Source of the DNA: Fictibacillus sp. FJAT-27399
GTDB lineage: Bacteria > Bacillota > Bacilli > Bacillales > Fictibacillaceae
DNA: 64,000 bases
Direction of reading: 5' to 3'
Assembly (NCBI RefSeq): GCF_001510655.1
Contig: NZ_LMVC01000002.1
Span: 1,594,388-1,658,387 of the forward strand
This document shows positions 1-64,000 of the stretch, one piece after another (positions within the stretch are counted from its first letter, which is position 1; every line of letters begins with the position of its first letter). Under the pieces are notes generated by a model. It made no database searches. It saw only the letters and a list, made by a program, of their open reading frames with translations, and was not told the origin of the DNA. A program made the translations under genes and the position numbers.

Positions 1-2
1 CT

Positions 3-977
3 TTTGGAATTGCTTATCTTTTTGGGCTTGGCGCCGCCTTTTCTTTCCTTCTCGCAGGGATCATAGCCTGGCGAGCATGGGCTAACTGGTCTGAGCCCAT
101 TAAGCAAGACATGGAAGTGATCTGGATTGTCTCTTTTGTACTGGCATTCTTTCAGTATATTTTCTTTCCGAACATTCCTGAGGCTTTGCTCCTCATTCCG
201 ACAGTACAGCTTGCCTATCTTATCCTGCTTAAAAGCTATCATCGAAATTTGAATGATGGGAAACCTTGTTTTCAGAACACAAAGCAAGGAATATTATCGT
301 TATCGGTTCTGCTATCTTCAGCAGTTGCTGCATACCTTGCTTTCCCTTTCTTTTCCTTCTTGTTCAAAAATTTGATGGGTCTACTACTCTATGCTGTATT
401 TACGATTTTAAGCAAACCTCTATTCTTTCTTTACAGCCTTCTTCCCATTTCTGATGGCGGCAAAAGGAGAGCTGAAGCCTTTGCTGAATCATTTAAAGGA
501 AGCAAAAAAGTGAAAGGACTGCCTCACGTATCACCTTTTCACAACCAATGGATATTGTGGATCATCTGTGCAGTCATCCTGCTCGCCCTCTTAATCTATT
601 TCAGAAGAAGGATTCTATCAACATTGGGTCAGACGATATCCTCACAAAGTATTCAGCCCATTATGCCCGGCGAAAAGCCTGCTCTTAAAAGGCGCCGTTT
701 TTGGAAAACACCGGCCGATGAGGCGAGAAAAGTTTATATCCAATTTGAAAAACGCATGACAAAACTAGGGGGTGGCCGTGCCTATGACGAATCCGTTACT
801 GAATGGCTGCATCGTCTCGATCTGCCGAAAACAGCGATTGAGATCGTATCAACGTCTTATAATAAGGTCCGGTATGGAGGCCTTTCACTTGATTCGGACG
901 AGCTGGATTTCTTTAAAAAAGAAACACGAAGCCTTACAGGAGAGTTCAAGAACCGGAATAGAGAAGAAAGGACTTGA
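3..977 (+). CDS. DUF4129-type membrane protein, C-terminal part (start outside window)
   Basis: The reading frame is open from base 3 with no stop, so the gene enters from the left; the first internal ATG is at 111. The visible 324 residues hold several hydrophobic membrane segments, a loop, a last membrane helix near residues 180-200, then a cytoplasmic tail. The tail has the DUF4129 pattern: a helical region, a Gly-rich turn, a Thr/Ser-x-x-E-W element and a closing RYGG motif. Such proteins often sit beside transglutaminase-like and MoxR/DUF58 genes, which would lie upstream of the window. Molecular function is unknown. A strong hairpin follows the stop. Confidence 0.7.
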   Translation, partial: FGIAYLFGLGAAFSFLLAGIIAWRAWANWSEPIKQDMEVIWIVSFVLAFFQYIFFPNIPEALLLIPTVQLAYLILLKSYHRNLNDGKPCFQNTKQGILSLSVLLSSAVAAYLAFPFFSFLFKNLMGLLLYAVFTILSKPLFFLYSLLPISDGGKRRAEAFAESFKGSKKVKGLPHVSPFHNQWILWIICAVILLALLIYFRRRILSTLGQTISSQSIQPIMPGEKPALKRRRFWKTPADEARKVYIQFEKRMTKLGGGRAYDESVTEWLHRLDLPKTAIEIVSTSYNKVRYGGLSLDSDELDFFKKETRSLTGEFKNRNREERT

Positions 978-1004
978 TGTTTCCCCCTCGAATAGAATAA
1001 AAAA

Positions 1005-1043
1005 AACATCACATTCAGAAGCGGTTCTGAGTGTGATGTTTTT
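1005..1043 (+). terminator. Rho-independent terminator, usable in both directions
   Basis: A stem with arms AACATCACATTCAGAA and TTCTGAGTGTGATGTT around a short loop is followed by T residues on the plus strand and preceded by a long A run. It therefore also reads as a terminator for the minus-strand remnant next to it. Confidence 0.8.
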
Positions 1044-1065
1044 GCTAATGAATAGCCGGCCGTGT

Positions 1066-1516
1066 TCAGCCACCTGGATCCATCATAATATATGAAGCAG
1101 GCATACCATCCTGCAGCAGCTGTTTCATCCTTTTCATAGAGGGATCAATGTGCTTGAAATAGTTGAGATAAGATGCACATAGATAATTTAATCCTGGCTC
1201 ATGAAACCAAAATCTATTTATACTAAGCCCTCTTTAATATTTCCTAACCCATATTCAGGATAGACAAAATGATCACAGGCAAACAACTCACCTGTGGTTC
1301 CATTGCTGCTGCCTGACCGCACCTTTCTGAAAAAATACAAATGGATGAAGGGATTCCAATCCACGAAGCCAGTGCCCATTCAAAGTTCATGACATATACC
1401 GAGCCTACATCATGCTCCACCCACTCATTGAATATTTGAATGAGAAACTCCCCATACATTTCGTTATACCACTGCCAGGCAGTATTCTCTGTTAAATAAA
1501 AAAAAGCTAGGCTCAA
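1066..1516 (-). pseudogene. Remnant of an anaerobic sulfatase-maturase-like radical SAM/SPASM protein
   Basis: Three fragments of one protein can be read in different frames. The first has FNEWVEHDVG and NFEWALASWIGIP followed by FSERCGQAAAME. A frameshift near 1290 leads to GELFACDHFVYPEYGLGNIK, the typical first SPASM cysteine block of anSME/AslB-type maturases. After a stop and a deletion of the rest of the SPASM cysteines, a third frame gives EPGLNYLCASYLNYFKHIDP and PASYIM, the usual C-terminal end. The N-terminal CxxxCxxC radical SAM part is absent. The locus cannot make a working enzyme. Family assignment is from recalled motifs. Confidence 0.75.
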
Positions 1517-1534
1517 CGCCTAACTCCATCCATG

Positions 1535-2098
1535 CTATGTTTGAGTTAATATGTCTTTTTTGAGCAAACTGTACATCACTAAATCTTGAAATTCACCATC
1601 AACACATTGATAGTCTCTGAGGCACCCTTCTTCGTGAAAACCAAATTTTGATACAAGTATTGCAGAGCCATGGTTGTCGGGATGAATAAGTGCTCCAATC
1701 CGGTTTAGTTTCATGTGTTGAAAGGCGAAAGGAAGTATGGAGCCGAGTACTTCTTTCATAACACCTTTGCGCCATTTTCTTTTTCGTATTTCATATCCTA
1801 TTTCTGTCCTGAACTTCTTTTTTGCCCAGTTGTGGTATCCGCATGTTCCGATCAGCCGGTTTCCTTCCCTTTCCGCAATTCCCCAGCGGATCGTCATCTG
1901 ATCCCTATAACCTTTTTGAAAGTCACAGATTAAGGATTTGGTTTGCTCTATAGAAGTAAACGGAGCAGTACCCCAAAATTTTACAACCTCAGGATCAGAA
2001 TATACTTCATGCAGGTCGGCTGCATCCTCTTCTTCAATGTTTCGAAGAATAAAACGCTTTGTTTCTAATTGCGGAAACTCAGAGTAGATCTCTTCCAT
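1535..2098 (-). CDS. GNAT family N-acetyltransferase (RimJ/RimL-like)
   Basis: The 187-residue protein starts with the RimJ/L-type entry LETKRFILRNIEEEDA and has a central strand ending IGTCGYHNW, the acetyl-CoA loop region around RKRKWRKGVMKE, and the NHGSAILVSKFGFHEEGCLRD block typical of ribosomal-protein-alanine acetyltransferase-like GNATs. It likely transfers acetyl from acetyl-CoA to an amine; the substrate cannot be told. The ATG lies 5 nt after the stop of the CBS gene, with AAAGGGG upstream, so both are probably one transcript. Confidence 0.85.
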   Translation of the reverse strand: MEEIYSEFPQLETKRFILRNIEEEDAADLHEVYSDPEVVKFWGTAPFTSIEQTKSLICDFQKGYRDQMTIRWGIAEREGNRLIGTCGYHNWAKKKFRTEIGYEIRKRKWRKGVMKEVLGSILPFAFQHMKLNRIGALIHPDNHGSAILVSKFGFHEEGCLRDYQCVDGEFQDLVMYSLLKKDILTQT

Positions 2099-2103
2099 TC
2101 TTT

Positions 2104-2520
2104 TTAAGTCCCCTTTATGGCAAACAGCTGATTGGAGCAGTATTCAATAATGTCACTCCTGCGGACAATGCCGATAAATACTCCCTGATCATCCACCACA
2201 GGAACAAAGTTTTGGGTGGCAATTAAAGACAAGAGATCTTCCATCTCAGCATTAATATAGACGGACTTGATGACCCGGTCTTTTTGGATGCCGGAGATGG
2301 AAAAACGATGGCTCGTTTCAAACGTCAGCCCTGGCGTATTTTTAATCGTCCAAAGCAAATCGCCTTCTGTCAGTGTTTCAGAATACCTTCCTTTTTCATC
2401 CAGCACAGGAACAGCCGTATATCGATGATGTTCCAGTTTTTCAAGTGCCTGCCTGATCGTTGAGGTAGACTTTAAAAAAGCCACTTCTTCTTTAGGCAAA
2501 AGAAAAAAAGCAATGTTCAC
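2104..2520 (-). CDS. CBS-domain protein
   Basis: The 138 residues form two CBS motifs: residues about 15-60 (ALEKLEHHRYTAVPVLDEKG) and about 85-130 (DLLSLIATQNFVPVVDDQG, ending IVRRSDIIEY). No other domain is present. Tandem CBS pairs usually bind adenine nucleotides; the ligand here is unknown, and a DarB-like c-di-AMP role is only possible. The start is GTG, chosen because AGGAGGAAGG lies 8 nt upstream and no better ATG exists. Likely cotranscribed with the GNAT gene. Confidence 0.8.
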   Translation of the reverse strand: MNIAFFLLPKEEVAFLKSTSTIRQALEKLEHHRYTAVPVLDEKGRYSETLTEGDLLWTIKNTPGLTFETSHRFSISGIQKDRVIKSVYINAEMEDLLSLIATQNFVPVVDDQGVFIGIVRRSDIIEYCSNQLFAIKGT

Positions 2521-2550
2521 AGTACCTTCCTCCTCGTTCTATTCGCATTC

Positions 2551-3471
2551 TTATCTTTCTTTTATCAAGGGTTCAACCGCTAGGCTTTCCCAAAGATAAT
2601 ACGTAATGTAAGTGTTCCATGGCGCCCAGTCTTCAGCCAGCTTTCTTACATCCTCTTCAGTCGGCTGATAGTCAAGATCCCATGCTTTACGCACACCATT
2701 TCTTAAACCGATATCAGCTGCCGGAAGAACATTGGTACGCCCCATTGCAAAAATAAGGAGACATTCAATCGTCCAGCGGCCAATTCCCCTGATGGGCAGC
2801 AGCGTATTCATTACTTCTTCATCTGTCATGGACCAGAGGGAATCAGTATCTAATGCTCCAGAAGTGATCAACCTTGAAAAATCTATAATATACTCCGCTT
2901 TCCTCTGACTGAACTGGAGCTCCCTCAGCTGTTCAACATTCAGTGAAGCCACTTTTTCCGGAGTTGGAAAAACGGAGAACATTTCTCCTTCATGTTCAAT
3001 GTGTTCACCGGCAAGAACAATCAAACGGTCGATCAAGACACCGGCAAACGTTAGATTCACCTGCTGACCAATTATAATCTTAACCATGGATTCAAAAAGG
3101 TCGGGATCGGTAACAAGACGCACACCGAAAAAGTCCGAGATGAGCGGCGTAATCTGTCTATGGTCCGAAAATTGGCTATAGAATTGTTTAATATCAATCT
3201 CCGTGGAAAACATGCGTTTTACCATAACAGCCAGCTCATCCTGCTCCCTTGTGGAAAGTCCATCGGGGTGCTCCAGCATAAGCTCCGGATTGTCAATGCT
3301 GCCCGCTGCTTTTACCTGAATAAGTATCGGTTTATTTCTAAGGTGAATCATTCTTTTATAGGTTTGATTGTCCATGTCCACATGCACGATATTATTTTTT
3401 CCTGCACTGCTCACCCGCCGAAGCATCTTAGAGAAATCAAAGGGTGAGGCTGGCCTAATTACTTTTAACAT
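2551..3471 (-). CDS. alkA: DNA-3-methyladenine glycosylase II (AlkA-type HhH-GPD)
   Basis: Base-excision repair enzyme that removes alkylated purines. The 306-residue protein has an N-terminal beta domain, IIGQQVNLTFAG at the start of the helical core, and the helix-hairpin-helix LLPIRGIGRWTIECLL. The catalytic Asp follows in LPAADIGLRNGVRKAW. The length fits Bacillus AlkA (about 300). ATG sits 5 nt after AAAGGAG. The following gene on this strand is the CBS gene, 30 nt away, and could share the transcript. No Ada-type regulator is nearby. Confidence 0.88.
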   Translation of the reverse strand: MLKVIRPASPFDFSKMLRRVSSAGKNNIVHVDMDNQTYKRMIHLRNKPILIQVKAAGSIDNPELMLEHPDGLSTREQDELAVMVKRMFSTEIDIKQFYSQFSDHRQITPLISDFFGVRLVTDPDLFESMVKIIIGQQVNLTFAGVLIDRLIVLAGEHIEHEGEMFSVFPTPEKVASLNVEQLRELQFSQRKAEYIIDFSRLITSGALDTDSLWSMTDEEVMNTLLPIRGIGRWTIECLLIFAMGRTNVLPAADIGLRNGVRKAWDLDYQPTEEDVRKLAEDWAPWNTYITYYLWESLAVEPLIKER

Positions 3472-3593
3472 ATTTTCTCCTTTTTACTTCATAGTTTGTA
3501 AAAAAACACATAACGATGTATGCGCTCTCATCATCTTTATTATCCCCTCTCATCCTCAAACTTTCCAGTCTAAATTTATGGGCCTTTCCTGAA

Positions 3594-3626
3594 AAATAAA
3601 AAAAGCCGGCATGGGCTGCCAGCTTT
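3594..3626 (-). terminator. Terminator of the ytzI-like gene
   Basis: On the minus strand AAAGCTGGCA pairs with TGCCGGCTTT and is followed by a run of T. The stem begins at the stop codon. Confidence 0.75.
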
Positions 3627-3792
3627 ATGCATCGCGAGATTTATCCTTTTTTCCTTGCAGGTGCGGATTTTCCTCCAGGCTGTCCACCGTATGTTTATAG
3701 GAATATCCCTTTGATATCGCAACAACAAAAATAACAAGGATGAACAAAATGATGATGACAGACATAACAATTGAAATAAGAAGAGTCGACAC
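3625..3792 (-). CDS. ytzI: Small YtzI-like membrane protein
   Basis: A 55-residue protein with a GTG start placed 8 nt after AAAGGAG. Residues 3-25 form one hydrophobic membrane helix rich in Ile and Val; the tail after it reads AISKGYSYKHTVDSLEENPH and ends with charged residues. The AISKxYSYKHTxD segment matches my memory of Bacillus YtzI. The overlapping 64-codon frame on the same strand is a shadow. Function is unknown. It is single-copy between alkA and the DJ-1-like gene, with its own terminator. Confidence 0.7.
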   Translation of the reverse strand: MSTLLISIVMSVIIILFILVIFVVAISKGYSYKHTVDSLEENPHLQGKKDKSRDA

Positions 3793-3845
3793 GTGTACAG
3801 CTCCTTTATTTATTATTCCTTATTTTAACATAGGCAAGCAACCTG

Positions 3846-4433
3846 CTACACTCTGCCTTTATACAGATTGTAATCATCTATACTGTTAAAACAACCCAGT
3901 CTGTCACCGATGACCAATCCAAAATCAATATATGCATTGTTTTTGGCGGTTATTATATTTTTATCTTCAACGACCGGCCGGTTGACAGCTCTTCCTGTCA
4001 GCCAGTCCTTGGCTCTTCTATGCTCCTCTTCAAGAACAGAGGCCGTAAAATTTTTGTTGATCAATACTCCTGCTTTTCCAGCCAGAAGCACACCCGTGCC
4101 TATGGCAGCTATGCGTACACCATCTCTATCAAAGGCTTTGATCAGTCTGATCAGCCGGGGATCAGATTGGCTGCCGGCTTGCGTGCCTCCTGGGATCAGC
4201 AGCAAATCATATTCAAGAGGATTAATATTCTTCAGTTTAATAGACGGCTGCATCGTAAGGCCGCATTCACTTGTAACTGCCCCATGAGGCAATGAGAAGG
4301 TTAAGACTTCATAAAAGCGGCTGACAATAGACAGCGCCACCATAATCTCTACTTCTCGAAACTGGGGATAGAGATAGACAAGTACTCTCTTTTTTTTCAC
4401 GCCCTCACCCATTCTTCCTGGTACTATTTGCAT
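3846..4433 (-). CDS. DJ-1/PfpI family protein lacking the usual nucleophile cysteine
   Basis: The fold pattern is clear: RVLVYLYPQFREVEIMVALSI at the N terminus, LLLIPGGTQ in the middle, then the nucleophile-elbow strand. In most family members that strand reads AICHG; here it reads AAIGTG, so Cys is replaced by Gly and the following His by Thr. The conserved Glu in the first motif (FREVE) is kept. A catalytic amidase, glyoxalase or chaperone role based on Cys is therefore unlikely; a binding or regulatory role is possible. The start is uncertain: ATG 4433, ATG 4412 or GTG 4400, none with an ideal RBS. Confidence 0.75.
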   Translation of the reverse strand: MQIVPGRMGEGVKKKRVLVYLYPQFREVEIMVALSIVSRFYEVLTFSLPHGAVTSECGLTMQPSIKLKNINPLEYDLLLIPGGTQAGSQSDPRLIRLIKAFDRDGVRIAAIGTGVLLAGKAGVLINKNFTASVLEEEHRRAKDWLTGRAVNRPVVEDKNIITAKNNAYIDFGLVIGDRLGCFNSIDDYNLYKGRV

Positions 4434-4488
4434 ACCTATCTTTGTCGAACATTGTTTGTTTTCAATTGTATCAGTACAAAAGGAGGAT

Positions 4489-4602
4489 GTGTATTGGGAA
4501 AATCAGTGGTTAACCTATGAAAATATCCAAGTGTTTATCTATACATTTTCCCAATTCGTTCCTTCGATGAATAATATTGGATCACAAAAAAGCAAAGCCT
4601 AA
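4489..4602 (+). CDS. Possible 37-codon ORF of unknown function
   Basis: A GTG directly behind AAAGGAGG opens a short frame encoding an aromatic-rich peptide (YWENQWLTYENIQVFIY near its start). It ends inside the terminator hairpin of the facing operon. It could be a real small gene, the truncated 5' end of a lost gene, or chance. No family was recognised. Confidence 0.25.
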   Translation: MYWENQWLTYENIQVFIYTFSQFVPSMNNIGSQKSKA

Positions 4603-4614
4603 TTGGGCTTCGCT
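4585..4614 (-). terminator. Terminator of the GH2/sugar transport operon
   Basis: On the minus strand AGCGAAGCC and AGGCTTTGCT form a stem with loop CAATT, followed by TTTTTT. It lies 14 nt after the last permease gene. Confidence 0.8.
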
Positions 4615-4627
4615 CAGAGTTACACGA

Positions 4628-5464
4628 TTAGTTTTTCATACCGGCAGATGCAATTCCCTGTACGTAGTATTTTTGAAAGAACACGAAGATGATCAGCAGC
4701 GGAATGGTCGCCATTGTAAGAGCAGCCATGACATGGCCATACTTCACAGGAGGCTGATGGAAAAAGAACTGCATGCCGACTTGAAGCGGCCTTACACTCT
4801 CATCAGTTGTCGCAATGAGCGGCCACATGAAGTCTCCCCAATGTGTAATAAATGTAAGGAGAGCCACTGTAATAAAAACAGGCTTTGATAGCGGAATGAC
4901 AATCTGGAAAAAGATTCGAAGCGTAGAAGCACCATCCATTCGTGCAGACTCTTCCAATTCTTTCGGCAAGTTTAAAAAGAACTGCCTAAACATGAAAATA
5001 TTAAACGCATTTGCAATAAAGGGAACGATCAGCGCCTGGTAAGTATTCAGCCAATCTAACTCATCGATGATTAAATACAAGGGAAGGAGGATACTCTCAA
5101 ACGGGATTATAATTAACGCGACCACGGCTGCAAACAAAAAGTCCCTTCCTTTAAACTCCATTCTCGCAAACGCATAAGCAGCCAGAGAGTTTACAAACAA
5201 ACCTAGAAGAACAATAACCGAAACGTACAATGTGCTCGTCAGCAAATATCTGATGAATGGAATCCGTTCAAAGACCCCGGTATAGTTGTCCAATGAAAAA
5301 GTATAAGGAACAAAGGCTTTAAATGATTTCAGATCCGCGAAAATCTGCGCTTCCGATTTAAAGGAAGAGACAATCATCCAGATGAGCGGAAATAAAAAAA
5401 GAAGTGCCAGCAAAGTAAGGGCGACATACAATCCTATTAATTTAAATAAACGGTTCTTTTTCAT
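4628..5464 (-). CDS. Carbohydrate ABC transporter permease (MalG/AraQ type, CUT1)
   Basis: Second inner-membrane permease of a sugar importer. The 278-residue protein has six predicted membrane helices and the EAA loop that contacts the ATPase (EESARMDGASTLRIFFQIVIP, about residues 185-205). The end PLQVGMQFFF... and final YVQGIASAGMKN are typical of AraQ/MalG proteins. The start is ATG after GGAGGAGAG. It follows the first permease by 10 nt and is last in the operon. No ATPase is encoded here; such importers in Bacillus usually share the multipurpose ATPase MsmX. Confidence 0.9.
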   Translation of the reverse strand: MKKNRLFKLIGLYVALTLLALLFLFPLIWMIVSSFKSEAQIFADLKSFKAFVPYTFSLDNYTGVFERIPFIRYLLTSTLYVSVIVLLGLFVNSLAAYAFARMEFKGRDFLFAAVVALIIIPFESILLPLYLIIDELDWLNTYQALIVPFIANAFNIFMFRQFFLNLPKELEESARMDGASTLRIFFQIVIPLSKPVFITVALLTFITHWGDFMWPLIATTDESVRPLQVGMQFFFHQPPVKYGHVMAALTMATIPLLIIFVFFQKYYVQGIASAGMKN

Positions 5465-5474
5465 AACTCTCCTC

Positions 5475-6407
5475 CTATTCTGTAGATTCTTTAATAAACT
5501 TTCGCTGCAGAATGGAAATGACTAGCACGATCACAAAGAAAAGAATTGCGATGGCTGATGAATAGCCAACATCCCTAAACTTAAAGCCTGTTTCATATAC
5601 CATATAAACGAGCGTTTTCGTAGAATCCAAAGGGCCTCCCTGCGTCATGACAAAAGGCTGGATAAAGAGTTTGGTAGCAGCAATCATCGTTACAATCGCA
5701 ATAAATACCAGGATGTTCCGAATGCCGGGAATGGTGATGTTGATGAGCTTTTGCCAAGCGTTCGCCCCATCAATGGATGCTGCTTCATAGAGATGGTCCG
5801 GAATTTCCTGAAGGCCTGCAAGAAAGATCATCATCTGATATCCGGCACCCTGCCAAATACTCATAAAAATAATGGAATACATCGCCTGGTCTTTGTCTGT
5901 AAGAAACTGAAACGGGCCGAGTCCCACGATATTTAAGATGGAATTCGCCAATCCGTTGTCCGGATTATATATGAATGTCCAGAGGATGGAGACGATAACC
6001 ATTGAAGTGACAACAGGAGCAAAAAAAGCCATCCTGAAAAATTTGATGCCTCTTACCTTTTGGTTCACTAGAAGGGCCAGTGCCAAAGCGACAAGGGTTT
6101 GTACGGGGACAACGATTACGACAAAAAGAGCGGTATTTCCCAAGGATTTTAAAAAGATATCGTCCTCCGCCAGCCGCTTGTAGTTTTCCATTCCTACAAA
6201 TTTCATCTTTTCAGGGGTCAGCAAATAATAGTTTGTAAAGCTATAGTACAGTGCCAAAATGGCCGGCAGTATGAGAAAGACAAACAGCAGAATCATCGCC
6301 GGGCCAACGAACCCATAGCTGGCAAACAAATTCTTTCTTTTCCTTTGCTTCGGGCTTACCGTAGGTAATGGGCGATCGACGTTTGTTTTTTGTGTAGCGG
6401 GTTCCAT
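5475..6407 (-). CDS. Carbohydrate ABC transporter permease (MalF/LacF type, CUT1)
   Basis: First permease of the importer, with six membrane helices after a cytoplasmic N terminus rich in Lys/Arg. The EAA loop reads YEAASIDGANAWQKLINITIP. I take the ATG at 6407 (MEPATQKT), 7 nt after AAAGGAG, rather than the upstream in-frame start at 6458, which has no RBS and would add 17 hydrophobic residues. Spacing to the binding protein gene is 63 nt and to the next permease 10 nt, fitting one operon. Confidence 0.9.
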   Translation of the reverse strand: MEPATQKTNVDRPLPTVSPKQRKRKNLFASYGFVGPAMILLFVFLILPAILALYYSFTNYYLLTPEKMKFVGMENYKRLAEDDIFLKSLGNTALFVVIVVPVQTLVALALALLVNQKVRGIKFFRMAFFAPVVTSMVIVSILWTFIYNPDNGLANSILNIVGLGPFQFLTDKDQAMYSIIFMSIWQGAGYQMMIFLAGLQEIPDHLYEAASIDGANAWQKLINITIPGIRNILVFIAIVTMIAATKLFIQPFVMTQGGPLDSTKTLVYMVYETGFKFRDVGYSSAIAILFFVIVLVISILQRKFIKESTE

Positions 6408-6470
6408 CCTGTTTCTCCTTTCTGCAAAAAAGTACAGGAAAAGGAGTGAATCCATCACTCCTTTTCCGTC

Positions 6471-7754
6471 TTATTTTTTGAATCGCTCCAGTTCTCTGTC
6501 AGTATCCTTCGCTGCTTTATCAAGTTCTTTTTTTACATCCTGCCCCAAGGCAGCCGCTTGAAAAGCTTCAGCAAATTTAGCGGTTAAGACCGGATAGGCA
6601 GGTGTTGCCGGACGGGCTTTTGCTGTGTTCAGCACCTGGTCTTTAATGATCTTTTTAGGGAGTTTATCGTATTCAGGCAGCTCTTTAAACGCGGATTCGC
6701 GTGCCGGTGGCATTCCGGTTATCTTGGAAATTTCTACAACAGAATCCTTATTGCTCATCCACTTTACAACCTCAGCTGCTTCTTTCGGCTGTTTGGACTG
6801 GCTGGACACACCAAATGCCCAAGATCCGGAAGGTGAGGTTTTCTTTTTGCTGTAAGGGAAATAGGTCATTCCCCAATCCAGATTTTTATACTCCTCAAAG
6901 CCAGGAATCAGCCACACACCTCCAAGCATCATGGCCGCCTTTCCTTCTTCAAAATCCGTCGGCCCGTTGGAAACGCTCACAACTTTTGACTTAAACAGAT
7001 CTTTGACATAGTTCATTGCCTCTACCGATTTCGGGCCATTGACATAGCCGTCAGCTTTAGTGCGGTCTTCATTGAGCAAGAGGCCGCCGTTGGACCACAC
7101 AAATACGGAACCCATGTAAGTGAGCCATTCCCCGACGCCATTATCCATATGCATCGTGAGCCCGCGGACGTTGTTTTTAGTCAGTTTTTTCGAGGCGTCC
7201 ATGAACTGGTCCCATGTCCATGCCTTGTCTAATGATTCCGGAGCGTTAATCCCCGCTTCTTTCAGCAACTTTTTGTTATAGAAGACCACAATGGATGATT
7301 CCATTGCCCCAAGTGCGTATAGTTTGCCGTCATATGTACCTTGCTGGATGATGGATTTGGCAAAATCCTGCTTGTCCTTTTTCGCTACGTAATCATCAAT
7401 GGGAGCCAGGATCCCTGTTGCTGCATAGTTCCCGACAAAAGGCCCGTCCATATCAAGAACATCCGGCAGCCCGTTCGAGGTTGCAGCAGCATTGATTTTA
7501 TCTTCATAGGCGTGGCCTGCACCGCTTGGAATGATATCGAGCTTAACATGAATTTTTCCTTTATGAGCTTTATTGAATTCCTCAATACGTTTTTTATAAA
7601 AGTCGACTTCTTTCGGCTGTCCCTGATGCGCCCACATTTTCAGCTGCACTTCTCCATTTTTCTCTGTTCCTGACGCTCCTTGGTTGTCATTGGAACAGGC
7701 TGACATGGATAAAGCCAATACAAGACAAAAAAGCAGCAACAATCCCTTTTTCAT
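6471..7754 (-). CDS. Sugar ABC transporter substrate-binding lipoprotein
   Basis: Family 1 extracellular solute-binding protein, 427 residues. The signal peptide ends in a lipobox LSMSAC, so Cys20 is the predicted lipidated residue, followed by a Ser/Asn/Gly linker. Family marks are VKLDIIPSG, LYALGAMESSIVVFYNKKLL, AWTWDQFMDASKKLT and FEEGKAAMMLGGVW. It delivers the sugar to the two permeases downstream. ATG follows AGGAGG. The substrate is probably the oligosaccharide handled by the GH2 enzyme just upstream; this is inferred from position only. Confidence 0.9.
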   Translation of the reverse strand: MKKGLLLLFCLVLALSMSACSNDNQGASGTEKNGEVQLKMWAHQGQPKEVDFYKKRIEEFNKAHKGKIHVKLDIIPSGAGHAYEDKINAAATSNGLPDVLDMDGPFVGNYAATGILAPIDDYVAKKDKQDFAKSIIQQGTYDGKLYALGAMESSIVVFYNKKLLKEAGINAPESLDKAWTWDQFMDASKKLTKNNVRGLTMHMDNGVGEWLTYMGSVFVWSNGGLLLNEDRTKADGYVNGPKSVEAMNYVKDLFKSKVVSVSNGPTDFEEGKAAMMLGGVWLIPGFEEYKNLDWGMTYFPYSKKKTSPSGSWAFGVSSQSKQPKEAAEVVKWMSNKDSVVEISKITGMPPARESAFKELPEYDKLPKKIIKDQVLNTAKARPATPAYPVLTAKFAEAFQAAALGQDVKKELDKAAKDTDRELERFKK

Positions 7755-7772
7755 CGGTTTTGCCTCCTCATT

Positions 7773-10031
7773 TTATAATCGTATTGGTGATTTGAACGGA
7801 TTTTGCACTTCATCCTCTGCCGGAAGCGAGCGGATGATTTTATCATTTTCCATGACCGTCATACCGTTCGAATCCTTCAATTGACCTGTTACTTTAACTG
7901 TTGTGCCGGATGAAACCGGAATGGTTAAAGATTCAAATGATTGGACTGAATCTTTCTCTACCTTTGGAACAGGCAAACATTGCTGATCGACCAGGGTGCC
8001 GTCTTCAAGGAATACCTTGTAGGCTATTTCGCAGTTTTCAAATGTAACGTTGTAATCGTTCACGATCCAAGGAGTTACGGTAGCAGTCTTTCCAAGCTCC
8101 CCATCCGTAACTTCGCCGTTAAAGGACAGATGCAGCGGTTCAAAAGCTTTAGCCATGGCAAAATAAGCTTTTTTAGGCTGGCGGTAATAGTCGATGATGG
8201 ACCAATCGATGGACGGTCCTGTATTAACAAAGTGAAACTGAAGAAGCCCGCCTACATGATTGTATTTCTTCCGCCTTAACGCCTCAGTATGCTCCTTGTA
8301 GAACTGAACCTGATATTCTTGTGTAATGTCGATAAGTTCTTGAAGGGACTGAGTCATGACCGACCCCAACATCGTCTGATAAATATTGGTCTGAAAGCCC
8401 CATGTACGGTAGATCTCCCAGTTAACAGGCCAGAGAGACTCTTGGTTCATAAATTTCTTCAAGGAATCTTCATTTGGAATAGACTGGGTTCCATACTCTG
8501 TTACAAACATCGGGTTATAAAACTCAGCATCCTCAATTTTGCCCCAATACCAACCGACCCAGTGCACACTTAAATGCGTACCGATATAGTCTGTAAAGTC
8601 ATCCAGCGTCTCAAAAAAATGAGGAAGTTCCTCATCGGATACGAGCACCGAATTTTTAATAACGGGCCGCAGACTATCGAGTTCCTTTACGACACGCAAG
8701 AGCATATTGTCCAGCTTGTTGTAGTCATGAAAGCGGGATTCGCTGTGGCAGGACCACAAAATGATCGAAGGATGGTTATACAGCATTCTAACGAAACGAC
8801 GTGAAACATCCTCGGCTCTTTTTATAAAAAGACCCGTAGATTCATAGCCCCATTGAAACGGCAAATCCTGAAAAACCATGATACCCTTTTCGTTGCACAG
8901 CTGATAAAACTCTTCCTGTTCGGCATGGGCAAAAAGCCTGGTGGTATTCATGTTGGCATCCAGCATCATTTGGACATCAAGCTGGTAGGATTCCTTTGTC
9001 ATAAGAGAGAGGAACTGGTCGGACAAATAGTTGTTTCCTTTAATAAACACCCTTGTTCCATTGAGGTAAAAGATCCATTTTTCATCCATTTTAATTTCGC
9101 GGATTCCAAATATTTGAATCTTCTTGTCTACCAATACCCCATTTACCCACACTTCAATCACAGCTTTATACAGGTGAGGAAATCCAAGCTCCCATGTCCA
9201 CCATAATTTGGGGTTGGACAGCTGGTCAGTCATTGAATAGCTGCTCGTACCTGGTCTTTGAAAATAGCTCTGAGACTTCCATCTGTATATTTTCCCTCTG
9301 AAATTATGGGGCAAGAATGAAACTTCCACGTCAATTTTGGCTTCCTTGCTGTTATTGTTCTGTATTTCAACATCAAGGTAGATGGTGGCTTTCTTATACT
9401 CATCTTTTAGATAAGGAGTCACCTGAATATGCTCAATATGTACCTTGCAGCGTTCTTCAAGATAAACCCCTTTCCATATTCCACCCGGGTTGACAAGAGG
9501 ATTTGGGTAATGGGCATTCACAGAAGAAGGAACTTCTGGACAATCTGTCAGCCCTTCTTGTTTCACTGGAAGGCAGTCCCAATGGTAAAGGCCTCCCTTG
9601 GCAATTTTTTTACGTTCGGGCTTTGTATCCAATTCAGAAGTCACTTTGATTACCAGCGTGTTCTCTCCGCAATATTCCAGAAAATCAGAGACATTAAATT
9701 CAAACGCATCAAAGTCTCCTTCATGAGCTCCAAGATACACTCCGTTGAGCCAAACCTCTGAATAATAATCAACAGCATCAAAACAAATGTAGAACATCTT
9801 ATTTTTCTTTAGTGACGGAGCACGAAAGACAGTTTTATACCACATGACTCCCTGGAAATCCTCATATCCCGCTTTCTGCCAGTGTGCAGGAACATGGATA
9901 TCCTCCCAAGTTAGTTCTTCTGAATGGTATACAGGCTTGTTTCTAATATTTCCTTCCAGACGGTTATCCTCATCAGGAACACATTTCCATATGCCATTTA
10001 AACTTAATTTTTCTCTGCATTCTCTGCTCAT
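7773..10031 (-). CDS. Glycoside hydrolase family 2 enzyme with unusual H-S-E acid/base motif
   Basis: The 752-residue protein has the GH2 order: N-terminal jelly-roll domain (LSLNGIW, VWLNGVYLGAHEGDFDAFEF), an immunoglobulin-like domain, and a TIM barrel. The predicted acid/base is Glu431 in LWSCHSESR and the nucleophile Glu512 in VTEYGTQS. Most GH2 enzymes carry N-E at the acid/base; here it is S-E. There is no signal peptide, so it should act in the cytoplasm on an imported sugar. ATG 10031 is chosen over GTG 10040 because that GTG is part of the RBS AGGTGAT. First gene of the transport operon; exact substrate (mannoside, galactoside or amino sugar) is open. Confidence 0.85.
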   Translation of the reverse strand: MSRECREKLSLNGIWKCVPDEDNRLEGNIRNKPVYHSEELTWEDIHVPAHWQKAGYEDFQGVMWYKTVFRAPSLKKNKMFYICFDAVDYYSEVWLNGVYLGAHEGDFDAFEFNVSDFLEYCGENTLVIKVTSELDTKPERKKIAKGGLYHWDCLPVKQEGLTDCPEVPSSVNAHYPNPLVNPGGIWKGVYLEERCKVHIEHIQVTPYLKDEYKKATIYLDVEIQNNNSKEAKIDVEVSFLPHNFRGKIYRWKSQSYFQRPGTSSYSMTDQLSNPKLWWTWELGFPHLYKAVIEVWVNGVLVDKKIQIFGIREIKMDEKWIFYLNGTRVFIKGNNYLSDQFLSLMTKESYQLDVQMMLDANMNTTRLFAHAEQEEFYQLCNEKGIMVFQDLPFQWGYESTGLFIKRAEDVSRRFVRMLYNHPSIILWSCHSESRFHDYNKLDNMLLRVVKELDSLRPVIKNSVLVSDEELPHFFETLDDFTDYIGTHLSVHWVGWYWGKIEDAEFYNPMFVTEYGTQSIPNEDSLKKFMNQESLWPVNWEIYRTWGFQTNIYQTMLGSVMTQSLQELIDITQEYQVQFYKEHTEALRRKKYNHVGGLLQFHFVNTGPSIDWSIIDYYRQPKKAYFAMAKAFEPLHLSFNGEVTDGELGKTATVTPWIVNDYNVTFENCEIAYKVFLEDGTLVDQQCLPVPKVEKDSVQSFESLTIPVSSGTTVKVTGQLKDSNGMTVMENDKIIRSLPAEDEVQNPFKSPIRL

Positions 10032-10177
10032 GGGTATCACCTGACTTTGCTTTATATAGTTTATAGTTATTATCGCCTTTATGGGACAGAGACATCATTT
10101 TTGTTTTCACTATTCTGAACTTTTCCCGGCGATGAATTAACATAAACACCTTTTTATGGATGCTAACATCCTTCAAA

Positions 10178-10230
10178 ATAAAAAAAGGCTGCACATCCTC
10201 ACACAAACTAAATCCTTAGGGAAGATGTGC
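10178..10230 (-). terminator. Likely terminator of the 69-residue Cys-containing protein gene
   Basis: GCACATCTTC and GAGGATGTGC form a 10-bp arm pair with a long loop, followed by T7 on the minus strand. Confidence 0.55.
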
Positions 10231-10249
10231 TAAGTTAGAGAGACATCAC

Positions 10250-10459
10250 TTATTTCATACCTTTTCCTTTTGTCAGATGGCAGGGGACACCGTGCCCGAC
10301 CGCGCCCGGTTTAGACATTTTATCTATATAGGCCAATCCCCTCACACATTGAGTTTTGCAGGACAGGCAGGTGGAACTGGTAACCATTTTTAGAGTATGT
10401 GCATATTTATTGACCGCCTGATCATACTTAGAGATCTTTTTAGCCTTTTTTTTTGCCAT
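10250..10459 (-). CDS. Conserved-looking small Cys-containing basic protein
   Basis: The 69-residue protein starts with a Lys-rich stretch (MAKKKAKKISKYD) and has CLSCKTQC about residues 31-38 plus a later Cys in HGVPCHLTKGKG. Four cysteines could bind a metal or cofactor, but the spacing matches no zinc ribbon I know. ATG is 7 nt after AGGAGG. It has its own terminator and appears monocistronic. I do not recognise the family; function unknown. Confidence 0.7.
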   Translation of the reverse strand: MAKKKAKKISKYDQAVNKYAHTLKMVTSSTCLSCKTQCVRGLAYIDKMSKPGAVGHGVPCHLTKGKGMK

Positions 10460-10530
10460 AATTCATCCTCCTCGCCTAACATTCCTCATATGATATGAAG
10501 AGGTGAAGAGGTATGCCACAAGACAAAGTA

Positions 10531-10607
10531 AGAAAAGCGCAAGCGTCCTCGAGGACTTATGCTGAAAACAAGAACCATTTTTTCAGCCCTGGGCGCTGGA
10601 GCTAGAC
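10531..10607. repeat. REP-like hairpin repeat, copy 1
   Basis: The segment starts AGAAAAGCGCAAGCGTCC and ends GGGCGCTGGAGCTAGAC; AGCGTCC can pair with GGGCGCT. A diverged relative is at 40051-40162, where AGTGTCC pairs with GGACACT. Elements with these ends are, from memory, common between genes of Bacillus-type genomes. Confidence 0.55.
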
Positions 10608-10649
10608 ATTACATCTATGCAAGCTGAATATTATACTTTTTTACATCAC

Positions 10650-10679
10650 AAAAAAACCGCTTATAAAACTAAGCGGCTT
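10650..10679 (-). terminator. Terminator overlapping the end of the 73-residue gene
   Basis: AAGCCGCTTA and TAAGCGGTT pair around the stop codon region and are followed by T7 on the minus strand. Confidence 0.7.
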
Positions 10680-10882
10680 TCATCATTTTTCAATTCGTAA
10701 CGTAAAGTATTCTGTTCGGCCAGCGTCAAAATATAATCACTGTCCCTTCTATCATAAGAATCCAAAAAGTCCCGCAGCGGCATGTGATATTTGTCCCACA
10801 CAATATCCATCAGCCAGTTGTGGTTCACCTCAAAGTATTCCCCGTCAAAACGGTTGATTTTGACAGTTTCACCAAAATACAT
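10661..10882 (-). CDS. Small hypothetical acidic protein
   Basis: A 73-residue protein beginning MYFGETVKINRFDGEYF. The start at 10882 is chosen because AAAGGAGTG lies 8 nt upstream; the longer frame to 10927 would place the RBS inside the gene. No membrane segment, no cysteine, mixed charged residues near the C terminus (SYDRRDSDYILTLAEQ). Family not recognised, function unknown. Confidence 0.65.
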   Translation of the reverse strand: MYFGETVKINRFDGEYFEVNHNWLMDIVWDKYHMPLRDFLDSYDRRDSDYILTLAEQNTLRYELKNDESRLVL

Positions 10883-11008
10883 GCCTAACACTCCTTTCAA
10901 CAGGAAGGTAAACTGCATTAAGGCCAATTCATGATATGATAGATTATACTATAATATTCAGAAAAGTTAAACGATATGACAAAAAAAATAAAAAAAGCCT
11001 TCAAACTG

Positions 11009-11040
11009 AAAAAAAACAGGCAGAATGAGTCTGCCTGTTT
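11009..11040 (-). terminator. Terminator of the NlpC/P60 gene
   Basis: AACAGGCAGA and TCTGCCTGTT form a perfect 10-bp stem, followed by T6 on the minus strand. Confidence 0.9.
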
Positions 11041-11045
11041 CGTAC

Positions 11046-11711
11046 TTATATCTTTTTAGCGCCAAGGAATTTCGGTGCCCAGTAAGGATTTTGCATTGAA
11101 GCAATGCTTACTCCTTTTGAAGATGAACTGTGAATAAACTTATGGTCTCCGATGTATATTCCAGCATGGGAAGCACCATGTTTATACGTTTGGAAAAATA
11201 CAACATCTCCAGCTTTTGGAGTACTGACAGATGTACCTTTTAAATAGATTCCGGAAACTGTTCTTGGCAAGTCAATTCCAGCCGATTTATCAAAAACATA
11301 GTTGATATAGCCGCTGCAATCGAACCCTTTAGGTGTTGTTCCGCCCCAGCGGTAAGGAACACCCATGTATCTTTTTGCCGTACTGATCAAACCTGATGAA
11401 CTGTATGAAGTGCTTTTAACAGCTGTTTTAACCCCTAGTGCTTTGAACGTGCTTTTTCCAGCTACGCCATCTGCTTTAAGTTTTTTTGCCTTTTGAAACT
11501 TTTTTACAGCTGATTTCGTATATGTACCATAGTAAGTAGTCGTCTTTTTGTATGTGAAATATCCTTTTTTCTTAAGGACAGTTTGTAATTGCTGCACATC
11601 TTTACTGGTCATACCTTGTTTTAAAGTGTGATCGCCAAGCGCTGCTTTCCCTACGATCGGGTTCAAAGCCATCATTCCTAATAGTGCCGCTGCCGCTACC
11701 AATTTTTTCAA
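11046..11711 (-). CDS. Secreted NlpC/P60 peptidoglycan endopeptidase with a peptidoglycan-binding domain
   Basis: Cell-wall hydrolase of 221 residues. A signal peptide (about residues 1-23) is followed by a PG_binding_1 domain (about 27-92: SKDVQQLQTVLKKKGYF, AVKKFQKAKKL, DGVAGKSTFKAL), a Ser-rich linker, and an NlpC/P60 domain from about 107. The catalytic set is visible: Cys132 in FDCSGY, His182 in SHAGIYIG and His194 in KFIHSS. It should cleave the D-Glu-meso-DAP bond of stem peptides. A WalR-type box lies about 105 nt upstream, which fits control by the cell-wall two-component system. Single gene. Confidence 0.92.
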   Translation of the reverse strand: MKKLVAAAALLGMMALNPIVGKAALGDHTLKQGMTSKDVQQLQTVLKKKGYFTYKKTTTYYGTYTKSAVKKFQKAKKLKADGVAGKSTFKALGVKTAVKSTSYSSSGLISTAKRYMGVPYRWGGTTPKGFDCSGYINYVFDKSAGIDLPRTVSGIYLKGTSVSTPKAGDVVFFQTYKHGASHAGIYIGDHKFIHSSSSKGVSIASMQNPYWAPKFLGAKKI

Positions 11712-12248
11712 AGCATGTATCCCCCTAAAATCTGTATTACCAATGTTGGTATTTGTTTCCTTGCTAACTTAATTAGATTCTACCAACAAAATATGACACG
11801 AACATTTTAGGGAGATTACAGATATATTACAAATTAATAGAATTCCCGATTTTTTATGACATTAAACCTAATGAATTCCATATTTTCTGTCAAATTAAGC
11901 TAAATTCAGTAAAATAAATTGTAACAATCTGACTACCCAATCTTCGTTAACAGGACTTAATACCTAGTGTCAAAAGACCTTTATGTGCGGATTTGTCCTT
12001 TGAATGATGTTCTTTCCTTCAATTTTTAGGGAAGTATAATGCAGAGAAGGCAAATCGTTAAATAATTTGTCACTAAAAAAAGGATGCCTCTAGCCCTTCA
12101 TTACGTTATGATAAGCTAGTGTATGACTATTTTTTGGTATAAATATTACATAGCCATTAACAAGAACCATCCCAACTCTAGCAAACAATATGGTATAATA
12201 TGGTAGTTGTTAAATATGATTGTTATGTATTTGAAGGGGCAGTGACTA
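11712..12248. other. 537-nt intergenic region between divergent genes
   Basis: It holds the WalR box and a candidate -10 (TAGAAT, minus strand, 11777-11782) for the hydrolase gene and, near 12190-12205, a TATAAT-containing AT-rich stretch suited as -10 for the PAP2 gene. A weak CTAGC/GCTAG hairpin with a T run on the minus strand lies at about 12075-12117. I see no coding sequence in between. Confidence 0.5.
11815..11831 (-). promoter_or_regulatory. WalR (YycF) operator-like direct repeat
   Basis: The minus strand reads TGTAAT, five bases, TGTAAT. This fits the WalR consensus as I recall it, TGT(A/T)A(A/T/C)-N5-TGT(A/T)A(A/T/C). It ends 32 nt upstream of TAGAAT, a fair -10, and no good -35 is seen, as expected for an activated promoter. 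The target is a cell-wall hydrolase, a typical WalKR regulon member. Confidence 0.65.
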
Positions 12249-12911
12249 TTGAGTAAATTAAAATCCCATATTCTTCCTTTGCTATTGATGCTCTCTATTC
12301 CTCTTCTGCATAATTTTTATGAATTACTGAATAACGGAGATCGGGGAGCAAGGAGTCTTATTACATCATTTGACCAGCATATTCCTTTTATTGAAGCCTT
12401 TATTATTCCGTATGTTTTTTGGTACCTTTTCATTTTTGGCATGTTGTTTTACTTTTTTATCTATGACAGATCCTTATATTTCAAGACGCTGTTGAGCTTA
12501 ACGATCGGGATGGTGATCTGTTATGTCATTTACTATTTCTTTCAGACAACGGTTCCAAGACCTGCCATAGAGGGCAGCGGTGTTCTCACAAATGTTATCC
12601 GTTACATTTACTCAGCTGATGAACCTTTTAATTGCTTTCCAAGTATTCATGTCCTGAGCAGTTATTTAATGGTCATTGCAATAAGATACTGCAAAACAAA
12701 AACACCAGTACGAATTTTCGCTGTCAACATTGCAGGATACTTGATTATTCTTTCCACACTCTTCATTAAACAGCACGTAGTTCTAGATGCTTTTGCCGGA
12801 ATCCTTCTCGGTAATATCCTGTTTAATACAATTTATTATTTTAAACCTATGTTGTCCTACGCCACGAATAAACGATATTCAAAGAACAAAAAAGCAGCCG
12901 AACCCCGATAG
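12249..12911 (+). CDS. PAP2-superfamily membrane phosphatase
   Basis: A 220-residue membrane protein with about six hydrophobic helices. PAP2 motifs are visible: TTVPRP (motif 1 end), FPSIHVLSSY (motif 2, with His) and KQHVVLDAFAG (motif 3, His and Asp). This C-terminal layout resembles the inositol-phosphorylceramide-synthase-like branch of the family, so a lipid phosphate or related phosphotransfer reaction is likely. The start is TTG at 12249, 9 nt after AAGGGG. Monocistronic, with a terminator on its stop codon. Confidence 0.8.
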   Translation: MSKLKSHILPLLLMLSIPLLHNFYELLNNGDRGARSLITSFDQHIPFIEAFIIPYVFWYLFIFGMLFYFFIYDRSLYFKTLLSLTIGMVICYVIYYFFQTTVPRPAIEGSGVLTNVIRYIYSADEPFNCFPSIHVLSSYLMVIAIRYCKTKTPVRIFAVNIAGYLIILSTLFIKQHVVLDAFAGILLGNILFNTIYYFKPMLSYATNKRYSKNKKAAEPR

Positions 12912-12930
12912 TTGGGCAGGCTGCTTTTTT
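12891..12930 (+). terminator. Terminator of the PAP2 gene
   Basis: AAAGCAGCC and GGCTGCTTT pair across a 17-nt loop and are followed by T6; the stop codon lies in the loop. Confidence 0.85.
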
Positions 12931-12931
12931 A

Positions 12932-13438
12932 TTATGCGTCCTCTCCTTTATTAGAAGCATTTCCGTGTGTCTCCATTATCTCGTCAACCGATTGCATTCT
13001 GCTGTCTTCATACTTCCCTTCACCCTTCCTGACGAAAGAAGGTTCACCTATTTCATAATCATCTGTTTTCCCGTCCTCATCAGCCTTTTCTTGTGCCTGG
13101 ACCGTCCGTTTTGCATAAGGAAGGGCTTTTAACCTTTCGTAAGGAATCTCCTCTCCCGTGTCCACGCATTTTCCGTAGGTGCCTTCTTCAATGCGCTGGA
13201 GCGCCTCGTTAATGTCTTCAAGAATTTCCTCTTGATTTTCATCAAGCGCCATTGCCATTTCGCGGTCATATAACTCACTCCCCATATCACCAAAGTGGTT
13301 ATCATATGAGCTGATCTCCCCGGTAGACTCTTGCAGGCTTTCATCTTTCTCCCTCAGCTCATGCTGTGCTTCTAGTTGTTTTTTCATCTTTAGCAGATTT
13401 TGTTCTAATTCGTTGATTTGTTGTTTAGATAAGCTCAT
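12932..13438 (-). CDS. YteA-like DksA/TraR family protein
   Basis: The 168-residue protein has an N-terminal coiled coil (residues about 1-45, LSKQQINELEQNLLKMKKQL), an acidic linker (FGDMGSELYDRE) and a degenerate TraR/DksA finger GTYGKCVDTGEEIPYERLKALP with only one Cys instead of four, as in the Bacillus YteA group. DksA relatives act in the RNA polymerase secondary channel, but without the zinc site this is not assured. ATG 13438 is preferred because AGGAGG sits 6 nt upstream. A weak SigB-like pair (GTTATT, 12 nt, GGGTAA) precedes it. The C terminus is strongly acidic. Confidence 0.8.
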   Translation of the reverse strand: MSLSKQQINELEQNLLKMKKQLEAQHELREKDESLQESTGEISSYDNHFGDMGSELYDREMAMALDENQEEILEDINEALQRIEEGTYGKCVDTGEEIPYERLKALPYAKRTVQAQEKADEDGKTDDYEIGEPSFVRKGEGKYEDSRMQSVDEIMETHGNASNKGEDA

Positions 13439-13571
13439 GCTGTTCCTCCTCATACACTATTGTGGTTAGTATTTACCCTATTTCTAATGAAATAACACTC
13501 ACAAACCTCTTTGGACAGACATAATCTTTTTTTTAAAAAATAAAAATAGTGTTGGAAGGAGTTGATTGCCT

Positions 13572-14027
13572 ATGGTGGAAGATTACAATAATCAGGAGCA
13601 GACGGATGAAAGAAACTGGGCACAGATGCACAATCTTTGTAAGCAGCACTTGTATTTTCATGTGATTATTACCATGCATGATGGCAAGAAAACGGAAGGG
13701 ATCATTACAAATGTGGATGGCCAGAATCTCCATATGATGGTTCCTCAGGACATTCAGCAGCCGCAACAGGGCGGGCAAGGGAGCCAGCAAGGAATGCAAG
13801 GCCATCAGGGCATGCAGGGAACACAAGGAATGCAAGTGCAACAAGGAATGCAGGGGCAGCAGGGGGCTATGGGAAGAGAGGAAAATGAAGAAAATCGTGT
13901 ATTTTTTGGCCGGCCATGGTTTGGAAGAAGGTTTTTTCCAGGGATATTTCCCCTTGCCGCTATAGCTGCACTCTCTCTATATCCTTATTACTATCCGTAT
14001 CCTTATTACCCTTATCCTTATTATTGA
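13572..14027 (+). CDS. Low-complexity protein: Sm-like N terminus, Gly-Met-Gln repeats, Tyr/Pro tail
   Basis: Residues about 20-60 form a hydrophobic, strand-rich piece (LYFHVIITMHDGKKTEGIIT, then NVDGQNLHMMVP), reminiscent of small Sm/KOW-type barrels. Residues about 64-100 are a repeat of Q-G-M-Q units. An aromatic patch (FGRPWFGRRFFPGIFP), a short hydrophobic stretch, and a tail of YPYY units end the protein. Similar composition occurs in spore-coat and surface proteins, which is only a hint. Start: ATG 13572 with AAGGAG 10 nt upstream; a TTG at 13566 is possible. The gene overlaps the end of the facing transporter by 7 nt. Confidence 0.7.
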   Translation: MVEDYNNQEQTDERNWAQMHNLCKQHLYFHVIITMHDGKKTEGIITNVDGQNLHMMVPQDIQQPQQGGQGSQQGMQGHQGMQGTQGMQVQQGMQGQQGAMGREENEENRVFFGRPWFGRRFFPGIFPLAAIAALSLYPYYYPYPYYPYPYY

Positions 14028-14968
14028 TGACCAGCTGGTTCTCCAGCTGGTTTTCCATTGGGTGCTTCTTTCTTGTTTTCCATTTCCTCAATTGCCTCTT
14101 CTTCCTCTTTCAGAACCCCCTCATCTAGTTCTTCTTTGTAAGCATATGACAACAGCAGGGATACAAGTATACCGCCGCCGATTAGATTGCCGATACTTGC
14201 TGGAACCAGATTAAGCAGAATAAACTTATACCAGCTGATATCAAAGCCTTCAATGACGGATATACTGAAATAGCCCATGTTGGCCACAGCGTGCTGAAAG
14301 TTTCCGGCTTCGAAAATGATAACAGGCAGAGCAATACCGAGAATCTTGCCAACCACATCTCTTGCGGCGGTAGCAAGAACCGCTGCTGCTCCGATTAGCC
14401 AGTTTGCCAAAATACCTGAAAAAAGAACCTGAAACCAGCCCCAAGTTCCTCTATGTGTAAATTCCATTTTCTTTTCTACGAATGTGAGCAGGTAATCATA
14501 GAATTCATCGTGCAGCGAGCCTGAAAGGTTTAAAAGAAAACCGACAAATAGAGCGCCCACAAAATTTCCAGTGTAACAGATAAGCCAAAAGGACAGCAGT
14601 TTTTTGCTGATCCAAAACTTGCTCTGCATGATATAACTGGGCAAGAGTATGTTTACTTCCGTAAATAATATGGAACCTGATAAAAAGACCATCGCGTAGC
14701 CAATCATAAATCCGATACCAGCCATTAAATTCACAATGCCGGCCGATTCAATGTCCATTGTCAATAATACTGAACCTAGAGCTCCAAAAGCGATAAAAGC
14801 TCCTGCCAGACTGGATAGAATTAATTGTGCCAAATAAGTGGTTTGTATGGATTCTTTTCCTTTTCTAATAAACGTTTCAACGATTTGGGCAGGGAAATAA
14901 TATTGTCGCTCAGGATATTTTTGGGGAGTTTTAGGATGCGCGTTTTTCTGTTCGGATTTATTATTCAT
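14021..14968 (-). CDS. Formate/nitrite transporter (FNT) family channel
   Basis: The 315-residue protein has an about 45-residue hydrophilic N terminus, six membrane helices, and FNT marks: LAGAFIAFGALGS, GSILFTEVNILL, SGILANWLIGAA and the His-containing NFQHAVANM filter region. FNT pentamers pass formate, nitrite or other small anions. The C terminus is acidic and ends with a short PAGEPAGHQ repeat. ATG follows GGAAATGGAGG. An about 800-nt upstream region carries tandem structured repeats and inverted repeats, suggesting leader RNA control. No formate dehydrogenase or nitrite reductase is nearby, so the substrate is open. Confidence 0.87.
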   Translation of the reverse strand: MNNKSEQKNAHPKTPQKYPERQYYFPAQIVETFIRKGKESIQTTYLAQLILSSLAGAFIAFGALGSVLLTMDIESAGIVNLMAGIGFMIGYAMVFLSGSILFTEVNILLPSYIMQSKFWISKKLLSFWLICYTGNFVGALFVGFLLNLSGSLHDEFYDYLLTFVEKKMEFTHRGTWGWFQVLFSGILANWLIGAAAVLATAARDVVGKILGIALPVIIFEAGNFQHAVANMGYFSISVIEGFDISWYKFILLNLVPASIGNLIGGGILVSLLLSYAYKEELDEGVLKEEEEAIEEMENKKEAPNGKPAGEPAGHQ

Positions 14969-15018
14969 TTGGGACCTCCATTTCCTGTAACTTAGTTTCC
15001 CTTCAAGTCCTCCTCGTC

Positions 15019-15090
15019 AAACAGCGTCTTATTTAAAATACAAAAATAAGACGCTGTTTATGTAAATTAACATAAACTTGCGCCTTATTT
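15019..15090 (-). promoter_or_regulatory. Three-part inverted repeat in the FNT leader
   Basis: In the minus-strand RNA the order is s1 (15074-15090, AAATAAGGCGCAAGTTT), s2 (15044-15059, AAACAGCGTCTTATTT) and s3 (15019-15034, AAATAAGACGCTGTTT). s2 can pair perfectly with s3 over 16 bp, or with s1 to form a long stem extended by GTTTATGT/ACATAAAC. The s1:s2 hairpin is followed by a T-rich stretch and would work as a terminator. The two pairings exclude each other. It lies about 50 nt before the FNT start codon. Confidence 0.6.
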
Positions 15091-15191
15091 AAAATACTTG
15101 CTATTCACTTGTTGATTTTCCTTTCTTTACTTAGAACACATGCCTTGCATCACTTGCAGACTTGCATCTTTCAGTTTATTTTCTCCTTTTT

Positions 15192-15292
15192 GGCTTCCCA
15201 CATGCCACATGATGCGAAAATAGTTTTCACGGACTATTTCCTAATGCGCCATGATCCTAGCATGCTTCGCTAACTTTTGTCATCGGAACCAC
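15192..15292 (-). ncRNA. Tandem structured RNA unit 3 (nearest the FNT gene)
   Basis: Read on the minus strand: 5' GGTTCC, core GTTAGCGAAG, helix P1 arm CATGCT (15259-15264), apical stem GGAAATAGT/ACTATTTTC with loop containing CCGTGAAA, P1 return arm GGCATG (15201-15206), TGGGAAGCC end. Helices match units 1 and 2 while several base pairs differ. Type and ligand unknown. Confidence 0.6.
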
Positions 15293-15322
15293 GTCCTCTG
15301 AAGTTTTAATGTTTCCATTTTT

Positions 15323-15424
15323 GGTTTCCCACATGTCCACATATCTCAAAACCAGTTTTCACGGGCTGATTTTTTAGTGGATATGATTTTGACATGCTTC
15401 GCTAACTTTTTTCATTGGAATCAC
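15323..15424 (-). ncRNA. Tandem structured RNA unit 2 (middle)
   Basis: Read on the minus strand: GATTCC, the same GTTAGCGAAG core, P1 arms CATGTC (15391-15396) and GACATG (15332-15337), a further CATATC/GATATG helix, apical stem AAAATCAG/CTGGTTTT with loop CCCGTGAAAA, then TGGGAAACC. Compared with unit 3 the P1 pairs C-G and T-G become T-A and C-G, and the apical stem has compensating changes. Confidence 0.6.
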
Positions 15425-15462
15425 GCCTTTAAAAAGGATGTATGGATAAATGTTGCTTGGCA

Positions 15463-15555
15463 GATTCGGAAGACCCGCATACTGTGCCTGTTAAATAGTT
15501 TAACTATTTGTATAGGCCTGTTTAGCATGCTTCGCTAACATTCTTCATTGGAATC
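15463..15555 (-). ncRNA. Tandem structured RNA unit 1 (promoter-proximal, most diverged)
   Basis: Read on the minus strand: GATTCC, GTTAGCGAAG core, P1 arms CATGCT (15524-15529) and AGTATG (15478-15483), apical hairpin AAATAGT/ACTATTT, then CGGG and a closing GAATC that pairs with the 5' GATTC. Core-to-core distance to unit 2 is 133 nt and from unit 2 to unit 3 is 132 nt. A TATTAT/TATAAA element at about 15575-15582 is a possible -10 upstream; no clear -35 is visible. Confidence 0.55.
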
Positions 15556-15773
15556 TACTCCCTTCTTTTGTTTCGTTTATAATACTCTATGTGAAGATAA
15601 ATTAAAATATTCAGAATAATCTATTTTGTCTGATTTTAAGCGTTTTTGCTTGCTTCTGCCTTTTAGAACAGGTTTTTTTATAGAATTCCTGCTTTTTTCT
15701 CAAAATTCAACAAAAACAATATAAAATCTTCATAAAATAAGCAAAATCTTTTCTTTTCTCCACAGCAACAAGC

Positions 15774-16103
15774 TTAGTCATGGCTCGCATGATGTATGGC
15801 CTGTTTAAGCAGATCAATGACATGTTCATCGTCCATGGAATAAAACAGGGTGGTCCCTGAACGGCGAAACTTTACAAGACGCAAGTTCTTTAAAAATCTT
15901 AATTGATGGGAAACCGTAGATTGCAAAAGAGACAAAGCCTCTGTTATTTCATTCACACTGCATTCTTTTTGAGAAAGCAGATGCAGAATCCGTATCCTGG
16001 TAGGGTCAGAAAGCGCTTTGAACGTCTGTGAGACAATAAACAGCGTTTCTTCATCTAACTGAACGTATTCTTCATTATTATAGTCAGGTTTTGAATCCAT
16101 CAA
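15774..16103 (-). CDS. czrA: ArsR/SmtB family metal-responsive repressor (CzrA-like)
   Basis: A 109-residue winged-helix repressor. Recognition helix region is [20 protein letters not shown], followed by the wing [12 protein letters not shown]. The C-terminal helix carries the alpha-5 zinc-site pattern DDEH...HHASHD (Asp, His, His, His at the usual spacing), as in CzrA/SmtB sensors of Zn, Co or Ni. The cysteines of the alpha-3N type are not at the N terminus. CzrA normally represses cadA/czcD; no metal efflux gene is present nearby, so targets must be elsewhere or regulation concerns the downstream FNT region. Symbol is by similarity. Confidence 0.78.
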
Positions 16104-16156
16104 AATCCCCCCTTTACACTCATGTATTCGATCATACCCAATGAAAGCTGAATTGG

Positions 16157-16531
16157 TTAAAAGATTGAAAACGAACGTATAAAAGAAATGCCGCCGAAGC
16201 TGTAGGCTACGGTAATCCTTTTTAAAGGCACCTCGTAAAAAATACGTATATACTTTTCTTCCCCCGAATGAATTGTCTGCTTTTTTAACGGTATAAATTT
16301 ATCAGTTGCCAGAAAAGAAGCTTCGGCAGGAACCTCATTGTTATTCACATACAAGGCATCTACCTTCAATGAAAGCCAGCCTTCGTTCTTTACTTCAATC
16401 CATGTTTCATTGGCTGATTTCTTATGTCCACCCAACACGGAAAGCGGAGGATTCAGGCTTATAAAAAAATAGATGGCTGCCATGGTCATGACTACTATGG
16501 CAATCAGCTTGTTTTGATATTTCTTTTTCAT
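16157..16531 (-). CDS. Hypothetical membrane-anchored protein
   Basis: A 124-residue protein with one N-terminal membrane helix (about residues 8-27, [19 protein letters not shown]) and an extracytoplasmic beta-rich domain of about 95 residues. Lys-rich start, no cysteine lipobox. It ends 53 nt before the ArsR gene on the same strand and may be cotranscribed with it. No family recognised; function unknown. Confidence 0.65.
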
Positions 16532-16668
16532 ATTTCACCACCCGGCTGCTTAGGTTGCCTGCTGTTATTCTCTCTCTATTCTCCCCTCTGTATCATTAAC
16601 CAACATTTTTTATGACAGCTGCTTAGACAGGGCAGCGGAGTGGAAACAATAGAAAGGAAGGAAAACAT

Positions 16669-16716
16669 ATGCAAAATAGTAAGAAATTTTTTGTTTCTCT
16701 GCTATGCTTTATGTAA
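16669..16716 (+). CDS. Possible 15-codon leader peptide ORF
   Basis: ATG follows AAGGAAGGAAAAC closely and opens a 15-codon frame rich in Phe and Leu that ends 23 nt before the SGNH hydrolase gene. The good RBS and position suit a leader peptide, but the size makes chance likely. Confidence 0.25.
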   Translation: MQNSKKFFVSLLCFM

Positions 16717-16739
16717 TTAGTATTTGAAAGGATGGTCTT

Positions 16740-17555
16740 GTGAGAAAAAAAGGTCTGTCTCTCATCACAGCTCTTTCCATCTTATCAGCTTTTTTATGGC
16801 TTGCGGGACTTGCCTGGGTCATACAGGACCAGTTTTTTTCAGCTGGCGGCCAGCGGATGGATACCGTTAAACCAGACAGCGGTAAAACTACCAGCGATTC
16901 AGCGGATGGAATGGGCAGGAACTTACGCATTGCAGCATTAGGCGATTCCTTGACAAGGGGCACTGGCGACCCTGACGGCAAGGGCTACATCGGTTACTTG
17001 AAAGAAGAATTAGCAAAGAAAACAAAAAAAGAGATTGAGCTTTCCAATTCCGCTATAAAAGGGCAAACCTCAAAAGAGCTTCTTGACCAGATCAGCCAGC
17101 AGCAGATCAAACGCCAGATTAAAAACGCTGATGTCATCCTGCTTACAATTGGAGGCAACGATTTATTCCGCGGCGGACAAGCTCTTCAGCAGCTAAATTC
17201 ACAGAGCATCAATAAAACAGAGGAAGCTTACCTTAACAACCTGAAAGAACTATACAAGGAAATTCGTTCGCTAAACAAGACTGGGACCATCTATCATGTA
17301 GGGCTCTACAACCCATTCAGCGATATGGAGGACTCCAAGAAAACGTCAAGCATCGTCCGGAAATGGAACTTTGATTCCGCTAACGCTGCGGCTGCTTATC
17401 CCAATATTATTTATGTCCCCACCTTTGATCTTTTTGAACTTAATGTGAATGACTATCTTTTCAGTGACCATTTTCATCCGAATAAAGAAGGCTATCAATT
17501 AATCGGAGAGCGCACTGCTTCCCTCATTCATTTCAGCGAGGAGGAAAAGAAATGA
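16740..17555 (+). CDS. SGNH/GDSL-family lipase/acylhydrolase, membrane-anchored
   Basis: The 271-residue protein has an N-terminal signal anchor (about residues 7-28), a low-complexity linker, then an SGNH hydrolase domain: block I LRIAALGDSLTRG (Ser70), the SAIKG glycine block, block III TIGGND (Asn) and block V DHFHPN (Asp, His). It should hydrolyse an ester outside the membrane. GTG start with GAAAGGATGG upstream. Its stop overlaps the ABC ATPase start (ATGA), so the three genes form one translationally coupled operon; the hydrolase may process what the transporter moves, which is inference. Confidence 0.87.
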   Translation: MRKKGLSLITALSILSAFLWLAGLAWVIQDQFFSAGGQRMDTVKPDSGKTTSDSADGMGRNLRIAALGDSLTRGTGDPDGKGYIGYLKEELAKKTKKEIELSNSAIKGQTSKELLDQISQQQIKRQIKNADVILLTIGGNDLFRGGQALQQLNSQSINKTEEAYLNNLKELYKEIRSLNKTGTIYHVGLYNPFSDMEDSKKTSSIVRKWNFDSANAAAAYPNIIYVPTFDLFELNVNDYLFSDHFHPNKEGYQLIGERTASLIHFSEEEKK

Positions 17556-18463
17556 GCGAATCACCTGCCCTTTCCGTTAGCAACCTTCGGAAAACCATCG
17601 GCAAAAAAGAAATTATCAAAGGACTTTCCTTTGAATTATATCCCGGTGAAGTCTTTGGCTTTCTTGGACCGAACGGGGCCGGAAAAACAACTACGATCCG
17701 TATGCTTGTCGGGCTGATCAAGCCCACATCAGGATCGATTTATATCGGTGGAAAGAACGTTCAGACCCAGTTCGGGGAAGCGATGAAAGACTTGGGCTGC
17801 ATTGTTGAAAACCCTGAGCTTTATCCTTATTTAACAGGCTGGGAAAATCTTGAACATTTTGCCCGTATGGATTCCTCCATCCACGAGAGCCGGCTTCAAG
17901 AAGTCGTCGAACTCGTAGATATGGGCAAAAGGATAAATGATAGAGTGAGTACCTATTCTTTGGGTATGAGGCAGCGTCTCGGAATTGCCCAAGCCCTGCT
18001 TGGCAACCCAAAACTGCTTATACTTGATGAACCGACCAACGGGCTTGATCCTGCTGGAATCCGTGAAATGAGAGAGTTCATCCGCTTCCTGGCTGAAAAG
18101 GAGAAATTATGCGTGATGGTTTCCTCCCACCTGCTTAGCGAAATTCAACTGATGTGTGACCGTGTAGCCATAATCTCGAAAGGCAGCATCATCAGGATCG
18201 ACACAGTAGAATCATTACTGGCTGAACAGGAACGGGTTGTATGGAGTGCAGTACCGCTGGATAAAGCGAAGCTTCTGCTTGAAGAAGTTACAACTGTGAC
18301 AGAATCAGACGGCAGGCTTATCACCTTATACGATGAGAATCAAATAGGAAACTGGAACAGGATACTTGTTAACGCCGGGATTGAAGTAAAAGAAATGAAA
18401 ACGAAACTCCCTGCCCTTGAAGATCTTTTCTTAGAACTTACAGGAGGAGAGCATATTGACTAA
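17552..18463 (+). CDS. ABC transporter ATP-binding protein (ABC-2 exporter type)
   Basis: 303 residues with Walker A GPNGAGKTT, signature YSLGMRQRLG, Walker B LLILDEPTNGLDP and switch His in VSSHLL. The C-terminal roughly 80 residues after the nucleotide-binding domain form the extra domain seen in BcrA/YhaQ-type exporters. It overlaps the hydrolase by 4 nt and the permease by 8 nt. The partner is the following ABC-2 permease. The cargo is unknown; related systems handle peptide antibiotics or lipids. Confidence 0.92.
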   Translation: MSESPALSVSNLRKTIGKKEIIKGLSFELYPGEVFGFLGPNGAGKTTTIRMLVGLIKPTSGSIYIGGKNVQTQFGEAMKDLGCIVENPELYPYLTGWENLEHFARMDSSIHESRLQEVVELVDMGKRINDRVSTYSLGMRQRLGIAQALLGNPKLLILDEPTNGLDPAGIREMREFIRFLAEKEKLCVMVSSHLLSEIQLMCDRVAIISKGSIIRIDTVESLLAEQERVVWSAVPLDKAKLLLEEVTTVTESDGRLITLYDENQIGNWNRILVNAGIEVKEMKTKLPALEDLFLELTGGEHID

Positions 18464-19436
18464 ACTTGTTCATAATGAATTGCTGAAGCTGTTCAGAAAA
18501 AAGCGGCTGTTTGTCATCATCCTGATTATTGCTGCCCTCGTCCCCCTTTTTACTTATGCTCAATACCAGCAGGCAAAGACCACTCAGGAGAAGCTTGGGA
18601 ATGCAGATTGGCGTACGAAGCTCCAGCAGGAGATTGTTGACACACAGAACCGTCTAAGTTCAAGCCGGCTACAGGATGACTGGAGAAAATATTTAAAAAT
18701 TCGTTTGGCCCAGCAGCAATATTATCTCGATCATGATGTTAATCCCCAGGCTCCAGGTGCTCCAACGTTCATGAGAGTTTTCGTTGAAAATTCAATCACT
18801 CTGCTTCTTCCGCTTCTTGTTATGGTGGCTGCAGCAGATCTTGTTTCCTCTGAAGCAAGCGGGGGAACCATCAAGCTCCTTCTCACCCGGCCGGTGAAAC
18901 GGTGGAAAATTTTACTGAGCAAATATATAGCGCTCCTATTATCAGTATCGCTTATTGTAACAGCAGTGGCCTTTCTTTCTTACACTATATCAGGTTTAGT
19001 CTTTGGCTATGGAGGATGGGACATGCCTCTTTTGACCGGATTCAGTCCAAAGGGTGAAGAACTGCTGACAAACAACGTTCATCTCATTCCTCAATGGCAA
19101 TATGTTTTGATGGAATTCGGTCTGGTATGGTATGTATGCTTTGTTGTTGGAACATTAACCTTTATGCTTTCTGTACTGCTGAGGAGTACTGCTGCAGTTA
19201 TGGGAATCATGCTGGCGGCATTGATCGCCGGTGCTATTCTTTCCAATATGGTATCTTCATGGGAAAGCGCTAAATATCTATTCATGGTGAATTTAGCCCT
19301 GACTAATTATATCAGCGGCATGGCTACTCCGATTGAAGGAATGTCCCTCGGCTTTTCGTTAAGTGTACTATTGGCTTGGGCTGCAGGCGGCCTCATAGTC
19401 GCCTTCGCTGTCTTTACGAAAAGGGATGTATATTAA
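18456..19436 (+). CDS. ABC-2 type permease
   Basis: 326 residues: an N-terminal helix (residues 16-34), a long extracytoplasmic loop with basic and Gln-rich sequence, then five hydrophobic helices, with GGTIKLLLTRPVKRWKILLSKY, the cytoplasmic coupling stretch typical of ABC-2 permeases, near residue 135. TTG start overlapping the ATPase gene, behind AGGAGG. With the ATPase it should form a dimeric exporter. The last gene of the operon, followed by a bidirectional terminator. Confidence 0.88.
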   Translation: MTKLVHNELLKLFRKKRLFVIILIIAALVPLFTYAQYQQAKTTQEKLGNADWRTKLQQEIVDTQNRLSSSRLQDDWRKYLKIRLAQQQYYLDHDVNPQAPGAPTFMRVFVENSITLLLPLLVMVAAADLVSSEASGGTIKLLLTRPVKRWKILLSKYIALLLSVSLIVTAVAFLSYTISGLVFGYGGWDMPLLTGFSPKGEELLTNNVHLIPQWQYVLMEFGLVWYVCFVVGTLTFMLSVLLRSTAAVMGIMLAALIAGAILSNMVSSWESAKYLFMVNLALTNYISGMATPIEGMSLGFSLSVLLAWAAGGLIVAFAVFTKRDVY

Positions 19437-19466
19437 GATACGGGTGCCTGGCACCAGAAATAACAA

Positions 19467-19503
19467 AAAAAGCTGGAGCAGATAGTATCTGCTTCAGCTT
19501 TTT
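19467..19503. terminator. Bidirectional terminator between the exporter operon and terC
   Basis: AAAGCTGGAGCAGATA and TATCTGCTTCAGCTTT form a long stem flanked by A7 and T6, serving both converging genes. Confidence 0.9.
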
Positions 19504-19510
19504 TATAGAC

Positions 19511-20200
19511 TTAAACTCCGCGTTCTTGTGTATTCTTTTGGTTGGCGCCAGAACGTTTTTTCGCTAATCCAATTAGAACGACAGCGGCAATGATAAGAAT
19601 TTCAAATCCATATTTAATGAACGGATTGCTGAAATATTCTTTGAGGAACGGTTCCCCAACAATCATTTTAGCAGCAGTCCAAGCCAGGATTCCTGCACCG
19701 ATCGTAATAATAAACGGAAACTTGTTGATGAGTTTCAAGAACAGTGTACTTCCCCATACAACGATAGGAACAGAAATAAGTAATCCAAGGACTACCAGCA
19801 GGAAATCACCATGAGCAGCTCCTGCTACTGCAAGTACGTTATCGAGACCCATTACTGCATCTGCGATAATGATGGTTCTGATCGCCGCCCAGATGCTATC
19901 CTGAGCTTTAATATCATGATCCTTGTCTTCCGTCATAAGCTTATAGGCGATGTAAATCAGGATTAGTCCTCCTGAAAGGAGCAATCCTGGCACTTTAAGC
20001 AGCCAGACGACCGCCATCGTAGCCAGCGCACGAATAATCACCGCCCCAACCGTTCCCCAGATGATTACCTTTTTTTGCTGCTCTTTTTTCAAGTTTCTTG
20101 CTGCAAGTCCTATCACAATCGCATTGTCGCCTGCTAGCACCAGATCGATAATGACGATGGATAAGAGAGCAGAAAAGAATTCTGCCGTAAAAAAATCCAT
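19511..20200 (-). CDS. TerC family integral membrane protein (YjbE/YkoY-like)
   Basis: 229 residues, about seven membrane helices. TerC marks: IIDLVLAGDNAIVIGLA at the N terminus and IADAVMGLDNVLAVAG in the middle, each with the conserved Asp-Asn pair in the membrane. TerC proteins of Bacillus take part in manganese export and metalation of secreted enzymes. ATG after GAGGAGG. I looked upstream for a yybP-ykoY manganese riboswitch and found no convincing one. Monocistronic. Confidence 0.88.
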   Translation of the reverse strand: MDFFTAEFFSALLSIVIIDLVLAGDNAIVIGLAARNLKKEQQKKVIIWGTVGAVIIRALATMAVVWLLKVPGLLLSGGLILIYIAYKLMTEDKDHDIKAQDSIWAAIRTIIIADAVMGLDNVLAVAGAAHGDFLLVVLGLLISVPIVVWGSTLFLKLINKFPFIITIGAGILAWTAAKMIVGEPFLKEYFSNPFIKYGFEILIIAAVVLIGLAKKRSGANQKNTQERGV

Positions 20201-20440
20201 TAGTTAATTTCCTCCTCAACATCTTGCTGTAAAAATGAAACATTATGATAGCGTTTGATCCTTTACTTCCCCATATCATTTCTTAAAAAGCTTGGAGCAT
20301 GCAAGAAAAATTGCTTTGTCTTAAGTTATACGGATAACAAGGAAGAAGGTTTCAATCATTTTGAAATTTATATCATGAAAGCAGTCTCTATTGCTTTTAC
20401 AAGGGGAATACTGGATGTAACGGCTAAAAAGGAGTTAGTT

Positions 20441-21262
20441 ATGATCGTATTTTTAAAAGAACTTAAACTTCGTTTTTTTGAAGACAAAGTGTTTGATCTT
20501 TCTGCACAGCTTGCTTACTATTTCTTGGTGTCACTCTTTCCTTTTTCATTTTTAATCTTCACCATTTTAGGGTTCCTTCCCATTTCATCCGGTTCAGTGC
20601 TTGAGATTATTCGCCCGTTCGCTCCAGTACAGGCCTTTAACTTGCTGGAATATAATTTGATTTCCGTTCTTGATCAGAACAGGAGCGATATTTTCTCTAT
20701 CAGTATTGTTATCACCATCTGGCTGTCTTCCATCGGAATTCTTGCCATTATCCGTGTGTTTAACCAAGCGTATCACGTGATCGAGAACCGGCCTTTCATC
20801 CGGGAACTCTTTCTTGGCATCTTATTGACTTTAGGTCTCGTATTTGCCATCGTCTCTACCTTGCTATTGCCTGTATTCGGCAATTCGGTCGGTACTTTTC
20901 TGGCGAACAGGCTTGGCTATGGCCATCCGGCATTCCACCTATGGAATACGACCCGCTGGACGTTGAGCTTCGGTATTCTGATGGTGATGTTTGTTTCACT
21001 GTACCTGATTGCTCCGAATATTCGCTTGAAGCTGAAACAGGTCTTGCCCGGAGCCTTCTTCTCTACGATTGGATGGCAGCTGATCTCCATTGGCTTTTCC
21101 TATTATGTAACACTTTTCGATTACCGGCAGATCTACGGTAATCTTGGCGCATTGCTCACCCTTATGATCTGGTTCTATCTCTCTGCGATGATTCTGATTA
21201 TTGGCGGACAAATCAACGCTGCCTTGCTGACAATTCATAAGAGAAAAGCAGAACAGATATAA
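20441..21262 (+). CDS. YihY/virulence factor BrkB family membrane protein
   Basis: 273 residues from ATG 20441, which follows AAAGGAG by 6 nt; the longer frame from 20255 has no RBS and an unlikely 62-residue addition. Family marks: DLSAQLAYYFLVSLFPF at the N terminus, a middle piece FNQAYHVIENRPFIR, and YGNLGALLTLMIWFYLSAMILIIGGQINA near the end. Six membrane helices. Once called RNase BN, but the family has no proven enzyme activity; it may be a transporter. Confidence 0.87.
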   Translation: MIVFLKELKLRFFEDKVFDLSAQLAYYFLVSLFPFSFLIFTILGFLPISSGSVLEIIRPFAPVQAFNLLEYNLISVLDQNRSDIFSISIVITIWLSSIGILAIIRVFNQAYHVIENRPFIRELFLGILLTLGLVFAIVSTLLLPVFGNSVGTFLANRLGYGHPAFHLWNTTRWTLSFGILMVMFVSLYLIAPNIRLKLKQVLPGAFFSTIGWQLISIGFSYYVTLFDYRQIYGNLGALLTLMIWFYLSAMILIIGGQINAALLTIHKRKAEQI

Positions 21263-21364
21263 TTTTCTGTCGAAAGGCTAGAACAGGATTGACTTTTTCA
21301 CCGTTCCATATAATGATTTAAGATATAGATTAAAGTTACTTTACATAGAGGATGATGGCCTGAA

Positions 21365-22396
21365 ATGTCGTTAAAGAATTTAATTATTATTGGGTTAGTG
21401 CTGGCTGTGGTTATTTTTCTGATCCCTTACAGCATTCCTTTAATATTAGCCCTTGTAACCGCTCTTGTGCTGGAGCCTGCAATTAAGCTTTTCATAAAGA
21501 ATTTTAAAATGAAACGGTTATTGTCTGTTACAGTCGTGTTTATTTTATTTCTAGCAGGATTTGGACTTCTCTCCTATTGGCTGACTACAACATTGGTGGT
21601 TCAGACGATTGAATTCCTGTCACTTGTTCCTTCTTATGCTGTAAAAGTGTTCGGCCTTATTGAAAAAGATTTATATAAAGCAGAAAAACTTTATGCTTCA
21701 CTTCCTCCTGAAGTTATTTCAACGATACAGAATGCCTTGATGGGCTTTAAGACGTTTGCTGGAAGTTTCGCGACCAAGCTGACGAATGGAATCATAGCGG
21801 TTATTGCTTCCATCCCTCAGCTGTTGATCTATCTCATCATTTATCTGGTCGCTGTGTTTTTGATTTCTCTTGATTTACCCCGGCTCTTCGCCAATTTTCT
21901 CAATCTGTTTACAACATCTGCAAGAGAAAAGGTCGAACTCGTTTTCACACAGCTTTCCAGAGCGACTGTAGGCTTCATCCGGGCTCAAATTATCCTTAGC
22001 TTTATCACGTACGTACTTGCCTTGATCGGCCTTTTAATCCTGGATGTGAAATATGCTGTACTTATCGCACTGTTTATCGTATTGGTTGATATTCTTCCTA
22101 TATTAGGGACAGGGTCGTTTATTGTTCCTTGGGCCGTCTATAACTTTGTGGTCAGCAACGATTTCCTGGCCATCGGTCTATTGATTATGTTTGCTGTACT
22201 GACAGTCATCCGGCGGATCATTGAACCCAAAATCCTTGGATCAAGCCTCGGCATTTCAGCATTGGCAGCATTGATCAGCCTTTATCTCGGCTTTCAGCTC
22301 CTGGGATTCGTCGGTCTGATCGTCGGCCCTGCACTTGTCATCATCTATGAAGCTCTACGGAGTGCTGGATTTGTTAAAATTAAAATCGATTTTTAA
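21365..22396 (+). CDS. AI-2E family transporter (YtvI-like)
   Basis: 343 residues with the PerM/AI-2E layout: two N-terminal helices, a soluble amphipathic region (about residues 95-150), and a C-terminal block with FIRAQIILSFITY, VDILPILGTGSFIVPWA and IEPKILGSSLGISALAALISLY. In sporulating Bacillus the closest named relative is YtvI; members act as antiporters or exporters, and the substrate here is not known. ATG with a weak RBS GGATGATGG. The gene follows yihY by 102 nt and may be cotranscribed. Confidence 0.85.
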   Translation: MSLKNLIIIGLVLAVVIFLIPYSIPLILALVTALVLEPAIKLFIKNFKMKRLLSVTVVFILFLAGFGLLSYWLTTTLVVQTIEFLSLVPSYAVKVFGLIEKDLYKAEKLYASLPPEVISTIQNALMGFKTFAGSFATKLTNGIIAVIASIPQLLIYLIIYLVAVFLISLDLPRLFANFLNLFTTSAREKVELVFTQLSRATVGFIRAQIILSFITYVLALIGLLILDVKYAVLIALFIVLVDILPILGTGSFIVPWAVYNFVVSNDFLAIGLLIMFAVLTVIRRIIEPKILGSSLGISALAALISLYLGFQLLGFVGLIVGPALVIIYEALRSAGFVKIKIDF

Positions 22397-22430
22397 ATCT
22401 CATCTTAAAACAGGTCCTATCATTCAGGAC

Positions 22431-22462
22431 AAAAGTACAAACTTTGGTTTGTACTTTTTTTA
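22431..22462 (+). terminator. Terminator of the AI-2E gene
   Basis: AAAGTACAAAC and GTTTGTACTTT form a stem with a short loop followed by T7. Confidence 0.88.
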
Positions 22463-22573
22463 TTTGTAGGTTAGAAATCCTATCATTTATGGGAATTATA
22501 GAACTAGATACAGAAAAAGGGACACGGGCAACGAATAACTATGTTTGCATGTCTTGTAGATGTTGGAGGAAAT

Positions 22574-23590
22574 ATGGCAACTGATGTAAAAGAACGCGAC
22601 TATTATTTTGATAATGCAAGATTTATTTTAATCTTATTGGTGGTGCTGGGTCATTTCATCTCCCCCATCAAAAGCCAAAATGACTTGCTCTATACCCTTT
22701 ATAACTTTATATATACGTTTCATATGCCAGCCTTTATCCTTATATCCGGCTTCTTTACAAAGGGTGTATTCAAGGATGGCTATTTGTCCAAGATTTTCAG
22801 AAAAGTTCTTGTTCCCTATGTTGTCTTTCAATTAATCTATTCATTCTTTTACTATGACTTATATGATAAAAGTGAAATGAAGCTTAATTTTTTCGACCCA
22901 CATTGGACGATGTGGTTTTTGTTAAGCCTAGTATTCTGGAACATCCTATTAAAGGTATTTGTAAAAATAAAGTATCCTTTAATCCTTGCGATCGGAATTG
23001 GAGTTGCTGTCGGTTATATTACAGAGATAGGAACATATTTAAGTTTATTGAGAACCTTTGTATTTTTTCCAGTGTTTCTGCTAGGTCATTATTTGACAAA
23101 AAGGGATTTCAAACAGATTTTAAAACCATCAATCCGGATCGCTTCCGGTATATTCATGGTCTTAATGTTCCTGGCTTATCATTTTTTCATCCCAGACCAT
23201 GCCAAAGACTGGCTTTTATCTTCTTCATCCTATGCGGAAATTCTCGGGCATAACGAATGGTACGGAGGATTTATCAGGCTTGGTCTCTATGCTGTTATGT
23301 TTCTTGCCACATTCAGTTTTTTGGCGATCATTCCAAAGCGAAGATTCTTTTTTACGGAATTTGGCGAAAGAACGTTATATATTTATTTACTGCATGGTTT
23401 CGTATTAAAATACTTATTTACAACAGATTTGTTCTCCTCCATAGAGAAGAACAACTATTATGTGATGCTTCTCGTTCTGGCCGTTATGATTACAATGTTC
23501 CTTGCCAGCAAGCCGGTCATAGCCCTCGCCCAGCCGCTCATTGAACTGCGCTGGACCAAGCTGAACCGTATGCTCAAAAAGGATGAGTGA
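22574..23590 (+). CDS. Acyltransferase 3 family membrane protein
   Basis: 338 residues from ATG 22574, right behind GGAGGAAAT. The family entry motif is clear: ERDYYFDNARFILILLVVLGHF with the catalytic-type His, then FHMPAFILISGFFTKG and a PYVVFQLIYSF helix. About ten membrane helices. Such proteins O-acylate surface polysaccharides or other exported glycans. No polysaccharide genes are adjacent, so the substrate cannot be named. Monocistronic, sharing a bidirectional terminator with hutG. Confidence 0.85.
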   Translation: MATDVKERDYYFDNARFILILLVVLGHFISPIKSQNDLLYTLYNFIYTFHMPAFILISGFFTKGVFKDGYLSKIFRKVLVPYVVFQLIYSFFYYDLYDKSEMKLNFFDPHWTMWFLLSLVFWNILLKVFVKIKYPLILAIGIGVAVGYITEIGTYLSLLRTFVFFPVFLLGHYLTKRDFKQILKPSIRIASGIFMVLMFLAYHFFIPDHAKDWLLSSSSYAEILGHNEWYGGFIRLGLYAVMFLATFSFLAIIPKRRFFFTEFGERTLYIYLLHGFVLKYLFTTDLFSSIEKNNYYVMLLVLAVMITMFLASKPVIALAQPLIELRWTKLNRMLKKDE

Positions 23591-23594
23591 TATT

Positions 23595-23631
23595 AAAAAA
23601 CCATCTCGGATTAAATTTCGAGATGGTTTTC
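23595..23631. terminator. Bidirectional terminator (acyltransferase gene / hut operon)
   Basis: AAAACCATCTCG and CGAGATGGTTTT form a 12-bp stem with A/T runs on both sides. Confidence 0.9.
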
Positions 23632-23634
23632 GTG

Positions 23635-27509
<3,875 letters not shown>

Positions 27510-27524
27510 GGTTATTTCCTCCTC

Positions 27525-29057
27525 TTAGCATTGCATTTCTTTTGAATTTTCGTTTGGGTGTTCTAGAAGTCCGTCCCATCGAACTTCTTTCAGCCAAGCA
27601 TTCATTCGTTCGATATCCGTGGCAAAAATTCTGTCAGACGTAATAGGAGGACAAACGGCAGAAGCCTGGTCATAGATATTGCGGGTTGCGGGTGCAAGGA
27701 GATCTATCCCTCTATAATAGACGGCTTGAAGAGCGCAGATCATTTCAATAGCAAATACTCTTCTTACATTGCCGATAATCTGGTAGGCATGCCGTGCCCC
27801 GATGGTCCCCATACTGACATGGTCCTCCTGATTCGCCGAGGAAGGAATAGAATCCACACTCGCAGGATGAGCAAGCGTTTTGTTCTCTGAGACCAATGAA
27901 GCCGCACAATATTGCATAATCATCGCTCCAGATTCAAGGCCTGGATTAGCGCTGAGGAATGCCGGCAGATCACTGAGTTGAGGATTGACCATCCGTTCGA
28001 TCCTCCTTTCTGAAATGTTGGCGAATTCGGCCATCGCAATGCTGAGAAAATCCATGGCAAGGGCAATCGGCTGGCCATGAAAATTGCCGCCTGAAATAAC
28101 CTTTCTTCCTTCATCAAAAATAAGGGGATTGTCTGTTGCTGCGTTAATTTCAATTTCCAGCTTCTCTTTTACATAGCCCAGTGCCTGCCAGGATGCACCA
28201 TGTACCTGAGGAATACAGCGGATAGAATAAGCATCCTGCACTCGTACTTCTCCTTGCCGCGTCGTCAGCCGGCTGCCTTCCAAGTAGGAAAGGATGCGTT
28301 CAGCTACTGCTGCTTGCTCTTTATAGCCGCGCGCCAGATGAATGTCTTTGTCAAAAGCGTCAGTGATAGCTGTTAAACCTTCCATTGTTAACGCAGCTAT
28401 GGCTTCTGACTGGCTGGCAAGCTGCTCTGCTTCTAAATAGGCTGCTACTCCCTGAGCTGTCATCGCCTGTGTGCCATTGATGAGGGCAAGGCCTTCTTTA
28501 GCCGTAAGTGTGAGCGGCAGGATTTCTTCCTGCAGCAGCGCTTCCATCGCACTCATTCGCTTTCCGCGGTACCATACTTCTCCTTCACCGATCAAAACAA
28601 GAGCCAGATGGGACAGCGGTGCAAGATCACCGCTTGCTCCCAAGGACCCTTGCTGAGGGATTACCGGATGGATCTGGCAGTTAACAAGTTTAATCAGCGT
28701 TTCTACAACAGCCGGCCTTACTCCCGAATATCCTTTTAATAGAGCGTTGGCACGCAAAACGACCATCAGGCGGCTTACGTTTTCAGGAAAAGGCTCTCCA
28801 ACTCCGCATGCATGGCTTCTTATTAAATTCAATTGCAGTTTCTCAGTATCCTCCGGAGCGATATAAACATCACTTAGCTTTCCGAAACCTGTCGTGATCC
28901 CATAGATGACTTTCCCTTTTGCAACAATATCTTCTACTGCTCTTCGGCTTTCTTTTACTCTTTTTAAACTTTCTTCACAGGCGATCACTCGTTCATTGGT
29001 ACTTAAGATGCTTTTTGCCTCTTCTAAAGTCAACGTATGTCCTGTCAGAACTACCAT
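27525..29057 (-). CDS. hutH: Histidine ammonia-lyase
   Basis: First step: L-histidine to trans-urocanate and ammonia. The 510-residue protein forms its MIO prosthetic group from Ala-Ser-Gly 141-143 in [14 protein letters not shown]. Other family marks are YGITTGFGK and [16 protein letters not shown] follows AAGGAG. It lies directly downstream of the HutP-controlled attenuator, so its expression and that of hutUIG depend on read-through. Confidence 0.97.
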
Positions 29058-29088
29058 GCGTCATCCTTCTCCTTTTTTTATAATGTAA

Positions 29089-29174
29089 AAAAACGCAAAA
29101 AGAGGCTGCATTTAAAGAACAGCAAAAAAACCTGTTCTTTGAAACACAGCCCCCTAAAGTTTCACTATTTGCTA
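29089..29174 (-). promoter_or_regulatory. HutP-dependent attenuator between hutP and hutH
   Basis: On the minus strand a long stem joins GGGGGCTGTGTTTCAAAGAA with TTCTTTAAATGCAGCCTC, closed by CAG/CTG around a T-rich loop and followed by T5 and later T7. Just upstream are UAG triplets: UAG, 4 nt, UAG (29172-29174 and 29165-29167), then 8 nt, UAG (29154-29156). HutP with histidine and Mg binds UAG triplets spaced by four and prevents terminator formation in B. subtilis. Confidence 0.8.
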
Positions 29175-29185
29175 TGGGCTTTTAT

Positions 29186-29629
29186 TTATATATGATTGAT
29201 GCCGAGTCCGATGGCTTCATGTTCCAGACCTTTGACCGGTGCGCCGATCGTCCCGTATAAAGCTACAGCAATCCATTCTCCTTCTTCCGGCTGCTCATAT
29301 GGCTGTCCCCTAACAATGGCAAACCGTAAACCTACCGTCCGAAGAACCGTTCCAAGCTGAACTTGCCCCCGGGTAACTCCGTGAAGCGCTTCCATAATGG
29401 CATGGTATAACGCATGAGTTTCACGATAGATTCCTCCATTGATAACCTGGTTCTTTTTTGCGGCTGTTTCGATTGCTGCCACTACTTTATTCGATTCCAT
29501 GGAACCTACTTTACCGGTGCAGTGAAGCCATCCGAGTTCCGTCACCTTCAATTGGTGAGATTCATCCAATACATAAAGCATGGCAAGCTTGCCGATTAAC
29601 TTTTGTTCTGCAAGAGACATCTTATCCAC
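29186..29629 (-). CDS. hutP: Hut operon antiterminator HutP
   Basis: Histidine-responsive RNA-binding protein. The 147-residue sequence has [18 protein letters not shown], the metal and histidine site [20 protein letters not shown], and the fixed C terminus [14 protein letters not shown]. It forms a hexamer that binds the attenuator just downstream of its own gene. The start may be GTG 29629 or ATG 29620; neither has a strong RBS, and alignment cannot decide. First gene of the operon. Confidence 0.95.
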
Positions 29630-29681
29630 TACTTTCGCTTAAATCGCGGCTTTCACTAATAACTAATTGCTCACTACACTC

Positions 29682-29710
29682 AGTTTATGCCTTTCTGAAT
29701 TGTTCGTCAA
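29682..29710 (-). promoter_or_regulatory. SigA-type promoter of the hut operon
   Basis: TTGACG and TAAACT are separated by 17 nt on the minus strand and lie about 55-80 nt before the hutP start. Confidence 0.6.
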
Positions 29711-29808
29711 TTCCCTTTCAACAACTTATCACTTTATCAGGGCAGCATGTCACATGTATAAACTAGTAATCTATCGGGCATGCTGTGTTTATCAATCAAT
29801 GAAAGAGA

Positions 29809-30276
29809 GTGGTAGTGTTGATAAACCTTCAAAAAGAAATTGTACATGCCACCATGAAACGGCCTCCCGTTAAAAACGAGAACAGCCATGATTTTTTCAT
29901 CGGCTATGATGGACAGGATACTCCTTTCCTTCTGCTGCCAACAACACCAGGGCTGCTCCTTGAAGATGAATGCTATGGCATTTCATTTCAAAGGGATGTA
30001 TACAATCCCTACAAATACCATTTGGATACACACATCGTCCCGGTAGACTTGAATAATATCCGCATGTTCATCGACCACCTTGCTTTCTTTTTCGGACCTG
30101 ACCATAATATGCTGAACATTTACCTGGAAAGCAGCTGCTATCAGGCCTATGTAAGCTGGAGCACTAAGAAACAAGAGGAAGTAATTAAAGAGACATTGTT
30201 AAAGTATGATGCTGTTTCTTCATTAGATGAGAAAAAGAAATACAGTGAATTATTAGAGCAGCTTCTAAGAAATTGA
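29809..30276 (+). CDS. Hypothetical cytosolic protein
   Basis: 155 residues with no signal peptide or membrane helix. Visible pieces are HDFFIGYDGQDTPFLLLPTTPG, an aromatic middle (DVYNPYKYHLDTHIVPVDL) and a helical, charged C terminus. The start is unclear: GTG 29809, GTG 29815 or TTG 29818 follow a weak AAAGAGAG. It diverges from hutP and precedes the amino acid permease. I do not recognise the family. Confidence 0.6.
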   Translation: MVVLINLQKEIVHATMKRPPVKNENSHDFFIGYDGQDTPFLLLPTTPGLLLEDECYGISFQRDVYNPYKYHLDTHIVPVDLNNIRMFIDHLAFFFGPDHNMLNIYLESSCYQAYVSWSTKKQEEVIKETLLKYDAVSSLDEKKKYSELLEQLLRN

Positions 30277-30320
30277 CTTAAAAATCTTGATCCTGGAAAA
30301 GTTATCTAATTAGTTAGCCA

Positions 30321-30384
30321 TTGACAAGACCTTCATTCGACAATATACTACAAATAGTTTGAAAATAAAAATTTTCAATATATT
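30321..30384 (+). promoter_or_regulatory. Promoter and CodY-like box of the amino acid permease gene
   Basis: TTGACA (30321-30326), 17 nt, TATACT (30344-30349). About 10 nt after the -10 is an inverted repeat TTGAAAAT, 4 nt, ATTTTCAA (30359-30378). The segment AATTTTCAATATATT (30370-30384) matches the CodY consensus AATTTTCWGAAAATT in 12 of 15 positions. CodY control is an inference. Confidence 0.55.
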
Positions 30385-30421
30385 CAAATTATAAAGATTA
30401 ATCTATAAATGGAGGTCATCA

Positions 30422-31801
30422 ATGAGTATTTTCAGAAAAAAATCCATTTCAGAAATGTTAGCTCAAAGTAACAATAAAGGATTGAACCGCTCATTAGGAG
30501 CATTTGATTTAACATTATTGGGCATCGGGGCTATTATAGGAACCGGAATATTTGTTTTGACTGGAGTTGTAGCAGCTGAACATGCTGGTCCTGCTCTCAT
30601 CCTTTCTTTTATCATATCTGGTCTTGCTTGTGCTTTCGCCGCCTTCTGCTATGCAGAGTTTGCATCGACCGTTCCTATCGCCGGCAGTGTTTATACCTAT
30701 ACTTATGCCACGCTAGGTGAAGTTTTTGCCTTTTTGATCGGCTGGGATCTGATGCTGGAGTACTTGCTCGCCACATCTGCTGTTGCAACCGGCTGGTCCG
30801 CTTATTTCCAGTCATTGATCGCTGGATTCGGCCTTCACCTTCCAGTTGAGCTTGCAACAGCTCCAGGATCCGGCAAGGGGGGATGGATTAACCTCCCGGG
30901 GGTTATCATTATTTTGCTGATTACTACGCTATTAAGCAGAGGAATCAGGGAGAGCGCCCGTGTCAACAATATTATGGTATTCATAAAGCTTGCTGTTATT
31001 ATTCTGTTTATTGTTGCCGGTGTCGGCTATGTGAAACCGGATAACTGGACACCATTTATGCCGTTTGGTTTCGAAGGGATTGTAGCTGGTGCCGCAACGG
31101 TATTCTTTGCCTATATCGGATTCGACGCAATAGCAACAGCAGCCGAAGAAGTCAAACGGCCGCAGCGTGATCTGCCTCTCGGAATTATCTGGTCGCTTAC
31201 CATCTGTACCGCATTGTATATTGTAGTATCCCTTATTTTAACTGGTATGGTGCCCTACAATAAATTGAACGTAGCAGACCCTGTTTCATTCGCCCTGCAC
31301 TACGTAGGCCAGGATTCCATTGCAGGTCTTGTATCAGTCGGTGCGATTACGGGAATTACCACTGTTCTGCTCGTCATGCTTTTCGGACAGGTTCGAATTT
31401 CTTATGCGATGAGCCGCGACGGCCTGCTGCCTCCTGTACTTTCTAAAGTCCATCCGGTATTTAAAACGCCGTTCAAAAATACCTGGCTTACGGGATTTAT
31501 CGCAGCCGGAATTGCCGGTTTTATCGATCTTACAACGCTTGCACACCTAGTTAACATGGGAACATTGTCAGCATTTGCTCTTATCGCCGTAGCTGTGATC
31601 GTGTTAAGGAAAACACATCCAAACCTGGAAAGAGCATTCAAAGCTCCATTCGTTCCTGTATTGCCGATCTTAACCGTTTTATTCTGTCTTTACTTGATGA
31701 TCAGTCTTCCTTCGATCACATGGATTTCTTTTGTCATCTGGATTGCTATCGGCCTAATCGTTTATTTTTTCTACGCCCGCACGAGAAGCAAACTTAATTA
31801 A
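30422..31801 (+). CDS. APC-family amino acid permease (YfnA-like)
   Basis: 459 residues, twelve membrane helices, with the APC entry SLGAFDLTLLGIGAIIGTGIFVLTGVVAAEHAGPA and the helix-6/8 marks FFAYIGFDAIATAAEEVKRPQRDLP. It is closest in my memory to B. subtilis YfnA and the cationic amino acid transporter group. Position next to hut hints at histidine, but cationic or neutral amino acids are equally possible. ATG after GGAGG. Good SigA promoter and terminator of its own. Confidence 0.88.
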   Translation: MSIFRKKSISEMLAQSNNKGLNRSLGAFDLTLLGIGAIIGTGIFVLTGVVAAEHAGPALILSFIISGLACAFAAFCYAEFASTVPIAGSVYTYTYATLGEVFAFLIGWDLMLEYLLATSAVATGWSAYFQSLIAGFGLHLPVELATAPGSGKGGWINLPGVIIILLITTLLSRGIRESARVNNIMVFIKLAVIILFIVAGVGYVKPDNWTPFMPFGFEGIVAGAATVFFAYIGFDAIATAAEEVKRPQRDLPLGIIWSLTICTALYIVVSLILTGMVPYNKLNVADPVSFALHYVGQDSIAGLVSVGAITGITTVLLVMLFGQVRISYAMSRDGLLPPVLSKVHPVFKTPFKNTWLTGFIAAGIAGFIDLTTLAHLVNMGTLSAFALIAVAVIVLRKTHPNLERAFKAPFVPVLPILTVLFCLYLMISLPSITWISFVIWIAIGLIVYFFYARTRSKLN

Positions 31802-31810
31802 ATAAAACCA

Positions 31811-31848
31811 AAAAAAAGAGGTGCGGAGAATTTCCCGCGCCTCTTTTT
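31811..31848 (+). terminator. Terminator of the amino acid permease gene
   Basis: AAAAAGAGGTGCGG pairs with CCGCGCCTCTTTTT (one mismatch) and ends in T5; the A run before it allows use from the other side too. Confidence 0.85.
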
Positions 31849-31963
31849 ATCCTGTATATACATCGCCATCAGGATAGTGAATGATTGCTTTATTCAGTTT
31901 CAAGGGAGAAGTGCCCCAGCCGATTTTCCCCAAGAACATGATGCAGATGAATCTTCAGAGGAT

Positions 31964-32620
31964 TTACACTCCTTCATTTTCGAAACGGTTTAAATCTTTA
32001 TTTTGCCCGATCACTACGAGAACATCACCTGGCCTCAATACCACATTGGCAATCGGAGAAACAAGAATATCGTTGTCTTTTTTTATTGCGACAATATTAC
32101 ATCCGTATTTGGCACGGACATCAAGTTCCGTCAGGGTTTTGCCTGCAAGTTTGTCAGTGACTCCTACTTCAATGATGCTGTGTTCGTTGGATAGTTCAAT
32201 AAAATCAATAATTTTCTCAGACGTAATAAGCTGGGCTACCCTGAGGGCCATGTCACGTTCAGGATGTATGATTCGGTCCGCACCCACTTTTTCAAGGACT
32301 TTATGATGATAGTCATTTTGAGCTTTAACCCAGACTTTGTTCACTCCTGCTTCTTTTAAAAGAAGCGTAGTTAAGATACTGGATTGGATATCTTCCCCAA
32401 TCGATACGATCACATGATTGAAATTTCGAATACCGAGGGCGCTTAACGCTTTCTCGTCTGTAGAGTTTGCCTGTACAGCCTGAGTAGCAATACTGGCGTA
32501 TTCATTTACCCGCTCGATATCCCGGTCAACAGCCATGACTTCATATCCCATTTTTGCAAATTCTCTGCATATGCTTCCACCGAAACGGCCTAGCCCTATA
32601 ACGGCAAACTGCTTGTCCAT
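31964..32620 (-). CDS. ktrC: Potassium uptake regulator, KtrA/KtrC RCK protein
   Basis: Cytoplasmic gating ring subunit of a Ktr potassium channel. The 218 residues comprise an RCK_N domain with Rossmann motif GLGRFGGS and acidic strand end AVDRD, and an RCK_C domain (from about residue 135) that in relatives binds c-di-AMP. The linker HPERDMALRVAQLI is typical. No ktrB/ktrD partner is in the window, as for ktrC of B. subtilis. A c-di-AMP riboswitch precedes it. KtrA versus KtrC cannot be decided firmly. Confidence 0.9.
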   Translation of the reverse strand: MDKQFAVIGLGRFGGSICREFAKMGYEVMAVDRDIERVNEYASIATQAVQANSTDEKALSALGIRNFNHVIVSIGEDIQSSILTTLLLKEAGVNKVWVKAQNDYHHKVLEKVGADRIIHPERDMALRVAQLITSEKIIDFIELSNEHSIIEVGVTDKLAGKTLTELDVRAKYGCNIVAIKKDNDILVSPIANVVLRPGDVLVVIGQNKDLNRFENEGV

Positions 32621-32662
32621 TCCTCTCTCTCCCTAGAAAACAAATATTAGATAAGAACAAAT

Positions 32663-32688
32663 AAAAAAAGACCATTATAAAAATGGTC
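32663..32688 (-). terminator. Terminator of the c-di-AMP riboswitch expression platform
   Basis: GACCATTTTTATAATGGTC folds into a 7-bp stem followed by T7 on the minus strand, between the riboswitch and ktrC. Confidence 0.85.
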
Positions 32689-32724
32689 AGCTACTTTCCA
32701 AACTGTCCCTTTCTTCCTGTATAA

Positions 32725-32850
32725 CGCTTACGAGGTTAGCTGCCGGATTAGGAATTGGAAGTATCCCTTCTTATTTCTAAGATTCACCCCAAAAAAGTGG
32801 TTCCCCCGCTCTTAACAAGATCTTTAAAATTAAGCGATTTAAAGGCTATG
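32725..32850 (-). ncRNA. c-di-AMP riboswitch (ydaO/yuaA class)
   Basis: The minus strand carries the conserved blocks in order: CGCTTAATTTTAAAGA, GTTAAGAGCGGGGGAACC, TTGGGGTGAATC, GGGATACTTCCA, AATCCGGCAGCTAACCTCG and a closing CGTAAGCG, which pairs with the start. These match the ydaO/yuaA family. Ligand binding should favour the downstream terminator and turn ktrC off when c-di-AMP is high. Confidence 0.92.
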
Positions 32851-32867
32851 CGATTTTGAATAAATAT

Positions 32868-32896
32868 AATGTAATCCTGCAAATGTTAATTGTCAA
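32868..32896 (-). promoter_or_regulatory. SigA promoter of the riboswitch-ktrC transcript
   Basis: TTGACA (32891-32896), 17 nt, TACATT (32868-32873) on the minus strand, ending about 20-30 nt before the riboswitch. Confidence 0.75.
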
Positions 32897-32922
32897 TGCT
32901 TTCTTAAGGACTTCATTTTAGG

Positions 32923-33705
32923 TTAAAAAACACCTGCTGCCTGCATTCCAACAATTGAAATGCCAAGGAGCCATACATATATAGCAAAGCCCTTTAAAGA
33001 ACCTTTTTTCACTAGAGAGATCATCCATTTAACCGCTATGTAGCCGAATAATGCTGACATGGCTGTCCCAAGGAAAAGGGAGAAGAACGATAATTGTTCC
33101 GCCTGGCCGCCCAGCACATCTTTCACTTGAAGCAGACATCCTCCCGCGATAGCCGGTATAGATAACAAAAAGGAAAAGTAAGCTGCTGTTCCCCTGTCAA
33201 TCTTACGGAAAAGTGCTGCAGCAATCGTTAACCCTGAACGGGATACTGCAGGCAGGATTGCTGCTCCCTGAAAACTTCCAATTAAAACCGCATCCATGAT
33301 CGTAATGTCTTCCAGCTTCTTATGTCCTCTTGATTTCATGGTATCCGCAAACCAAAGCACACACCCTGTGGCAAGAAACTCCCATCCTACAGTAACACCG
33401 GTCTTCGAGATTTCCTCAAAATAGTCCTTAAATGACAAGCCTATAATAACGGTGGGTATAGTACCTGCCACAAGCAGCATGGACAGTCTGCTGAAGGGTT
33501 TCTTAATCAGTTCTTTGATCTCATTCCAATAGATTGTCACCACTGCAATCAGTGTACCAATATGAAGCATACTGTCGAGAAACAGCCCTGCTTCATCCAG
33601 TCGAAAGAAATGCCTTCCTAAAAGAAGATGCCCTGTGGAACTTACAGGCAGAAATTCAGTCAGCCCCTGAAGAATCCCTAATATGACCGCCTCAAGCCAA
33701 TCCAT
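32923..33705 (-). CDS. uppP: Undecaprenyl-diphosphate phosphatase
   Basis: BacA-type membrane enzyme that recycles C55-PP to C55-P for wall synthesis. The 260-residue protein has eight hydrophobic helices and both active-site motifs: LQGLTEFLPVSSTGHLLLG near the N terminus and ILPAVSRSGLTIAAALF in the middle. I take ATG 33705 behind AGAGGTGA rather than the in-frame ATG at 33723. Monocistronic; its 3' end abuts the ktrC promoter. It also matters for bacitracin tolerance. Confidence 0.93.
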   Translation of the reverse strand: MDWLEAVILGILQGLTEFLPVSSTGHLLLGRHFFRLDEAGLFLDSMLHIGTLIAVVTIYWNEIKELIKKPFSRLSMLLVAGTIPTVIIGLSFKDYFEEISKTGVTVGWEFLATGCVLWFADTMKSRGHKKLEDITIMDAVLIGSFQGAAILPAVSRSGLTIAAALFRKIDRGTAAYFSFLLSIPAIAGGCLLQVKDVLGGQAEQLSFFSLFLGTAMSALFGYIAVKWMISLVKKGSLKGFAIYVWLLGISIVGMQAAGVF

Positions 33706-33774
33706 GTGTTCACCTCTTATCACTCATCATGATAAAACGTATTCACCGGAAAGGAAAGTTAGTACAAGGGTTTA

Positions 33775-35277
33775 CTACAGAATACCGGAAAACAGCCGAG
33801 CAATCGATTCCTTCGTTCGCTCCCATAATCCTCTTTTATAAAAACCGACAGGCCTAACCTTTTCACTATATTTTATATCTTCCTCATAATGTTCTGCGAG
33901 GTCTTTTATCGATGAAGTTCCTGTTAAAAATACATTCACTTCAAAATTCAGATGAAAACTTCTCATGTCCATGTTCGCTGTACCGATGGATGCCATGTCC
34001 CCATCTACGATGATAACTTTCTGGTGTAAAAACCCCTTCTTATAAGAATAGATTTCAATGCCGCTGCGCAGCAATTCAGGAAAATACGACCTTGTTGCAT
34101 ACTGCGTCAGAAAACCATCGTTGATTTCAGGCACCATCAGCCTTACCTGAACCCCTTTTCTTGAAGCAATTCTTAATGCAGTTCTGATGGCTTCGTTCGG
34201 AACAAAATAAGGCGTGGCGATCCAGATGGATTTTGTTGCACAGGATATAAGGGAATAATACAAATCACTCATGATGCCTTCCTGAGTATCCGGTCCGCTC
34301 GGAACCACTTGAACCACCCCATCCCCTGCAACAGGAACAGGCTTGATATACTCTTCCTTCTCAAGCAGGTATTCTTCACTGACGTAATCCCAATCCAGCA
34401 AGAACACAGCGTGAAGCGTCTGAACGGCTTCTCCCTCCATGACCATATGGGTATCACGCCAAAAACCGAATTTTTGGTCCTCTCCCAAATATTCAATTCC
34501 TACGTTCAGGCCTCCGACAAATCCCACTGCTCCGTCAATGACGATAATCTTACGGTGATTTCTAAAATTAAACTTTTGATTAAAGAATCCATATTTAATA
34601 GGCAGGAACGAATAAACCTTAATGCCAGCTTTTTTCATTCGGGTAACTTCTTGTGATGAGAGGGTGAGGCTTCCAACCGCATCATATAAGAAGCGAACTT
34701 CAACCCCTTCTTCGGATTTTTGAATTAAAATATCGATAATTTCTTTCCCAAGACGGTCCGATCTGAAAATGTAATATTCAATATGTATGTACCTTTTGGC
34801 TTCAAGCAGCCTGCGCTTGATTTCAGGAAATGTTTCTTCCCCGTTCTTAAGGATTTTTGTCTGGGTGGCACTGTTTTGAAAGGTCATCGTTACGTTGTGC
34901 GCAAATCTGGAAAAACAAGCTTGATGCTCATTAAATAAAGACCAATCCGGTTTCTGTTCTCTTTTGGCAAGCAGCAGCAATTCTTCTCTGTCATGCTTCC
35001 GTTTACTCTTGAAAAGGTGGCCCTTTAAGTAAAGCTGTCCGGAATACAGGTATAAAATATAACCGAAAAGAGGAATGAACACTAAAGCATAGATCCAGAC
35101 CAGCGTATGCTGTGCTGTCCGGTTTTCGAGCAGAAGGGAATAAATAGTAATAAAAAGGATCGCAAAATAAGCAGCGGCGCTCCCCCACTTCCAATACAAT
35201 CCCATATTTGAAAAAAAGATGATGTACAAAGCTGCAATCATTGCAAGGACAAATAGAAATTCAAGAATTCGTTTCAT
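33775..35277 (-). CDS. cls: Cardiolipin synthase
   Basis: 500-residue phospholipase-D-type enzyme joining two phosphatidylglycerols. Two N-terminal membrane helices (about residues 5-55) are followed by two HKD motifs: NHRKIIVIDGAVGFVGG and HQKVIIVDGDMASIGT. Length is usual for Bacillus Cls (482-509). No convincing terminator is seen directly after it. Membrane-lipid role fits its neighbour uppP only loosely. Confidence 0.93.
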   Translation of the reverse strand: MKRILEFLFVLAMIAALYIIFFSNMGLYWKWGSAAAYFAILFITIYSLLLENRTAQHTLVWIYALVFIPLFGYILYLYSGQLYLKGHLFKSKRKHDREELLLLAKREQKPDWSLFNEHQACFSRFAHNVTMTFQNSATQTKILKNGEETFPEIKRRLLEAKRYIHIEYYIFRSDRLGKEIIDILIQKSEEGVEVRFLYDAVGSLTLSSQEVTRMKKAGIKVYSFLPIKYGFFNQKFNFRNHRKIIVIDGAVGFVGGLNVGIEYLGEDQKFGFWRDTHMVMEGEAVQTLHAVFLLDWDYVSEEYLLEKEEYIKPVPVAGDGVVQVVPSGPDTQEGIMSDLYYSLISCATKSIWIATPYFVPNEAIRTALRIASRKGVQVRLMVPEINDGFLTQYATRSYFPELLRSGIEIYSYKKGFLHQKVIIVDGDMASIGTANMDMRSFHLNFEVNVFLTGTSSIKDLAEHYEEDIKYSEKVRPVGFYKRGLWERTKESIARLFSGIL

Positions 35278-35364
35278 GGCTCATTCTCCAACTGATTAGT
35301 TTTCAACTAAAATTCCCGTAAAATTAGTCCATTAAACTAAGAAGAAGGAGAAAGCTTCTCCCTC

Positions 35365-35547
35365 TTACCATTCATCTTCATTATGTTCAAACAAATCGAT
35401 GACCCCAAGTACGATATGTGCAAGTCCAAACCCAAGCAGGATGTTAGAAAGTGAAGAATACTTGCGTGTGTTACCTCTAAAAGAAAAAGAAGCCAAGCTT
35501 ACAACAGTTCCTAATACAGTGGGAATCAACCCTTCTCTTCTCAGCAT
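35365..35547 (-). CDS. Small membrane protein of unknown function
   Basis: 60 residues, ATG 7 nt after AAGGAGGG. Two hydrophobic segments (about residues 8-22 and 34-51, LLGFGLAHIVLGVIDLF) separated by a basic loop, with an acidic C terminus. No family recognised. A perfect palindrome ATGAAATATTTCAT lies upstream at 35602-35615 and could be a regulator site. Confidence 0.7.
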   Translation of the reverse strand: MLRREGLIPTVLGTVVSLASFSFRGNTRKYSSLSNILLGFGLAHIVLGVIDLFEHNEDEW

Positions 35548-35655
35548 AAAGATCCCTCCTTCATCTTGAATATCTATAGTATTTTCAACTTCAGCCGGAG
35601 TATGAAATATTTCATTTCAAAGCCCTTTATGCAAATCAGAATGAGCAAAAGAAAA

Positions 35656-35680
35656 AACAACGGAAAAAGATCCGTTGTTT
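35656..35680 (-). terminator. Terminator of the MarR gene
   Basis: AACAACGGA and TCCGTTGTT form a stem with T6 on the minus strand; the plus strand also has T7. Confidence 0.85.
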
Positions 35681-35682
35681 TT

Positions 35683-36138
35683 TTATGGTGCGAACGTCAG
35701 TTCTTCGCTTTGTGAGGTATTCTTCCCAAATTTCCCGTAAATCGTAATCAGCATTTCACGCTCTTCCTGAGAGAGTTTGCTCAATAAATTTTCCATACTT
35801 ACCAGACGCCGCTCTTCAGCTTCATGCAAGATTGCAATTCCTGTTTCGGAAAGCTCCAAATAAACAATTCTTCGGTCAGCTTCACTGCGGTAACGCTGCA
35901 CGTAATTCTTTTTATAGAGGCGATCCACCGCTACGGTTACTGCACTCGGCTTCACTTCAAGCATTTCAGCCAATTCAGTAACTGTCCAACGGTCTCTTAC
36001 AGATAGCATTCTCATTAAAATGTATTGGGTTCTGGTTAGATCTCCTTCACCTGTCGTTTCCGGATGCAAACTTTTAGACAGTATATAATGAGCTACTTCC
36101 AGCTTTTCAACATATGCCTTTAGTCCTTCTATTTTCAT
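35683..36138 (-). CDS. MarR family transcriptional regulator
   Basis: 151 residues, winged helix with MLSVRDRWTVTELAEMLEVKPSAVTVAVDRLYKKNYVQR as DNA-binding part and RSEADRRIVYLELSETG as the wing. No cysteine suggests it is not an OhrR-type thiol sensor. A good promoter (TTTCCA, 17 nt, TATAAT) precedes it. It diverges from the regulator/MFS/SDR operon and might act on it, but that operon carries its own regulator and operator. Confidence 0.87.
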   Translation of the reverse strand: MKIEGLKAYVEKLEVAHYILSKSLHPETTGEGDLTRTQYILMRMLSVRDRWTVTELAEMLEVKPSAVTVAVDRLYKKNYVQRYRSEADRRIVYLELSETGIAILHEAEERRLVSMENLLSKLSQEEREMLITIYGKFGKNTSQSEELTFAP

Positions 36139-36254
36139 TTAATAGAATCCTCCAACTTTATGAACTAATAACATTATACTAAAAAATCTAAACATTGGAA
36201 ATTTATTTTTTGGAAAATTAGAATTTCTAGGTCGAATGGCTTATTTGGATAAAA

Positions 36255-36315
36255 TTGACATACTTTACGGGATGAGGTAATATAAATTTATAACGTTCAA
36301 TATAATTTGAACGTT
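36255..36315 (+). promoter_or_regulatory. Promoter and perfect palindromic operator of the regulator/MFS operon
   Basis: TTGACA (36255-36260), 17 nt, TAATAT (36278-36283). Just downstream, AACGTTCAA (36292-36300) and TTGAACGTT (36307-36315) form perfect 9-bp arms around the spacer TATAAT. The palindrome ends 15 nt before the start codon, near the expected transcription start, suiting autorepression. Confidence 0.7.
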
Positions 36316-36330
36316 CAAAAGGAGGAGAAC

Positions 36331-36915
36331 ATGCAAGAAATTTATTATTTGGAAGATGCCGAACAGCTAAAAGTCATTAGCGATCCCCTTCGCTTAAAAG
36401 TCTTATGGGAAATTATTGATGAAGCCAAAACAGGAAAAATGATTGCAGATATTCTCGAAGCCCCCGCCCCAAAAATTCATTATCATTTAAAAGAATTAGA
36501 CCGCGTGGGATTGATTACAGTAGAAAAAACTGAGGAAAAAAACGGCATCATCCAAAAATTTTATCGTCCGATCGCCAGAAATTTTTCTGTTGAAAACATT
36601 CTTAAACAACACAAGGATCATGTAAAAAATGAATTATCCGATACGCTCAGGGAAAACGTTCTAATTTCCCTTGATAAAACAAAAAGCTATTTGCGCAGGG
36701 TAGACAGCAGCTTGTTCGAAGAGTGGAAACAGATTAAATTCGGCTATGACCAATTGTATTTGAATGAGGCTCAAATCCAGGAATTTGAGAAAAAAGCGAA
36801 AGAACTGCAGGAGTTAATTAATTCCTTTAAAAAAACCCGGCAGCAGGGCGGAGAGCTCTATCACATGCTGCTGCTGGCATTCCCGTTCCGTGAACCCGAA
36901 TATCCTGACGAATAG
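36331..36915 (+). CDS. ArsR-like winged-helix transcriptional regulator
   Basis: 194 residues. The N-terminal half is an ArsR/HTH_20-type winged helix: ISDPLRLKVLWEIIDEAKTGKMIADILEAPAPKIHYHLKELDRVGL. The C-terminal half is a long helical effector or dimer domain. ATG 36331 is chosen since AAAGGAGG lies right upstream; the TTG at 36307 falls inside the operator. 13 nt separate it from the MFS gene it presumably controls. Confidence 0.85.
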   Translation: MQEIYYLEDAEQLKVISDPLRLKVLWEIIDEAKTGKMIADILEAPAPKIHYHLKELDRVGLITVEKTEEKNGIIQKFYRPIARNFSVENILKQHKDHVKNELSDTLRENVLISLDKTKSYLRRVDSSLFEEWKQIKFGYDQLYLNEAQIQEFEKKAKELQELINSFKKTRQQGGELYHMLLLAFPFREPEYPDE

Positions 36916-36928
36916 GAGAGTAGTTAAC

Positions 36929-38176
36929 ATGGAAGAAGCTATAATCAAAGGAGAACAGCCGGCAATTCCGGTTTCTTTTTTCAGCCAGAAAAAATTTATG
37001 CTCTTGTGGGGAGTTACATTTTGTTCAGCCTTCAGTATTGCAATATTTTTGTTTTCTCAATCCTGGTACATTGTAAAAACACTTAATATGGAAGCCTCTC
37101 TCGGAATGGTAATGATCGCATCAAGTATTCCCCGCCTCCTGTTCATGGCTGTTGGAGGGGTCATCGCAGACCGTGTAAGCCGGACCAAAATCTTATCGGT
37201 CTCTAACCTTACACGCTCCATCCTGCTCGGCGGACTCTTGATCTTGCTCGGTTCAGGTGAGGTTTCTGTCTATTCATTTGCCGTATTCGGCCTCGTCTTT
37301 GGAATTCTCGATGCCTTCGTCTGGCCTGCAAACAGTGCGCTTCTTCCCATGCTTGTTGAGGATTCTCAGCTGACAAGAGCAAACTCCATCATTCAGACGA
37401 CTCAGCAAGCCTCTATGATCATTGGGCCGATGATTGGAGGATTCCTTGTCTCATGGGGAGGGTATCTGTTCTCCTTTTCTGTACCGGCCGTCATGCTGTT
37501 ATGCTCGGCTTTCCTCAGCAGATTGATTAACTTAAAGCCTGCCTCCACTGACAGCAGCGGCGCGCCAGGTATTTTCGCCTCCATCAAAGAAGGCTTTTCC
37601 TTTGTTAAGACTCAGCCATTCCTAATCGCCCTCTTTATCAGTACCATATTCATAAATTTAAGCGTAGTAGGACCTTTGATGATGGGATTGCCCATTTTTG
37701 TAAAAACCATCTTGCATGGTTCTGCTCTCGATTTCAGCTATATGGACGGATCAATGGCTGCAGGAATGGTCGTCAGTTCTCTGGTCATCGGCTTCCTCAA
37801 TGTAAAAAGATACCGCGGCATGTTTGCGACGGCCGCCCTGTTTTCTATGGCAGCAGCTCTCATGCTTTTCAGCCAAACTCACTTTCAAGCCGGGTGCATG
37901 GCCGTCTTATTTCTAATCGGCATGACATTTCCAGCAACGAATATCCCGATCCTCTCTATTTTTCAGCAATTAGTGGACCGGTCGATGCTCGGAAGGCTTT
38001 CAGGATTATTAACCATGGCTTCCTTGGGGTTAACCCCTGTTTCCTATGCGGTTACCTCTTTCTTTCTTTCAAATGGCGTCTCTATCACTTCCATTATGTT
38101 TTGCGGCGCCTGTTCATTGCTGCTCGTCAACTTGATTGTACTTTGGAAATTGCCTGTATTTCGTAAAACCAGCTGA
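36929..38176 (+). CDS. MFS efflux transporter
   Basis: 415 residues with about twelve membrane helices and the MFS motif A variant GVIADRVSRTKIL between helices 2 and 3. This is the MFS_3/enterobactin-exporter-like branch (SQSWYIVKTL, SSIPRLLFMAVGG). ATG 36929 follows AGGAGAG by 8 nt. It is likely a drug or metabolite exporter under control of the upstream regulator. The substrate is not predictable. Confidence 0.87.
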   Translation: MEEAIIKGEQPAIPVSFFSQKKFMLLWGVTFCSAFSIAIFLFSQSWYIVKTLNMEASLGMVMIASSIPRLLFMAVGGVIADRVSRTKILSVSNLTRSILLGGLLILLGSGEVSVYSFAVFGLVFGILDAFVWPANSALLPMLVEDSQLTRANSIIQTTQQASMIIGPMIGGFLVSWGGYLFSFSVPAVMLLCSAFLSRLINLKPASTDSSGAPGIFASIKEGFSFVKTQPFLIALFISTIFINLSVVGPLMMGLPIFVKTILHGSALDFSYMDGSMAAGMVVSSLVIGFLNVKRYRGMFATAALFSMAAALMLFSQTHFQAGCMAVLFLIGMTFPATNIPILSIFQQLVDRSMLGRLSGLLTMASLGLTPVSYAVTSFFLSNGVSITSIMFCGACSLLLVNLIVLWKLPVFRKTS

Positions 38177-38188
38177 GGAGGAATAAAA

Positions 38189-39187
38189 GTGAGAATACTG
38201 ATCATTGGCGGTACACGATTCGTAGGAAGATATATTACGGCTTCATTTTTACAGAAAGGCCATCAGGTTACTCTTTTCAATCGGGGGTCAAATCAAGAAC
38301 TGTTTCCTGAATGCCAAACCCTGATTGGAGACAGAGACAGCGATTTAAAGCCATTACGAGGACAGAAGTGGGACGCTGTTGTCGACACGTGCGGATATTT
38401 CCCGAGGCAGACTGAACAAATGGCGAAAACTCTGAGGGATTCAGTTCCCCACTACACGTATATTTCTTCTGTATCTGCCTATAAAAGCATGGAGAAAAAA
38501 AACCAGACAGAAGAAAGTGAACTTGGTGTCCTTACGGATACAGCCACAGAGGAAATAACCGGAGAGACATATGGCCCATTAAAAGCCGCCTGTGAGGAAA
38601 AAATCAAACAGACCTACGGTGAGTCTTGTCTGATCATCCGTCCCGGCTTAATTGTCGGACCCCACGATTATTCAGACAGATTTACGTATTGGCCTGCCAG
38701 AGCAGCGAAAGGCGGGGGAATTTTAGCACCTGCAGAACCAGACAGACAAGTTCAATTCATTGATGTCAGGGATTTGTCTGAATGGATCGTTTCAATGGTG
38801 GAGAAAAAAGCAGCTGGAGTGTTTAATGCAGTAGGAGATCATTATAGGATGGCTGAAGTCCTGAAAGCCTGTCTCTCCGTCACCAAATCCGGAGGTGAGA
38901 TTATTTGGGTAGAAGAATCCTTCTTAAATGAGAAGAAAGTCGATGAATGGATGGAACTTCCGTTATGGATTTCCTCCAAGAAATCCCTCGGAATACAGCA
39001 TATAAACAATGACAAAGCGATCGCTTCCGGGCTTGCTTTCCGAAATATCCAAGAAACCATTATGGACACCTTTAACTGGGATCAGACCAGAAATATGAAA
39101 CCAGAAGACTATAAAGCCGGCATGTCCCCGGATAGGGAGAAGGAACTGCTATCCGAATGGCGCGCCAAAACAGTGTCACATTCTTGA
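38189..39187 (+). CDS. NAD-dependent epimerase/dehydratase (extended SDR)
   Basis: 332 residues with N-terminal Rossmann motif GGTRFVGRY, nucleotide strand end TLFNRG, an IISSVSAY-type strand (YTYISSVSAY) and the YGPLKAACE active-site Tyr/Lys. This resembles the isoflavone-reductase/mRNA-binding-like atypical SDRs annotated in Bacillaceae as sugar epimerases. GTG start behind AGGAGG, 12 nt after the MFS gene, so third in the operon. The substrate is unknown. Confidence 0.85.
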   Translation: MRILIIGGTRFVGRYITASFLQKGHQVTLFNRGSNQELFPECQTLIGDRDSDLKPLRGQKWDAVVDTCGYFPRQTEQMAKTLRDSVPHYTYISSVSAYKSMEKKNQTEESELGVLTDTATEEITGETYGPLKAACEEKIKQTYGESCLIIRPGLIVGPHDYSDRFTYWPARAAKGGGILAPAEPDRQVQFIDVRDLSEWIVSMVEKKAAGVFNAVGDHYRMAEVLKACLSVTKSGGEIIWVEESFLNEKKVDEWMELPLWISSKKSLGIQHINNDKAIASGLAFRNIQETIMDTFNWDQTRNMKPEDYKAGMSPDREKELLSEWRAKTVSHS

Positions 39188-39276
39188 TCATTTCTGAAAA
39201 AATTGGAAAATTGGGTGACTTCCCCATGGCACTTGTCCAGTCTTGAACAATAACAGCTGCATATTGTAATCATGTA

Positions 39277-39397
39277 GAGAATGTCACTCTATCCTGCCGG
39301 CTTAAAAGTCTCTCCGGCAGAAAAAGCTCTTCCCCACCCCAATTCTTCATCATGCGTTCGGCTTTTGCCATAATCCCTAAGATTATGGCTTTTTTTT
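39277..39397 (+). ncRNA. Candidate small RNA with C-rich single-stranded region
   Basis: A promoter-like pair TTGAAC (39243-39248), 16 nt, TGTAAT (39265-39270) is followed by a stem CTGCCGG (39294-39300)/CCGGCAG (39314-39320), an unpaired CTTCCCCACCCC (39329-39340), and a strong terminator GCCATAATC/GATTATGGC with T8 (39367-39397). C-rich loops facing Shine-Dalgarno sequences are typical of Firmicute trans-acting RNAs such as RoxS/RsaE and FsrA. It could instead be the 3' UTR of the SDR gene. Confidence 0.5.
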
Positions 39398-39399
39398 GA

Positions 39400-40032
39400 T
39401 TATTTCTTTCTGGGCAAATGGAACGAAGAATAAGGATCTGTGTACTTCGTCAGTTCAGACGGCAGCTTTCCAGCCGTAAATACCTGCTGAATTTCACGGT
39501 GGCTGATCTCCATCTTGGCTAAAGCTGGATAGATCGAATAATCCGTTCTCTGCTGAGAGCGGCTGTCCATCGTTTGGAAAGCTTTTAGTGTAGATTCTTC
39601 AATTTCATTTACATACTGATGAATTTGATGAATCTGCTGTACAATCATTAAATATTCTGCCTTCAAACGGTGCATTTCCTCTATCTTTTTCTTCATCGTT
39701 CTTGTAGCAGCATCCACTTCACGGTCTCTTGCCTGATGAAGGGTATTCACAAAATCCTTCATCCTGTCCCGTCTGGTTTCTTTAAGCTCATCCAGATGTT
39801 CCATGGCATCCCGTTCCTTCGCTAACAGCCGGAGATACTCGTCCTTACTCTCATGAAGAGCTTCCATACTGACACGGGAATTTCTTCTGCCATACTGTCC
39901 AAGAAGACTCTCATACTCTGAAGAGGCCATTTCCTTCTGCTTATGCAGGATCTTCCATCGATCATTAGCCTCTTTTATACGTTCTTCATAATCCTTGCTT
40001 ATTTGATTAAACTGCTTAAGTTCAGGATACAT
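39400..40032 (-). CDS. Hypothetical coiled-coil protein
   Basis: 210 residues, almost entirely helical and charged, with heptad-rich stretches through about residue 155 (KDYEERIKEANDRWKILHKQ, REVDAATRTMKKKIEEMHRL). No signal peptide, membrane helix or cysteine. ATG after AGGAGT. The C-terminal 50 residues are less regular and Pro/Ser containing. No family recognised; a structural or scaffold role would be a guess. Confidence 0.7.
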   Translation of the reverse strand: MYPELKQFNQISKDYEERIKEANDRWKILHKQKEMASSEYESLLGQYGRRNSRVSMEALHESKDEYLRLLAKERDAMEHLDELKETRRDRMKDFVNTLHQARDREVDAATRTMKKKIEEMHRLKAEYLMIVQQIHQIHQYVNEIEESTLKAFQTMDSRSQQRTDYSIYPALAKMEISHREIQQVFTAGKLPSELTKYTDPYSSFHLPRKK

Positions 40033-40050
40033 ACCGTACTCCTTTCTAGT

Positions 40051-40162
40051 AAGAAAAGCTGAAGTGTCCTACCTGGGACGAAAAAATGCATCTAGTTTTC
40101 GTCCTCGAGGGCCAGTGACGAAAAAAGCTTTTAGTTTTCATCCTTGGACACTGAAGCTGGAT
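40051..40162. repeat. REP-like hairpin repeat, copy 2
   Basis: Outer arms AGTGTCC and GGACACT with flanks AAGAAAAGCTGA and TGAAGCTGGAT; inside, GGACGAAAA pairs with TTTTCGTCC. It shares layout and end sequences with the copy at 10531-10607. Confidence 0.5.
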
Positions 40163-40294
40163 CAAAAGCTGAAGCCCCAAGGAGCCATAACTTCGCCCAA
40201 AATTCCTTCTTTACACTATTCGTGAAAGGAATCTTGTTTAATGGTCTCGAAGGTTAAAGGGTTAGAACTATATTCTGCAGAAAGAGGAACATAC

Positions 40295-40870
40295 ATGAAA
40301 TCGATTTTAGTTGTCCGTCATTGCAAAGCTGGTGGCCAGGAAAGAAACGCTGTCCTGACAAAGGAAGGATTGCAGCAATCCCACGATTTAAAGAACTTTC
40401 TAATGAACAAACCCGTTGACAGAATTATTTCAAGTCCTTTTACCAGAGCAGTTGATTCCATTGAACCCCTGGCAAAACTTAAGGATCTCCCCATCGAAAC
40501 AGATGACCGCTTAGCTGAAAGGATATTATCCTCAAAGAATCGTCCCGACTGGCTGAAACTGCTGGAGCATTCCTTTTACGACTTTGAAGCCGTTCTTAAA
40601 GGAGGAGAATCCAATCAGAAGGCAACTGAAAGGGTTCAGCCGCTTCTGAAAGAAATCATCGCTTCGCCGTATCAGTGTATCGTTCTTGTCACACATGGAA
40701 ATTTAATGACTCTGTTATTAAAACTCTTTGATGATCGCATGGGTTTTTCTGAATGGAAGGCTCTATCGACCCCAGATGTATATGAAGTGACCGTACAGGA
40801 AGAAGCAGTATCCAAAGAATCTGGAAATAAACTGGTAGTTGTTTCCACACCCCCACCCGCGGACACCTAA
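40295..40870 (+). CDS. Histidine phosphatase superfamily protein (SixA-like)
   Basis: 191 residues from ATG 40295 behind AAAGAGG; the longer frame from 40241 lacks an RBS. The phosphohistidine-forming motif is LVVRHCKAGG, with RISSPFTRA-type strand (RIISSPFTRAVDS) and second catalytic His in VLVTHGNLM. Cys follows the first His where Gly is most common. It is likely a small-molecule or protein histidine phosphatase; substrate unknown. Pro-rich C terminus. Confidence 0.83.
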   Translation: MKSILVVRHCKAGGQERNAVLTKEGLQQSHDLKNFLMNKPVDRIISSPFTRAVDSIEPLAKLKDLPIETDDRLAERILSSKNRPDWLKLLEHSFYDFEAVLKGGESNQKATERVQPLLKEIIASPYQCIVLVTHGNLMTLLLKLFDDRMGFSEWKALSTPDVYEVTVQEEAVSKESGNKLVVVSTPPPADT

Positions 40871-40926
40871 GGGCGAAACCTGTGTTGTAGCTAACATCAC
40901 TATACAAAAACGGGAGGAATACATCC

Positions 40927-41610
40927 ATGAAAAAAGTAGTAGTAGCTTCAATTCTAGGTGCATCATTATTCGGTGCTAACGCAGGAATTTCTCATGCGCA
41001 AGATTGCCCTCAAGGTGGAAATGTACAAGTACAACCACAACAAGGACAATCGAACGCTGATATAAATAAATTAATCGAATCTCTTAAAAAACAAGGATTC
41101 GATGTACAAACTCAAAACGCTGAGCAAAAGCAACAACAAGCTCCAGCTCAAGAAAAAACTCAAACTCAAGCAGCTCCACAACAACAAAAAGCGAGTGAAG
41201 CACCAAAGTCTGACGCTGCTGCTGGCCAATTAACTGCTGACGAAAAGCAAATGGTTGACAAAGTAAACCAAGAGCGTGAAAAAGCAGGGGTTAAACCGCT
41301 TCAAGTAGATATGGAACTAACTAAAATGGCTCGAGTAAAAGCACAAGACATGATCGACAATAACTACTTCGATCACAATTCACCAAAATACGGTTCTCCA
41401 TTCGACATGATGAATAAGTTTGGCATCCAATACCAAACAGCTGGTGAAAACATTGCCGGAAACTCTTCAGTTGATGGAGCTCACACATCTCTTATGAACT
41501 CTCAAGGACACCGTGAAAACATCCTTAAATCTGACTACACAAAAGTTGGTATCGGGATTGTTGACGGCGGAAAATACGGTAAAATGTTTGTCCAAGAATT
41601 CACTGGATGA
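40927..41610 (+). CDS. Secreted CAP-domain (SCP/PR1) protein, YkwD-like
   Basis: 227 residues: signal peptide (about residues 1-27, ending SHAQ), a Gln/Ala-rich linker (about 35-105), and a CAP domain with VDKVNQEREKAGVKPLQVD, the His/Glu motifs NNYFDHNSPKYGSPFDMM and AGENIAGN, and HRENILKSDYTKVGIG. CAP proteins of Bacillus are exported and often wall-associated; enzymatic role is not settled. ATG after GGGAGG. Codon use looks richer in CAA/GAA than its neighbours, fitting high expression or low complexity. Confidence 0.88.
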   Translation: MKKVVVASILGASLFGANAGISHAQDCPQGGNVQVQPQQGQSNADINKLIESLKKQGFDVQTQNAEQKQQQAPAQEKTQTQAAPQQQKASEAPKSDAAAGQLTADEKQMVDKVNQEREKAGVKPLQVDMELTKMARVKAQDMIDNNYFDHNSPKYGSPFDMMNKFGIQYQTAGENIAGNSSVDGAHTSLMNSQGHRENILKSDYTKVGIGIVDGGKYGKMFVQEFTG

Positions 41611-41616
41611 TCATAC

Positions 41617-41650
41617 AAAAAAGAGGCGTTCCTGCGGGCGCCTCTTTTTT
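41617..41650. terminator. Terminator of the CAP-protein gene
   Basis: AAAAAAGAGGCG and CGCCTCTTTTTT form a stem with loop TTCCTGCGGG; symmetrical A/T runs allow use by the facing kinase gene. Confidence 0.88.
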
Positions 41651-41701
41651 GTATGGACATTCATTCCTCCTCAATCCCAAAAGCCCGCATTTACTCTCAA
41701 T

Positions 41702-43138
41702 TTAAATCGGCAAAACCACTTCAAATGTTGTCCCTTTTCCTACTTCACTTGAAACCCTTACCCGGCCTTTATGATTTTCAATAATCTTATAGCTGACCAT
41801 GAGCCCTAAACCTGTTCCCTCTTCTTTTGTTGTATAGAATGGTTTTCCAATTCTGTCCAATACTTGGTTTGGCATTCCCGTTCCATTATCCGTAAAGCAG
41901 AAATGAACATAATCTTTTCCTCTGCGGAAAGCTTTAATGGTAATGGTTCCACCTTCAGCCGTCGCTTCAATCCCATTTTTTATTAAATTAATAAAAACCT
42001 GTTTAATCTGAAAAGGATCACAATCAATATCAGGAATACCTTCGCCAATCTCCATTTCCAGTTCAATGTTTTTTAGGATCGCCTGTGTCTGAAGCAGGGA
42101 GACTGTTTCTTTTAGTGTGAGCACGAGACTGCTTTTTTCAATATGCTGGCGGTCGGTCTTGGCAAGCAGCAGAAACTCTTTGATAATATACTCAATCCGG
42201 TCAACTTCGTTTAAAATAATGGAATAATAAGCATCATGTGCTTGGCTTTCATTTTTAAGCAGCTGGATAAACCCTTTAAGGCTGGTGAGAGGATTACGGA
42301 TTTCATGGGCGACTCCAGCAGCCATCTCACCGACGACATTCAAGGTCTCCGCTTTTAGAAGGCGGGCTTCTGTCTGCCTTCGTTCAGTCACATCTTCCAG
42401 GATACACAGGTGGATGCCCGGCAGTATGTCTTTCTTTCCTGTAAATTCAATCAGCCTTTGTTCGTCTGCAAATCCTGATTTAAACTCCCATTTGAGGCTC
42501 GGATCGAGCATGAACAGATCCCAATTAAGAGATAATTCTCCTTCATCTTCCTCACAGATGAAGGCATCCAGCCTGTTTTGGTTTAAATCCCCGCGTGAGA
42601 TTCCCAGCACCTTGCGCGCGGCTGGATTAGCTTCGAGAATGACTCTGCTGTTATTCAGCAAAAGAATAGGATTGAGTGTATTATTAAATATTTCTTTGTA
42701 TTTGTGCGTATAGAGTATTAATTCTTCTCGTGATTTTGTATCGCGTGTACAATCCGTTGAAGTACCAACAACTTCTGATACCTGTCCATTATGAAACACA
42801 GGTGAAAGAACCGTATGATAAGAACGGTCCGCATAGTGCGTTTCAAAAAAGCAGGCATGGCCGCTGAAGGCTTTTTCAAAGTAAATTTCCCAGTGCTGAA
42901 TGGTTTTAAGAGGTATCAGATCACTCAAAGGGCGTTCTGCATCAGCTCCACGAATTGCAATTTCTTGGGCAAACTTCCCCTCAGAGTGCGTGACAACATA
43001 GTTTCCGGCAGCTTTTCTTTTCAGCTTGAAAAATTGAACCGGACTGAGTTCCAATGTATGAATCTGTCCGTCCTCCTTTTGAGGTTGTTCTATACGCCTC
43101 TGCATATTCATCATTTTCACTAAAAATTGTTCAACCAT
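41702..43138 (-). CDS. PAS-domain sensor histidine kinase, cytosolic orphan (sporulation kinase-like)
   Basis: 478 residues from ATG 43138 behind AAAGGGG; the longer frame runs back into the neighbouring terminator. Two PAS-like sensor regions (about residues 25-140 and 150-260) precede a HisKA domain with phospho-His in GVAHEIRNPLTSLKGFIQLL and a HATPase with INLIKNGIEAT, DNGTGMP and EGTGLGLMVSYKIIENH. There is no membrane helix and no response regulator nearby, as for KinA/KinE-type kinases feeding Spo0F. The role in sporulation is inferred. Confidence 0.85.
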   Translation of the reverse strand: MVEQFLVKMMNMQRRIEQPQKEDGQIHTLELSPVQFFKLKRKAAGNYVVTHSEGKFAQEIAIRGADAERPLSDLIPLKTIQHWEIYFEKAFSGHACFFETHYADRSYHTVLSPVFHNGQVSEVVGTSTDCTRDTKSREELILYTHKYKEIFNNTLNPILLLNNSRVILEANPAARKVLGISRGDLNQNRLDAFICEEDEGELSLNWDLFMLDPSLKWEFKSGFADEQRLIEFTGKKDILPGIHLCILEDVTERRQTEARLLKAETLNVVGEMAAGVAHEIRNPLTSLKGFIQLLKNESQAHDAYYSIILNEVDRIEYIIKEFLLLAKTDRQHIEKSSLVLTLKETVSLLQTQAILKNIELEMEIGEGIPDIDCDPFQIKQVFINLIKNGIEATAEGGTITIKAFRRGKDYVHFCFTDNGTGMPNQVLDRIGKPFYTTKEEGTGLGLMVSYKIIENHKGRVRVSSEVGKGTTFEVVLPI

Positions 43139-43287
43139 GGTGTGTATACCCCTTTTCTCCATAGTTGGATTTTTGTACGCTATCGATCCCCTTTGATATA
43201 ATTCGGTAAAAGGTAAGAAATCCCTATTATGCAAAGTGCCTAATTTTTCTTTAGGAATTACTAGTAATAATATCCTATGAAGGATAG

Positions 43288-43325
43288 AAAATCCCTCCTT
43301 GCTCAAATGAGCAAGGAGGGATTTT
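43288..43325 (-). terminator. Terminator after the TlpA/ResA-like gene
   Basis: AAATCCCTCCTTGCTCA and TGAGCAAGGAGGGATTT form a 17-bp stem with a 2-nt loop region; a short T run follows. Confidence 0.8.
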
Positions 43326-43326
43326 C

Positions 43327-43899
43327 TTATTTTGCCTTTTCTGCAAAATCAATCATAAGATTTTGAGAAAGAGGTCCAATTATTTTTTTTTGGATTATCC
43401 CCTTGGAGTCAATCAAATAACTCGTCGGAAGAGATACCGCCTGAAACTTCTTACTGACCGTTCCATCCGTATCTAACAAAATCGGAAACGCTGCTTTTCG
43501 TTCCTTTACAAATTCTGAAACCGAATCCGTGCTTTTCTCTGTATATCTTAAATTTACTGCCAGGATTTCCAGCTTCTTTTCTTCATATTGGTTGAAGACT
43601 TTCTGCATATCGGGCATTTCTTTTCGGCAAGGAGGGCACCAGGTTGCCCAGAAATTCAGAATGACCTTTTTACCACGGTAATCTTTAATGGAAACCTTTT
43701 CTCCGTTCAGTGCCATTATCGTAAAATCCGGCACTTTATTGCCTGGTTTTAAGCCTGTACGTCCATTCTCCTCCACCGCGCTGAATGTACCCCTCGATGC
43801 ATTCCGGTCCTTAGGTTGTGCTTCCTGCTTTGATGTCCAAAGGGCAAGCCCGATTAAACCAACGAGGATGAGAACAATAATGAATGGTTTTATTTTCAT
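43327..43899 (-). CDS. Membrane-anchored thiol-disulfide oxidoreductase (TlpA/ResA-like)
   Basis: 190 residues: N-terminal membrane anchor (about residues 5-21), then a thioredoxin fold with WATWCPPCRKEM (Cys88, Cys91) and the cis-Pro in VSLPTSYLID. CPPC differs from the CEPC of ResA. It acts outside the membrane, reducing or isomerising disulfides, for example in cytochrome c maturation or spore development. It is next to a decayed sigma-factor locus. The ORF ends at a strong hairpin. Confidence 0.88.
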   Translation of the reverse strand: MKIKPFIIVLILVGLIGLALWTSKQEAQPKDRNASRGTFSAVEENGRTGLKPGNKVPDFTIMALNGEKVSIKDYRGKKVILNFWATWCPPCRKEMPDMQKVFNQYEEKKLEILAVNLRYTEKSTDSVSEFVKERKAAFPILLDTDGTVSKKFQAVSLPTSYLIDSKGIIQKKIIGPLSQNLMIDFAEKAK

Positions 43900-43954
43900 A
43901 GAACCTGCCTCTTTATGTTTTTCTTATTGGGTTTCTTCACCTGCATATTACAGC

Positions 43955-44394
43955 TTAGAAAGAAGGACAATAGCCTTTAGGCTGTGTGCTTTTTGCTGTA
44001 GGTTCATGAGAAACGGCAACGGCATCCCACTTGTGGCTGCCTGGATAATCCACTTTAAAGACGACAGCCCCAACTTTTCGCTGATCTTCAGCAAGATGCT
44101 TCATCGCTGACTTCAATTTTTGCCTCTCTTCTTTCCATGTAATCTGATCCTCAATAGACATTTCATCTTTTATCAATGAATCACGGTCCTCAAGTTCAAC
44201 CTCATTTCCCTTCATCTTGCGGATAAAGTCTAAACATGTATTTCTCGTGATCGTTAACAGCCATGATGAAAACTTTTCTTTCTCTTCCGAATAAACTCCT
44301 TTTTTTCTCCAAAGTCCAATAACTTCTGCTCAAGCGCTGATTTATCCCCGTTTTGAACTTTAAGATAAAGTTCAAAATCCGTAAGCTTTGACAT
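43955..44394 (-). pseudogene. Decayed ECF sigma factor fused by deletion to an anti-sigma C terminus
   Basis: A fine RBS (AAAGGAG, 6 nt, ATG 44394) starts MSKLTDFELYLKVQNGDKSA, the usual start of a sigma-70 region 2. After about 25 residues the frame breaks; in the next frame comes RKKGVYSEEKEKFSSWLLTI and RNTCLDFIRK, the end of region 2, without most of regions 2.1-2.3. It continues to region 4 start (SAMKHLAEDQRKV) and then switches to FKVDYPGSHKWDAVAVSHEP and STQPKG, which resembles the C terminus of RskA-type anti-sigma factors. Not functional as sigma factor. The anti-sigma part is less sure. Confidence 0.7.
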
Positions 44395-44546
44395 ACCTGT
44401 CTCCTTTGAATCGTTTTACTGTCATTATACCTATAGATGTCTGCTTTGTCCTACCGTAATAAACAGAGTTATTAAGATAACGTTTGAATTAGTGTTTTGG
44501 ATGACCTGAATTCTGGAATTCTGCATCTGCCACGACGAAGTTTCTA

Positions 44547-44573
44547 TAAAAATACATGGAGAAACACCGATAT
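44547..44573 (+). promoter_or_regulatory. SigD (sigma-28) type promoter of motAB
   Basis: TAAA (44547-44550), exactly 15 nt, ACCGATAT (44566-44573). This is one base away from the flagellar consensus TAAA-N15-GCCGATAT and lies about 65 nt before motA. Confidence 0.85.
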
Positions 44574-44636
44574 ATAAGTGTAGCCGGAACAGGAGATCTA
44601 TCTTTAAATTCAGCAAAAAGCGAGGATGAATATAAT

Positions 44637-45422
44637 ATGGATAAAACATCGGTGATTGGCTTAATCATTGGATTTGTTGCTATTGGTGTAGGTATGGTTT
44701 TAAAAGGAGTTGCTATCTCTTCGCTCTTCAATCCCGCAGCACTGCTGATTATCTTTGCAGGAACAGCTGCTGCCATCATGATTGCCTTTCCTTTAAACGA
44801 AGTAAAAAAACTTCCAAAGCTTTTTAAGATATTGTTTACCGATCAGAAGATGGTAAGCATGGGAGAACTGATTGCAATTTTCATTGAATGGGCAACTATC
44901 GCCCGAAAGGAAGGCTTGCTTGCACTCGAACCGAAATCTGAAGAAATTGATGATCCATTTTTAAAACAAGGGATCAAAATGATTGTCGACGGCCAGTCCC
45001 CCGAATTTATCAAGGATGTACTAATAAAAGATTTGGAAACGATGGAAGAACGCCATCTCAGCAATGCGGGCATCTTCTCACAGGCAGGCACCTATGCGCC
45101 GACGCTCGGAGTACTTGGAGCAGTTGTCGGTCTTGTTGCAGCCCTCGGACACATGGATGATATTGAGGCCCTCGGACATGCCATTTCTGCTGCTTTTATC
45201 GCAACGCTCTTTGGAATATTTACTGGGTATGTCCTATGGCACCCCTTTGCCAATAAATTAAAACGAAAATCACAGAATGAAGTCATGCTAAAAGAGATTA
45301 TGATTGAAGGGCTTTTATCCATCCAGGATGGAACCTCTCCAAAAATATTGGAAGAAAAATTATTAACCTACATCCCGGCAAGCGAACGGGAAAGCCTAAA
45401 AGAGGGTGTCAGCATTGGCTAG
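44637..45422 (+). CDS. motA: Flagellar motor stator protein MotA
   Basis: 261 residues from ATG 44637 (MDKTSVIGLIIGFVAIGVGM), the start that matches Bacillus MotA; the longer frame from 44556 overlaps the promoter. Four membrane helices; cytoplasmic loop with ARKEGLLALE and the torque residues region FLKQGIKMIVDGQ; proton path helices in AGTYAPTLGVLGAVVGLVAAL and FGIFTGYVLWHPFANKLKRK. It pairs with MotB as a proton-driven stator. The MotA similarity in memory is to the H+ type rather than MotP. Confidence 0.94.
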   Translation: MDKTSVIGLIIGFVAIGVGMVLKGVAISSLFNPAALLIIFAGTAAAIMIAFPLNEVKKLPKLFKILFTDQKMVSMGELIAIFIEWATIARKEGLLALEPKSEEIDDPFLKQGIKMIVDGQSPEFIKDVLIKDLETMEERHLSNAGIFSQAGTYAPTLGVLGAVVGLVAALGHMDDIEALGHAISAAFIATLFGIFTGYVLWHPFANKLKRKSQNEVMLKEIMIEGLLSIQDGTSPKILEEKLLTYIPASERESLKEGVSIG

Positions 45423-46191
45423 AAAAAAGAAAAAACATGAAGATCATGTAGATGAATCATGGCTCATTCCTTATTCCGACATGCTGACTCTTCTCCTGGC
45501 GCTATTTATCGTTCTTTTTGCAATGAGTGAAGTGGATGCATCCAAGTTCAAACAGATGGCCAGCACGTTCCGCAGTCAATTCTCCGGCGGAACCGGCGTA
45601 ATGGAAGAACAGGCACCCATCTCATCAACCGAATCAACGCCGCTTCCTAAAAAAGAAAAGATCGTACAATTATCGATTCAGGAAAAGGAACGGATGGAGA
45701 AGGCCAAAGAAGAGCTAGAATCCCTTCATAAGGTCCAGAAAAAAATAGACAGTTTTATAAAAGACAAACATCTATCGAAAAGCCTGCAGACGAAACTGAC
45801 AGAGAATGGCCTATTGATTACCATTTTGGATAATGCGCTCTTTGATTCAGGAAGTGCAACCGTCAAGACAGAATCGGTCAGTATAGGAAAGGATCTGTCT
45901 AAATTACTCGTCACCAATCCTCCCCGAAATATTATTATTGCCGGGCATACGGATAATGTTCCGATTGAAACGGCTAAGTACAAGTCAAACTGGGAATTAA
46001 GTGCTATGCGAGCCATTAACTTCATGCAAATCATGATGAAGAACCCGCATCTATCACCACAAACACTAAGCGCCAGCGGCTATGGGGAATACCGGCCGAG
46101 AGCCAGCAACAAAACCGCACAAGGCAAAGCAAAAAACAGGCGTGTTGAAGTACTCGTCCTGCCAAACTATAGTCTTGAAAACGCAAAATAA
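45415..46191 (+). CDS. motB: Flagellar motor stator protein MotB
   Basis: 258 residues from TTG 45415 (MARKKKKHED), chosen for AGAGGGTG upstream and for agreement with Bacillus MotB. One membrane helix with the proton-binding Asp22 in PYSDMLTLLLALFIVLFA, a linker/plug region, and a C-terminal OmpA/MotB peptidoglycan-binding domain (IIIAGHTDNVPI, NWELSAMRA, SASGYGEYRP, NRRVEVLVLP). It overlaps motA by 8 nt. Confidence 0.94.
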   Translation: MARKKKKHEDHVDESWLIPYSDMLTLLLALFIVLFAMSEVDASKFKQMASTFRSQFSGGTGVMEEQAPISSTESTPLPKKEKIVQLSIQEKERMEKAKEELESLHKVQKKIDSFIKDKHLSKSLQTKLTENGLLITILDNALFDSGSATVKTESVSIGKDLSKLLVTNPPRNIIIAGHTDNVPIETAKYKSNWELSAMRAINFMQIMMKNPHLSPQTLSASGYGEYRPRASNKTAQGKAKNRRVEVLVLPNYSLENAK

Positions 46192-46435
46192 GGGGCTGTC
46201 CTGAAAGTCGAAAATTGACCTTCAGGCAGCTCCTTTGACGTGAAAAATCTTCAATGAAAAGTTGATTGGAGTGCAAGGTGCGAGACTCCTGCGGGACTAG
46301 CGTGACAGGTGAGACTCCCGCAGGCGCTTGCGCCAAAAAGTAGGCGTTCACGCCGGTAAGGCTCACCGCACGCCCCGCGGAAAGCGAGCAGCCTGGAGCG
46401 GAGATCAACAGCAACCAGACTTCTTGGACACCCCT
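46191..46435. repeat. Palindromic intergenic repeat (MITE-like), copy 1
   Basis: It starts at the motB stop. Outer ends AGGGGCTGTCC and, inverted, AGGGGTGTCC; inner ends GTTGATT and ATCAAC enclose a GC-rich core with GAGACTCCTGCGGGA and CCGCGGAAAGCGAGC. The core is shared with copies at 46445 and 52096, but the outer ends are of another type. Confidence 0.75.
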
Positions 46436-46444
46436 TTTTTTTTT

Positions 46445-46709
46445 GGCTGTTTTCTAAAAGATTTTGGAATTGGGAAAATTTTTGTAAAAAATCTTCATTG
46501 ATAAGTTGATTGGAGTGCAAGAGGCGAGACTCCTGCGGGGGAAGCGTGACAGGTGAGACTACGCAGGTGCTTGCACCGAGAAAGTAGGAGCTGGCGCCGG
46601 TAAGGTTCAGTGCACGCCCTGCGAAAGTAGGCGTTTACGCCGGTAAAAGCGAGCCTCCTGAAACGGAAATCAACCACTCCTAAGAGCAACAAAGGTTACG
46701 AAAACAACC
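46445..46709. repeat. Palindromic intergenic repeat (MITE-like), copy 2
   Basis: Terminal inverted repeats GGCTGTTTTC and GAAAACAACC, inner ends GTTGATT (46505) and AATCAAC (46668). The core repeats GAGACTCCTGCGGGG and the AAGCGTGACAGGTGAGAC block of copy 1. It lies 10 nt after copy 1 and ends 12 nt before the M48 gene stop. No transposase inside. Confidence 0.75.
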
Positions 46710-46720
46710 TTTTTCTTTTA

Positions 46721-48016
46721 TCATCGCTGTTGCTTTTTTGCTTTCTCCAGTTCCTTTGGTTCGTATTTTTGTTTAAAGGAATCGAGGAAGGTAATCCTTT
46801 CGAGCATAGTGGGGTGGCCATACAAAAAGAACTTCACGAGCTTTGGCGGATTCACTTCGCTGAGCCCTGAGATCGTCAGCTGCTGGAAAGCTCCAACTGC
46901 TGAGTCGGGATTTTTGGTCATCTCAATGGCATAGCGGTCTGCATCCTTCTCCGCTTTACGGGAAAACGTATTTTCAACAGGACCAGCAACAAACGACAAT
47001 AGACTGAATATCAGGAGAAGCACCGGCAAGCCAGCGATATCACTCACTCCTTTGATACCCCACCGTTTGCCCCACTTTGAGATCGCCCAGGAATAAATTC
47101 TGCTTCCCAGGAAGAGGCCGAAGAACGACAGGATGATCGCACCTATGAGATTCTGATACAGATGTTTCATCACATAATGCCCCATCTCGTGGGCCATGAC
47201 AAACAAAACCTGTTTATCGTTCAGTTTATCGAGCGTCGTATCCCATAATACAATTCGCAGGTTGGACCCTATGCCATTTACATAAGCATTGAGGGAATTG
47301 GTTTTTTCCGACATGTTCACTTCATATACGTTGGAAGCCGGTATATCTGCCCGTTCGGCCAGCGTTAATATTTTCTCCTTCAGCACCTGGTCCTTTAAAG
47401 GATAAAATTTATTATAGAGCGGATCAATCACAACGGGCTGGATGAAATACATAAAGATGGTGAACGGAATGGAGATCAGCCACGCGTACAGCCACCACTT
47501 CTTCTTACTTTTACGGATAAAAAAGTAGATGACGAGTACAGTTAATACCGTAAATATCCATCCTACCCAAAAGTCGATCAAACTGTCTTTCATCCATCCC
47601 TTGAACGGCTGAACGGAGATATGATAATCCCTTGAGATCGTATAGCTGTAGTATCGAAGCGGAAAGGTCAAAATCCAGCTCACAAAGGACAGCAAAAGGA
47701 CATAAAGAGCTGTATGGATGATTGAAAAACGGGTCACTTGCTTGACAGTACTCCTCATTTTTTTTGATATTCCAAACCCTAAAACGAGCAGATAGATCAG
47801 CCATTCCAGCGGAACAGACAAAAAGTAGATCCAATCCTTTATCCTTGAGAAATCATAGCTCAGCTTAAGCTGCCTATCATTCATAAACATGGTAGGATCA
47901 GCAGCAGAACCCCGGAATTGTACCGGCAGATCGGCCTGAGCACCATGCATTAAGTAATACCACATGGCGGCTCCATACAAAATAAAGCCAATAGCGACCA
48001 GAATTGCTTTTTTCAC
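46721..48016 (-). CDS. M48 family membrane zinc metalloprotease (Ste24/YhfN type)
   Basis: 431 residues with about seven membrane helices. The zinc motif is MAHEMGHYVMKH in a membrane-bordering helix; the third ligand Glu is in RKAEKDADRYAI. The piece NVYEVNMSEKTNSLNAYVNG is typical of Ste24-like CAAX proteases. It likely cleaves misfolded or lipidated membrane proteins. GTG/ATG start behind GGGGGAGAG. Monocistronic; repeats lie beyond the stop. Confidence 0.9.
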   Translation of the reverse strand: MKKAILVAIGFILYGAAMWYYLMHGAQADLPVQFRGSAADPTMFMNDRQLKLSYDFSRIKDWIYFLSVPLEWLIYLLVLGFGISKKMRSTVKQVTRFSIIHTALYVLLLSFVSWILTFPLRYYSYTISRDYHISVQPFKGWMKDSLIDFWVGWIFTVLTVLVIYFFIRKSKKKWWLYAWLISIPFTIFMYFIQPVVIDPLYNKFYPLKDQVLKEKILTLAERADIPASNVYEVNMSEKTNSLNAYVNGIGSNLRIVLWDTTLDKLNDKQVLFVMAHEMGHYVMKHLYQNLIGAIILSFFGLFLGSRIYSWAISKWGKRWGIKGVSDIAGLPVLLLIFSLLSFVAGPVENTFSRKAEKDADRYAIEMTKNPDSAVGAFQQLTISGLSEVNPPKLVKFFLYGHPTMLERITFLDSFKQKYEPKELEKAKKQQR

Positions 48017-48103
48017 ACGCTCTCCCCCTTACGGACATCCTATTCCTAGTTTAGGTAACTTTGTCCAAATTAGAACAAAAAAGAGCAAAAGCTTTCACAT
48101 CTT

Positions 48104-48931
48104 TTAAAAAGCCTGTCCCAAAGTAGGAACAATATAAAGATTGTCATGCTGGAGATCGTAGCCATTCGGCTGTATGTACACGGCATTTAGCCCCATCAGC
48201 AGGGCCGGTGCGATTTCGTTGATAAAATTATCTCCGATGGAAACCGCTTCATCCGGCTTCACCTTATATTTGGACGTAATGGCCATCAGAATCTCTTTGG
48301 TCTTTACAGGCTTCTGTGAGGAAGGAAAGATCTCATCAAACACATCCTGCAGCTCCAGTTCAAGGAGCAGACGCAGCACATCTTCTTTATCACTGTTTGT
48401 CATCAGAACAAGGTGTTTTTTCTTCTTCAGTTTCTCAAGGCTTTCCTTCAATAATGGCGTTTTTGTGAGTGAAAACTCATCACTGACCATATACACCTTT
48501 GTCGCGTTGTAGCAATCCCATGTATCCTGCTGGCTCAGACCGTAATGCATGGCGGTAACATAGGGCAGCCACCAGCCATCCCCAATAGCGATAAAGCGTT
48601 CAAAATCATATGTAAGTTCTCCAGAGTACTCCCTCTTCATGGTTTCTTCATTCATTTGAGTACCGTCCCAAAGATGTGCAGCCGTTACCTGCAAAGTCAG
48701 GGGATCGACAGTGAGCGACGCATTTTCTTTCAAGTCATATACTTTTCCGATGGCAACAGGATGTTTCCCCTGTTTCATCTCTTCATAAGAGTTATAAAAC
48801 TCTCCTTGTATCGATATATCCGCCCGCTGCTGAAGTAGACGGCAATAATAGTCAAAATGATCAGTGTCCTCATAAAGGGTGCCATCTAAATCAAAGATTA
48901 AAAGCTTGCTTTTTTCTATCATTTCACGCAT
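48104..48931 (-). CDS. HAD-superfamily hydrolase
   Basis: 275 residues from ATG 48931 behind GAGGAG. HAD motifs: I LLIFDLDGTLYED (Asp nucleophile), II LVLMTNSDKED, III the Lys in KPVKTKEIL, IV VSIGDNFINEIAPAL. A large cap domain lies between motifs I and II. It is most like haloacid dehalogenase-type phosphatases annotated in Bacillaceae as hydrolases of unknown substrate. Confidence 0.83.
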   Translation of the reverse strand: MREMIEKSKLLIFDLDGTLYEDTDHFDYYCRLLQQRADISIQGEFYNSYEEMKQGKHPVAIGKVYDLKENASLTVDPLTLQVTAAHLWDGTQMNEETMKREYSGELTYDFERFIAIGDGWWLPYVTAMHYGLSQQDTWDCYNATKVYMVSDEFSLTKTPLLKESLEKLKKKKHLVLMTNSDKEDVLRLLLELELQDVFDEIFPSSQKPVKTKEILMAITSKYKVKPDEAVSIGDNFINEIAPALLMGLNAVYIQPNGYDLQHDNLYIVPTLGQAF

Positions 48932-49011
48932 ATACACAACTCCTCTCCTCTTTATTGTATGCTCATTATTTTCGGAAGTAAAACAGGCTGAGTATTCAGG
49001 TTAACTTTTTT

Positions 49012-49184
49012 TTCCATTTTTATATCCAGGTGATATACTTCCCTCGGTCAGAGAGCTTTCATCCATTCTTGCCATCAATTTCATGCCAAAAGCAGAAGAA
49101 CACAAGGTGGAAATCCTAAGTCAAAGGTTGAAACAGCTTATTCTGTGCCATCTTCTTATGCAAAAAATGACATGGGGATGCTAA
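49012..49184 (+). pseudogene. Remnant of a GntR-family (YtrA-type) regulator
   Basis: A frame with no start codon reads LYPGDILPSVRELSSILAIN, the exact wing-helix entry of GntR regulators (PGDxLPSVRELxxxLxIN). The rest of the DNA-binding domain is missing; the sequence jumps to KAEEHKVEILSQRLKQLI, which suits the C-terminal helix of short YtrA/YhcF-type regulators. A stop at 49182 precedes a terminator. It is too short to be functional. Confidence 0.65.
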
Positions 49185-49186
49185 TC

Positions 49187-49217
49187 AAAAAAAGATGGCC
49201 TTTAAAGCCATCTTTTT
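49187..49217. terminator. Terminator behind the GntR remnant
   Basis: AAAAGATGGC and GCCATCTTTT pair around TTTAAA-like loop, with A7 and T6 flanks. Confidence 0.85.
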
Positions 49218-49270
49218 TGTTTGCTCTTCTTTCTTTTCGGTAAAAATGGGAATAGCAAAGAGGTGAGCGG

Positions 49271-49948
49271 ATGAACGGTATCACAGAAACAGTAGTCAGG
49301 ACATTACTTGGTTTGATCTTTCTATTGATCTTTACAAAAGTATTTGGAAAGAAACAGTTAGGAGAGCTAACCTACTTTAATTATGCGACGAGTATAGCCT
49401 TTGGCAACATCGTCGGAGAAATGATTATTCACTATAGAGACGTTCCTATTTCCAATGGCTTAGTCGCGGTTTTGATTTGGAGTTTTGCTCTCCTGGCTAT
49501 CGAATTTCTTGTTAAACGGTCACCCAAGTCCAAATTGGCTCTGGAGGGTGAGCCTTGCATTGTTATAAAAAAAGGAATGATAATGCAGCAGGCGCTGGAT
49601 AAGCTCAATCTCGGTCTGGATGATTTGTGCATGCTGCTGAGAAACCAGGAAATCTTCTCTATAACAGAAGTAGATTATGCTATCTTTGAGCCTAACGGAC
49701 AGCTTAGTATAAAAAAGAAGAAAACGCCTGATGCTGCTCCCTCCCATTTCCTCCCTTCCGAACTGATTGTTGACGGAACTGTGATGCAAGGAAACTTGCG
49801 GGAATATGGACTTACTGAGGAATGGATCCAGAAGAAACTGCAAAATGCTGGAATCTCTTCCTGTAAATCTGTTTTTTTTGCACAGCTGCAGGAAGATGGT
49901 ACCCTTTACGTTGCTCAAAAAAATAACGAAAAGCCGCTCATCATCTGA
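49271..49948 (+). CDS. DUF421 membrane protein (YetF-like)
   Basis: 225 residues: three N-terminal membrane helices with the family entry VRTLLGLIFLLIFTKVFGKKQLGELTYFNY, then two cytoplasmic DUF421-type subdomains (CIVIKKGMIMQQALDKLNL, NQEIFSITEVDYAIFEPNGQ). ATG behind AGAGGTGAG. YetF relatives are linked to spore germination or membrane stress in Bacillus, without a defined reaction. Confidence 0.85.
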   Translation: MNGITETVVRTLLGLIFLLIFTKVFGKKQLGELTYFNYATSIAFGNIVGEMIIHYRDVPISNGLVAVLIWSFALLAIEFLVKRSPKSKLALEGEPCIVIKKGMIMQQALDKLNLGLDDLCMLLRNQEIFSITEVDYAIFEPNGQLSIKKKKTPDAAPSHFLPSELIVDGTVMQGNLREYGLTEEWIQKKLQNAGISSCKSVFFAQLQEDGTLYVAQKNNEKPLII

Positions 49949-49956
49949 GCGGCTTT
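49930..49956. terminator. Bidirectional terminator (yetF-like gene / glpQ)
   Basis: AAAGCCGCTCA and TGAGCGGCTTT form an 11-bp stem with a 5-nt loop. Confidence 0.8.
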
Positions 49957-49960
49957 CTCA

Positions 49961-50854
49961 TCATTCTGCGTTTACAGGGCGATGATTTTGCTCCTGTTTA
50001 TTTTTCTCAATCACTTGATGAAGCTTATCCGGGAAGTTCGTGAACATCCCTGTTACTCCCCAATCGATCAATCGTTGCATATCTGCTGTTTCATTCACGG
50101 TGTAAGGATGAATTTCCAATCCGCCGTTTACCGCTTTTTGTACATAAGCTTTATCCAGGTAATCTTTGTTTGGACCGATTCCAGTTGCATATTGCTTATA
50201 GGAATTAAGATCCTGGTCAGTTAAAACTGCATGCTTCTTATATTCAAGAAGCTGAATTAATTTTAAAGATGGGTCAAGCTTGTGCACTTTCAGCAGGCTG
50301 TCTTTGCTGAACGATTGAACGAGCAGCGTGTCTTTATTGATGTGATATTTATTCACAAGGCTGATGAGCTTCTCCTCCATACCTGGATACACATCTGGTG
50401 ATTTTGTTTCTATGTAGTAATTTTTGTTTTTGCCAAATGTCTTGAAAATCTCTTCAAGTGTAGGCACTTTCAACCCTTTGTACATCGGCTTCGCATATTG
50501 CGGATATTTTTCATTAAACCAAGAACCGGCATCAAGCTGTTTGATTTGATTTAAAGTGAAATCTTTCACTTCTCCCGTTCCGTTTGTTGTACGATTGACG
50601 GTTTCATCATGCATAGCGATCAGCTTGCCGTCTTTCGTCATCTGCAAGTCAATCTCAATATAGTCTCCATGCATCTTGTCACCCATATGATAGGAAGCCA
50701 GCGTATGTTCCGGAGCATAGCCAGATGCACCTCGATGTGCGACGTCAAGAACGTCATGGTGTTTTTGAACAGATTCAGCATCCGCATTATGTCCTGAAAA
50801 CAGGCTGGCTCCAAGAACGGCCGCACTTAGTAAAGAAGTCATTTTTTGGTTCAA
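49961..50854 (-). CDS. glpQ: Secreted glycerophosphoryl diester phosphodiesterase
   Basis: 297 residues. A signal peptide (about residues 1-26, cut near ADA) precedes a GDPD TIM barrel: DVAHRGASGYAPEHTLASY (catalytic His), EIDLQMTKDG (metal Glu/Asp), AMHDETVNRTTNGTG (second His) and YIETKSP. It hydrolyses glycerophosphodiesters, and in B. subtilis also attacks wall teichoic acid during phosphate limitation. Pho-box-like repeats lie upstream. Length agrees with GlpQ (293). Confidence 0.92.
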   Translation of the reverse strand: MNQKMTSLLSAAVLGASLFSGHNADAESVQKHHDVLDVAHRGASGYAPEHTLASYHMGDKMHGDYIEIDLQMTKDGKLIAMHDETVNRTTNGTGEVKDFTLNQIKQLDAGSWFNEKYPQYAKPMYKGLKVPTLEEIFKTFGKNKNYYIETKSPDVYPGMEEKLISLVNKYHINKDTLLVQSFSKDSLLKVHKLDPSLKLIQLLEYKKHAVLTDQDLNSYKQYATGIGPNKDYLDKAYVQKAVNGGLEIHPYTVNETADMQRLIDWGVTGMFTNFPDKLHQVIEKNKQEQNHRPVNAE

Positions 50855-50925
50855 CTTACTCTCCCCTTCCGCGTTATCGAACAGACCAAGCGTACCAAGG
50901 GAGTATTAAGCGGTAATAAAGCAGG

Positions 50926-50972
50926 TGTAAATAAGAGGTAAACGAATATTTAGAAAGTATAAATATTGTAAA
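50926..50972 (-). promoter_or_regulatory. PhoP box-like repeats upstream of glpQ
   Basis: On the minus strand: TTTACA, 5 nt, TATACT, 13 nt, TTTACC, 5 nt, TTTACA. The two pairs have the 11-bp period of B. subtilis PhoP boxes (TT(A/C/T)A(C/T)A with about 5-nt gaps). They end about 70 nt before the start codon, with TAATACT as possible -10 closer in. Confidence 0.6.
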
Positions 50973-51005
50973 CTTTAAAATGATCCGCGGAAAATATTTC
51001 TCAAC

Positions 51006-51038
51006 AAAAAAAGACAAGCCTGTTAAGCAAGGCTCGTC
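51006..51038 (-). terminator. Terminator of the Cof-type phosphatase gene
   Basis: GACGAGCCT and AGGCTTGTC pair around an 8-nt loop and are followed by T7 on the minus strand. Confidence 0.85.
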
Positions 51039-51898
51039 TTCCGTTCTTCCAAATAATTTTCGATCGCATAGGCGACTCCGCTCTCATCATTCGTTTTGGT
51101 CACATGTTTTGCAATCTGTTTGATTTCATCGTAAGCATTCCCCATGGCAACACTGATGCCTGCCTTTTCAAGCATGGAGACATCGTTATAGTTATCCCCG
51201 ATCGCCATCGTATCGTTCAGGCTTATGTTGTGCAGTTTGGCAAACTTCTCAAGGGCAACTCCTTTTTGAGCATCCGCATTTGTAATCTCAAGGTTATTAT
51301 TTGCGGATGAACTGACGGCCAGATGATCAATCTTGCTCAGCCTGTCTACAGAGTTTGCGATTTTTTCCTGCTCACTGGAGAAGGCCAAAATTTTGTATAC
51401 TTCGAGACCTTCTTTTTCCATCAGCTTGTCATAATCGCTAATATATTTAACTGTACCCAATTTAAACCGCCTTAATGCCGCTTTATGGACATCGTCTTCT
51501 GTGGCTTCAGGGTTTGAAGTCAGAACGATGTCTTTCATGACTTTAAACGCTTTTTCACGGTTATCTGTATAGGTGCCCTCACTCGTATACACTTCATAAT
51601 AGATGTCATTGGAACGAAGCGCTTTTTCAATGTCAAAGTATTGTTTTGACGGGATAGGAATGCTCGTAACCTTGTCCCATTTATCCGAGCGAATCTCAGC
51701 GCCGTTCACACAAATCAACGGAAGATACAATTCTGCTTCACTGAGTGTATATCTCGCTTCATCAAAGGAACGTCCCGTAGCAATCACAACCATATGGCCT
51801 TTTTCCCTGGCTTTCTCAATAGCTTCTTTATTCGCTTTCGTCACTTTCAATTGTTTGCTTACAAGTGTTCCGTCCATATCTATTGCTATCAGTTTCAT
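51023..51898 (-). CDS. Cof-type HAD-IIB phosphatase (YidA-like)
   Basis: 291 residues: motif I IAIDMDGTLVSK, motif II VVIATGRSF, Lys of motif III in KGVALEKFAK, motif IV MAIGDNYNDVSMLEKAGISVAMGNA. The cap is the C2B type. Such enzymes dephosphorylate sugar phosphates, FMN precursors or similar small molecules; the substrate is unknown. The terminator hairpin overlaps the last codons. Monocistronic. Confidence 0.88.
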   Translation of the reverse strand: MKLIAIDMDGTLVSKQLKVTKANKEAIEKAREKGHMVVIATGRSFDEARYTLSEAELYLPLICVNGAEIRSDKWDKVTSIPIPSKQYFDIEKALRSNDIYYEVYTSEGTYTDNREKAFKVMKDIVLTSNPEATEDDVHKAALRRFKLGTVKYISDYDKLMEKEGLEVYKILAFSSEQEKIANSVDRLSKIDHLAVSSSANNNLEITNADAQKGVALEKFAKLHNISLNDTMAIGDNYNDVSMLEKAGISVAMGNAYDEIKQIAKHVTKTNDESGVAYAIENYLEERKTSLA

Positions 51899-52095
51899 CT
51901 TATCATCCTTTATCTCTTCTTTCCTTTTTTCAGTGTACCCCTTTTTTTCAATACATTACCTTAATTATTAATAAGAACGCAAGCGCATTTACTGTAATAA
52001 AAAAAAGAGCACAATAGCTCTTTACCCTTTAATCATTATGAAAAAAACCTGTAAACACATCGATGAAAGCATGAAGGACTTCTACAGATTGAAAA
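51899..52095. other. Intergenic stretch before repeat copy 3
   Basis: Contains a small hairpin AAAGAGC/GCTCTTT with A8 before it (52002-52023), which reads as a terminator on the minus strand, and nothing else I can name. The stretch after the repeat (52377-52542) also shows no gene. Confidence 0.4.
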
Positions 52096-52376
52096 GGCTC
52101 ATTTCTAAAAGATTGTTGCTTTGGGAACATTTTTGTAAAGAGCTTCATTGACAAGTTGATTGGAGTGGAAGGTGCGAGACTCCTCGAAAATGAATTTCAC
52201 ATTTTCTTCGTGCGATATAACGCTGCCGAAGCCTTCCTTGTCCTGCGGGACGAGCGTGACAGGTGAAACCCGCAGGCACTTGCGGCCGAGGGGTTCAGCG
52301 CACGCCCCGCGGAAAGGGAGCAGCCTGAAACGGAAATCAACCACTCCCAAGGGCAACAAAGGTTACGAAAACAGCC
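52096..52376. repeat. Palindromic intergenic repeat (MITE-like), copy 3
   Basis: Ends GGCTCATTTCTAAAAG and, inverted, GGCTGTTTTCG; inner ends GTTGATT and AATCAAC. Both flanks (TTTTTGTAAAGAGCTTCATT, and GGGCAACAAAGGTTACG) match copy 2. About 57 extra bases (52184-52240) interrupt the core after GAGACTCCT. Same orientation as copies 1 and 2. Confidence 0.75.
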
Positions 52377-52542
52377 ATTGAAAAAGAATAAGTGATAATA
52401 CGGTTGTAGAAAACATCCAATTGCAGCAAATCGAATAAGATGTAAACCCATACCATTCGCCAACTGTCTAATGGATGCCTATCCTAACATCCATGTAGTT
52501 CAAAAGAAACAAAACGGACCTAAATATTCGTGGTAACTTTTG

Positions 52543-52854
52543 TCATCCCATAAAAAAGGAGCAGAGGCTTAAAGCCGCAACAGAGCTTAAAACCACTAAA
52601 ATTATGTTCAAGTTCAGATACGCGGTCAAGCCCGCCACACATGCCCCCAATAATCCAAACCACATACTATCCCCGTTTATATGCAGGATCCCGGGGAAAA
52701 TCAATGCTCCGAGAATGGCAAAAGGAACATTGCTCAAAATCCGCTGCAGTCTGGGAGGAATTCGGTTCGTATTGATGAGTACAAGTGGCAGGACACGCGG
52801 AAGATAAGTCACAACTCCCATGCCAGCAATCATCCAAAGCAGATTATTTTCCAT
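52543..52854 (-). CDS. azlD: Branched-chain amino acid exporter subunit AzlD
   Basis: 103 residues from ATG 52854 behind GGAGGAG, four membrane helices; marks GVVTYLPRVLPL and PRLQRILSNVPFAILGALIFPG. Works with AzlC as a two-subunit permease. It overlaps azlC by 11 nt. In B. subtilis AzlCD confers resistance to 4-azaleucine by export. The long frame back to 52884 overlaps azlC and is not needed. Confidence 0.9.
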   Translation of the reverse strand: MENNLLWMIAGMGVVTYLPRVLPLVLINTNRIPPRLQRILSNVPFAILGALIFPGILHINGDSMWFGLLGACVAGLTAYLNLNIILVVLSSVAALSLCSFFMG

Positions 52855-53566
52855 GAACCTTCTCCTCCTTAACAAAAAATTCAATACCTACCGAAGAAAT
52901 AAGAGTTGATAAAATGATTCCCCAGCCTCCTGCCAACGGTTCATAAAGAGAAAAGAGCGAGTTAAGAAGTGCAGCTGTACCTGCCAATGCGATGACTTTT
53001 CGTGATTTTTTCGCAGAAGGAATCAAGAGCCCGATGAACATCGCGTAAAGAGCAACTGCCATACCGTTTTGGATCGTTTCAGGGAGTCCAGCACCAATCA
53101 AATAGCCGATCCCTGAATTAACCACCCAGCTGCCATACGCAATTAAACCTAAACCGAGCATAAAAGCTGATGTCAGCTTCTTTTCTGTTCGTGTGGCTGC
53201 TACTGAGAACGTCTCGTCCGTAATCAGAAATCCGTAAAAAGCTTTAACCCACTTAGCGTCATCTTTCATTCTTTCGTTTAATGAAGCACTCATCAATAAG
53301 TGGCGGATATTCATAATAAACGCGGTTATGATGATTTCAAAAGCACCCGTACCTGCTCCAATCATCGAAAGAGCAATGTACTGTGAAGCACCTGCAAAAA
53401 CGATGACACTCATTCCAACCGTTTCAACCAATGATAGCCCGCTTGATTTCGCCAGCAATCCATATGTAAAAGCAATCGGCAAATAACCAATAGCAATTGA
53501 TAGCCCCGCCTGAATACCTGTAGAGAATGGGTGACTTTCCTTTTCTGCAGAAGGAAATGGCAGCAT
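52844..53566 (-). CDS. azlC: Branched-chain amino acid exporter subunit AzlC
   Basis: 240 residues from ATG 53566; the GTG at 53578 lies inside the RBS AAAGGAGTG. Family marks: GIQAGLSIAIGYLPIAFTYGLLAKSSGLS, VFAGASQYIALSMIGAG, FIMNIRHLLMSASL and LITDETFSVA. About seven membrane helices. The gene diverges from the XRE-cupin regulator, which probably controls it through the direct repeats between them. Confidence 0.92.
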   Translation of the reverse strand: MLPFPSAEKESHPFSTGIQAGLSIAIGYLPIAFTYGLLAKSSGLSLVETVGMSVIVFAGASQYIALSMIGAGTGAFEIIITAFIMNIRHLLMSASLNERMKDDAKWVKAFYGFLITDETFSVAATRTEKKLTSAFMLGLGLIAYGSWVVNSGIGYLIGAGLPETIQNGMAVALYAMFIGLLIPSAKKSRKVIALAGTAALLNSLFSLYEPLAGGWGIILSTLISSVGIEFFVKEEKVHGK

Positions 53567-53604
53567 GATGTAGAACACTCCTTTATTAGCTTCATTTTCA
53601 GATA

Positions 53605-53636
53605 GTATGTTATATTATACATATTGTATGTTATAT
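53605..53636. promoter_or_regulatory. Direct-repeat operator between azlC and the XRE-cupin regulator
   Basis: GTATGTTATAT occurs perfectly at 53605-53615 and 53626-53636, 21 bp apart (two helical turns), in the divergent promoter region. It is a good candidate site for the neighbouring regulator. Confidence 0.6.
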
Positions 53637-53666
53637 AAAACGAAACAACAAGGAGAATTTCTTTTT

Positions 53667-54215
53667 ATGAATTTGAATGAAGTCATAGGCAGAAGGTTAA
53701 AAGCGATAAGAGGGCAGCGGAACTGGAGCCTTGAAAAAACGGCAAATGCAACTGGAGTTTCTAAACCCATGCTCAGCCAGATTGAACGGGGAGAATCCAA
53801 TCCCACCGTCAGTACACTGTGGAAAATCGCAAATGGGTTAGGTGTTTCATTCAGCTCCTTTTTGGAGGAGGATCAGCCCGCTATCAAAAAAGTAAACACT
53901 GCGGATGTTGAACCGATAGCAGACAGAGATGGGACATTCCTTGTAAGACCGCTATTTCCTATAGAGCCTGGAAAATCCTTTGAAATCTATTCTGTCGAAC
54001 TTCTTCCAGGATGCCATTATACGTCTGAGCCCCATGGGGATGGTGTAGAAGAATACATTCTTGTGGAAAAAGGCTGCCTCTCATTAACTGTCCATCAAAA
54101 CTATTTTAATTTGTCAGCAGGTGAAAATATTCGTTTTGCTGCAGACTATGTTCATATATATGAAAATCAGGAGAATGATCCTGTAAGAATAACAATGATG
54201 ATTTATTATCCATAG
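53667..54215 (+). CDS. XRE-family regulator with C-terminal cupin domain
   Basis: 182 residues from ATG 53667 behind AAGGAG; upstream in-frame starts lie in the operator. N-terminal HTH (about residues 5-60): IGRRLKAIRGQRNWSLEKTA, ATGVSKPMLSQIERGESNPTVSTLWKIANGL. C-terminal cupin_2 (about 105-175): GVEEYILVEKGCLSLTV and LSAGENIRFAADYVHIYEN. Cupin regulators sense small ligands, here perhaps an amino acid. Divergent from azlCD, so it is the likely azl regulator, in the place of AzlB of B. subtilis. Confidence 0.88.
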   Translation: MNLNEVIGRRLKAIRGQRNWSLEKTANATGVSKPMLSQIERGESNPTVSTLWKIANGLGVSFSSFLEEDQPAIKKVNTADVEPIADRDGTFLVRPLFPIEPGKSFEIYSVELLPGCHYTSEPHGDGVEEYILVEKGCLSLTVHQNYFNLSAGENIRFAADYVHIYENQENDPVRITMMIYYP

Positions 54216-54251
54216 AAAACAACCTTCCAAAACGATGGAAGGTTGTTTTCT
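54216..54251. terminator. Bidirectional terminator (XRE-cupin gene / bkd operon)
   Basis: AAAACAACCTTCC and GGAAGGTTGTTTT form a 13-bp stem around an 8-nt loop. Confidence 0.9.
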
Positions 54252-54258
54252 GTTTGTA

Positions 54259-55692
54259 TTACGATCGTGAGGTTGCCTTTTTCCTGGCAGGCGGGATATG
54301 AATCGCTTTTCCGGCTGCGTGCTCAACCGCTTCAAGCCATGCTTCACTTAGCGATGGATGCGCATAAACCGGATAGGCAAGGTCTTCATCCCTGGCTACC
54401 ATTTCAAGGGCAGTTGTACCTGCCTGAATTAATTCCGCTGCACCGGCACCCATCATGTGAACACCGAGAAGAAGATCTGTCTTCTCATCAATGACCATTT
54501 TTGTGAGACCATCCTTCTGTCCGGCAATACTGGCAAACCCGTTGCCCCCCATGGCAAACTGACCGGTCTTCACCTCATAGCCTTGCTGCCTCGCCTCTCC
54601 TTCTGTCAATCCTACTGATGCGATTGGAGGAACAGTTTGAATGACAAGCGGTACCAGTGCCAAGTTAAAGGATGAGTTCATGCCGCTGATATGCTCAGCC
54701 GCCACTTTTCCTTGCTTGATCGCCTTGCTGGCAAGCCTCCTGCCGATTGTACAGTCTCCTGCAGCATAAATTCCATCAACATTTGTTTCACCGAATTCAT
54801 TGACCATGATAAATCCTTGCTTATCGGTGCTGATGTTTAAGAACTCCAATCCCAGATCCTTCGTGTTTGGCCTGGATTCACCTGAAACCATCAGGTGGCT
54901 GGCATCCAGAGTGATTTTCTCCTGATCGCTTTGAATGGTAATAGCGACATTGGTTTCTGATGAATAGGCTTCGAGCAGTGTGCTGTTTTTGAAAAGCTTA
55001 ATCTTGGACTTTTTTAATACCCGATGAAGTTCTTTAGAGATGGATTCATCCAGTCCAAATGTATCGTCCTCACAAATGATGGAAACTTCCGAGCCCAGGT
55101 TTCGATAAGCCATTGCCGTTTCAAGCGCGATGTAATCCGATCCGCTGATCACAAGATGTTCTGGCAGCTCCTGAAGGCGAGGCAGCTCATCGGCACTGAA
55201 AATCCTTCCTTCCACCGGCACGATTCCGTGAGGTAATACAGGCGATGCTCCCACGGCAATAATCGCTTTTTCATACTCATACATTTCATAATGATGGCCG
55301 GAATCTACACCGATCCGGTTCCCAGACATTAATGTAGCTGTACCGGTGATGACTTCGATTTTATTTGCTTTGCAAAGAGCCTCTACCCCTTTTTGCAGAG
55401 CTGATACTGTTTTTTGCTGATACGCTTTAAATGTCTGCAGTTCAAATCCAGCTTCTCCTGTTTGGATGCCCATTTCGTTCAAATGAGACAATGACGCGAA
55501 TGCTGCCGCCGCATGCGTCAGTGTCTTGGATGGAATGCATCCCGTATTCAGGCAGACCCCGCCCAGCTTTTCTTTTTCTATGATGGTCACTTCCATGCCG
55601 AGCTGTGCCGCACGGATGGCTGCATTATAGCCTCCTGGCCCTCCACCGGCTATGATCAGCTGCCGCTTTTGTGTAAATTCTCCTACGACCAT
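54259..55692 (-). CDS. lpdV: Dihydrolipoyl dehydrogenase (E3) of the branched-chain 2-oxoacid dehydrogenase
   Basis: 477 residues. FAD motif IIAGGGPGGYNAAIRAA, redox pair Cys47/Cys52 in GGVCLNTGCIPS, NAD domain around residues 180-270, second FAD motif GIYAAGDCT and the C-terminal catalytic HPSLSEAW. It reoxidises dihydrolipoamide using NAD. It is last of the six-gene operon, 1 nt after the E2 gene, with a strong terminator behind. The place in the operon identifies it as the branched-chain (LpdV/BfmBC) rather than pyruvate E3. Confidence 0.92.
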   Translation of the reverse strand: MVVGEFTQKRQLIIAGGGPGGYNAAIRAAQLGMEVTIIEKEKLGGVCLNTGCIPSKTLTHAAAAFASLSHLNEMGIQTGEAGFELQTFKAYQQKTVSALQKGVEALCKANKIEVITGTATLMSGNRIGVDSGHHYEMYEYEKAIIAVGASPVLPHGIVPVEGRIFSADELPRLQELPEHLVISGSDYIALETAMAYRNLGSEVSIICEDDTFGLDESISKELHRVLKKSKIKLFKNSTLLEAYSSETNVAITIQSDQEKITLDASHLMVSGESRPNTKDLGLEFLNISTDKQGFIMVNEFGETNVDGIYAAGDCTIGRRLASKAIKQGKVAAEHISGMNSSFNLALVPLVIQTVPPIASVGLTEGEARQQGYEVKTGQFAMGGNGFASIAGQKDGLTKMVIDEKTDLLLGVHMMGAGAAELIQAGTTALEMVARDEDLAYPVYAHPSLSEAWLEAVEHAAGKAIHIPPARKKATSRS

Positions 55693-55693
55693 T

Positions 55694-56941
55694 TTATATC
55701 AGCTCCAATACCATGACGGAAGGATTTTCAATCAGTTCTTTAAAACGGTTTGTAAATTGAACTGCCGTTGCCCCATCAGCGATTCGGTGGTCAAACGACA
55801 TCGAAAGGTTCATCATGGATCTGATCTGAATCTCGTCGTTGATGATAACAGGCATCTTCTTCGTTTTATGGAAAGCCATTAAAGCAACTTCGGGATGGTT
55901 TATAATCGGGGTCGCACCCATGCTGCCCAAGGGCCCGACATTTGAGATCGTGAAGGTCCCGCCAGTCAGTTCATCTCTTGTGAGCCTGCCTTCTTTTGCC
56001 TTCATAATTTTTTCTTTCATATCGGAATTAATATCTTTAATGGTTCTGCGTTCTACATTCTTGATCACCGGCACAATCAGACCATCTTCAGCATCTGTGG
56101 CGATACCGATATTCACTTGCTTCTCAAGTCTGATGACTTCTTTTTCTTCATCCAGTTTGCTGTTGAAGATCGGGAAATTCCGCAGTGCGAGCTGAATGGC
56201 TTTTACAAAAAACGCTGCTACAGAAACGTTGAATCCCTTGTTGTTAGGATCCAGCTCTTTCATCTGTTTCTTTAATTCAAGCAAATTCGTCATATCCACT
56301 TCCTCAAAATGAGTAACATGTGGAATGGTGAACAGCGATTGAGTCATCTTTTTCGCGATTTGCTTGCGGCGGCCTCTGAATGGGATTTCCTCTGCTTCTG
56401 CTGGGGGATTTTCGATTTCCAGCTTTACGGCAGGTTCGGCGGCTGCAGGAATTTCGAATGTTTTCGGTTCTGTACTTCCTTTTGCAAACGACAATACATC
56501 CTCTTCTGTAATTCTTCCTGCCGGTCCGGTGCCTGTCACCTGTTCGATATCAACGCCGTGCTCTCTCGCTATTTTACGGGTGTAAGGTGCAGCCATAACC
56601 CGCTTAGTCAGCATCGCGATGGAAGCTTCTCTTTCAGGTGCTTGTGCCGTCGGTTCCTGCACCACCTGTGGAGAGTCAATCTCCGTTATAGACTCTTGGC
56701 CAGAACCCTCTCCTTGCAGAGTAAGAAGAACCGTTCCTACAGTGACCGTCTCTCCTTCCTTCACAAGAATGTCAGTAACCTTGCCGGCGATCGGTGACGG
56801 CAGTTCTGCGGTCACTTTATCGGTTTGAACTTCAACAAGAGGCTGGTCAATGGAAACCGTATCTCCAGGTTTTACAAAGAAATGAATGATCTCTCCTTCA
56901 TGCATCCCTTCGCCTATGTCATGCAACTTTACTTCAACCAT
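55694..56941 (-). CDS. bkdB: Branched-chain 2-oxoacid dehydrogenase E2 (lipoamide acyltransferase)
   Basis: 415 residues: one lipoyl domain (about 1-77, lipoyl Lys in VQTDKVTAELPSP), a linker, a peripheral subunit-binding domain (about 112-150, APYTRKIAREHGVDIEQVTG), and the acyltransferase domain with catalytic SFDHRIADGA near the C terminus. It transfers branched acyl groups to CoA. ATG behind GGAGG. Single lipoyl domain is normal for this complex. Confidence 0.93.
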   Translation of the reverse strand: MVEVKLHDIGEGMHEGEIIHFFVKPGDTVSIDQPLVEVQTDKVTAELPSPIAGKVTDILVKEGETVTVGTVLLTLQGEGSGQESITEIDSPQVVQEPTAQAPEREASIAMLTKRVMAAPYTRKIAREHGVDIEQVTGTGPAGRITEEDVLSFAKGSTEPKTFEIPAAAEPAVKLEIENPPAEAEEIPFRGRRKQIAKKMTQSLFTIPHVTHFEEVDMTNLLELKKQMKELDPNNKGFNVSVAAFFVKAIQLALRNFPIFNSKLDEEKEVIRLEKQVNIGIATDAEDGLIVPVIKNVERRTIKDINSDMKEKIMKAKEGRLTRDELTGGTFTISNVGPLGSMGATPIINHPEVALMAFHKTKKMPVIINDEIQIRSMMNLSMSFDHRIADGATAVQFTNRFKELIENPSVMVLELI

Positions 56942-56953
56942 TTTTACAGCCTC

Positions 56954-57952
56954 CTAAAAGTTAATCACTTTATGAATTGCTGATGTTACTCTTGCCGTGT
57001 CCGGAAGATAATGGTCCTCCAGGGCAAACATCGGTACTGGCGTATCAAACCCGGTAACCCGCTCTACCGGCGCCTTCATATAAAGGAATGAAGTATCGTT
57101 GATTAAAGAAACAAGGGTATCTCCAAGGCCTCCTGTAGATGGTGCCTCGTGTACGATGACTACTCTGCCTGTCTTTTGGACACTTTGGGCGATCAGGTCT
57201 TTATCAAGCGGATACAGTGTACGCAGATCAATAACTTCTGTACTTACCCCTTGTTTTTCTGCTTCTTCTGCTGCTTTTAATGCTGTATCGACCATCGCCC
57301 CATAAGTCAGTACCGTTACGTGTTCTCCTTCTTTCAGAACACTTCCTTTACCGATTTCTACGGTGTACTTTCCTTCTGGAACATCCATCTTTGAGCTTCT
57401 GTAGCATCTCATCGGCTCAAGGAAAAGCACTGGATCCGGATCCTCTATGCTCGCGATGAGCAGCCCTTTGGCATCATACGCATTCGACGGAACAACCACT
57501 TTGATTCCCGGCATGTGAGTGAACAGAGCTTCCACCGAATCAGAATGGATTTCAGGAGCGCGCACACCTGCACCGAACGGAGCACGGATAACCATAGGGA
57601 CCGTGAAAGCACCTAGTGTTCTTGCTCTTATCCTTGAAGCATGAGTCATGATCTGGTTAAATGCTGGATAAATAAAGCCAAGGAATTGCATTTCTGCTAC
57701 AGGGCGAAAGCCGTTCATCGCAAGCCCGATGGATGTACCGATAATCCCTGACTCAGCCAGCGGAGTGTCAATGATACGCTTTTCGCCAAACTCATCCATC
57801 AATCCGTCAGTCGCCCGGAAAACTCCTCCGTTGCGCCCGACGTCTTCACCTAAAACGATGACTTCTTCGCTTTCCCTCATCATCGTTCTAAGCCCGTCCG
57901 TTACTGCCTGAACAAGTGTCAGCTTTTTCGTTTCAACTGCTGCAGTTGTCAT
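56954..57952 (-). CDS. bkdAB: Branched-chain 2-oxoacid dehydrogenase E1 beta
   Basis: 332 residues (usual 325-330). Marks: LGEDVGRNGGVFRATDGL, DTPLAESGIIGTSIGLAMNG, FIYPAFNQIMTHASRIR and the C-terminal transketolase domain VIDLRTLYPLD. Together with E1 alpha it binds thiamine diphosphate and decarboxylates the oxoacids of Leu, Ile and Val. It starts 1 nt after the E1 alpha stop. Confidence 0.94.
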   Translation of the reverse strand: MTTAAVETKKLTLVQAVTDGLRTMMRESEEVIVLGEDVGRNGGVFRATDGLMDEFGEKRIIDTPLAESGIIGTSIGLAMNGFRPVAEMQFLGFIYPAFNQIMTHASRIRARTLGAFTVPMVIRAPFGAGVRAPEIHSDSVEALFTHMPGIKVVVPSNAYDAKGLLIASIEDPDPVLFLEPMRCYRSSKMDVPEGKYTVEIGKGSVLKEGEHVTVLTYGAMVDTALKAAEEAEKQGVSTEVIDLRTLYPLDKDLIAQSVQKTGRVVIVHEAPSTGGLGDTLVSLINDTSFLYMKAPVERVTGFDTPVPMFALEDHYLPDTARVTSAIHKVINF

Positions 57953-57953
57953 C

Positions 57954-59015
57954 TTACTCCCCCCTCATAAGCGCATACGCTTCTTTTTGGTCGTTGATCG
58001 GCCATGGATTTTCTGCAAAAACATGATCAAACATGTCATTGACGTGCGGCGGTTTTTCATTTTCCATTTCTTTAACGGCTGCTTCAATCTCCGCTGTTAT
58101 TTCTTTTTCAAGATCTGAAGCCCATTGGCCGTCCCAGATGTTCTCCATCTTCATATACTTTTCCAGCCGGATAAGAGGATCAGTCGTTTCACGCCGAATC
58201 GTACTCTCGTTTTGGTCTCTGTATTTGGACGGGTCGTCTGCTGTCGTATGAGCACCATATCTCCAGGTAACGGCCTCAATTAAAGTAGGGCCGCCTCCAG
58301 CCCGTGCCTTATCAATGGCCGCTTTCGTATGGAAGTAAACGGAAAATGCATCATTGCCATCCAGCCTTATTCCTTCAATATCATAGCCGAGTGCTTTTTG
58401 TGCGATGGTCTTTGCCTTCATTTGCTTTTCAATTGGAACAGAGATGGCAAAACCGTTGTTCTGGTTGAAAAAGACAACCGGAATGTTAAACACGCTCGCA
58501 AAGTTGAGCCCTTCATGAAAATCACCCTCTGAGGTCGCTCCATCTCCAAAGTAAACGATGGAGGCACGGTCTGTTCCTTTCATTTTTTCAGCCCATGCTG
58601 TCCCGGTTGCATGAAGAAGCTGAGAAGCAATCGGAACGGCAGGCGGAAAAATGTTCTTTCCAGCGGGGGGAATACAGCCTTCCTGGCGGCCTTTCCAATA
58701 GAGAAGCACATTCTTTACGGAGTGTCCGAAGGTTAACGTCGCCCCATGGTCGCGGTAGGTAGGGAACATCCAGTCTCCCTCTCCCATCGCCATGGCACTG
58801 CCGATCTGCGCCGCTTCCTGGCCTTCAAACGGCACGTACGTTCCGATACGGCCCTGCCGCTGAAGATTTACTCCTTTGCGGTCAAAGAGACGGGCTCTCA
58901 GCATTTTTGTATAGAGATTTTTCACGAGTTCTACCGTCAGCCTGCTTTTATATGAATCATCCACCAGCATTCCCTCTTCGTTTAAAATCTGCTTCCTCGG
59001 AAATTGACTTTCCAC
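57954..59015 (-). CDS. bkdAA: Branched-chain 2-oxoacid dehydrogenase E1 alpha
   Basis: 353 residues. Marks: MLRARLFDRKGVNLQRQGRI, GDWMFPTYRDHGATL and the thiamine-diphosphate motif FGDGATSEGDFHEGLNFAS followed by VVFFNQNNGFAISVP. It provides the cofactor-binding half of E1. ATG behind AAAGGGGG. It follows the leucine dehydrogenase gene by 33 nt, so deamination and oxidation are encoded together. Confidence 0.94.
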   Translation of the reverse strand: MESQFPRKQILNEEGMLVDDSYKSRLTVELVKNLYTKMLRARLFDRKGVNLQRQGRIGTYVPFEGQEAAQIGSAMAMGEGDWMFPTYRDHGATLTFGHSVKNVLLYWKGRQEGCIPPAGKNIFPPAVPIASQLLHATGTAWAEKMKGTDRASIVYFGDGATSEGDFHEGLNFASVFNIPVVFFNQNNGFAISVPIEKQMKAKTIAQKALGYDIEGIRLDGNDAFSVYFHTKAAIDKARAGGGPTLIEAVTWRYGAHTTADDPSKYRDQNESTIRRETTDPLIRLEKYMKMENIWDGQWASDLEKEITAEIEAAVKEMENEKPPHVNDMFDHVFAENPWPINDQKEAYALMRGE

Positions 59016-59048
59016 ACTAACTCCCCCTTTAATTTGATAGATTCCGTT

Positions 59049-60149
59049 TTAATGCCGCACATTCCATTTCGGTCTTTTATCATGGGAAAAGAAACTGTTT
59101 CGCTGTTTTCGGTGTTCAATCCTGTCCTCACAGAAGCGGTTGGCTGCCTCCATGGTAGATAGATTCTGTTCCTTGCTCTGTTTATAGATTGCCAGAAGAG
59201 AATCATAGATGGCTCTTGTCTGGTTCAGCACACGGCCCTTATTCGGCCCGTACAGCTCATCAGCGACCTGGATTAACCCTCCGGCGTTCACGATATAGTC
59301 TGGTCCGTAAAGGATTCCTTTCTGCTGAAGATAGATTCCGTGTTTGTCTTCAAGCAGCTGGTTGTTTGCACTTCCGACAACCGCTTTGACCTTGAGCCTG
59401 TCGATGGTTTCGTCATTGACAATGCCTCCAAGTGCACAAGGAACAAATATATCAGCGTTCACTCCGTAAATTTCATCCCCTTCAACAACTTCAACCGTTC
59501 CCGGAAGAAGCTCCGCCCGGTCCACGATACTCTTTAGCGCCTGCTGGTTAATATCGGTGACGTACACATGGGCACCGGCAGCGACAAGCTGCTCCGCTAC
59601 CTTATAGCCAACTTTTCCAAGCCCCTGTACGCTGTAGGACATACCGGAAAGATCTTCTGAGCCATACAGCGCCTGGATGGTTGCTCGAAGCCCGTATATG
59701 ACACCCTGTGCAGTAGGTACGGACGAATCCCCGCTTCCTCCATATTCATCCGGCACACCTACAATACAGGACGTTTCTTTCAGGGCATGCACGAAGTCAT
59801 CCGGTGTCGTCCCCATATCTGTGCCTGTATAAAAGCGGCCGTTAAGAGAATCTACGAATTGGCCGAAAGCACGGAATAATGCCGGAGATCTATCTGTTGT
59901 CGGATCGCCAATGATCACCGACTTTCCTCCCCCAAAATCCACGTCTGCTCCAGCACACTTGTACGTCATCCCTCTTGACAGCCGAAGTACATCCTCAAGT
60001 GCTTCATCCGTTGATTTATACGGGCGCATTCTGCAGCCGCCAAGTGCCGGCCCAAGCGTGGTGTTATGTATAGCAATAATGGCTTTTAAGCCGGTGGCCG
60101 GATCGTTGCAGAATACAACCTGTTCATGCTGCGATATCTTTTCAAACAT
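59049..60149 (-). CDS. bcd: Leucine (branched-chain amino acid) dehydrogenase
   Basis: 366 residues. Reversible NAD-linked deamination of Leu, Ile and Val to oxoacids. Marks: [13 protein letters not shown], catalytic Lys in [24 protein letters not shown] fold [18 protein letters not shown]. Length agrees with Bacillus enzymes (364-366). ATG behind AAGGGGGAG. Second gene of the operon. Confidence 0.95.
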
Positions 60150-60217
60150 GCTTACTCCCCCTTGGTGATCCTTTATCTCTTTGGCGCTTTAAAGTAAGCG
60201 CTTTCATTTTATGGCAT

Positions 60218-60613
60218 TTAGTTTGTCATTTCATGCAGTTTCTGAGAGATTTTTTCTTTTGGAAGAATGTATTGTGTGACCTCTCCCTCTCCTACTGTTG
60301 CTTTTTCATTTCTTACTTCAACTTTGCATATCACAGCCCTTCCTTTTAGTTCTGTAAGGGTTGCTTTTATTTCAAGCTTCATTCCTTCAGGTGTAGGCGC
60401 TAGATGGGAAGCTTTGATTCCTCCACCGATTCCTTCCTCATCTTCTTCAAGGTAAGGCAGAATAATCTGCCTCGCCGCCCACTCCATATGATAGACCATG
60501 GATACGGTGGAATAAGCAGGATGAACGAGTTTTCCTTCGAATTGCGCAAACATATCTGGTGTCACTACAGCTGTAATGGTTGCTGTATCACCGATTTTCA
60601 TTCCTGGTTTCAT
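60218..60613 (-). CDS. Hot-dog acyl-CoA thioesterase, FlK-like
   Basis: 131 residues from ATG 60613 behind AGAGGTGA. Single hot-dog domain. The catalytic triad known for fluoroacetyl-CoA thioesterase FlK (Thr42, Glu50, His76) has its match in HPAYSTVSMVYHMEWAAR and SHLAPTPEG: Thr to Glu is 8 and Glu to His is 26 residues, the same as in FlK. It is the first gene of the branched-chain degradation operon, where Ptb (phosphotransbutyrylase) stands in B. subtilis, so it may free branched acids from CoA. Substrate is inferred. Confidence 0.82.
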   Translation of the reverse strand: MKPGMKIGDTATITAVVTPDMFAQFEGKLVHPAYSTVSMVYHMEWAARQIILPYLEEDEEGIGGGIKASHLAPTPEGMKLEIKATLTELKGRAVICKVEVRNEKATVGEGEVTQYILPKEKISQKLHEMTN

Positions 60614-60657
60614 GACATCACCTCTTAATAGATACATCCATTCGTTAGACCGCAGAC

Positions 60658-60696
60658 AATGAGGGCATATTCCAGCTAATGGTCCATGCCCTCATT
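60658..60696 (-). promoter_or_regulatory. Leader hairpin of the thioesterase/bkd mRNA
   Basis: AATGAGGGCAT and ATGCCCTCATT form a perfect 11-bp stem with a 17-nt loop in the 5' UTR. No T run follows in the transcribed direction, so it is not a simple terminator. It may protect the mRNA or regulate translation. Confidence 0.5.
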
Positions 60697-60743
60697 TATT
60701 CATTCGTTTAAACACGATAATTATATAACGTTTTCTTAACGTA

Positions 60744-60773
60744 ATGATATCATTTTGTTGAATAGTCAGTCAA
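60744..60773 (-). promoter_or_regulatory. Promoter with overlapping FadR-like operator for the bkd operon
   Basis: TTGACT (60768-60773), 18 nt, TATCAT (60744-60749) on the minus strand. Overlapping the -35, TGACTGACTATTCAACAA fits the pattern TGAnTGAnTAnTCAnTCA except at the last triplet; this is the form of acyl-CoA-responsive FadR sites in Bacillus as I recall. No -12/-24 SigL promoter was seen, unlike B. subtilis bkd. Confidence 0.6.
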
Positions 60774-60848
60774 TGAATAGCCTGAAGATTTCAAATCTAT
60801 ACAATATAGCAAGACTATGAAAAAATAAAAACCAGAAGGAGTGAAAAT

Positions 60849-61022
60849 ATGGAAAAGTGTCTTTTATGCCAGCCATTCGGGCTGGAGGATCAGGAGATTG
60901 TGTTCGAAAACAAAACGGAATTCGCTCCTGGCTCAAAAGCCCCTCCAACAAACGCCCTCAAAATGTATAAAAAGCTGTGTTCCTGCCGGAACACAGCTTT
61001 AGCTTTGCCTCGTGATTTATGA
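60849..61022 (+). pseudogene. Truncated HIT-like (histidine triad) gene, 5' remnant
   Basis: ATG lies 8 nt after AGAAGGAG and opens a 57-codon frame. It begins MEKCLLCQPFGLEDQEIVFE, the usual N terminus of HIT proteins (CxxC then VxENE), but then switches to unrelated sequence that runs through the terminator of the facing ABC operon. The strand core and the HxHxH motif are missing. Either a decayed gene or, less likely, a small zinc protein. Confidence 0.45.
60968..61000 (-). terminator. Terminator of the amino-acid ABC transporter operon
   Basis: AAAGCTGTGTTCC and GGAACACAGCTTT form a 13-bp stem with loop GGCA, followed by T5A on the minus strand. Confidence 0.85.
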
Positions 61023-61811
61023 AAGAAGAGCCCTGTCGCTCGCCATCTTTTCTCCTCTTATGCGCTGAAACTCATTGAGAAGACTTTCTACGGTTAGAGA
61101 CTTTTTGCTGACTTCATCGACATCCAGGATGATCTGCCCTTTATCCATCATAATCAGCCGGTTGCCGAGGTCGATCGCCTGCTGCATGTTATGAGTGACC
61201 ATTAAGGTAGTAAGCCCGTGTGCGGCCACAATCTCCTTCGTTAGCTCCGTAATGAGCGCCGCACGGGAAGGATCAAGTGCTGCTGTATGCTCGTCCAAAA
61301 GCAGGATATCGGGCTCTGTAAAAGTTGCCATAAGCAGGGACAGCGCCTGGCGTTCACCTCCGGATAGCAGGCCGACTTTAGCCGTAAAACGGTTTTCCAG
61401 GCCCAAATGAAGAGACTCTATTGCTTCCTGAAAGAATTCCCTGGATTTTCTCGTAATCCCCCGTTTAAGAGATCTTCTCTTATTGCGCGCGTAAGCTATC
61501 GCCAGATTTTCCTCAATCGTCATCGTCGGAGCCGTTCCCGCCATCGGGTCTTGAAAAACCCTTCCAATAAACTTGGAACGTTTATGTTCAGGCAAAGAAA
61601 GAATGTTTTTCCCTTTAATCATAACCAGGCCTGCATCGGGAAACAGTACACCTGAAATAACATTCATTAAGGTTGATTTTCCCGCTCCGTTGCTCCCGAT
61701 AACTGTAACAAAATCTCCAGGTTCCAGTTGCAGGTTGATGTTTGACAGTCCGATTTTTTCATCGGGTGTGTCTTCGTTAAAGATTTTATGAACTGAATTT
61801 AGATGCAGCAA
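61017..61811 (-). CDS. ABC transporter ATP-binding protein (COG1101, TrpZ-like)
   Basis: 264 residues from TTG 61811, 6 nt after AAAGGGTG; the GTG at 61820 touches the RBS. Walker A GSNGAGKST, signature LLSGGERQALSLL, Walker B DILLLDEHTAALDP and switch VTHNMQQ. The DEHTA form is typical of the COG1101 branch that pairs with COG4120 permeases. It overlaps the permease gene by 26 nt. Confidence 0.9.
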   Translation of the reverse strand: MLHLNSVHKIFNEDTPDEKIGLSNINLQLEPGDFVTVIGSNGAGKSTLMNVISGVLFPDAGLVMIKGKNILSLPEHKRSKFIGRVFQDPMAGTAPTMTIEENLAIAYARNKRRSLKRGITRKSREFFQEAIESLHLGLENRFTAKVGLLSGGERQALSLLMATFTEPDILLLDEHTAALDPSRAALITELTKEIVAAHGLTTLMVTHNMQQAIDLGNRLIMMDKGQIILDVDEVSKKSLTVESLLNEFQRIRGEKMASDRALLS

Positions 61812-62805
61812 TTTCTTCACCCTTTCTGTCCATAGTCTGATGGTTCAGCTGCTTTCTCCTCGTTTTCCTCGCCTGTTCCTTTCTCGCTTCCAGCAGTTTA
61901 GGAAGGACAAGAGAGCAGACAACGATCAGCGCTGTAATCAATTTCAAATCACCCGTTTCAAAAAATTCAATCTGCAGGGCAAAGGCAATGATGATGCGAT
62001 AAACAACGGCCCCTAAAACAACCGCAAGCGTTGCACGGGCAATGGACTTTGTTCCGAACAAAGCTTCACCAATAATGACAGAAGCGAGTCCGATAATAAT
62101 CATGCCAATCCCCATCCCGACGTCAGCAAAACCTCCATATTGGGCGATGAGTGCACCAGCAAAAGCGACAAGAGCGTTTGATAACCCCAGCCCAAGAACA
62201 GTTAAGCCATCCGTGTTTGCCGAAAAACTTCGGATCATCCGCTTATTGTCTCCAGTCGCCCGGAGTGCCAACCCAATCTCCGTTTTCAGGAACCAATCAG
62301 CTGCAAATTTGATAAGAATCGTCACGATCGCCATGACAAAAAAGATGCCCCAGGTTTTTGGAAGACTATCTCCCAGTCCAATAGCTGTGAACAGCTTATT
62401 GAACATGCTGTCGAGCCCAAGTTTCTGCCAAAAGGAAGTGATTAAAGTAAATGCTGTATCTTCTCCCAGAAGCGGTACATTTGAACGCTGATCCATAATC
62501 CGGAGGTTGATGGAGTAGAGGGCGATCATCATGAGAATTCCGGATAAGAGCGGATTAATTTTTCCTTTGGTATGTAAGATTCCTGTTATACAGCCTGCGA
62601 TAAATCCAGCGAGTATTCCTGCCATCGTGGCAATAAAAGGATTCTGTCCGTGGACTATTAAACTGGCAGATATCGCTGCACCTGTTACAAAACTTCCGTC
62701 TACCGTTAAGTCTGGAAAGTCCAGGATACGGAACGAAAGGTATACACCGAGTGCCATAATGGCATAGATCACACCTGATTCCAAAGCGCTAAAGAGTGCA
62801 AACAT
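61786..62805 (-). CDS. ABC transporter permease (COG4120, TrpY-like)
   Basis: 339 residues with about nine membrane helices, in the branched-chain/ribose permease-like superfamily: LGVYLSFRILDFPDLTVDGSF at the N terminus, IGLALRATGDNKRMIRSFSAN and SNALVAFAGALIAQYGGFADVGMG in the middle. A basic C-terminal tail. ATG behind GGGGAGG. In streptococci the TrpXYZ relatives take up tryptophan or tyrosine; substrate here is not proven. Confidence 0.88.
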   Translation of the reverse strand: MFALFSALESGVIYAIMALGVYLSFRILDFPDLTVDGSFVTGAAISASLIVHGQNPFIATMAGILAGFIAGCITGILHTKGKINPLLSGILMMIALYSINLRIMDQRSNVPLLGEDTAFTLITSFWQKLGLDSMFNKLFTAIGLGDSLPKTWGIFFVMAIVTILIKFAADWFLKTEIGLALRATGDNKRMIRSFSANTDGLTVLGLGLSNALVAFAGALIAQYGGFADVGMGIGMIIIGLASVIIGEALFGTKSIARATLAVVLGAVVYRIIIAFALQIEFFETGDLKLITALIVVCSLVLPKLLEARKEQARKTRRKQLNHQTMDRKGEEIAASKFSS

Positions 62806-62875
62806 CTGTATTCCTCCCCTAAAAAGCGTTTGTCTTTATAAACTGCATACGGTTTGCTCTTTCCCTTTGCCATCG

Positions 62876-62923
62876 AAAAAAACGTGCTGGATTTGACCAA
62901 AAGCGATGTGTCAAACCCAACAC
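62876..62923 (-). terminator. Internal terminator between binding protein and permease genes
   Basis: GTGTTGGGTTTGAC and GTCAAATCCAGCAC pair (one mismatch region) around a 12-nt loop and are followed by GT7 on the minus strand. Partial termination here would give more binding protein than membrane subunits. Confidence 0.75.
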
Positions 62924-62930
62924 GGGAGAC

Positions 62931-63920
62931 TTACTTTGTATATTCAGCCATTGAGTCCCATTCAGTTTTCAGTTTGATGTTCATGGCTTTTGCAGCTTTC
63001 TTATTGATGACGAGTTTCAGCTTTTGAGGGTATTGCACCTTAATTTCGCTAGGCTTCTTTTTCCCTTTCAAAATGTCCGCTGCCATCTGCCCTGCTTCAT
63101 AGCCGATGTCATAATAATCGAATCCGTATGCGGCGAAGGCTCCGCGTTTTACAGAATCAAGCTCACCTGCAAACATCGGTATATCTTTGTCTTCAGCCAC
63201 ACTGATAACGGATTCGAGGGCAGATACTACTGTATTGTCGGTAACGATATAAAAAACATCCGCACGTCCAACGAGTGATTCTGCAGCCTGCTTCACATCC
63301 GCAGAGGTTGAGACACTGACTTCCACTGGTTTCAGATTAGATTTCTCAAGCGCTTTTTTCACAAGGTCTACCTGGGCAACAGAGTTCTGTTCTCCTTTGT
63401 TGTAAATCAAGCCCACTGTTTTTGCATCGGTCTGTTTGTCAATAAACTCTATCGTTTTTGGGATAGCATCAGGATGAGTATCCGTCGTTCCAGTAATGTT
63501 GTCTCCAGGTTTTTCAAAGCTTTGTACGAGCTTGGCTCCGACTGGATCCGTTACTGAAGTAAATACGATTGGAATGTCTTTTGTAGCGTTAAGAGCATGC
63601 TGGGCACTCGGTGTGGAGTTGGCAAAAATGAGATCTACTTTTTCACCCACAAGATTCTTGGCAATCGTCTGAGAATTGTTTGGATCTCCTTGCGCTAGCT
63701 GGACATCATACTTTACATTTTTCAGTCCGCTGGCAGAAATAGCTTTTTTAAAGCCCTTATAGGCCGCATCAAGCGACGGGTGCTCTACAATCTGAGTGAC
63801 ACCAATCTTGATTTCCTTGCCGCCTTTTTCCTCACTGTTCGTTTCTTTCGATGTTCCGCAGCCTGCCAGCAGCACCATACCAGCCAGTGAAACACCGAGT
63901 AAACCTTTCCACTTCTTCAT
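62931..63920 (-). CDS. ABC transporter substrate-binding lipoprotein (COG2984, TrpX-like)
   Basis: 329 residues from ATG 63920 behind AAGGGGG; the longer frame to 63989 adds a hydrophilic start before the signal peptide and is unlikely. Lipobox MVLLAGCG gives a lipidated Cys. Family marks: IGVTQIVEHPSLDAAYKGF, FANSTPSAQHALNATKDIPIVFTSVTDPVGAKLV and GLIYNKGEQNSVAQV. It binds an aromatic or other amino acid for import. First gene of its operon within the window. Confidence 0.9.
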   Translation of the reverse strand: MKKWKGLLGVSLAGMVLLAGCGTSKETNSEEKGGKEIKIGVTQIVEHPSLDAAYKGFKKAISASGLKNVKYDVQLAQGDPNNSQTIAKNLVGEKVDLIFANSTPSAQHALNATKDIPIVFTSVTDPVGAKLVQSFEKPGDNITGTTDTHPDAIPKTIEFIDKQTDAKTVGLIYNKGEQNSVAQVDLVKKALEKSNLKPVEVSVSTSADVKQAAESLVGRADVFYIVTDNTVVSALESVISVAEDKDIPMFAGELDSVKRGAFAAYGFDYYDIGYEAGQMAADILKGKKKPSEIKVQYPQKLKLVINKKAAKAMNIKLKTEWDSMAEYTK

Positions 63921-64000
63921 TCTCTTTTTCCCCCTTTTTACTAAAGCAGACATCTCCCTATCTCGTTGCGGCACTGGTTGAACGGTCATGCCTCTAGTAA

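Follow-up and report, generated by a model that had tools for sequence, protein, structure and literature searches.

In bacterial attenuators, the short ORF for a leader peptide has its stop within a hairpin, and translation and folding of the leader are mutually exclusive. Leader attenuators, like riboswitches, normally control a linked gene, and sponge RNAs of the CsrB/RsmZ type carry repeated ANGGA sites in hairpin loops that bind the protein CsrA. ORFs of only one or two codons have been described as well. In particular, expression of the bar minigenes of phage lambda (AUG-AUA-UAA) is toxic, and a nascent chain of fewer than 7 residues may leave as peptidyl-tRNA (PMC8012679); the two-codon mini-ORF mg2 of axe-txe acts in cis via translation, possibly shielding the mRNA from an endonuclease (PMC8708949); and the AUG-UAA minimum ORF of plant NIP5;1 stalls ribosomes (PMC11915504). 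VcdRP of Vibrio cholerae is a dual-function sRNA that encodes one protein of 29 residues (PMC8672173).

Here we analyse a locus within a 64,000-nucleotide stretch of DNA from Fictibacillus sp. FJAT-27399 (the window), together with its relatives in other Bacilli. The locus is an array of tandem modules, and it shares something with each of the short-ORF systems above. Like lambda bar, one class of its modules has a two-codon ORF behind a Shine-Dalgarno sequence (SD); unlike bar, the minigenes are tandem and chromosomal, each is tied to a conserved hairpin, and they have their own predicted terminator. Whereas bar expression is toxic, no toxicity is known for the array RNA. The two-codon ORF also recalls mg2, but mg2 serves a downstream toxin gene whereas the arrays lack a constant downstream gene. 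AUG-UAA start-stop modules like that of NIP5;1 occur in two relatives (L182 and L178), although the NIP5;1 element is a boron-sensing plant 5' leader and the arrays are bacterial, structured and tandem. As in attenuator leader peptides, the stop of a short ORF reaches into a hairpin; unlike attenuators, the array family has no common regulated gene, and its codons show no enrichment for a single regulated amino acid. The array resembles VcdRP in being a small RNA with coding content, but it carries several ORFs, most of which have 2 or about 8 codons, and its terminal peptides are unconserved. To our knowledge, tandem structured minigenes in a stand-alone RNA match none of the known kinds. The features of the window locus are as follows.

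15579..15607, minus strand: proposed promoter, with -35 TTTTAA (15607-15602), a 17-nt spacer and -10 TATTAT (15584-15579)
15,187-15,565, minus strand: three-unit array, about 132 nt per unit, with the core GTTAGCGAAGCATG in each
15468..15565, minus strand: unit 1, with SD GAAGGGAG and P1 arms at 15530-15524 and 15483-15477
15522..15548, minus strand: micro-ORF 1, MKNVSEAC, with NTG, SD and stop
15322..15432, minus strand: unit 2, with P1 arms at 15397-15391 and 15337-15331 and the loop CCCGTGAAAA
15374..15415, minus strand: micro-ORF 2, MKKVSEACQNHIH and a stop, 13 codons, neither 2 nor 8
15191..15300, minus strand: unit 3, with P1 arms at 15265-15259 and 15206-15200 and the loop TCCGTGAAAA
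15257..15283, minus strand: micro-ORF 3, MTKVSEAC, with NTG, SD and stop
15085..15108, minus strand: terminal micro-ORF, MNSKYFK, with a GTG start, SD AGAAAGGA upstream and its stop in the 5' arm of the terminator stem
15041..15090, minus strand: predicted intrinsic terminator AAATAAGGCGC...GCGTCTTATTTTT, a stable hairpin and T run

The core is found at 15526-15539, 15393-15406 and 15261-15274 on the minus strand, with no further copy in the window when up to 2 mismatches are allowed; three copies were reached by 1 of 100 shuffles, and in the whole 4.5-Mb genome the core occurs at these three places only (up to 1 mismatch). The P1 arms read GCATGCT/AGTATGC in unit 1, GCATGTC/GACATGT in unit 2 and GCATGCT/GGCATGT in unit 3, and cmsearch with our second covariance model (R2) scored the three units at 61.4 bits (E 1.2e-15), 111.4 bits (E 1.4e-30) and 87.3 bits (E 2.1e-23), respectively. 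The original prediction of three minus-strand units with a common core thus holds in the window and in the genome, as do the P1 arms that it gave for all three units and the apical loop CCGTGAAAA that it placed in units 2 and 3. The feature is, however, larger than had been proposed, running on the minus strand from the proposed promoter (15607-15579) to the terminator (15090-15041), and its four micro-ORFs had gone unmentioned beside the repeats. Each of the window cores sits within or just 3' of a micro-ORF with an SD, and a translation start can thus be read in part of the conserved TTCCNATGA...GTTAGCGAAGCATG block.

Relatives were sought by exact core and by covariance model. A scan of public genome contigs for the exact core gave at least 118 stretches, 20 of which have the wider consensus (among the matches listed, these are 19 Paenibacillus/Paenibacillaceae records and Fictibacillus terranigra); the remainder were treated as chance. 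Model R1 found the element in 26 of the 34 genomes of the window's family, the 8 genomes without it all being from one genus. R1 also matched 31 of 199 genomes of the order, 6 of which we judged false by reading or score (G040, G196, G086, G204, G039 and G169). With R2, 26 of 398 genomes of the class matched, 5 of them doubtful and dropped as weak (G226, G272, G286, G449 and G452), and the 4 matches among 398 genomes of the phylum all lie inside the class. Of 12 genomes reached via named loci, 7 gave a match (Rossellomorea vietnamensis and F. macauensis are among them), with none in Bacillus atrophaeus, two Lysinibacillus, P. bouchesdurhonensis or Peptoniphilus vaginalis. The array is therefore found in Fictibacillus, Rossellomorea, Paenibacillus and other Bacilli, with 1 to 7 units per array by model and 11 by reading in L182.

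The modules form a structured RNA family with a covarying helix P1. In 131 distinct units, two-sided changes occur in 6 of the 7 stem pairs and 98.3% of cells are paired; the P1 covariation score of 0.441 was reached by 0 of 500 shuffles, and controls in which the helix was slid gave at most 0.071, in alignments fitted to a covariance model, which favours P1. (Alignment A5 comprises 72 chosen sources, near-duplicates excluded.) Moreover, a MAFFT alignment alone of the R1 seed already contains two compensating pairs. The consensus is GCAUGYY/RRCAUGY, with variants such as GUGUAU/AUACAC. The selected RNA structure that had been proposed from compensating changes is thus borne out by many homologs with strong covariation, as a covariance-model search had been expected to show. 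Note that the window units taken singly fold only moderately (z-scores of -2.0, -1.4 and -1.5), so the covariation argument as first made needed homologs. Because the outer helix P0 (UCC/GGG) scarcely changes, inner pairs included, covariation cannot test it. Extended P0 duplexes gave -6.9 kcal/mol when matched versus -6.3 kcal/mol when permuted, with 29 of 5000 permutations as good; support for P0 is thus modest, and we dropped it as a proven helix.

Tandem copies, of which there are up to 11 by reading in one relative, might be expected of a mobile or dispersed repeat without function. The practically negligible probability that we assign to this explanation reflects the presence of one locus per genome in the 26 positive family genomes (in the window's own genome, this locus only), the conservation of covarying structure and promoter across families, and the outcome of blastn with the window array, which matched none of the 72,556 plasmid and 50,697 phage records searched. 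A phage or plasmid origin was rejected for want of such a match. A mobile or repeat family lacking covariation, which had been named as what would overturn the original prediction, is likewise at odds with a single locus and a covarying P1.

The array had been proposed to be a leader of an FNT transporter or of metal or anion transport genes, at a fixed location before them. An FNT gene (Pfam PF01226) adjoins the array in 10 of the 20 loci tested, all of them from Fictibacillus (six genomes) and on the same strand. There is no obvious promoter in the roughly 70 nt between the terminator and the FNT start, so read-through could feed FNT in Fictibacillus. The other 10 of the 20 loci, however, have no FNT within the fetched flanks, and F. 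macauensis (L158) and L139 have none in about 1.5 kb around the array and keep part of the window's gene neighbourhood. Elsewhere the arrays have neighbours that often lie on the other strand and include cardiolipin synthase-like, GNAT-like and lut-like genes (gene names being what we take the translations to indicate), and a terminator-like hairpin ends the window RNA before FNT. The link to FNT is limited to Fictibacillus loci; the idea of an FNT leader thus fails for the family, and we consider a cis-regulatory role for the array in FNT expression extremely unlikely. Neither the proposed fixed location nor, more generally, the constant position and coherent same-strand gene set by which a riboswitch or leader would be recognized was found, and neighbours vary by lineage. 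Such elements should not be named after a transporter that they happen to precede. (A hydrophilic 153-aa ORF with no Pfam match, at 13566-14027 on the plus strand of the window, stays near the array in relatives both with and without FNT.)

The same variation in neighbours bears on the possibility that the modules are tandem switches, in each of which a ligand, tRNA or protein would bind the internal loop and set the opening of the SD and start codon. Switches of this kind would account for the long conserved internal loop between two helices, for the tandem copies and for an SD that adjoins the outer helix; the genes next to the arrays nevertheless vary and often lie on the other strand, and we regard this reading as improbable.

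From the SDs, start codons and stops described next, we strongly infer that the micro-ORFs would be translated. Following a conserved CC(A/G), the start codon is ATG in 106 of 134 units, TTG in 22, GTG in 5 and CTG in 0, and is lost in 1. Pairing of the SD with the anti-SD (the letters of which we assumed) has a mean energy of -11.8 kcal/mol and is -6 kcal/mol or better in all 123 distinct units. By comparison, random NTGs gave a mean of -2.9 kcal/mol, with 15% at -6 or better, and dinucleotide shuffles of the same purine-rich 17-mers gave a mean of -8.1 kcal/mol, with 75% at -6 or better. The ORF has 2 codons in 44 of 112 unique units, 8 codons in 32, and some other length (3 to 40 codons) in 36, among them unit 2 of the window; the 44 units that combine an SD with a two-codon ORF, which is how we define a minigene, include no window unit. 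AAR and ACN account for most second codons. A stop at codon 3 coincides with one at codon 9 in only 1 of the 112 unique units (Fisher p=8.7e-8), and after clustering this exclusion has p=1.4e-6 (72 clusters), 1.2e-4 (45 clusters) and, at the harshest clustering, 0.018 (28 clusters), p-values that are optimistic because units are related by descent. At the same array position in two species of one genus (L140 and L144), ATG-AAA-TAA...CAA in one is matched by ATG-ACG-CAA...TAA in the other. Extra nucleotides between the start and AGCGAAG are present in 14 of 43 units that have already stopped versus 6 of 65 others; the notion that insertions are confined to stopped units is therefore wrong. For 109 of 134 units, the distance from the start codon to P1 is 18 nt, which would bring P1 roughly to the leading edge of a ribosome at initiation. 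ORFs of 1, 2 and about 8 codons appear to be maintained as a design feature of an RNA family of the Bacilli.

Many lineages of the eight-codon class keep VSEA(C/Y), as would be expected of a small dual-function RNA in which the octapeptides (M-K/T-x-V-S-E-A-C/Y) had an activity of their own, for instance as signal peptides. We nevertheless consider active octapeptides very unlikely, given that 44 of the 112 unique units stop after 2 codons and keep the same downstream nucleotides, and that the peptides of the terminal ORFs are unlike each other. In L182 (771-1900, minus strand), two-codon modules (MK) alternate with eight-codon modules (MENRKAKA) in an array of about 11. This array is preceded by a 38-codon ORF, the end of which (MYQWYMGMYYHYYP) resembles one in L178.

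Its two ends give the array the look of a self-contained gene, with a conserved box at a proposed promoter on one side and a predicted terminator on the other. The candidate promoter of the window overlaps the conserved box TTCTGAATATTTTAA, and 41 of 71 arrays have the box GAATAT[TC]T[ACT] (around GAATATTTA) no more than 260 nt ahead of unit 1 (the L043 instance is probably chance), against an expectation of 0.015 per 260 nt in the same loci. With TTTTAA and TATTAT as -35 and -10, the RNA would start about 15 nt before unit 1. A generic sigma-70 scan of the window did not list the proposed promoter site. CodY was considered as a regulator, but its motif and the box are only loosely alike. Beyond the array, the window's own genome holds one exact copy of the box, in a frame resembling isoleucyl-tRNA synthetase, which we took as chance on account of its place; with the sole extra genomic copy inside a coding frame, we rejected the idea that the box marks a regulon.

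Towards the 3' end, 38 of 40 arrays have a further ORF, with an SD, an NTG start and 6-8 codons, that stops at the base of the terminator stem, versus about 1 expected from mononucleotide shuffles, in a set of terminators placed by hand (40 of 72 sources), partly by reading beside the ORF. (Placement by hand was adopted because an automatic terminator search missed or misplaced many.) The terminal ORF has 7 codons in 27 of the 38 arrays, and its peptides are dissimilar (MNSKYFK, MLEEAIT, MTEEEII and MYIQNNT), so the features kept are length and place rather than sequence. In the window, the region 15030-15150, with the terminator hairpin, folds to -27.1 kcal/mol (z -3.3). A generic terminator scan of the window found none, which we ascribe to pairing of the T run within the stem. 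Note that at 15018-15063 (minus strand) the 3' arm of the terminator can instead pair with a downstream second copy, AAATAAGACGCTGTTTG. This alternative hairpin (14968-15062; about 17 bp, -31.4 kcal/mol) competes with the terminator, and may act as a switch for read-through or be left over from a duplication of the terminator.

The interpretation that we favour, while rating it somewhat short of an even chance, is that the array is a stand-alone sRNA gene whose tandem minigene modules load ribosomes and hold them. Such a gene would run from a promoter about 15 nt ahead of the first module, through 1 to 11 modules in tandem, to a terminator. Each module would be a folded translation-initiation unit, with a strong SD and an NTG in the large internal loop between P0 and P1, and its stop would come after 2 codons in one main class and after about 8, inside the 5' arm of P1, in the other; the last micro-ORF, of 6-8 codons, would end at the terminator base. 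With a start codon flanked by P0 and P1, and with longer ORFs entering P1, translation and folding would have to compete. Peptides vary and start, length and hairpin position are constant, so the selected trait seems to be ribosome loading and release rather than the peptide. Initiating ribosomes and initiator tRNA would be held on the modules, or short peptidyl-tRNAs would drop off as with the lambda bar minigenes, and the multivalent trap would damp translation when the shared promoter is active; both the trapping of ribosomes and this physiological role are put forward as hypotheses. More tentatively, and as something we find possible but doubtful, the sole product of a chromosomal array of structured minigenes may be translation initiation and early termination, making it a tunable sink for ribosomes or initiator tRNA, governed by a common promoter, in Bacilli. 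Each hairpin-tethered start codon would then capture one ribosome, array length would be the capacity of the sink, and the terminal minigene would couple translation to the 3' end of the RNA. If the modules are translated, their product would be translation itself, without a useful peptide. Were this true, the array would be a natural chromosomal counterpart to the minigenes of phage lambda and of one toxin-antitoxin operon, and would offer a testable way for a cell to tune ribosome availability.

A pure trap leaves two strongly conserved elements unexplained. Conservation of the GNNAGCGAAG block is the same whether a unit's ORF stops ahead of the block or reads through it, and the block is thus an RNA-level signal; a GUGAAA apical loop (GTGAAA in DNA) is present in 78 of 134 units. 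Since neither element has a role in a pure trap, we give substantial weight to rivals in which target mRNA, protein or ligand is bound. One of these is a trans-acting, base-pairing sRNA, the tandem seeds of which would be the GNNAGCGAAG bulge and the GUGAAAA loop, pairing with target mRNAs; the SDs and micro-ORFs would merely load ribosomes and thereby stabilise the RNA. Conservation of GNNAGCGAAG in both ORF classes, the recurrence of the loop and a stand-alone gene with a terminator all speak for base pairing, which on its own nevertheless leaves the restriction to NTG, the exclusive stops and the terminal ORF of 6-8 codons unexplained. We hold it to be unlikely, though a serious contender to ribosome trapping.

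The original claim that the array belongs to no known RNA family stands against Rfam 15, which gave nothing at gathering threshold over the window array or in 16 + 15 relatives' loci. Neither a description of the array family nor, judging by title among the papers listed, anything relevant to its literal motif strings was found in the open-licence literature searched. As far as these searches go, the array family thus appears to be new as an RNA family. The last ~130 nt of the window RNA scored 28.4 bits with the Listeria sRNA rliH (RF01460), with clear similarity in the terminator hairpin; the gathering score is 100 over a 429-nt model, most of which was skipped. In the order, rliH weakly matched 1 of 150 genomes, and a B. 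subtilis control also gave a sub-threshold match. Membership of the array in rliH was therefore rejected, the match being sub-threshold and essentially one of terminators. CsfG, a sporulation sRNA, was likewise considered and set aside, and nothing was found of its sequence in the open-licence literature. An RNA-seq study of P. riograndensis reports 27 small RNAs, most with unknown function (PMC5670726), and an earlier sighting of the array RNA may be among them. In Paenibacillus arrays, for example L188, L193 and L195, CCATATGC...GGACATGG and CCATGTC...GGATATGG seem to form a long-range helix in the 3' part, and an ATCACC/GGTGAT stem opens the 5' end; the full Paenibacillus RNA may therefore have structure beyond the modules. 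Elsewhere in the window, a c-di-AMP riboswitch (RF00379, 97.4 bits) lies at 32710-32846 on the minus strand.
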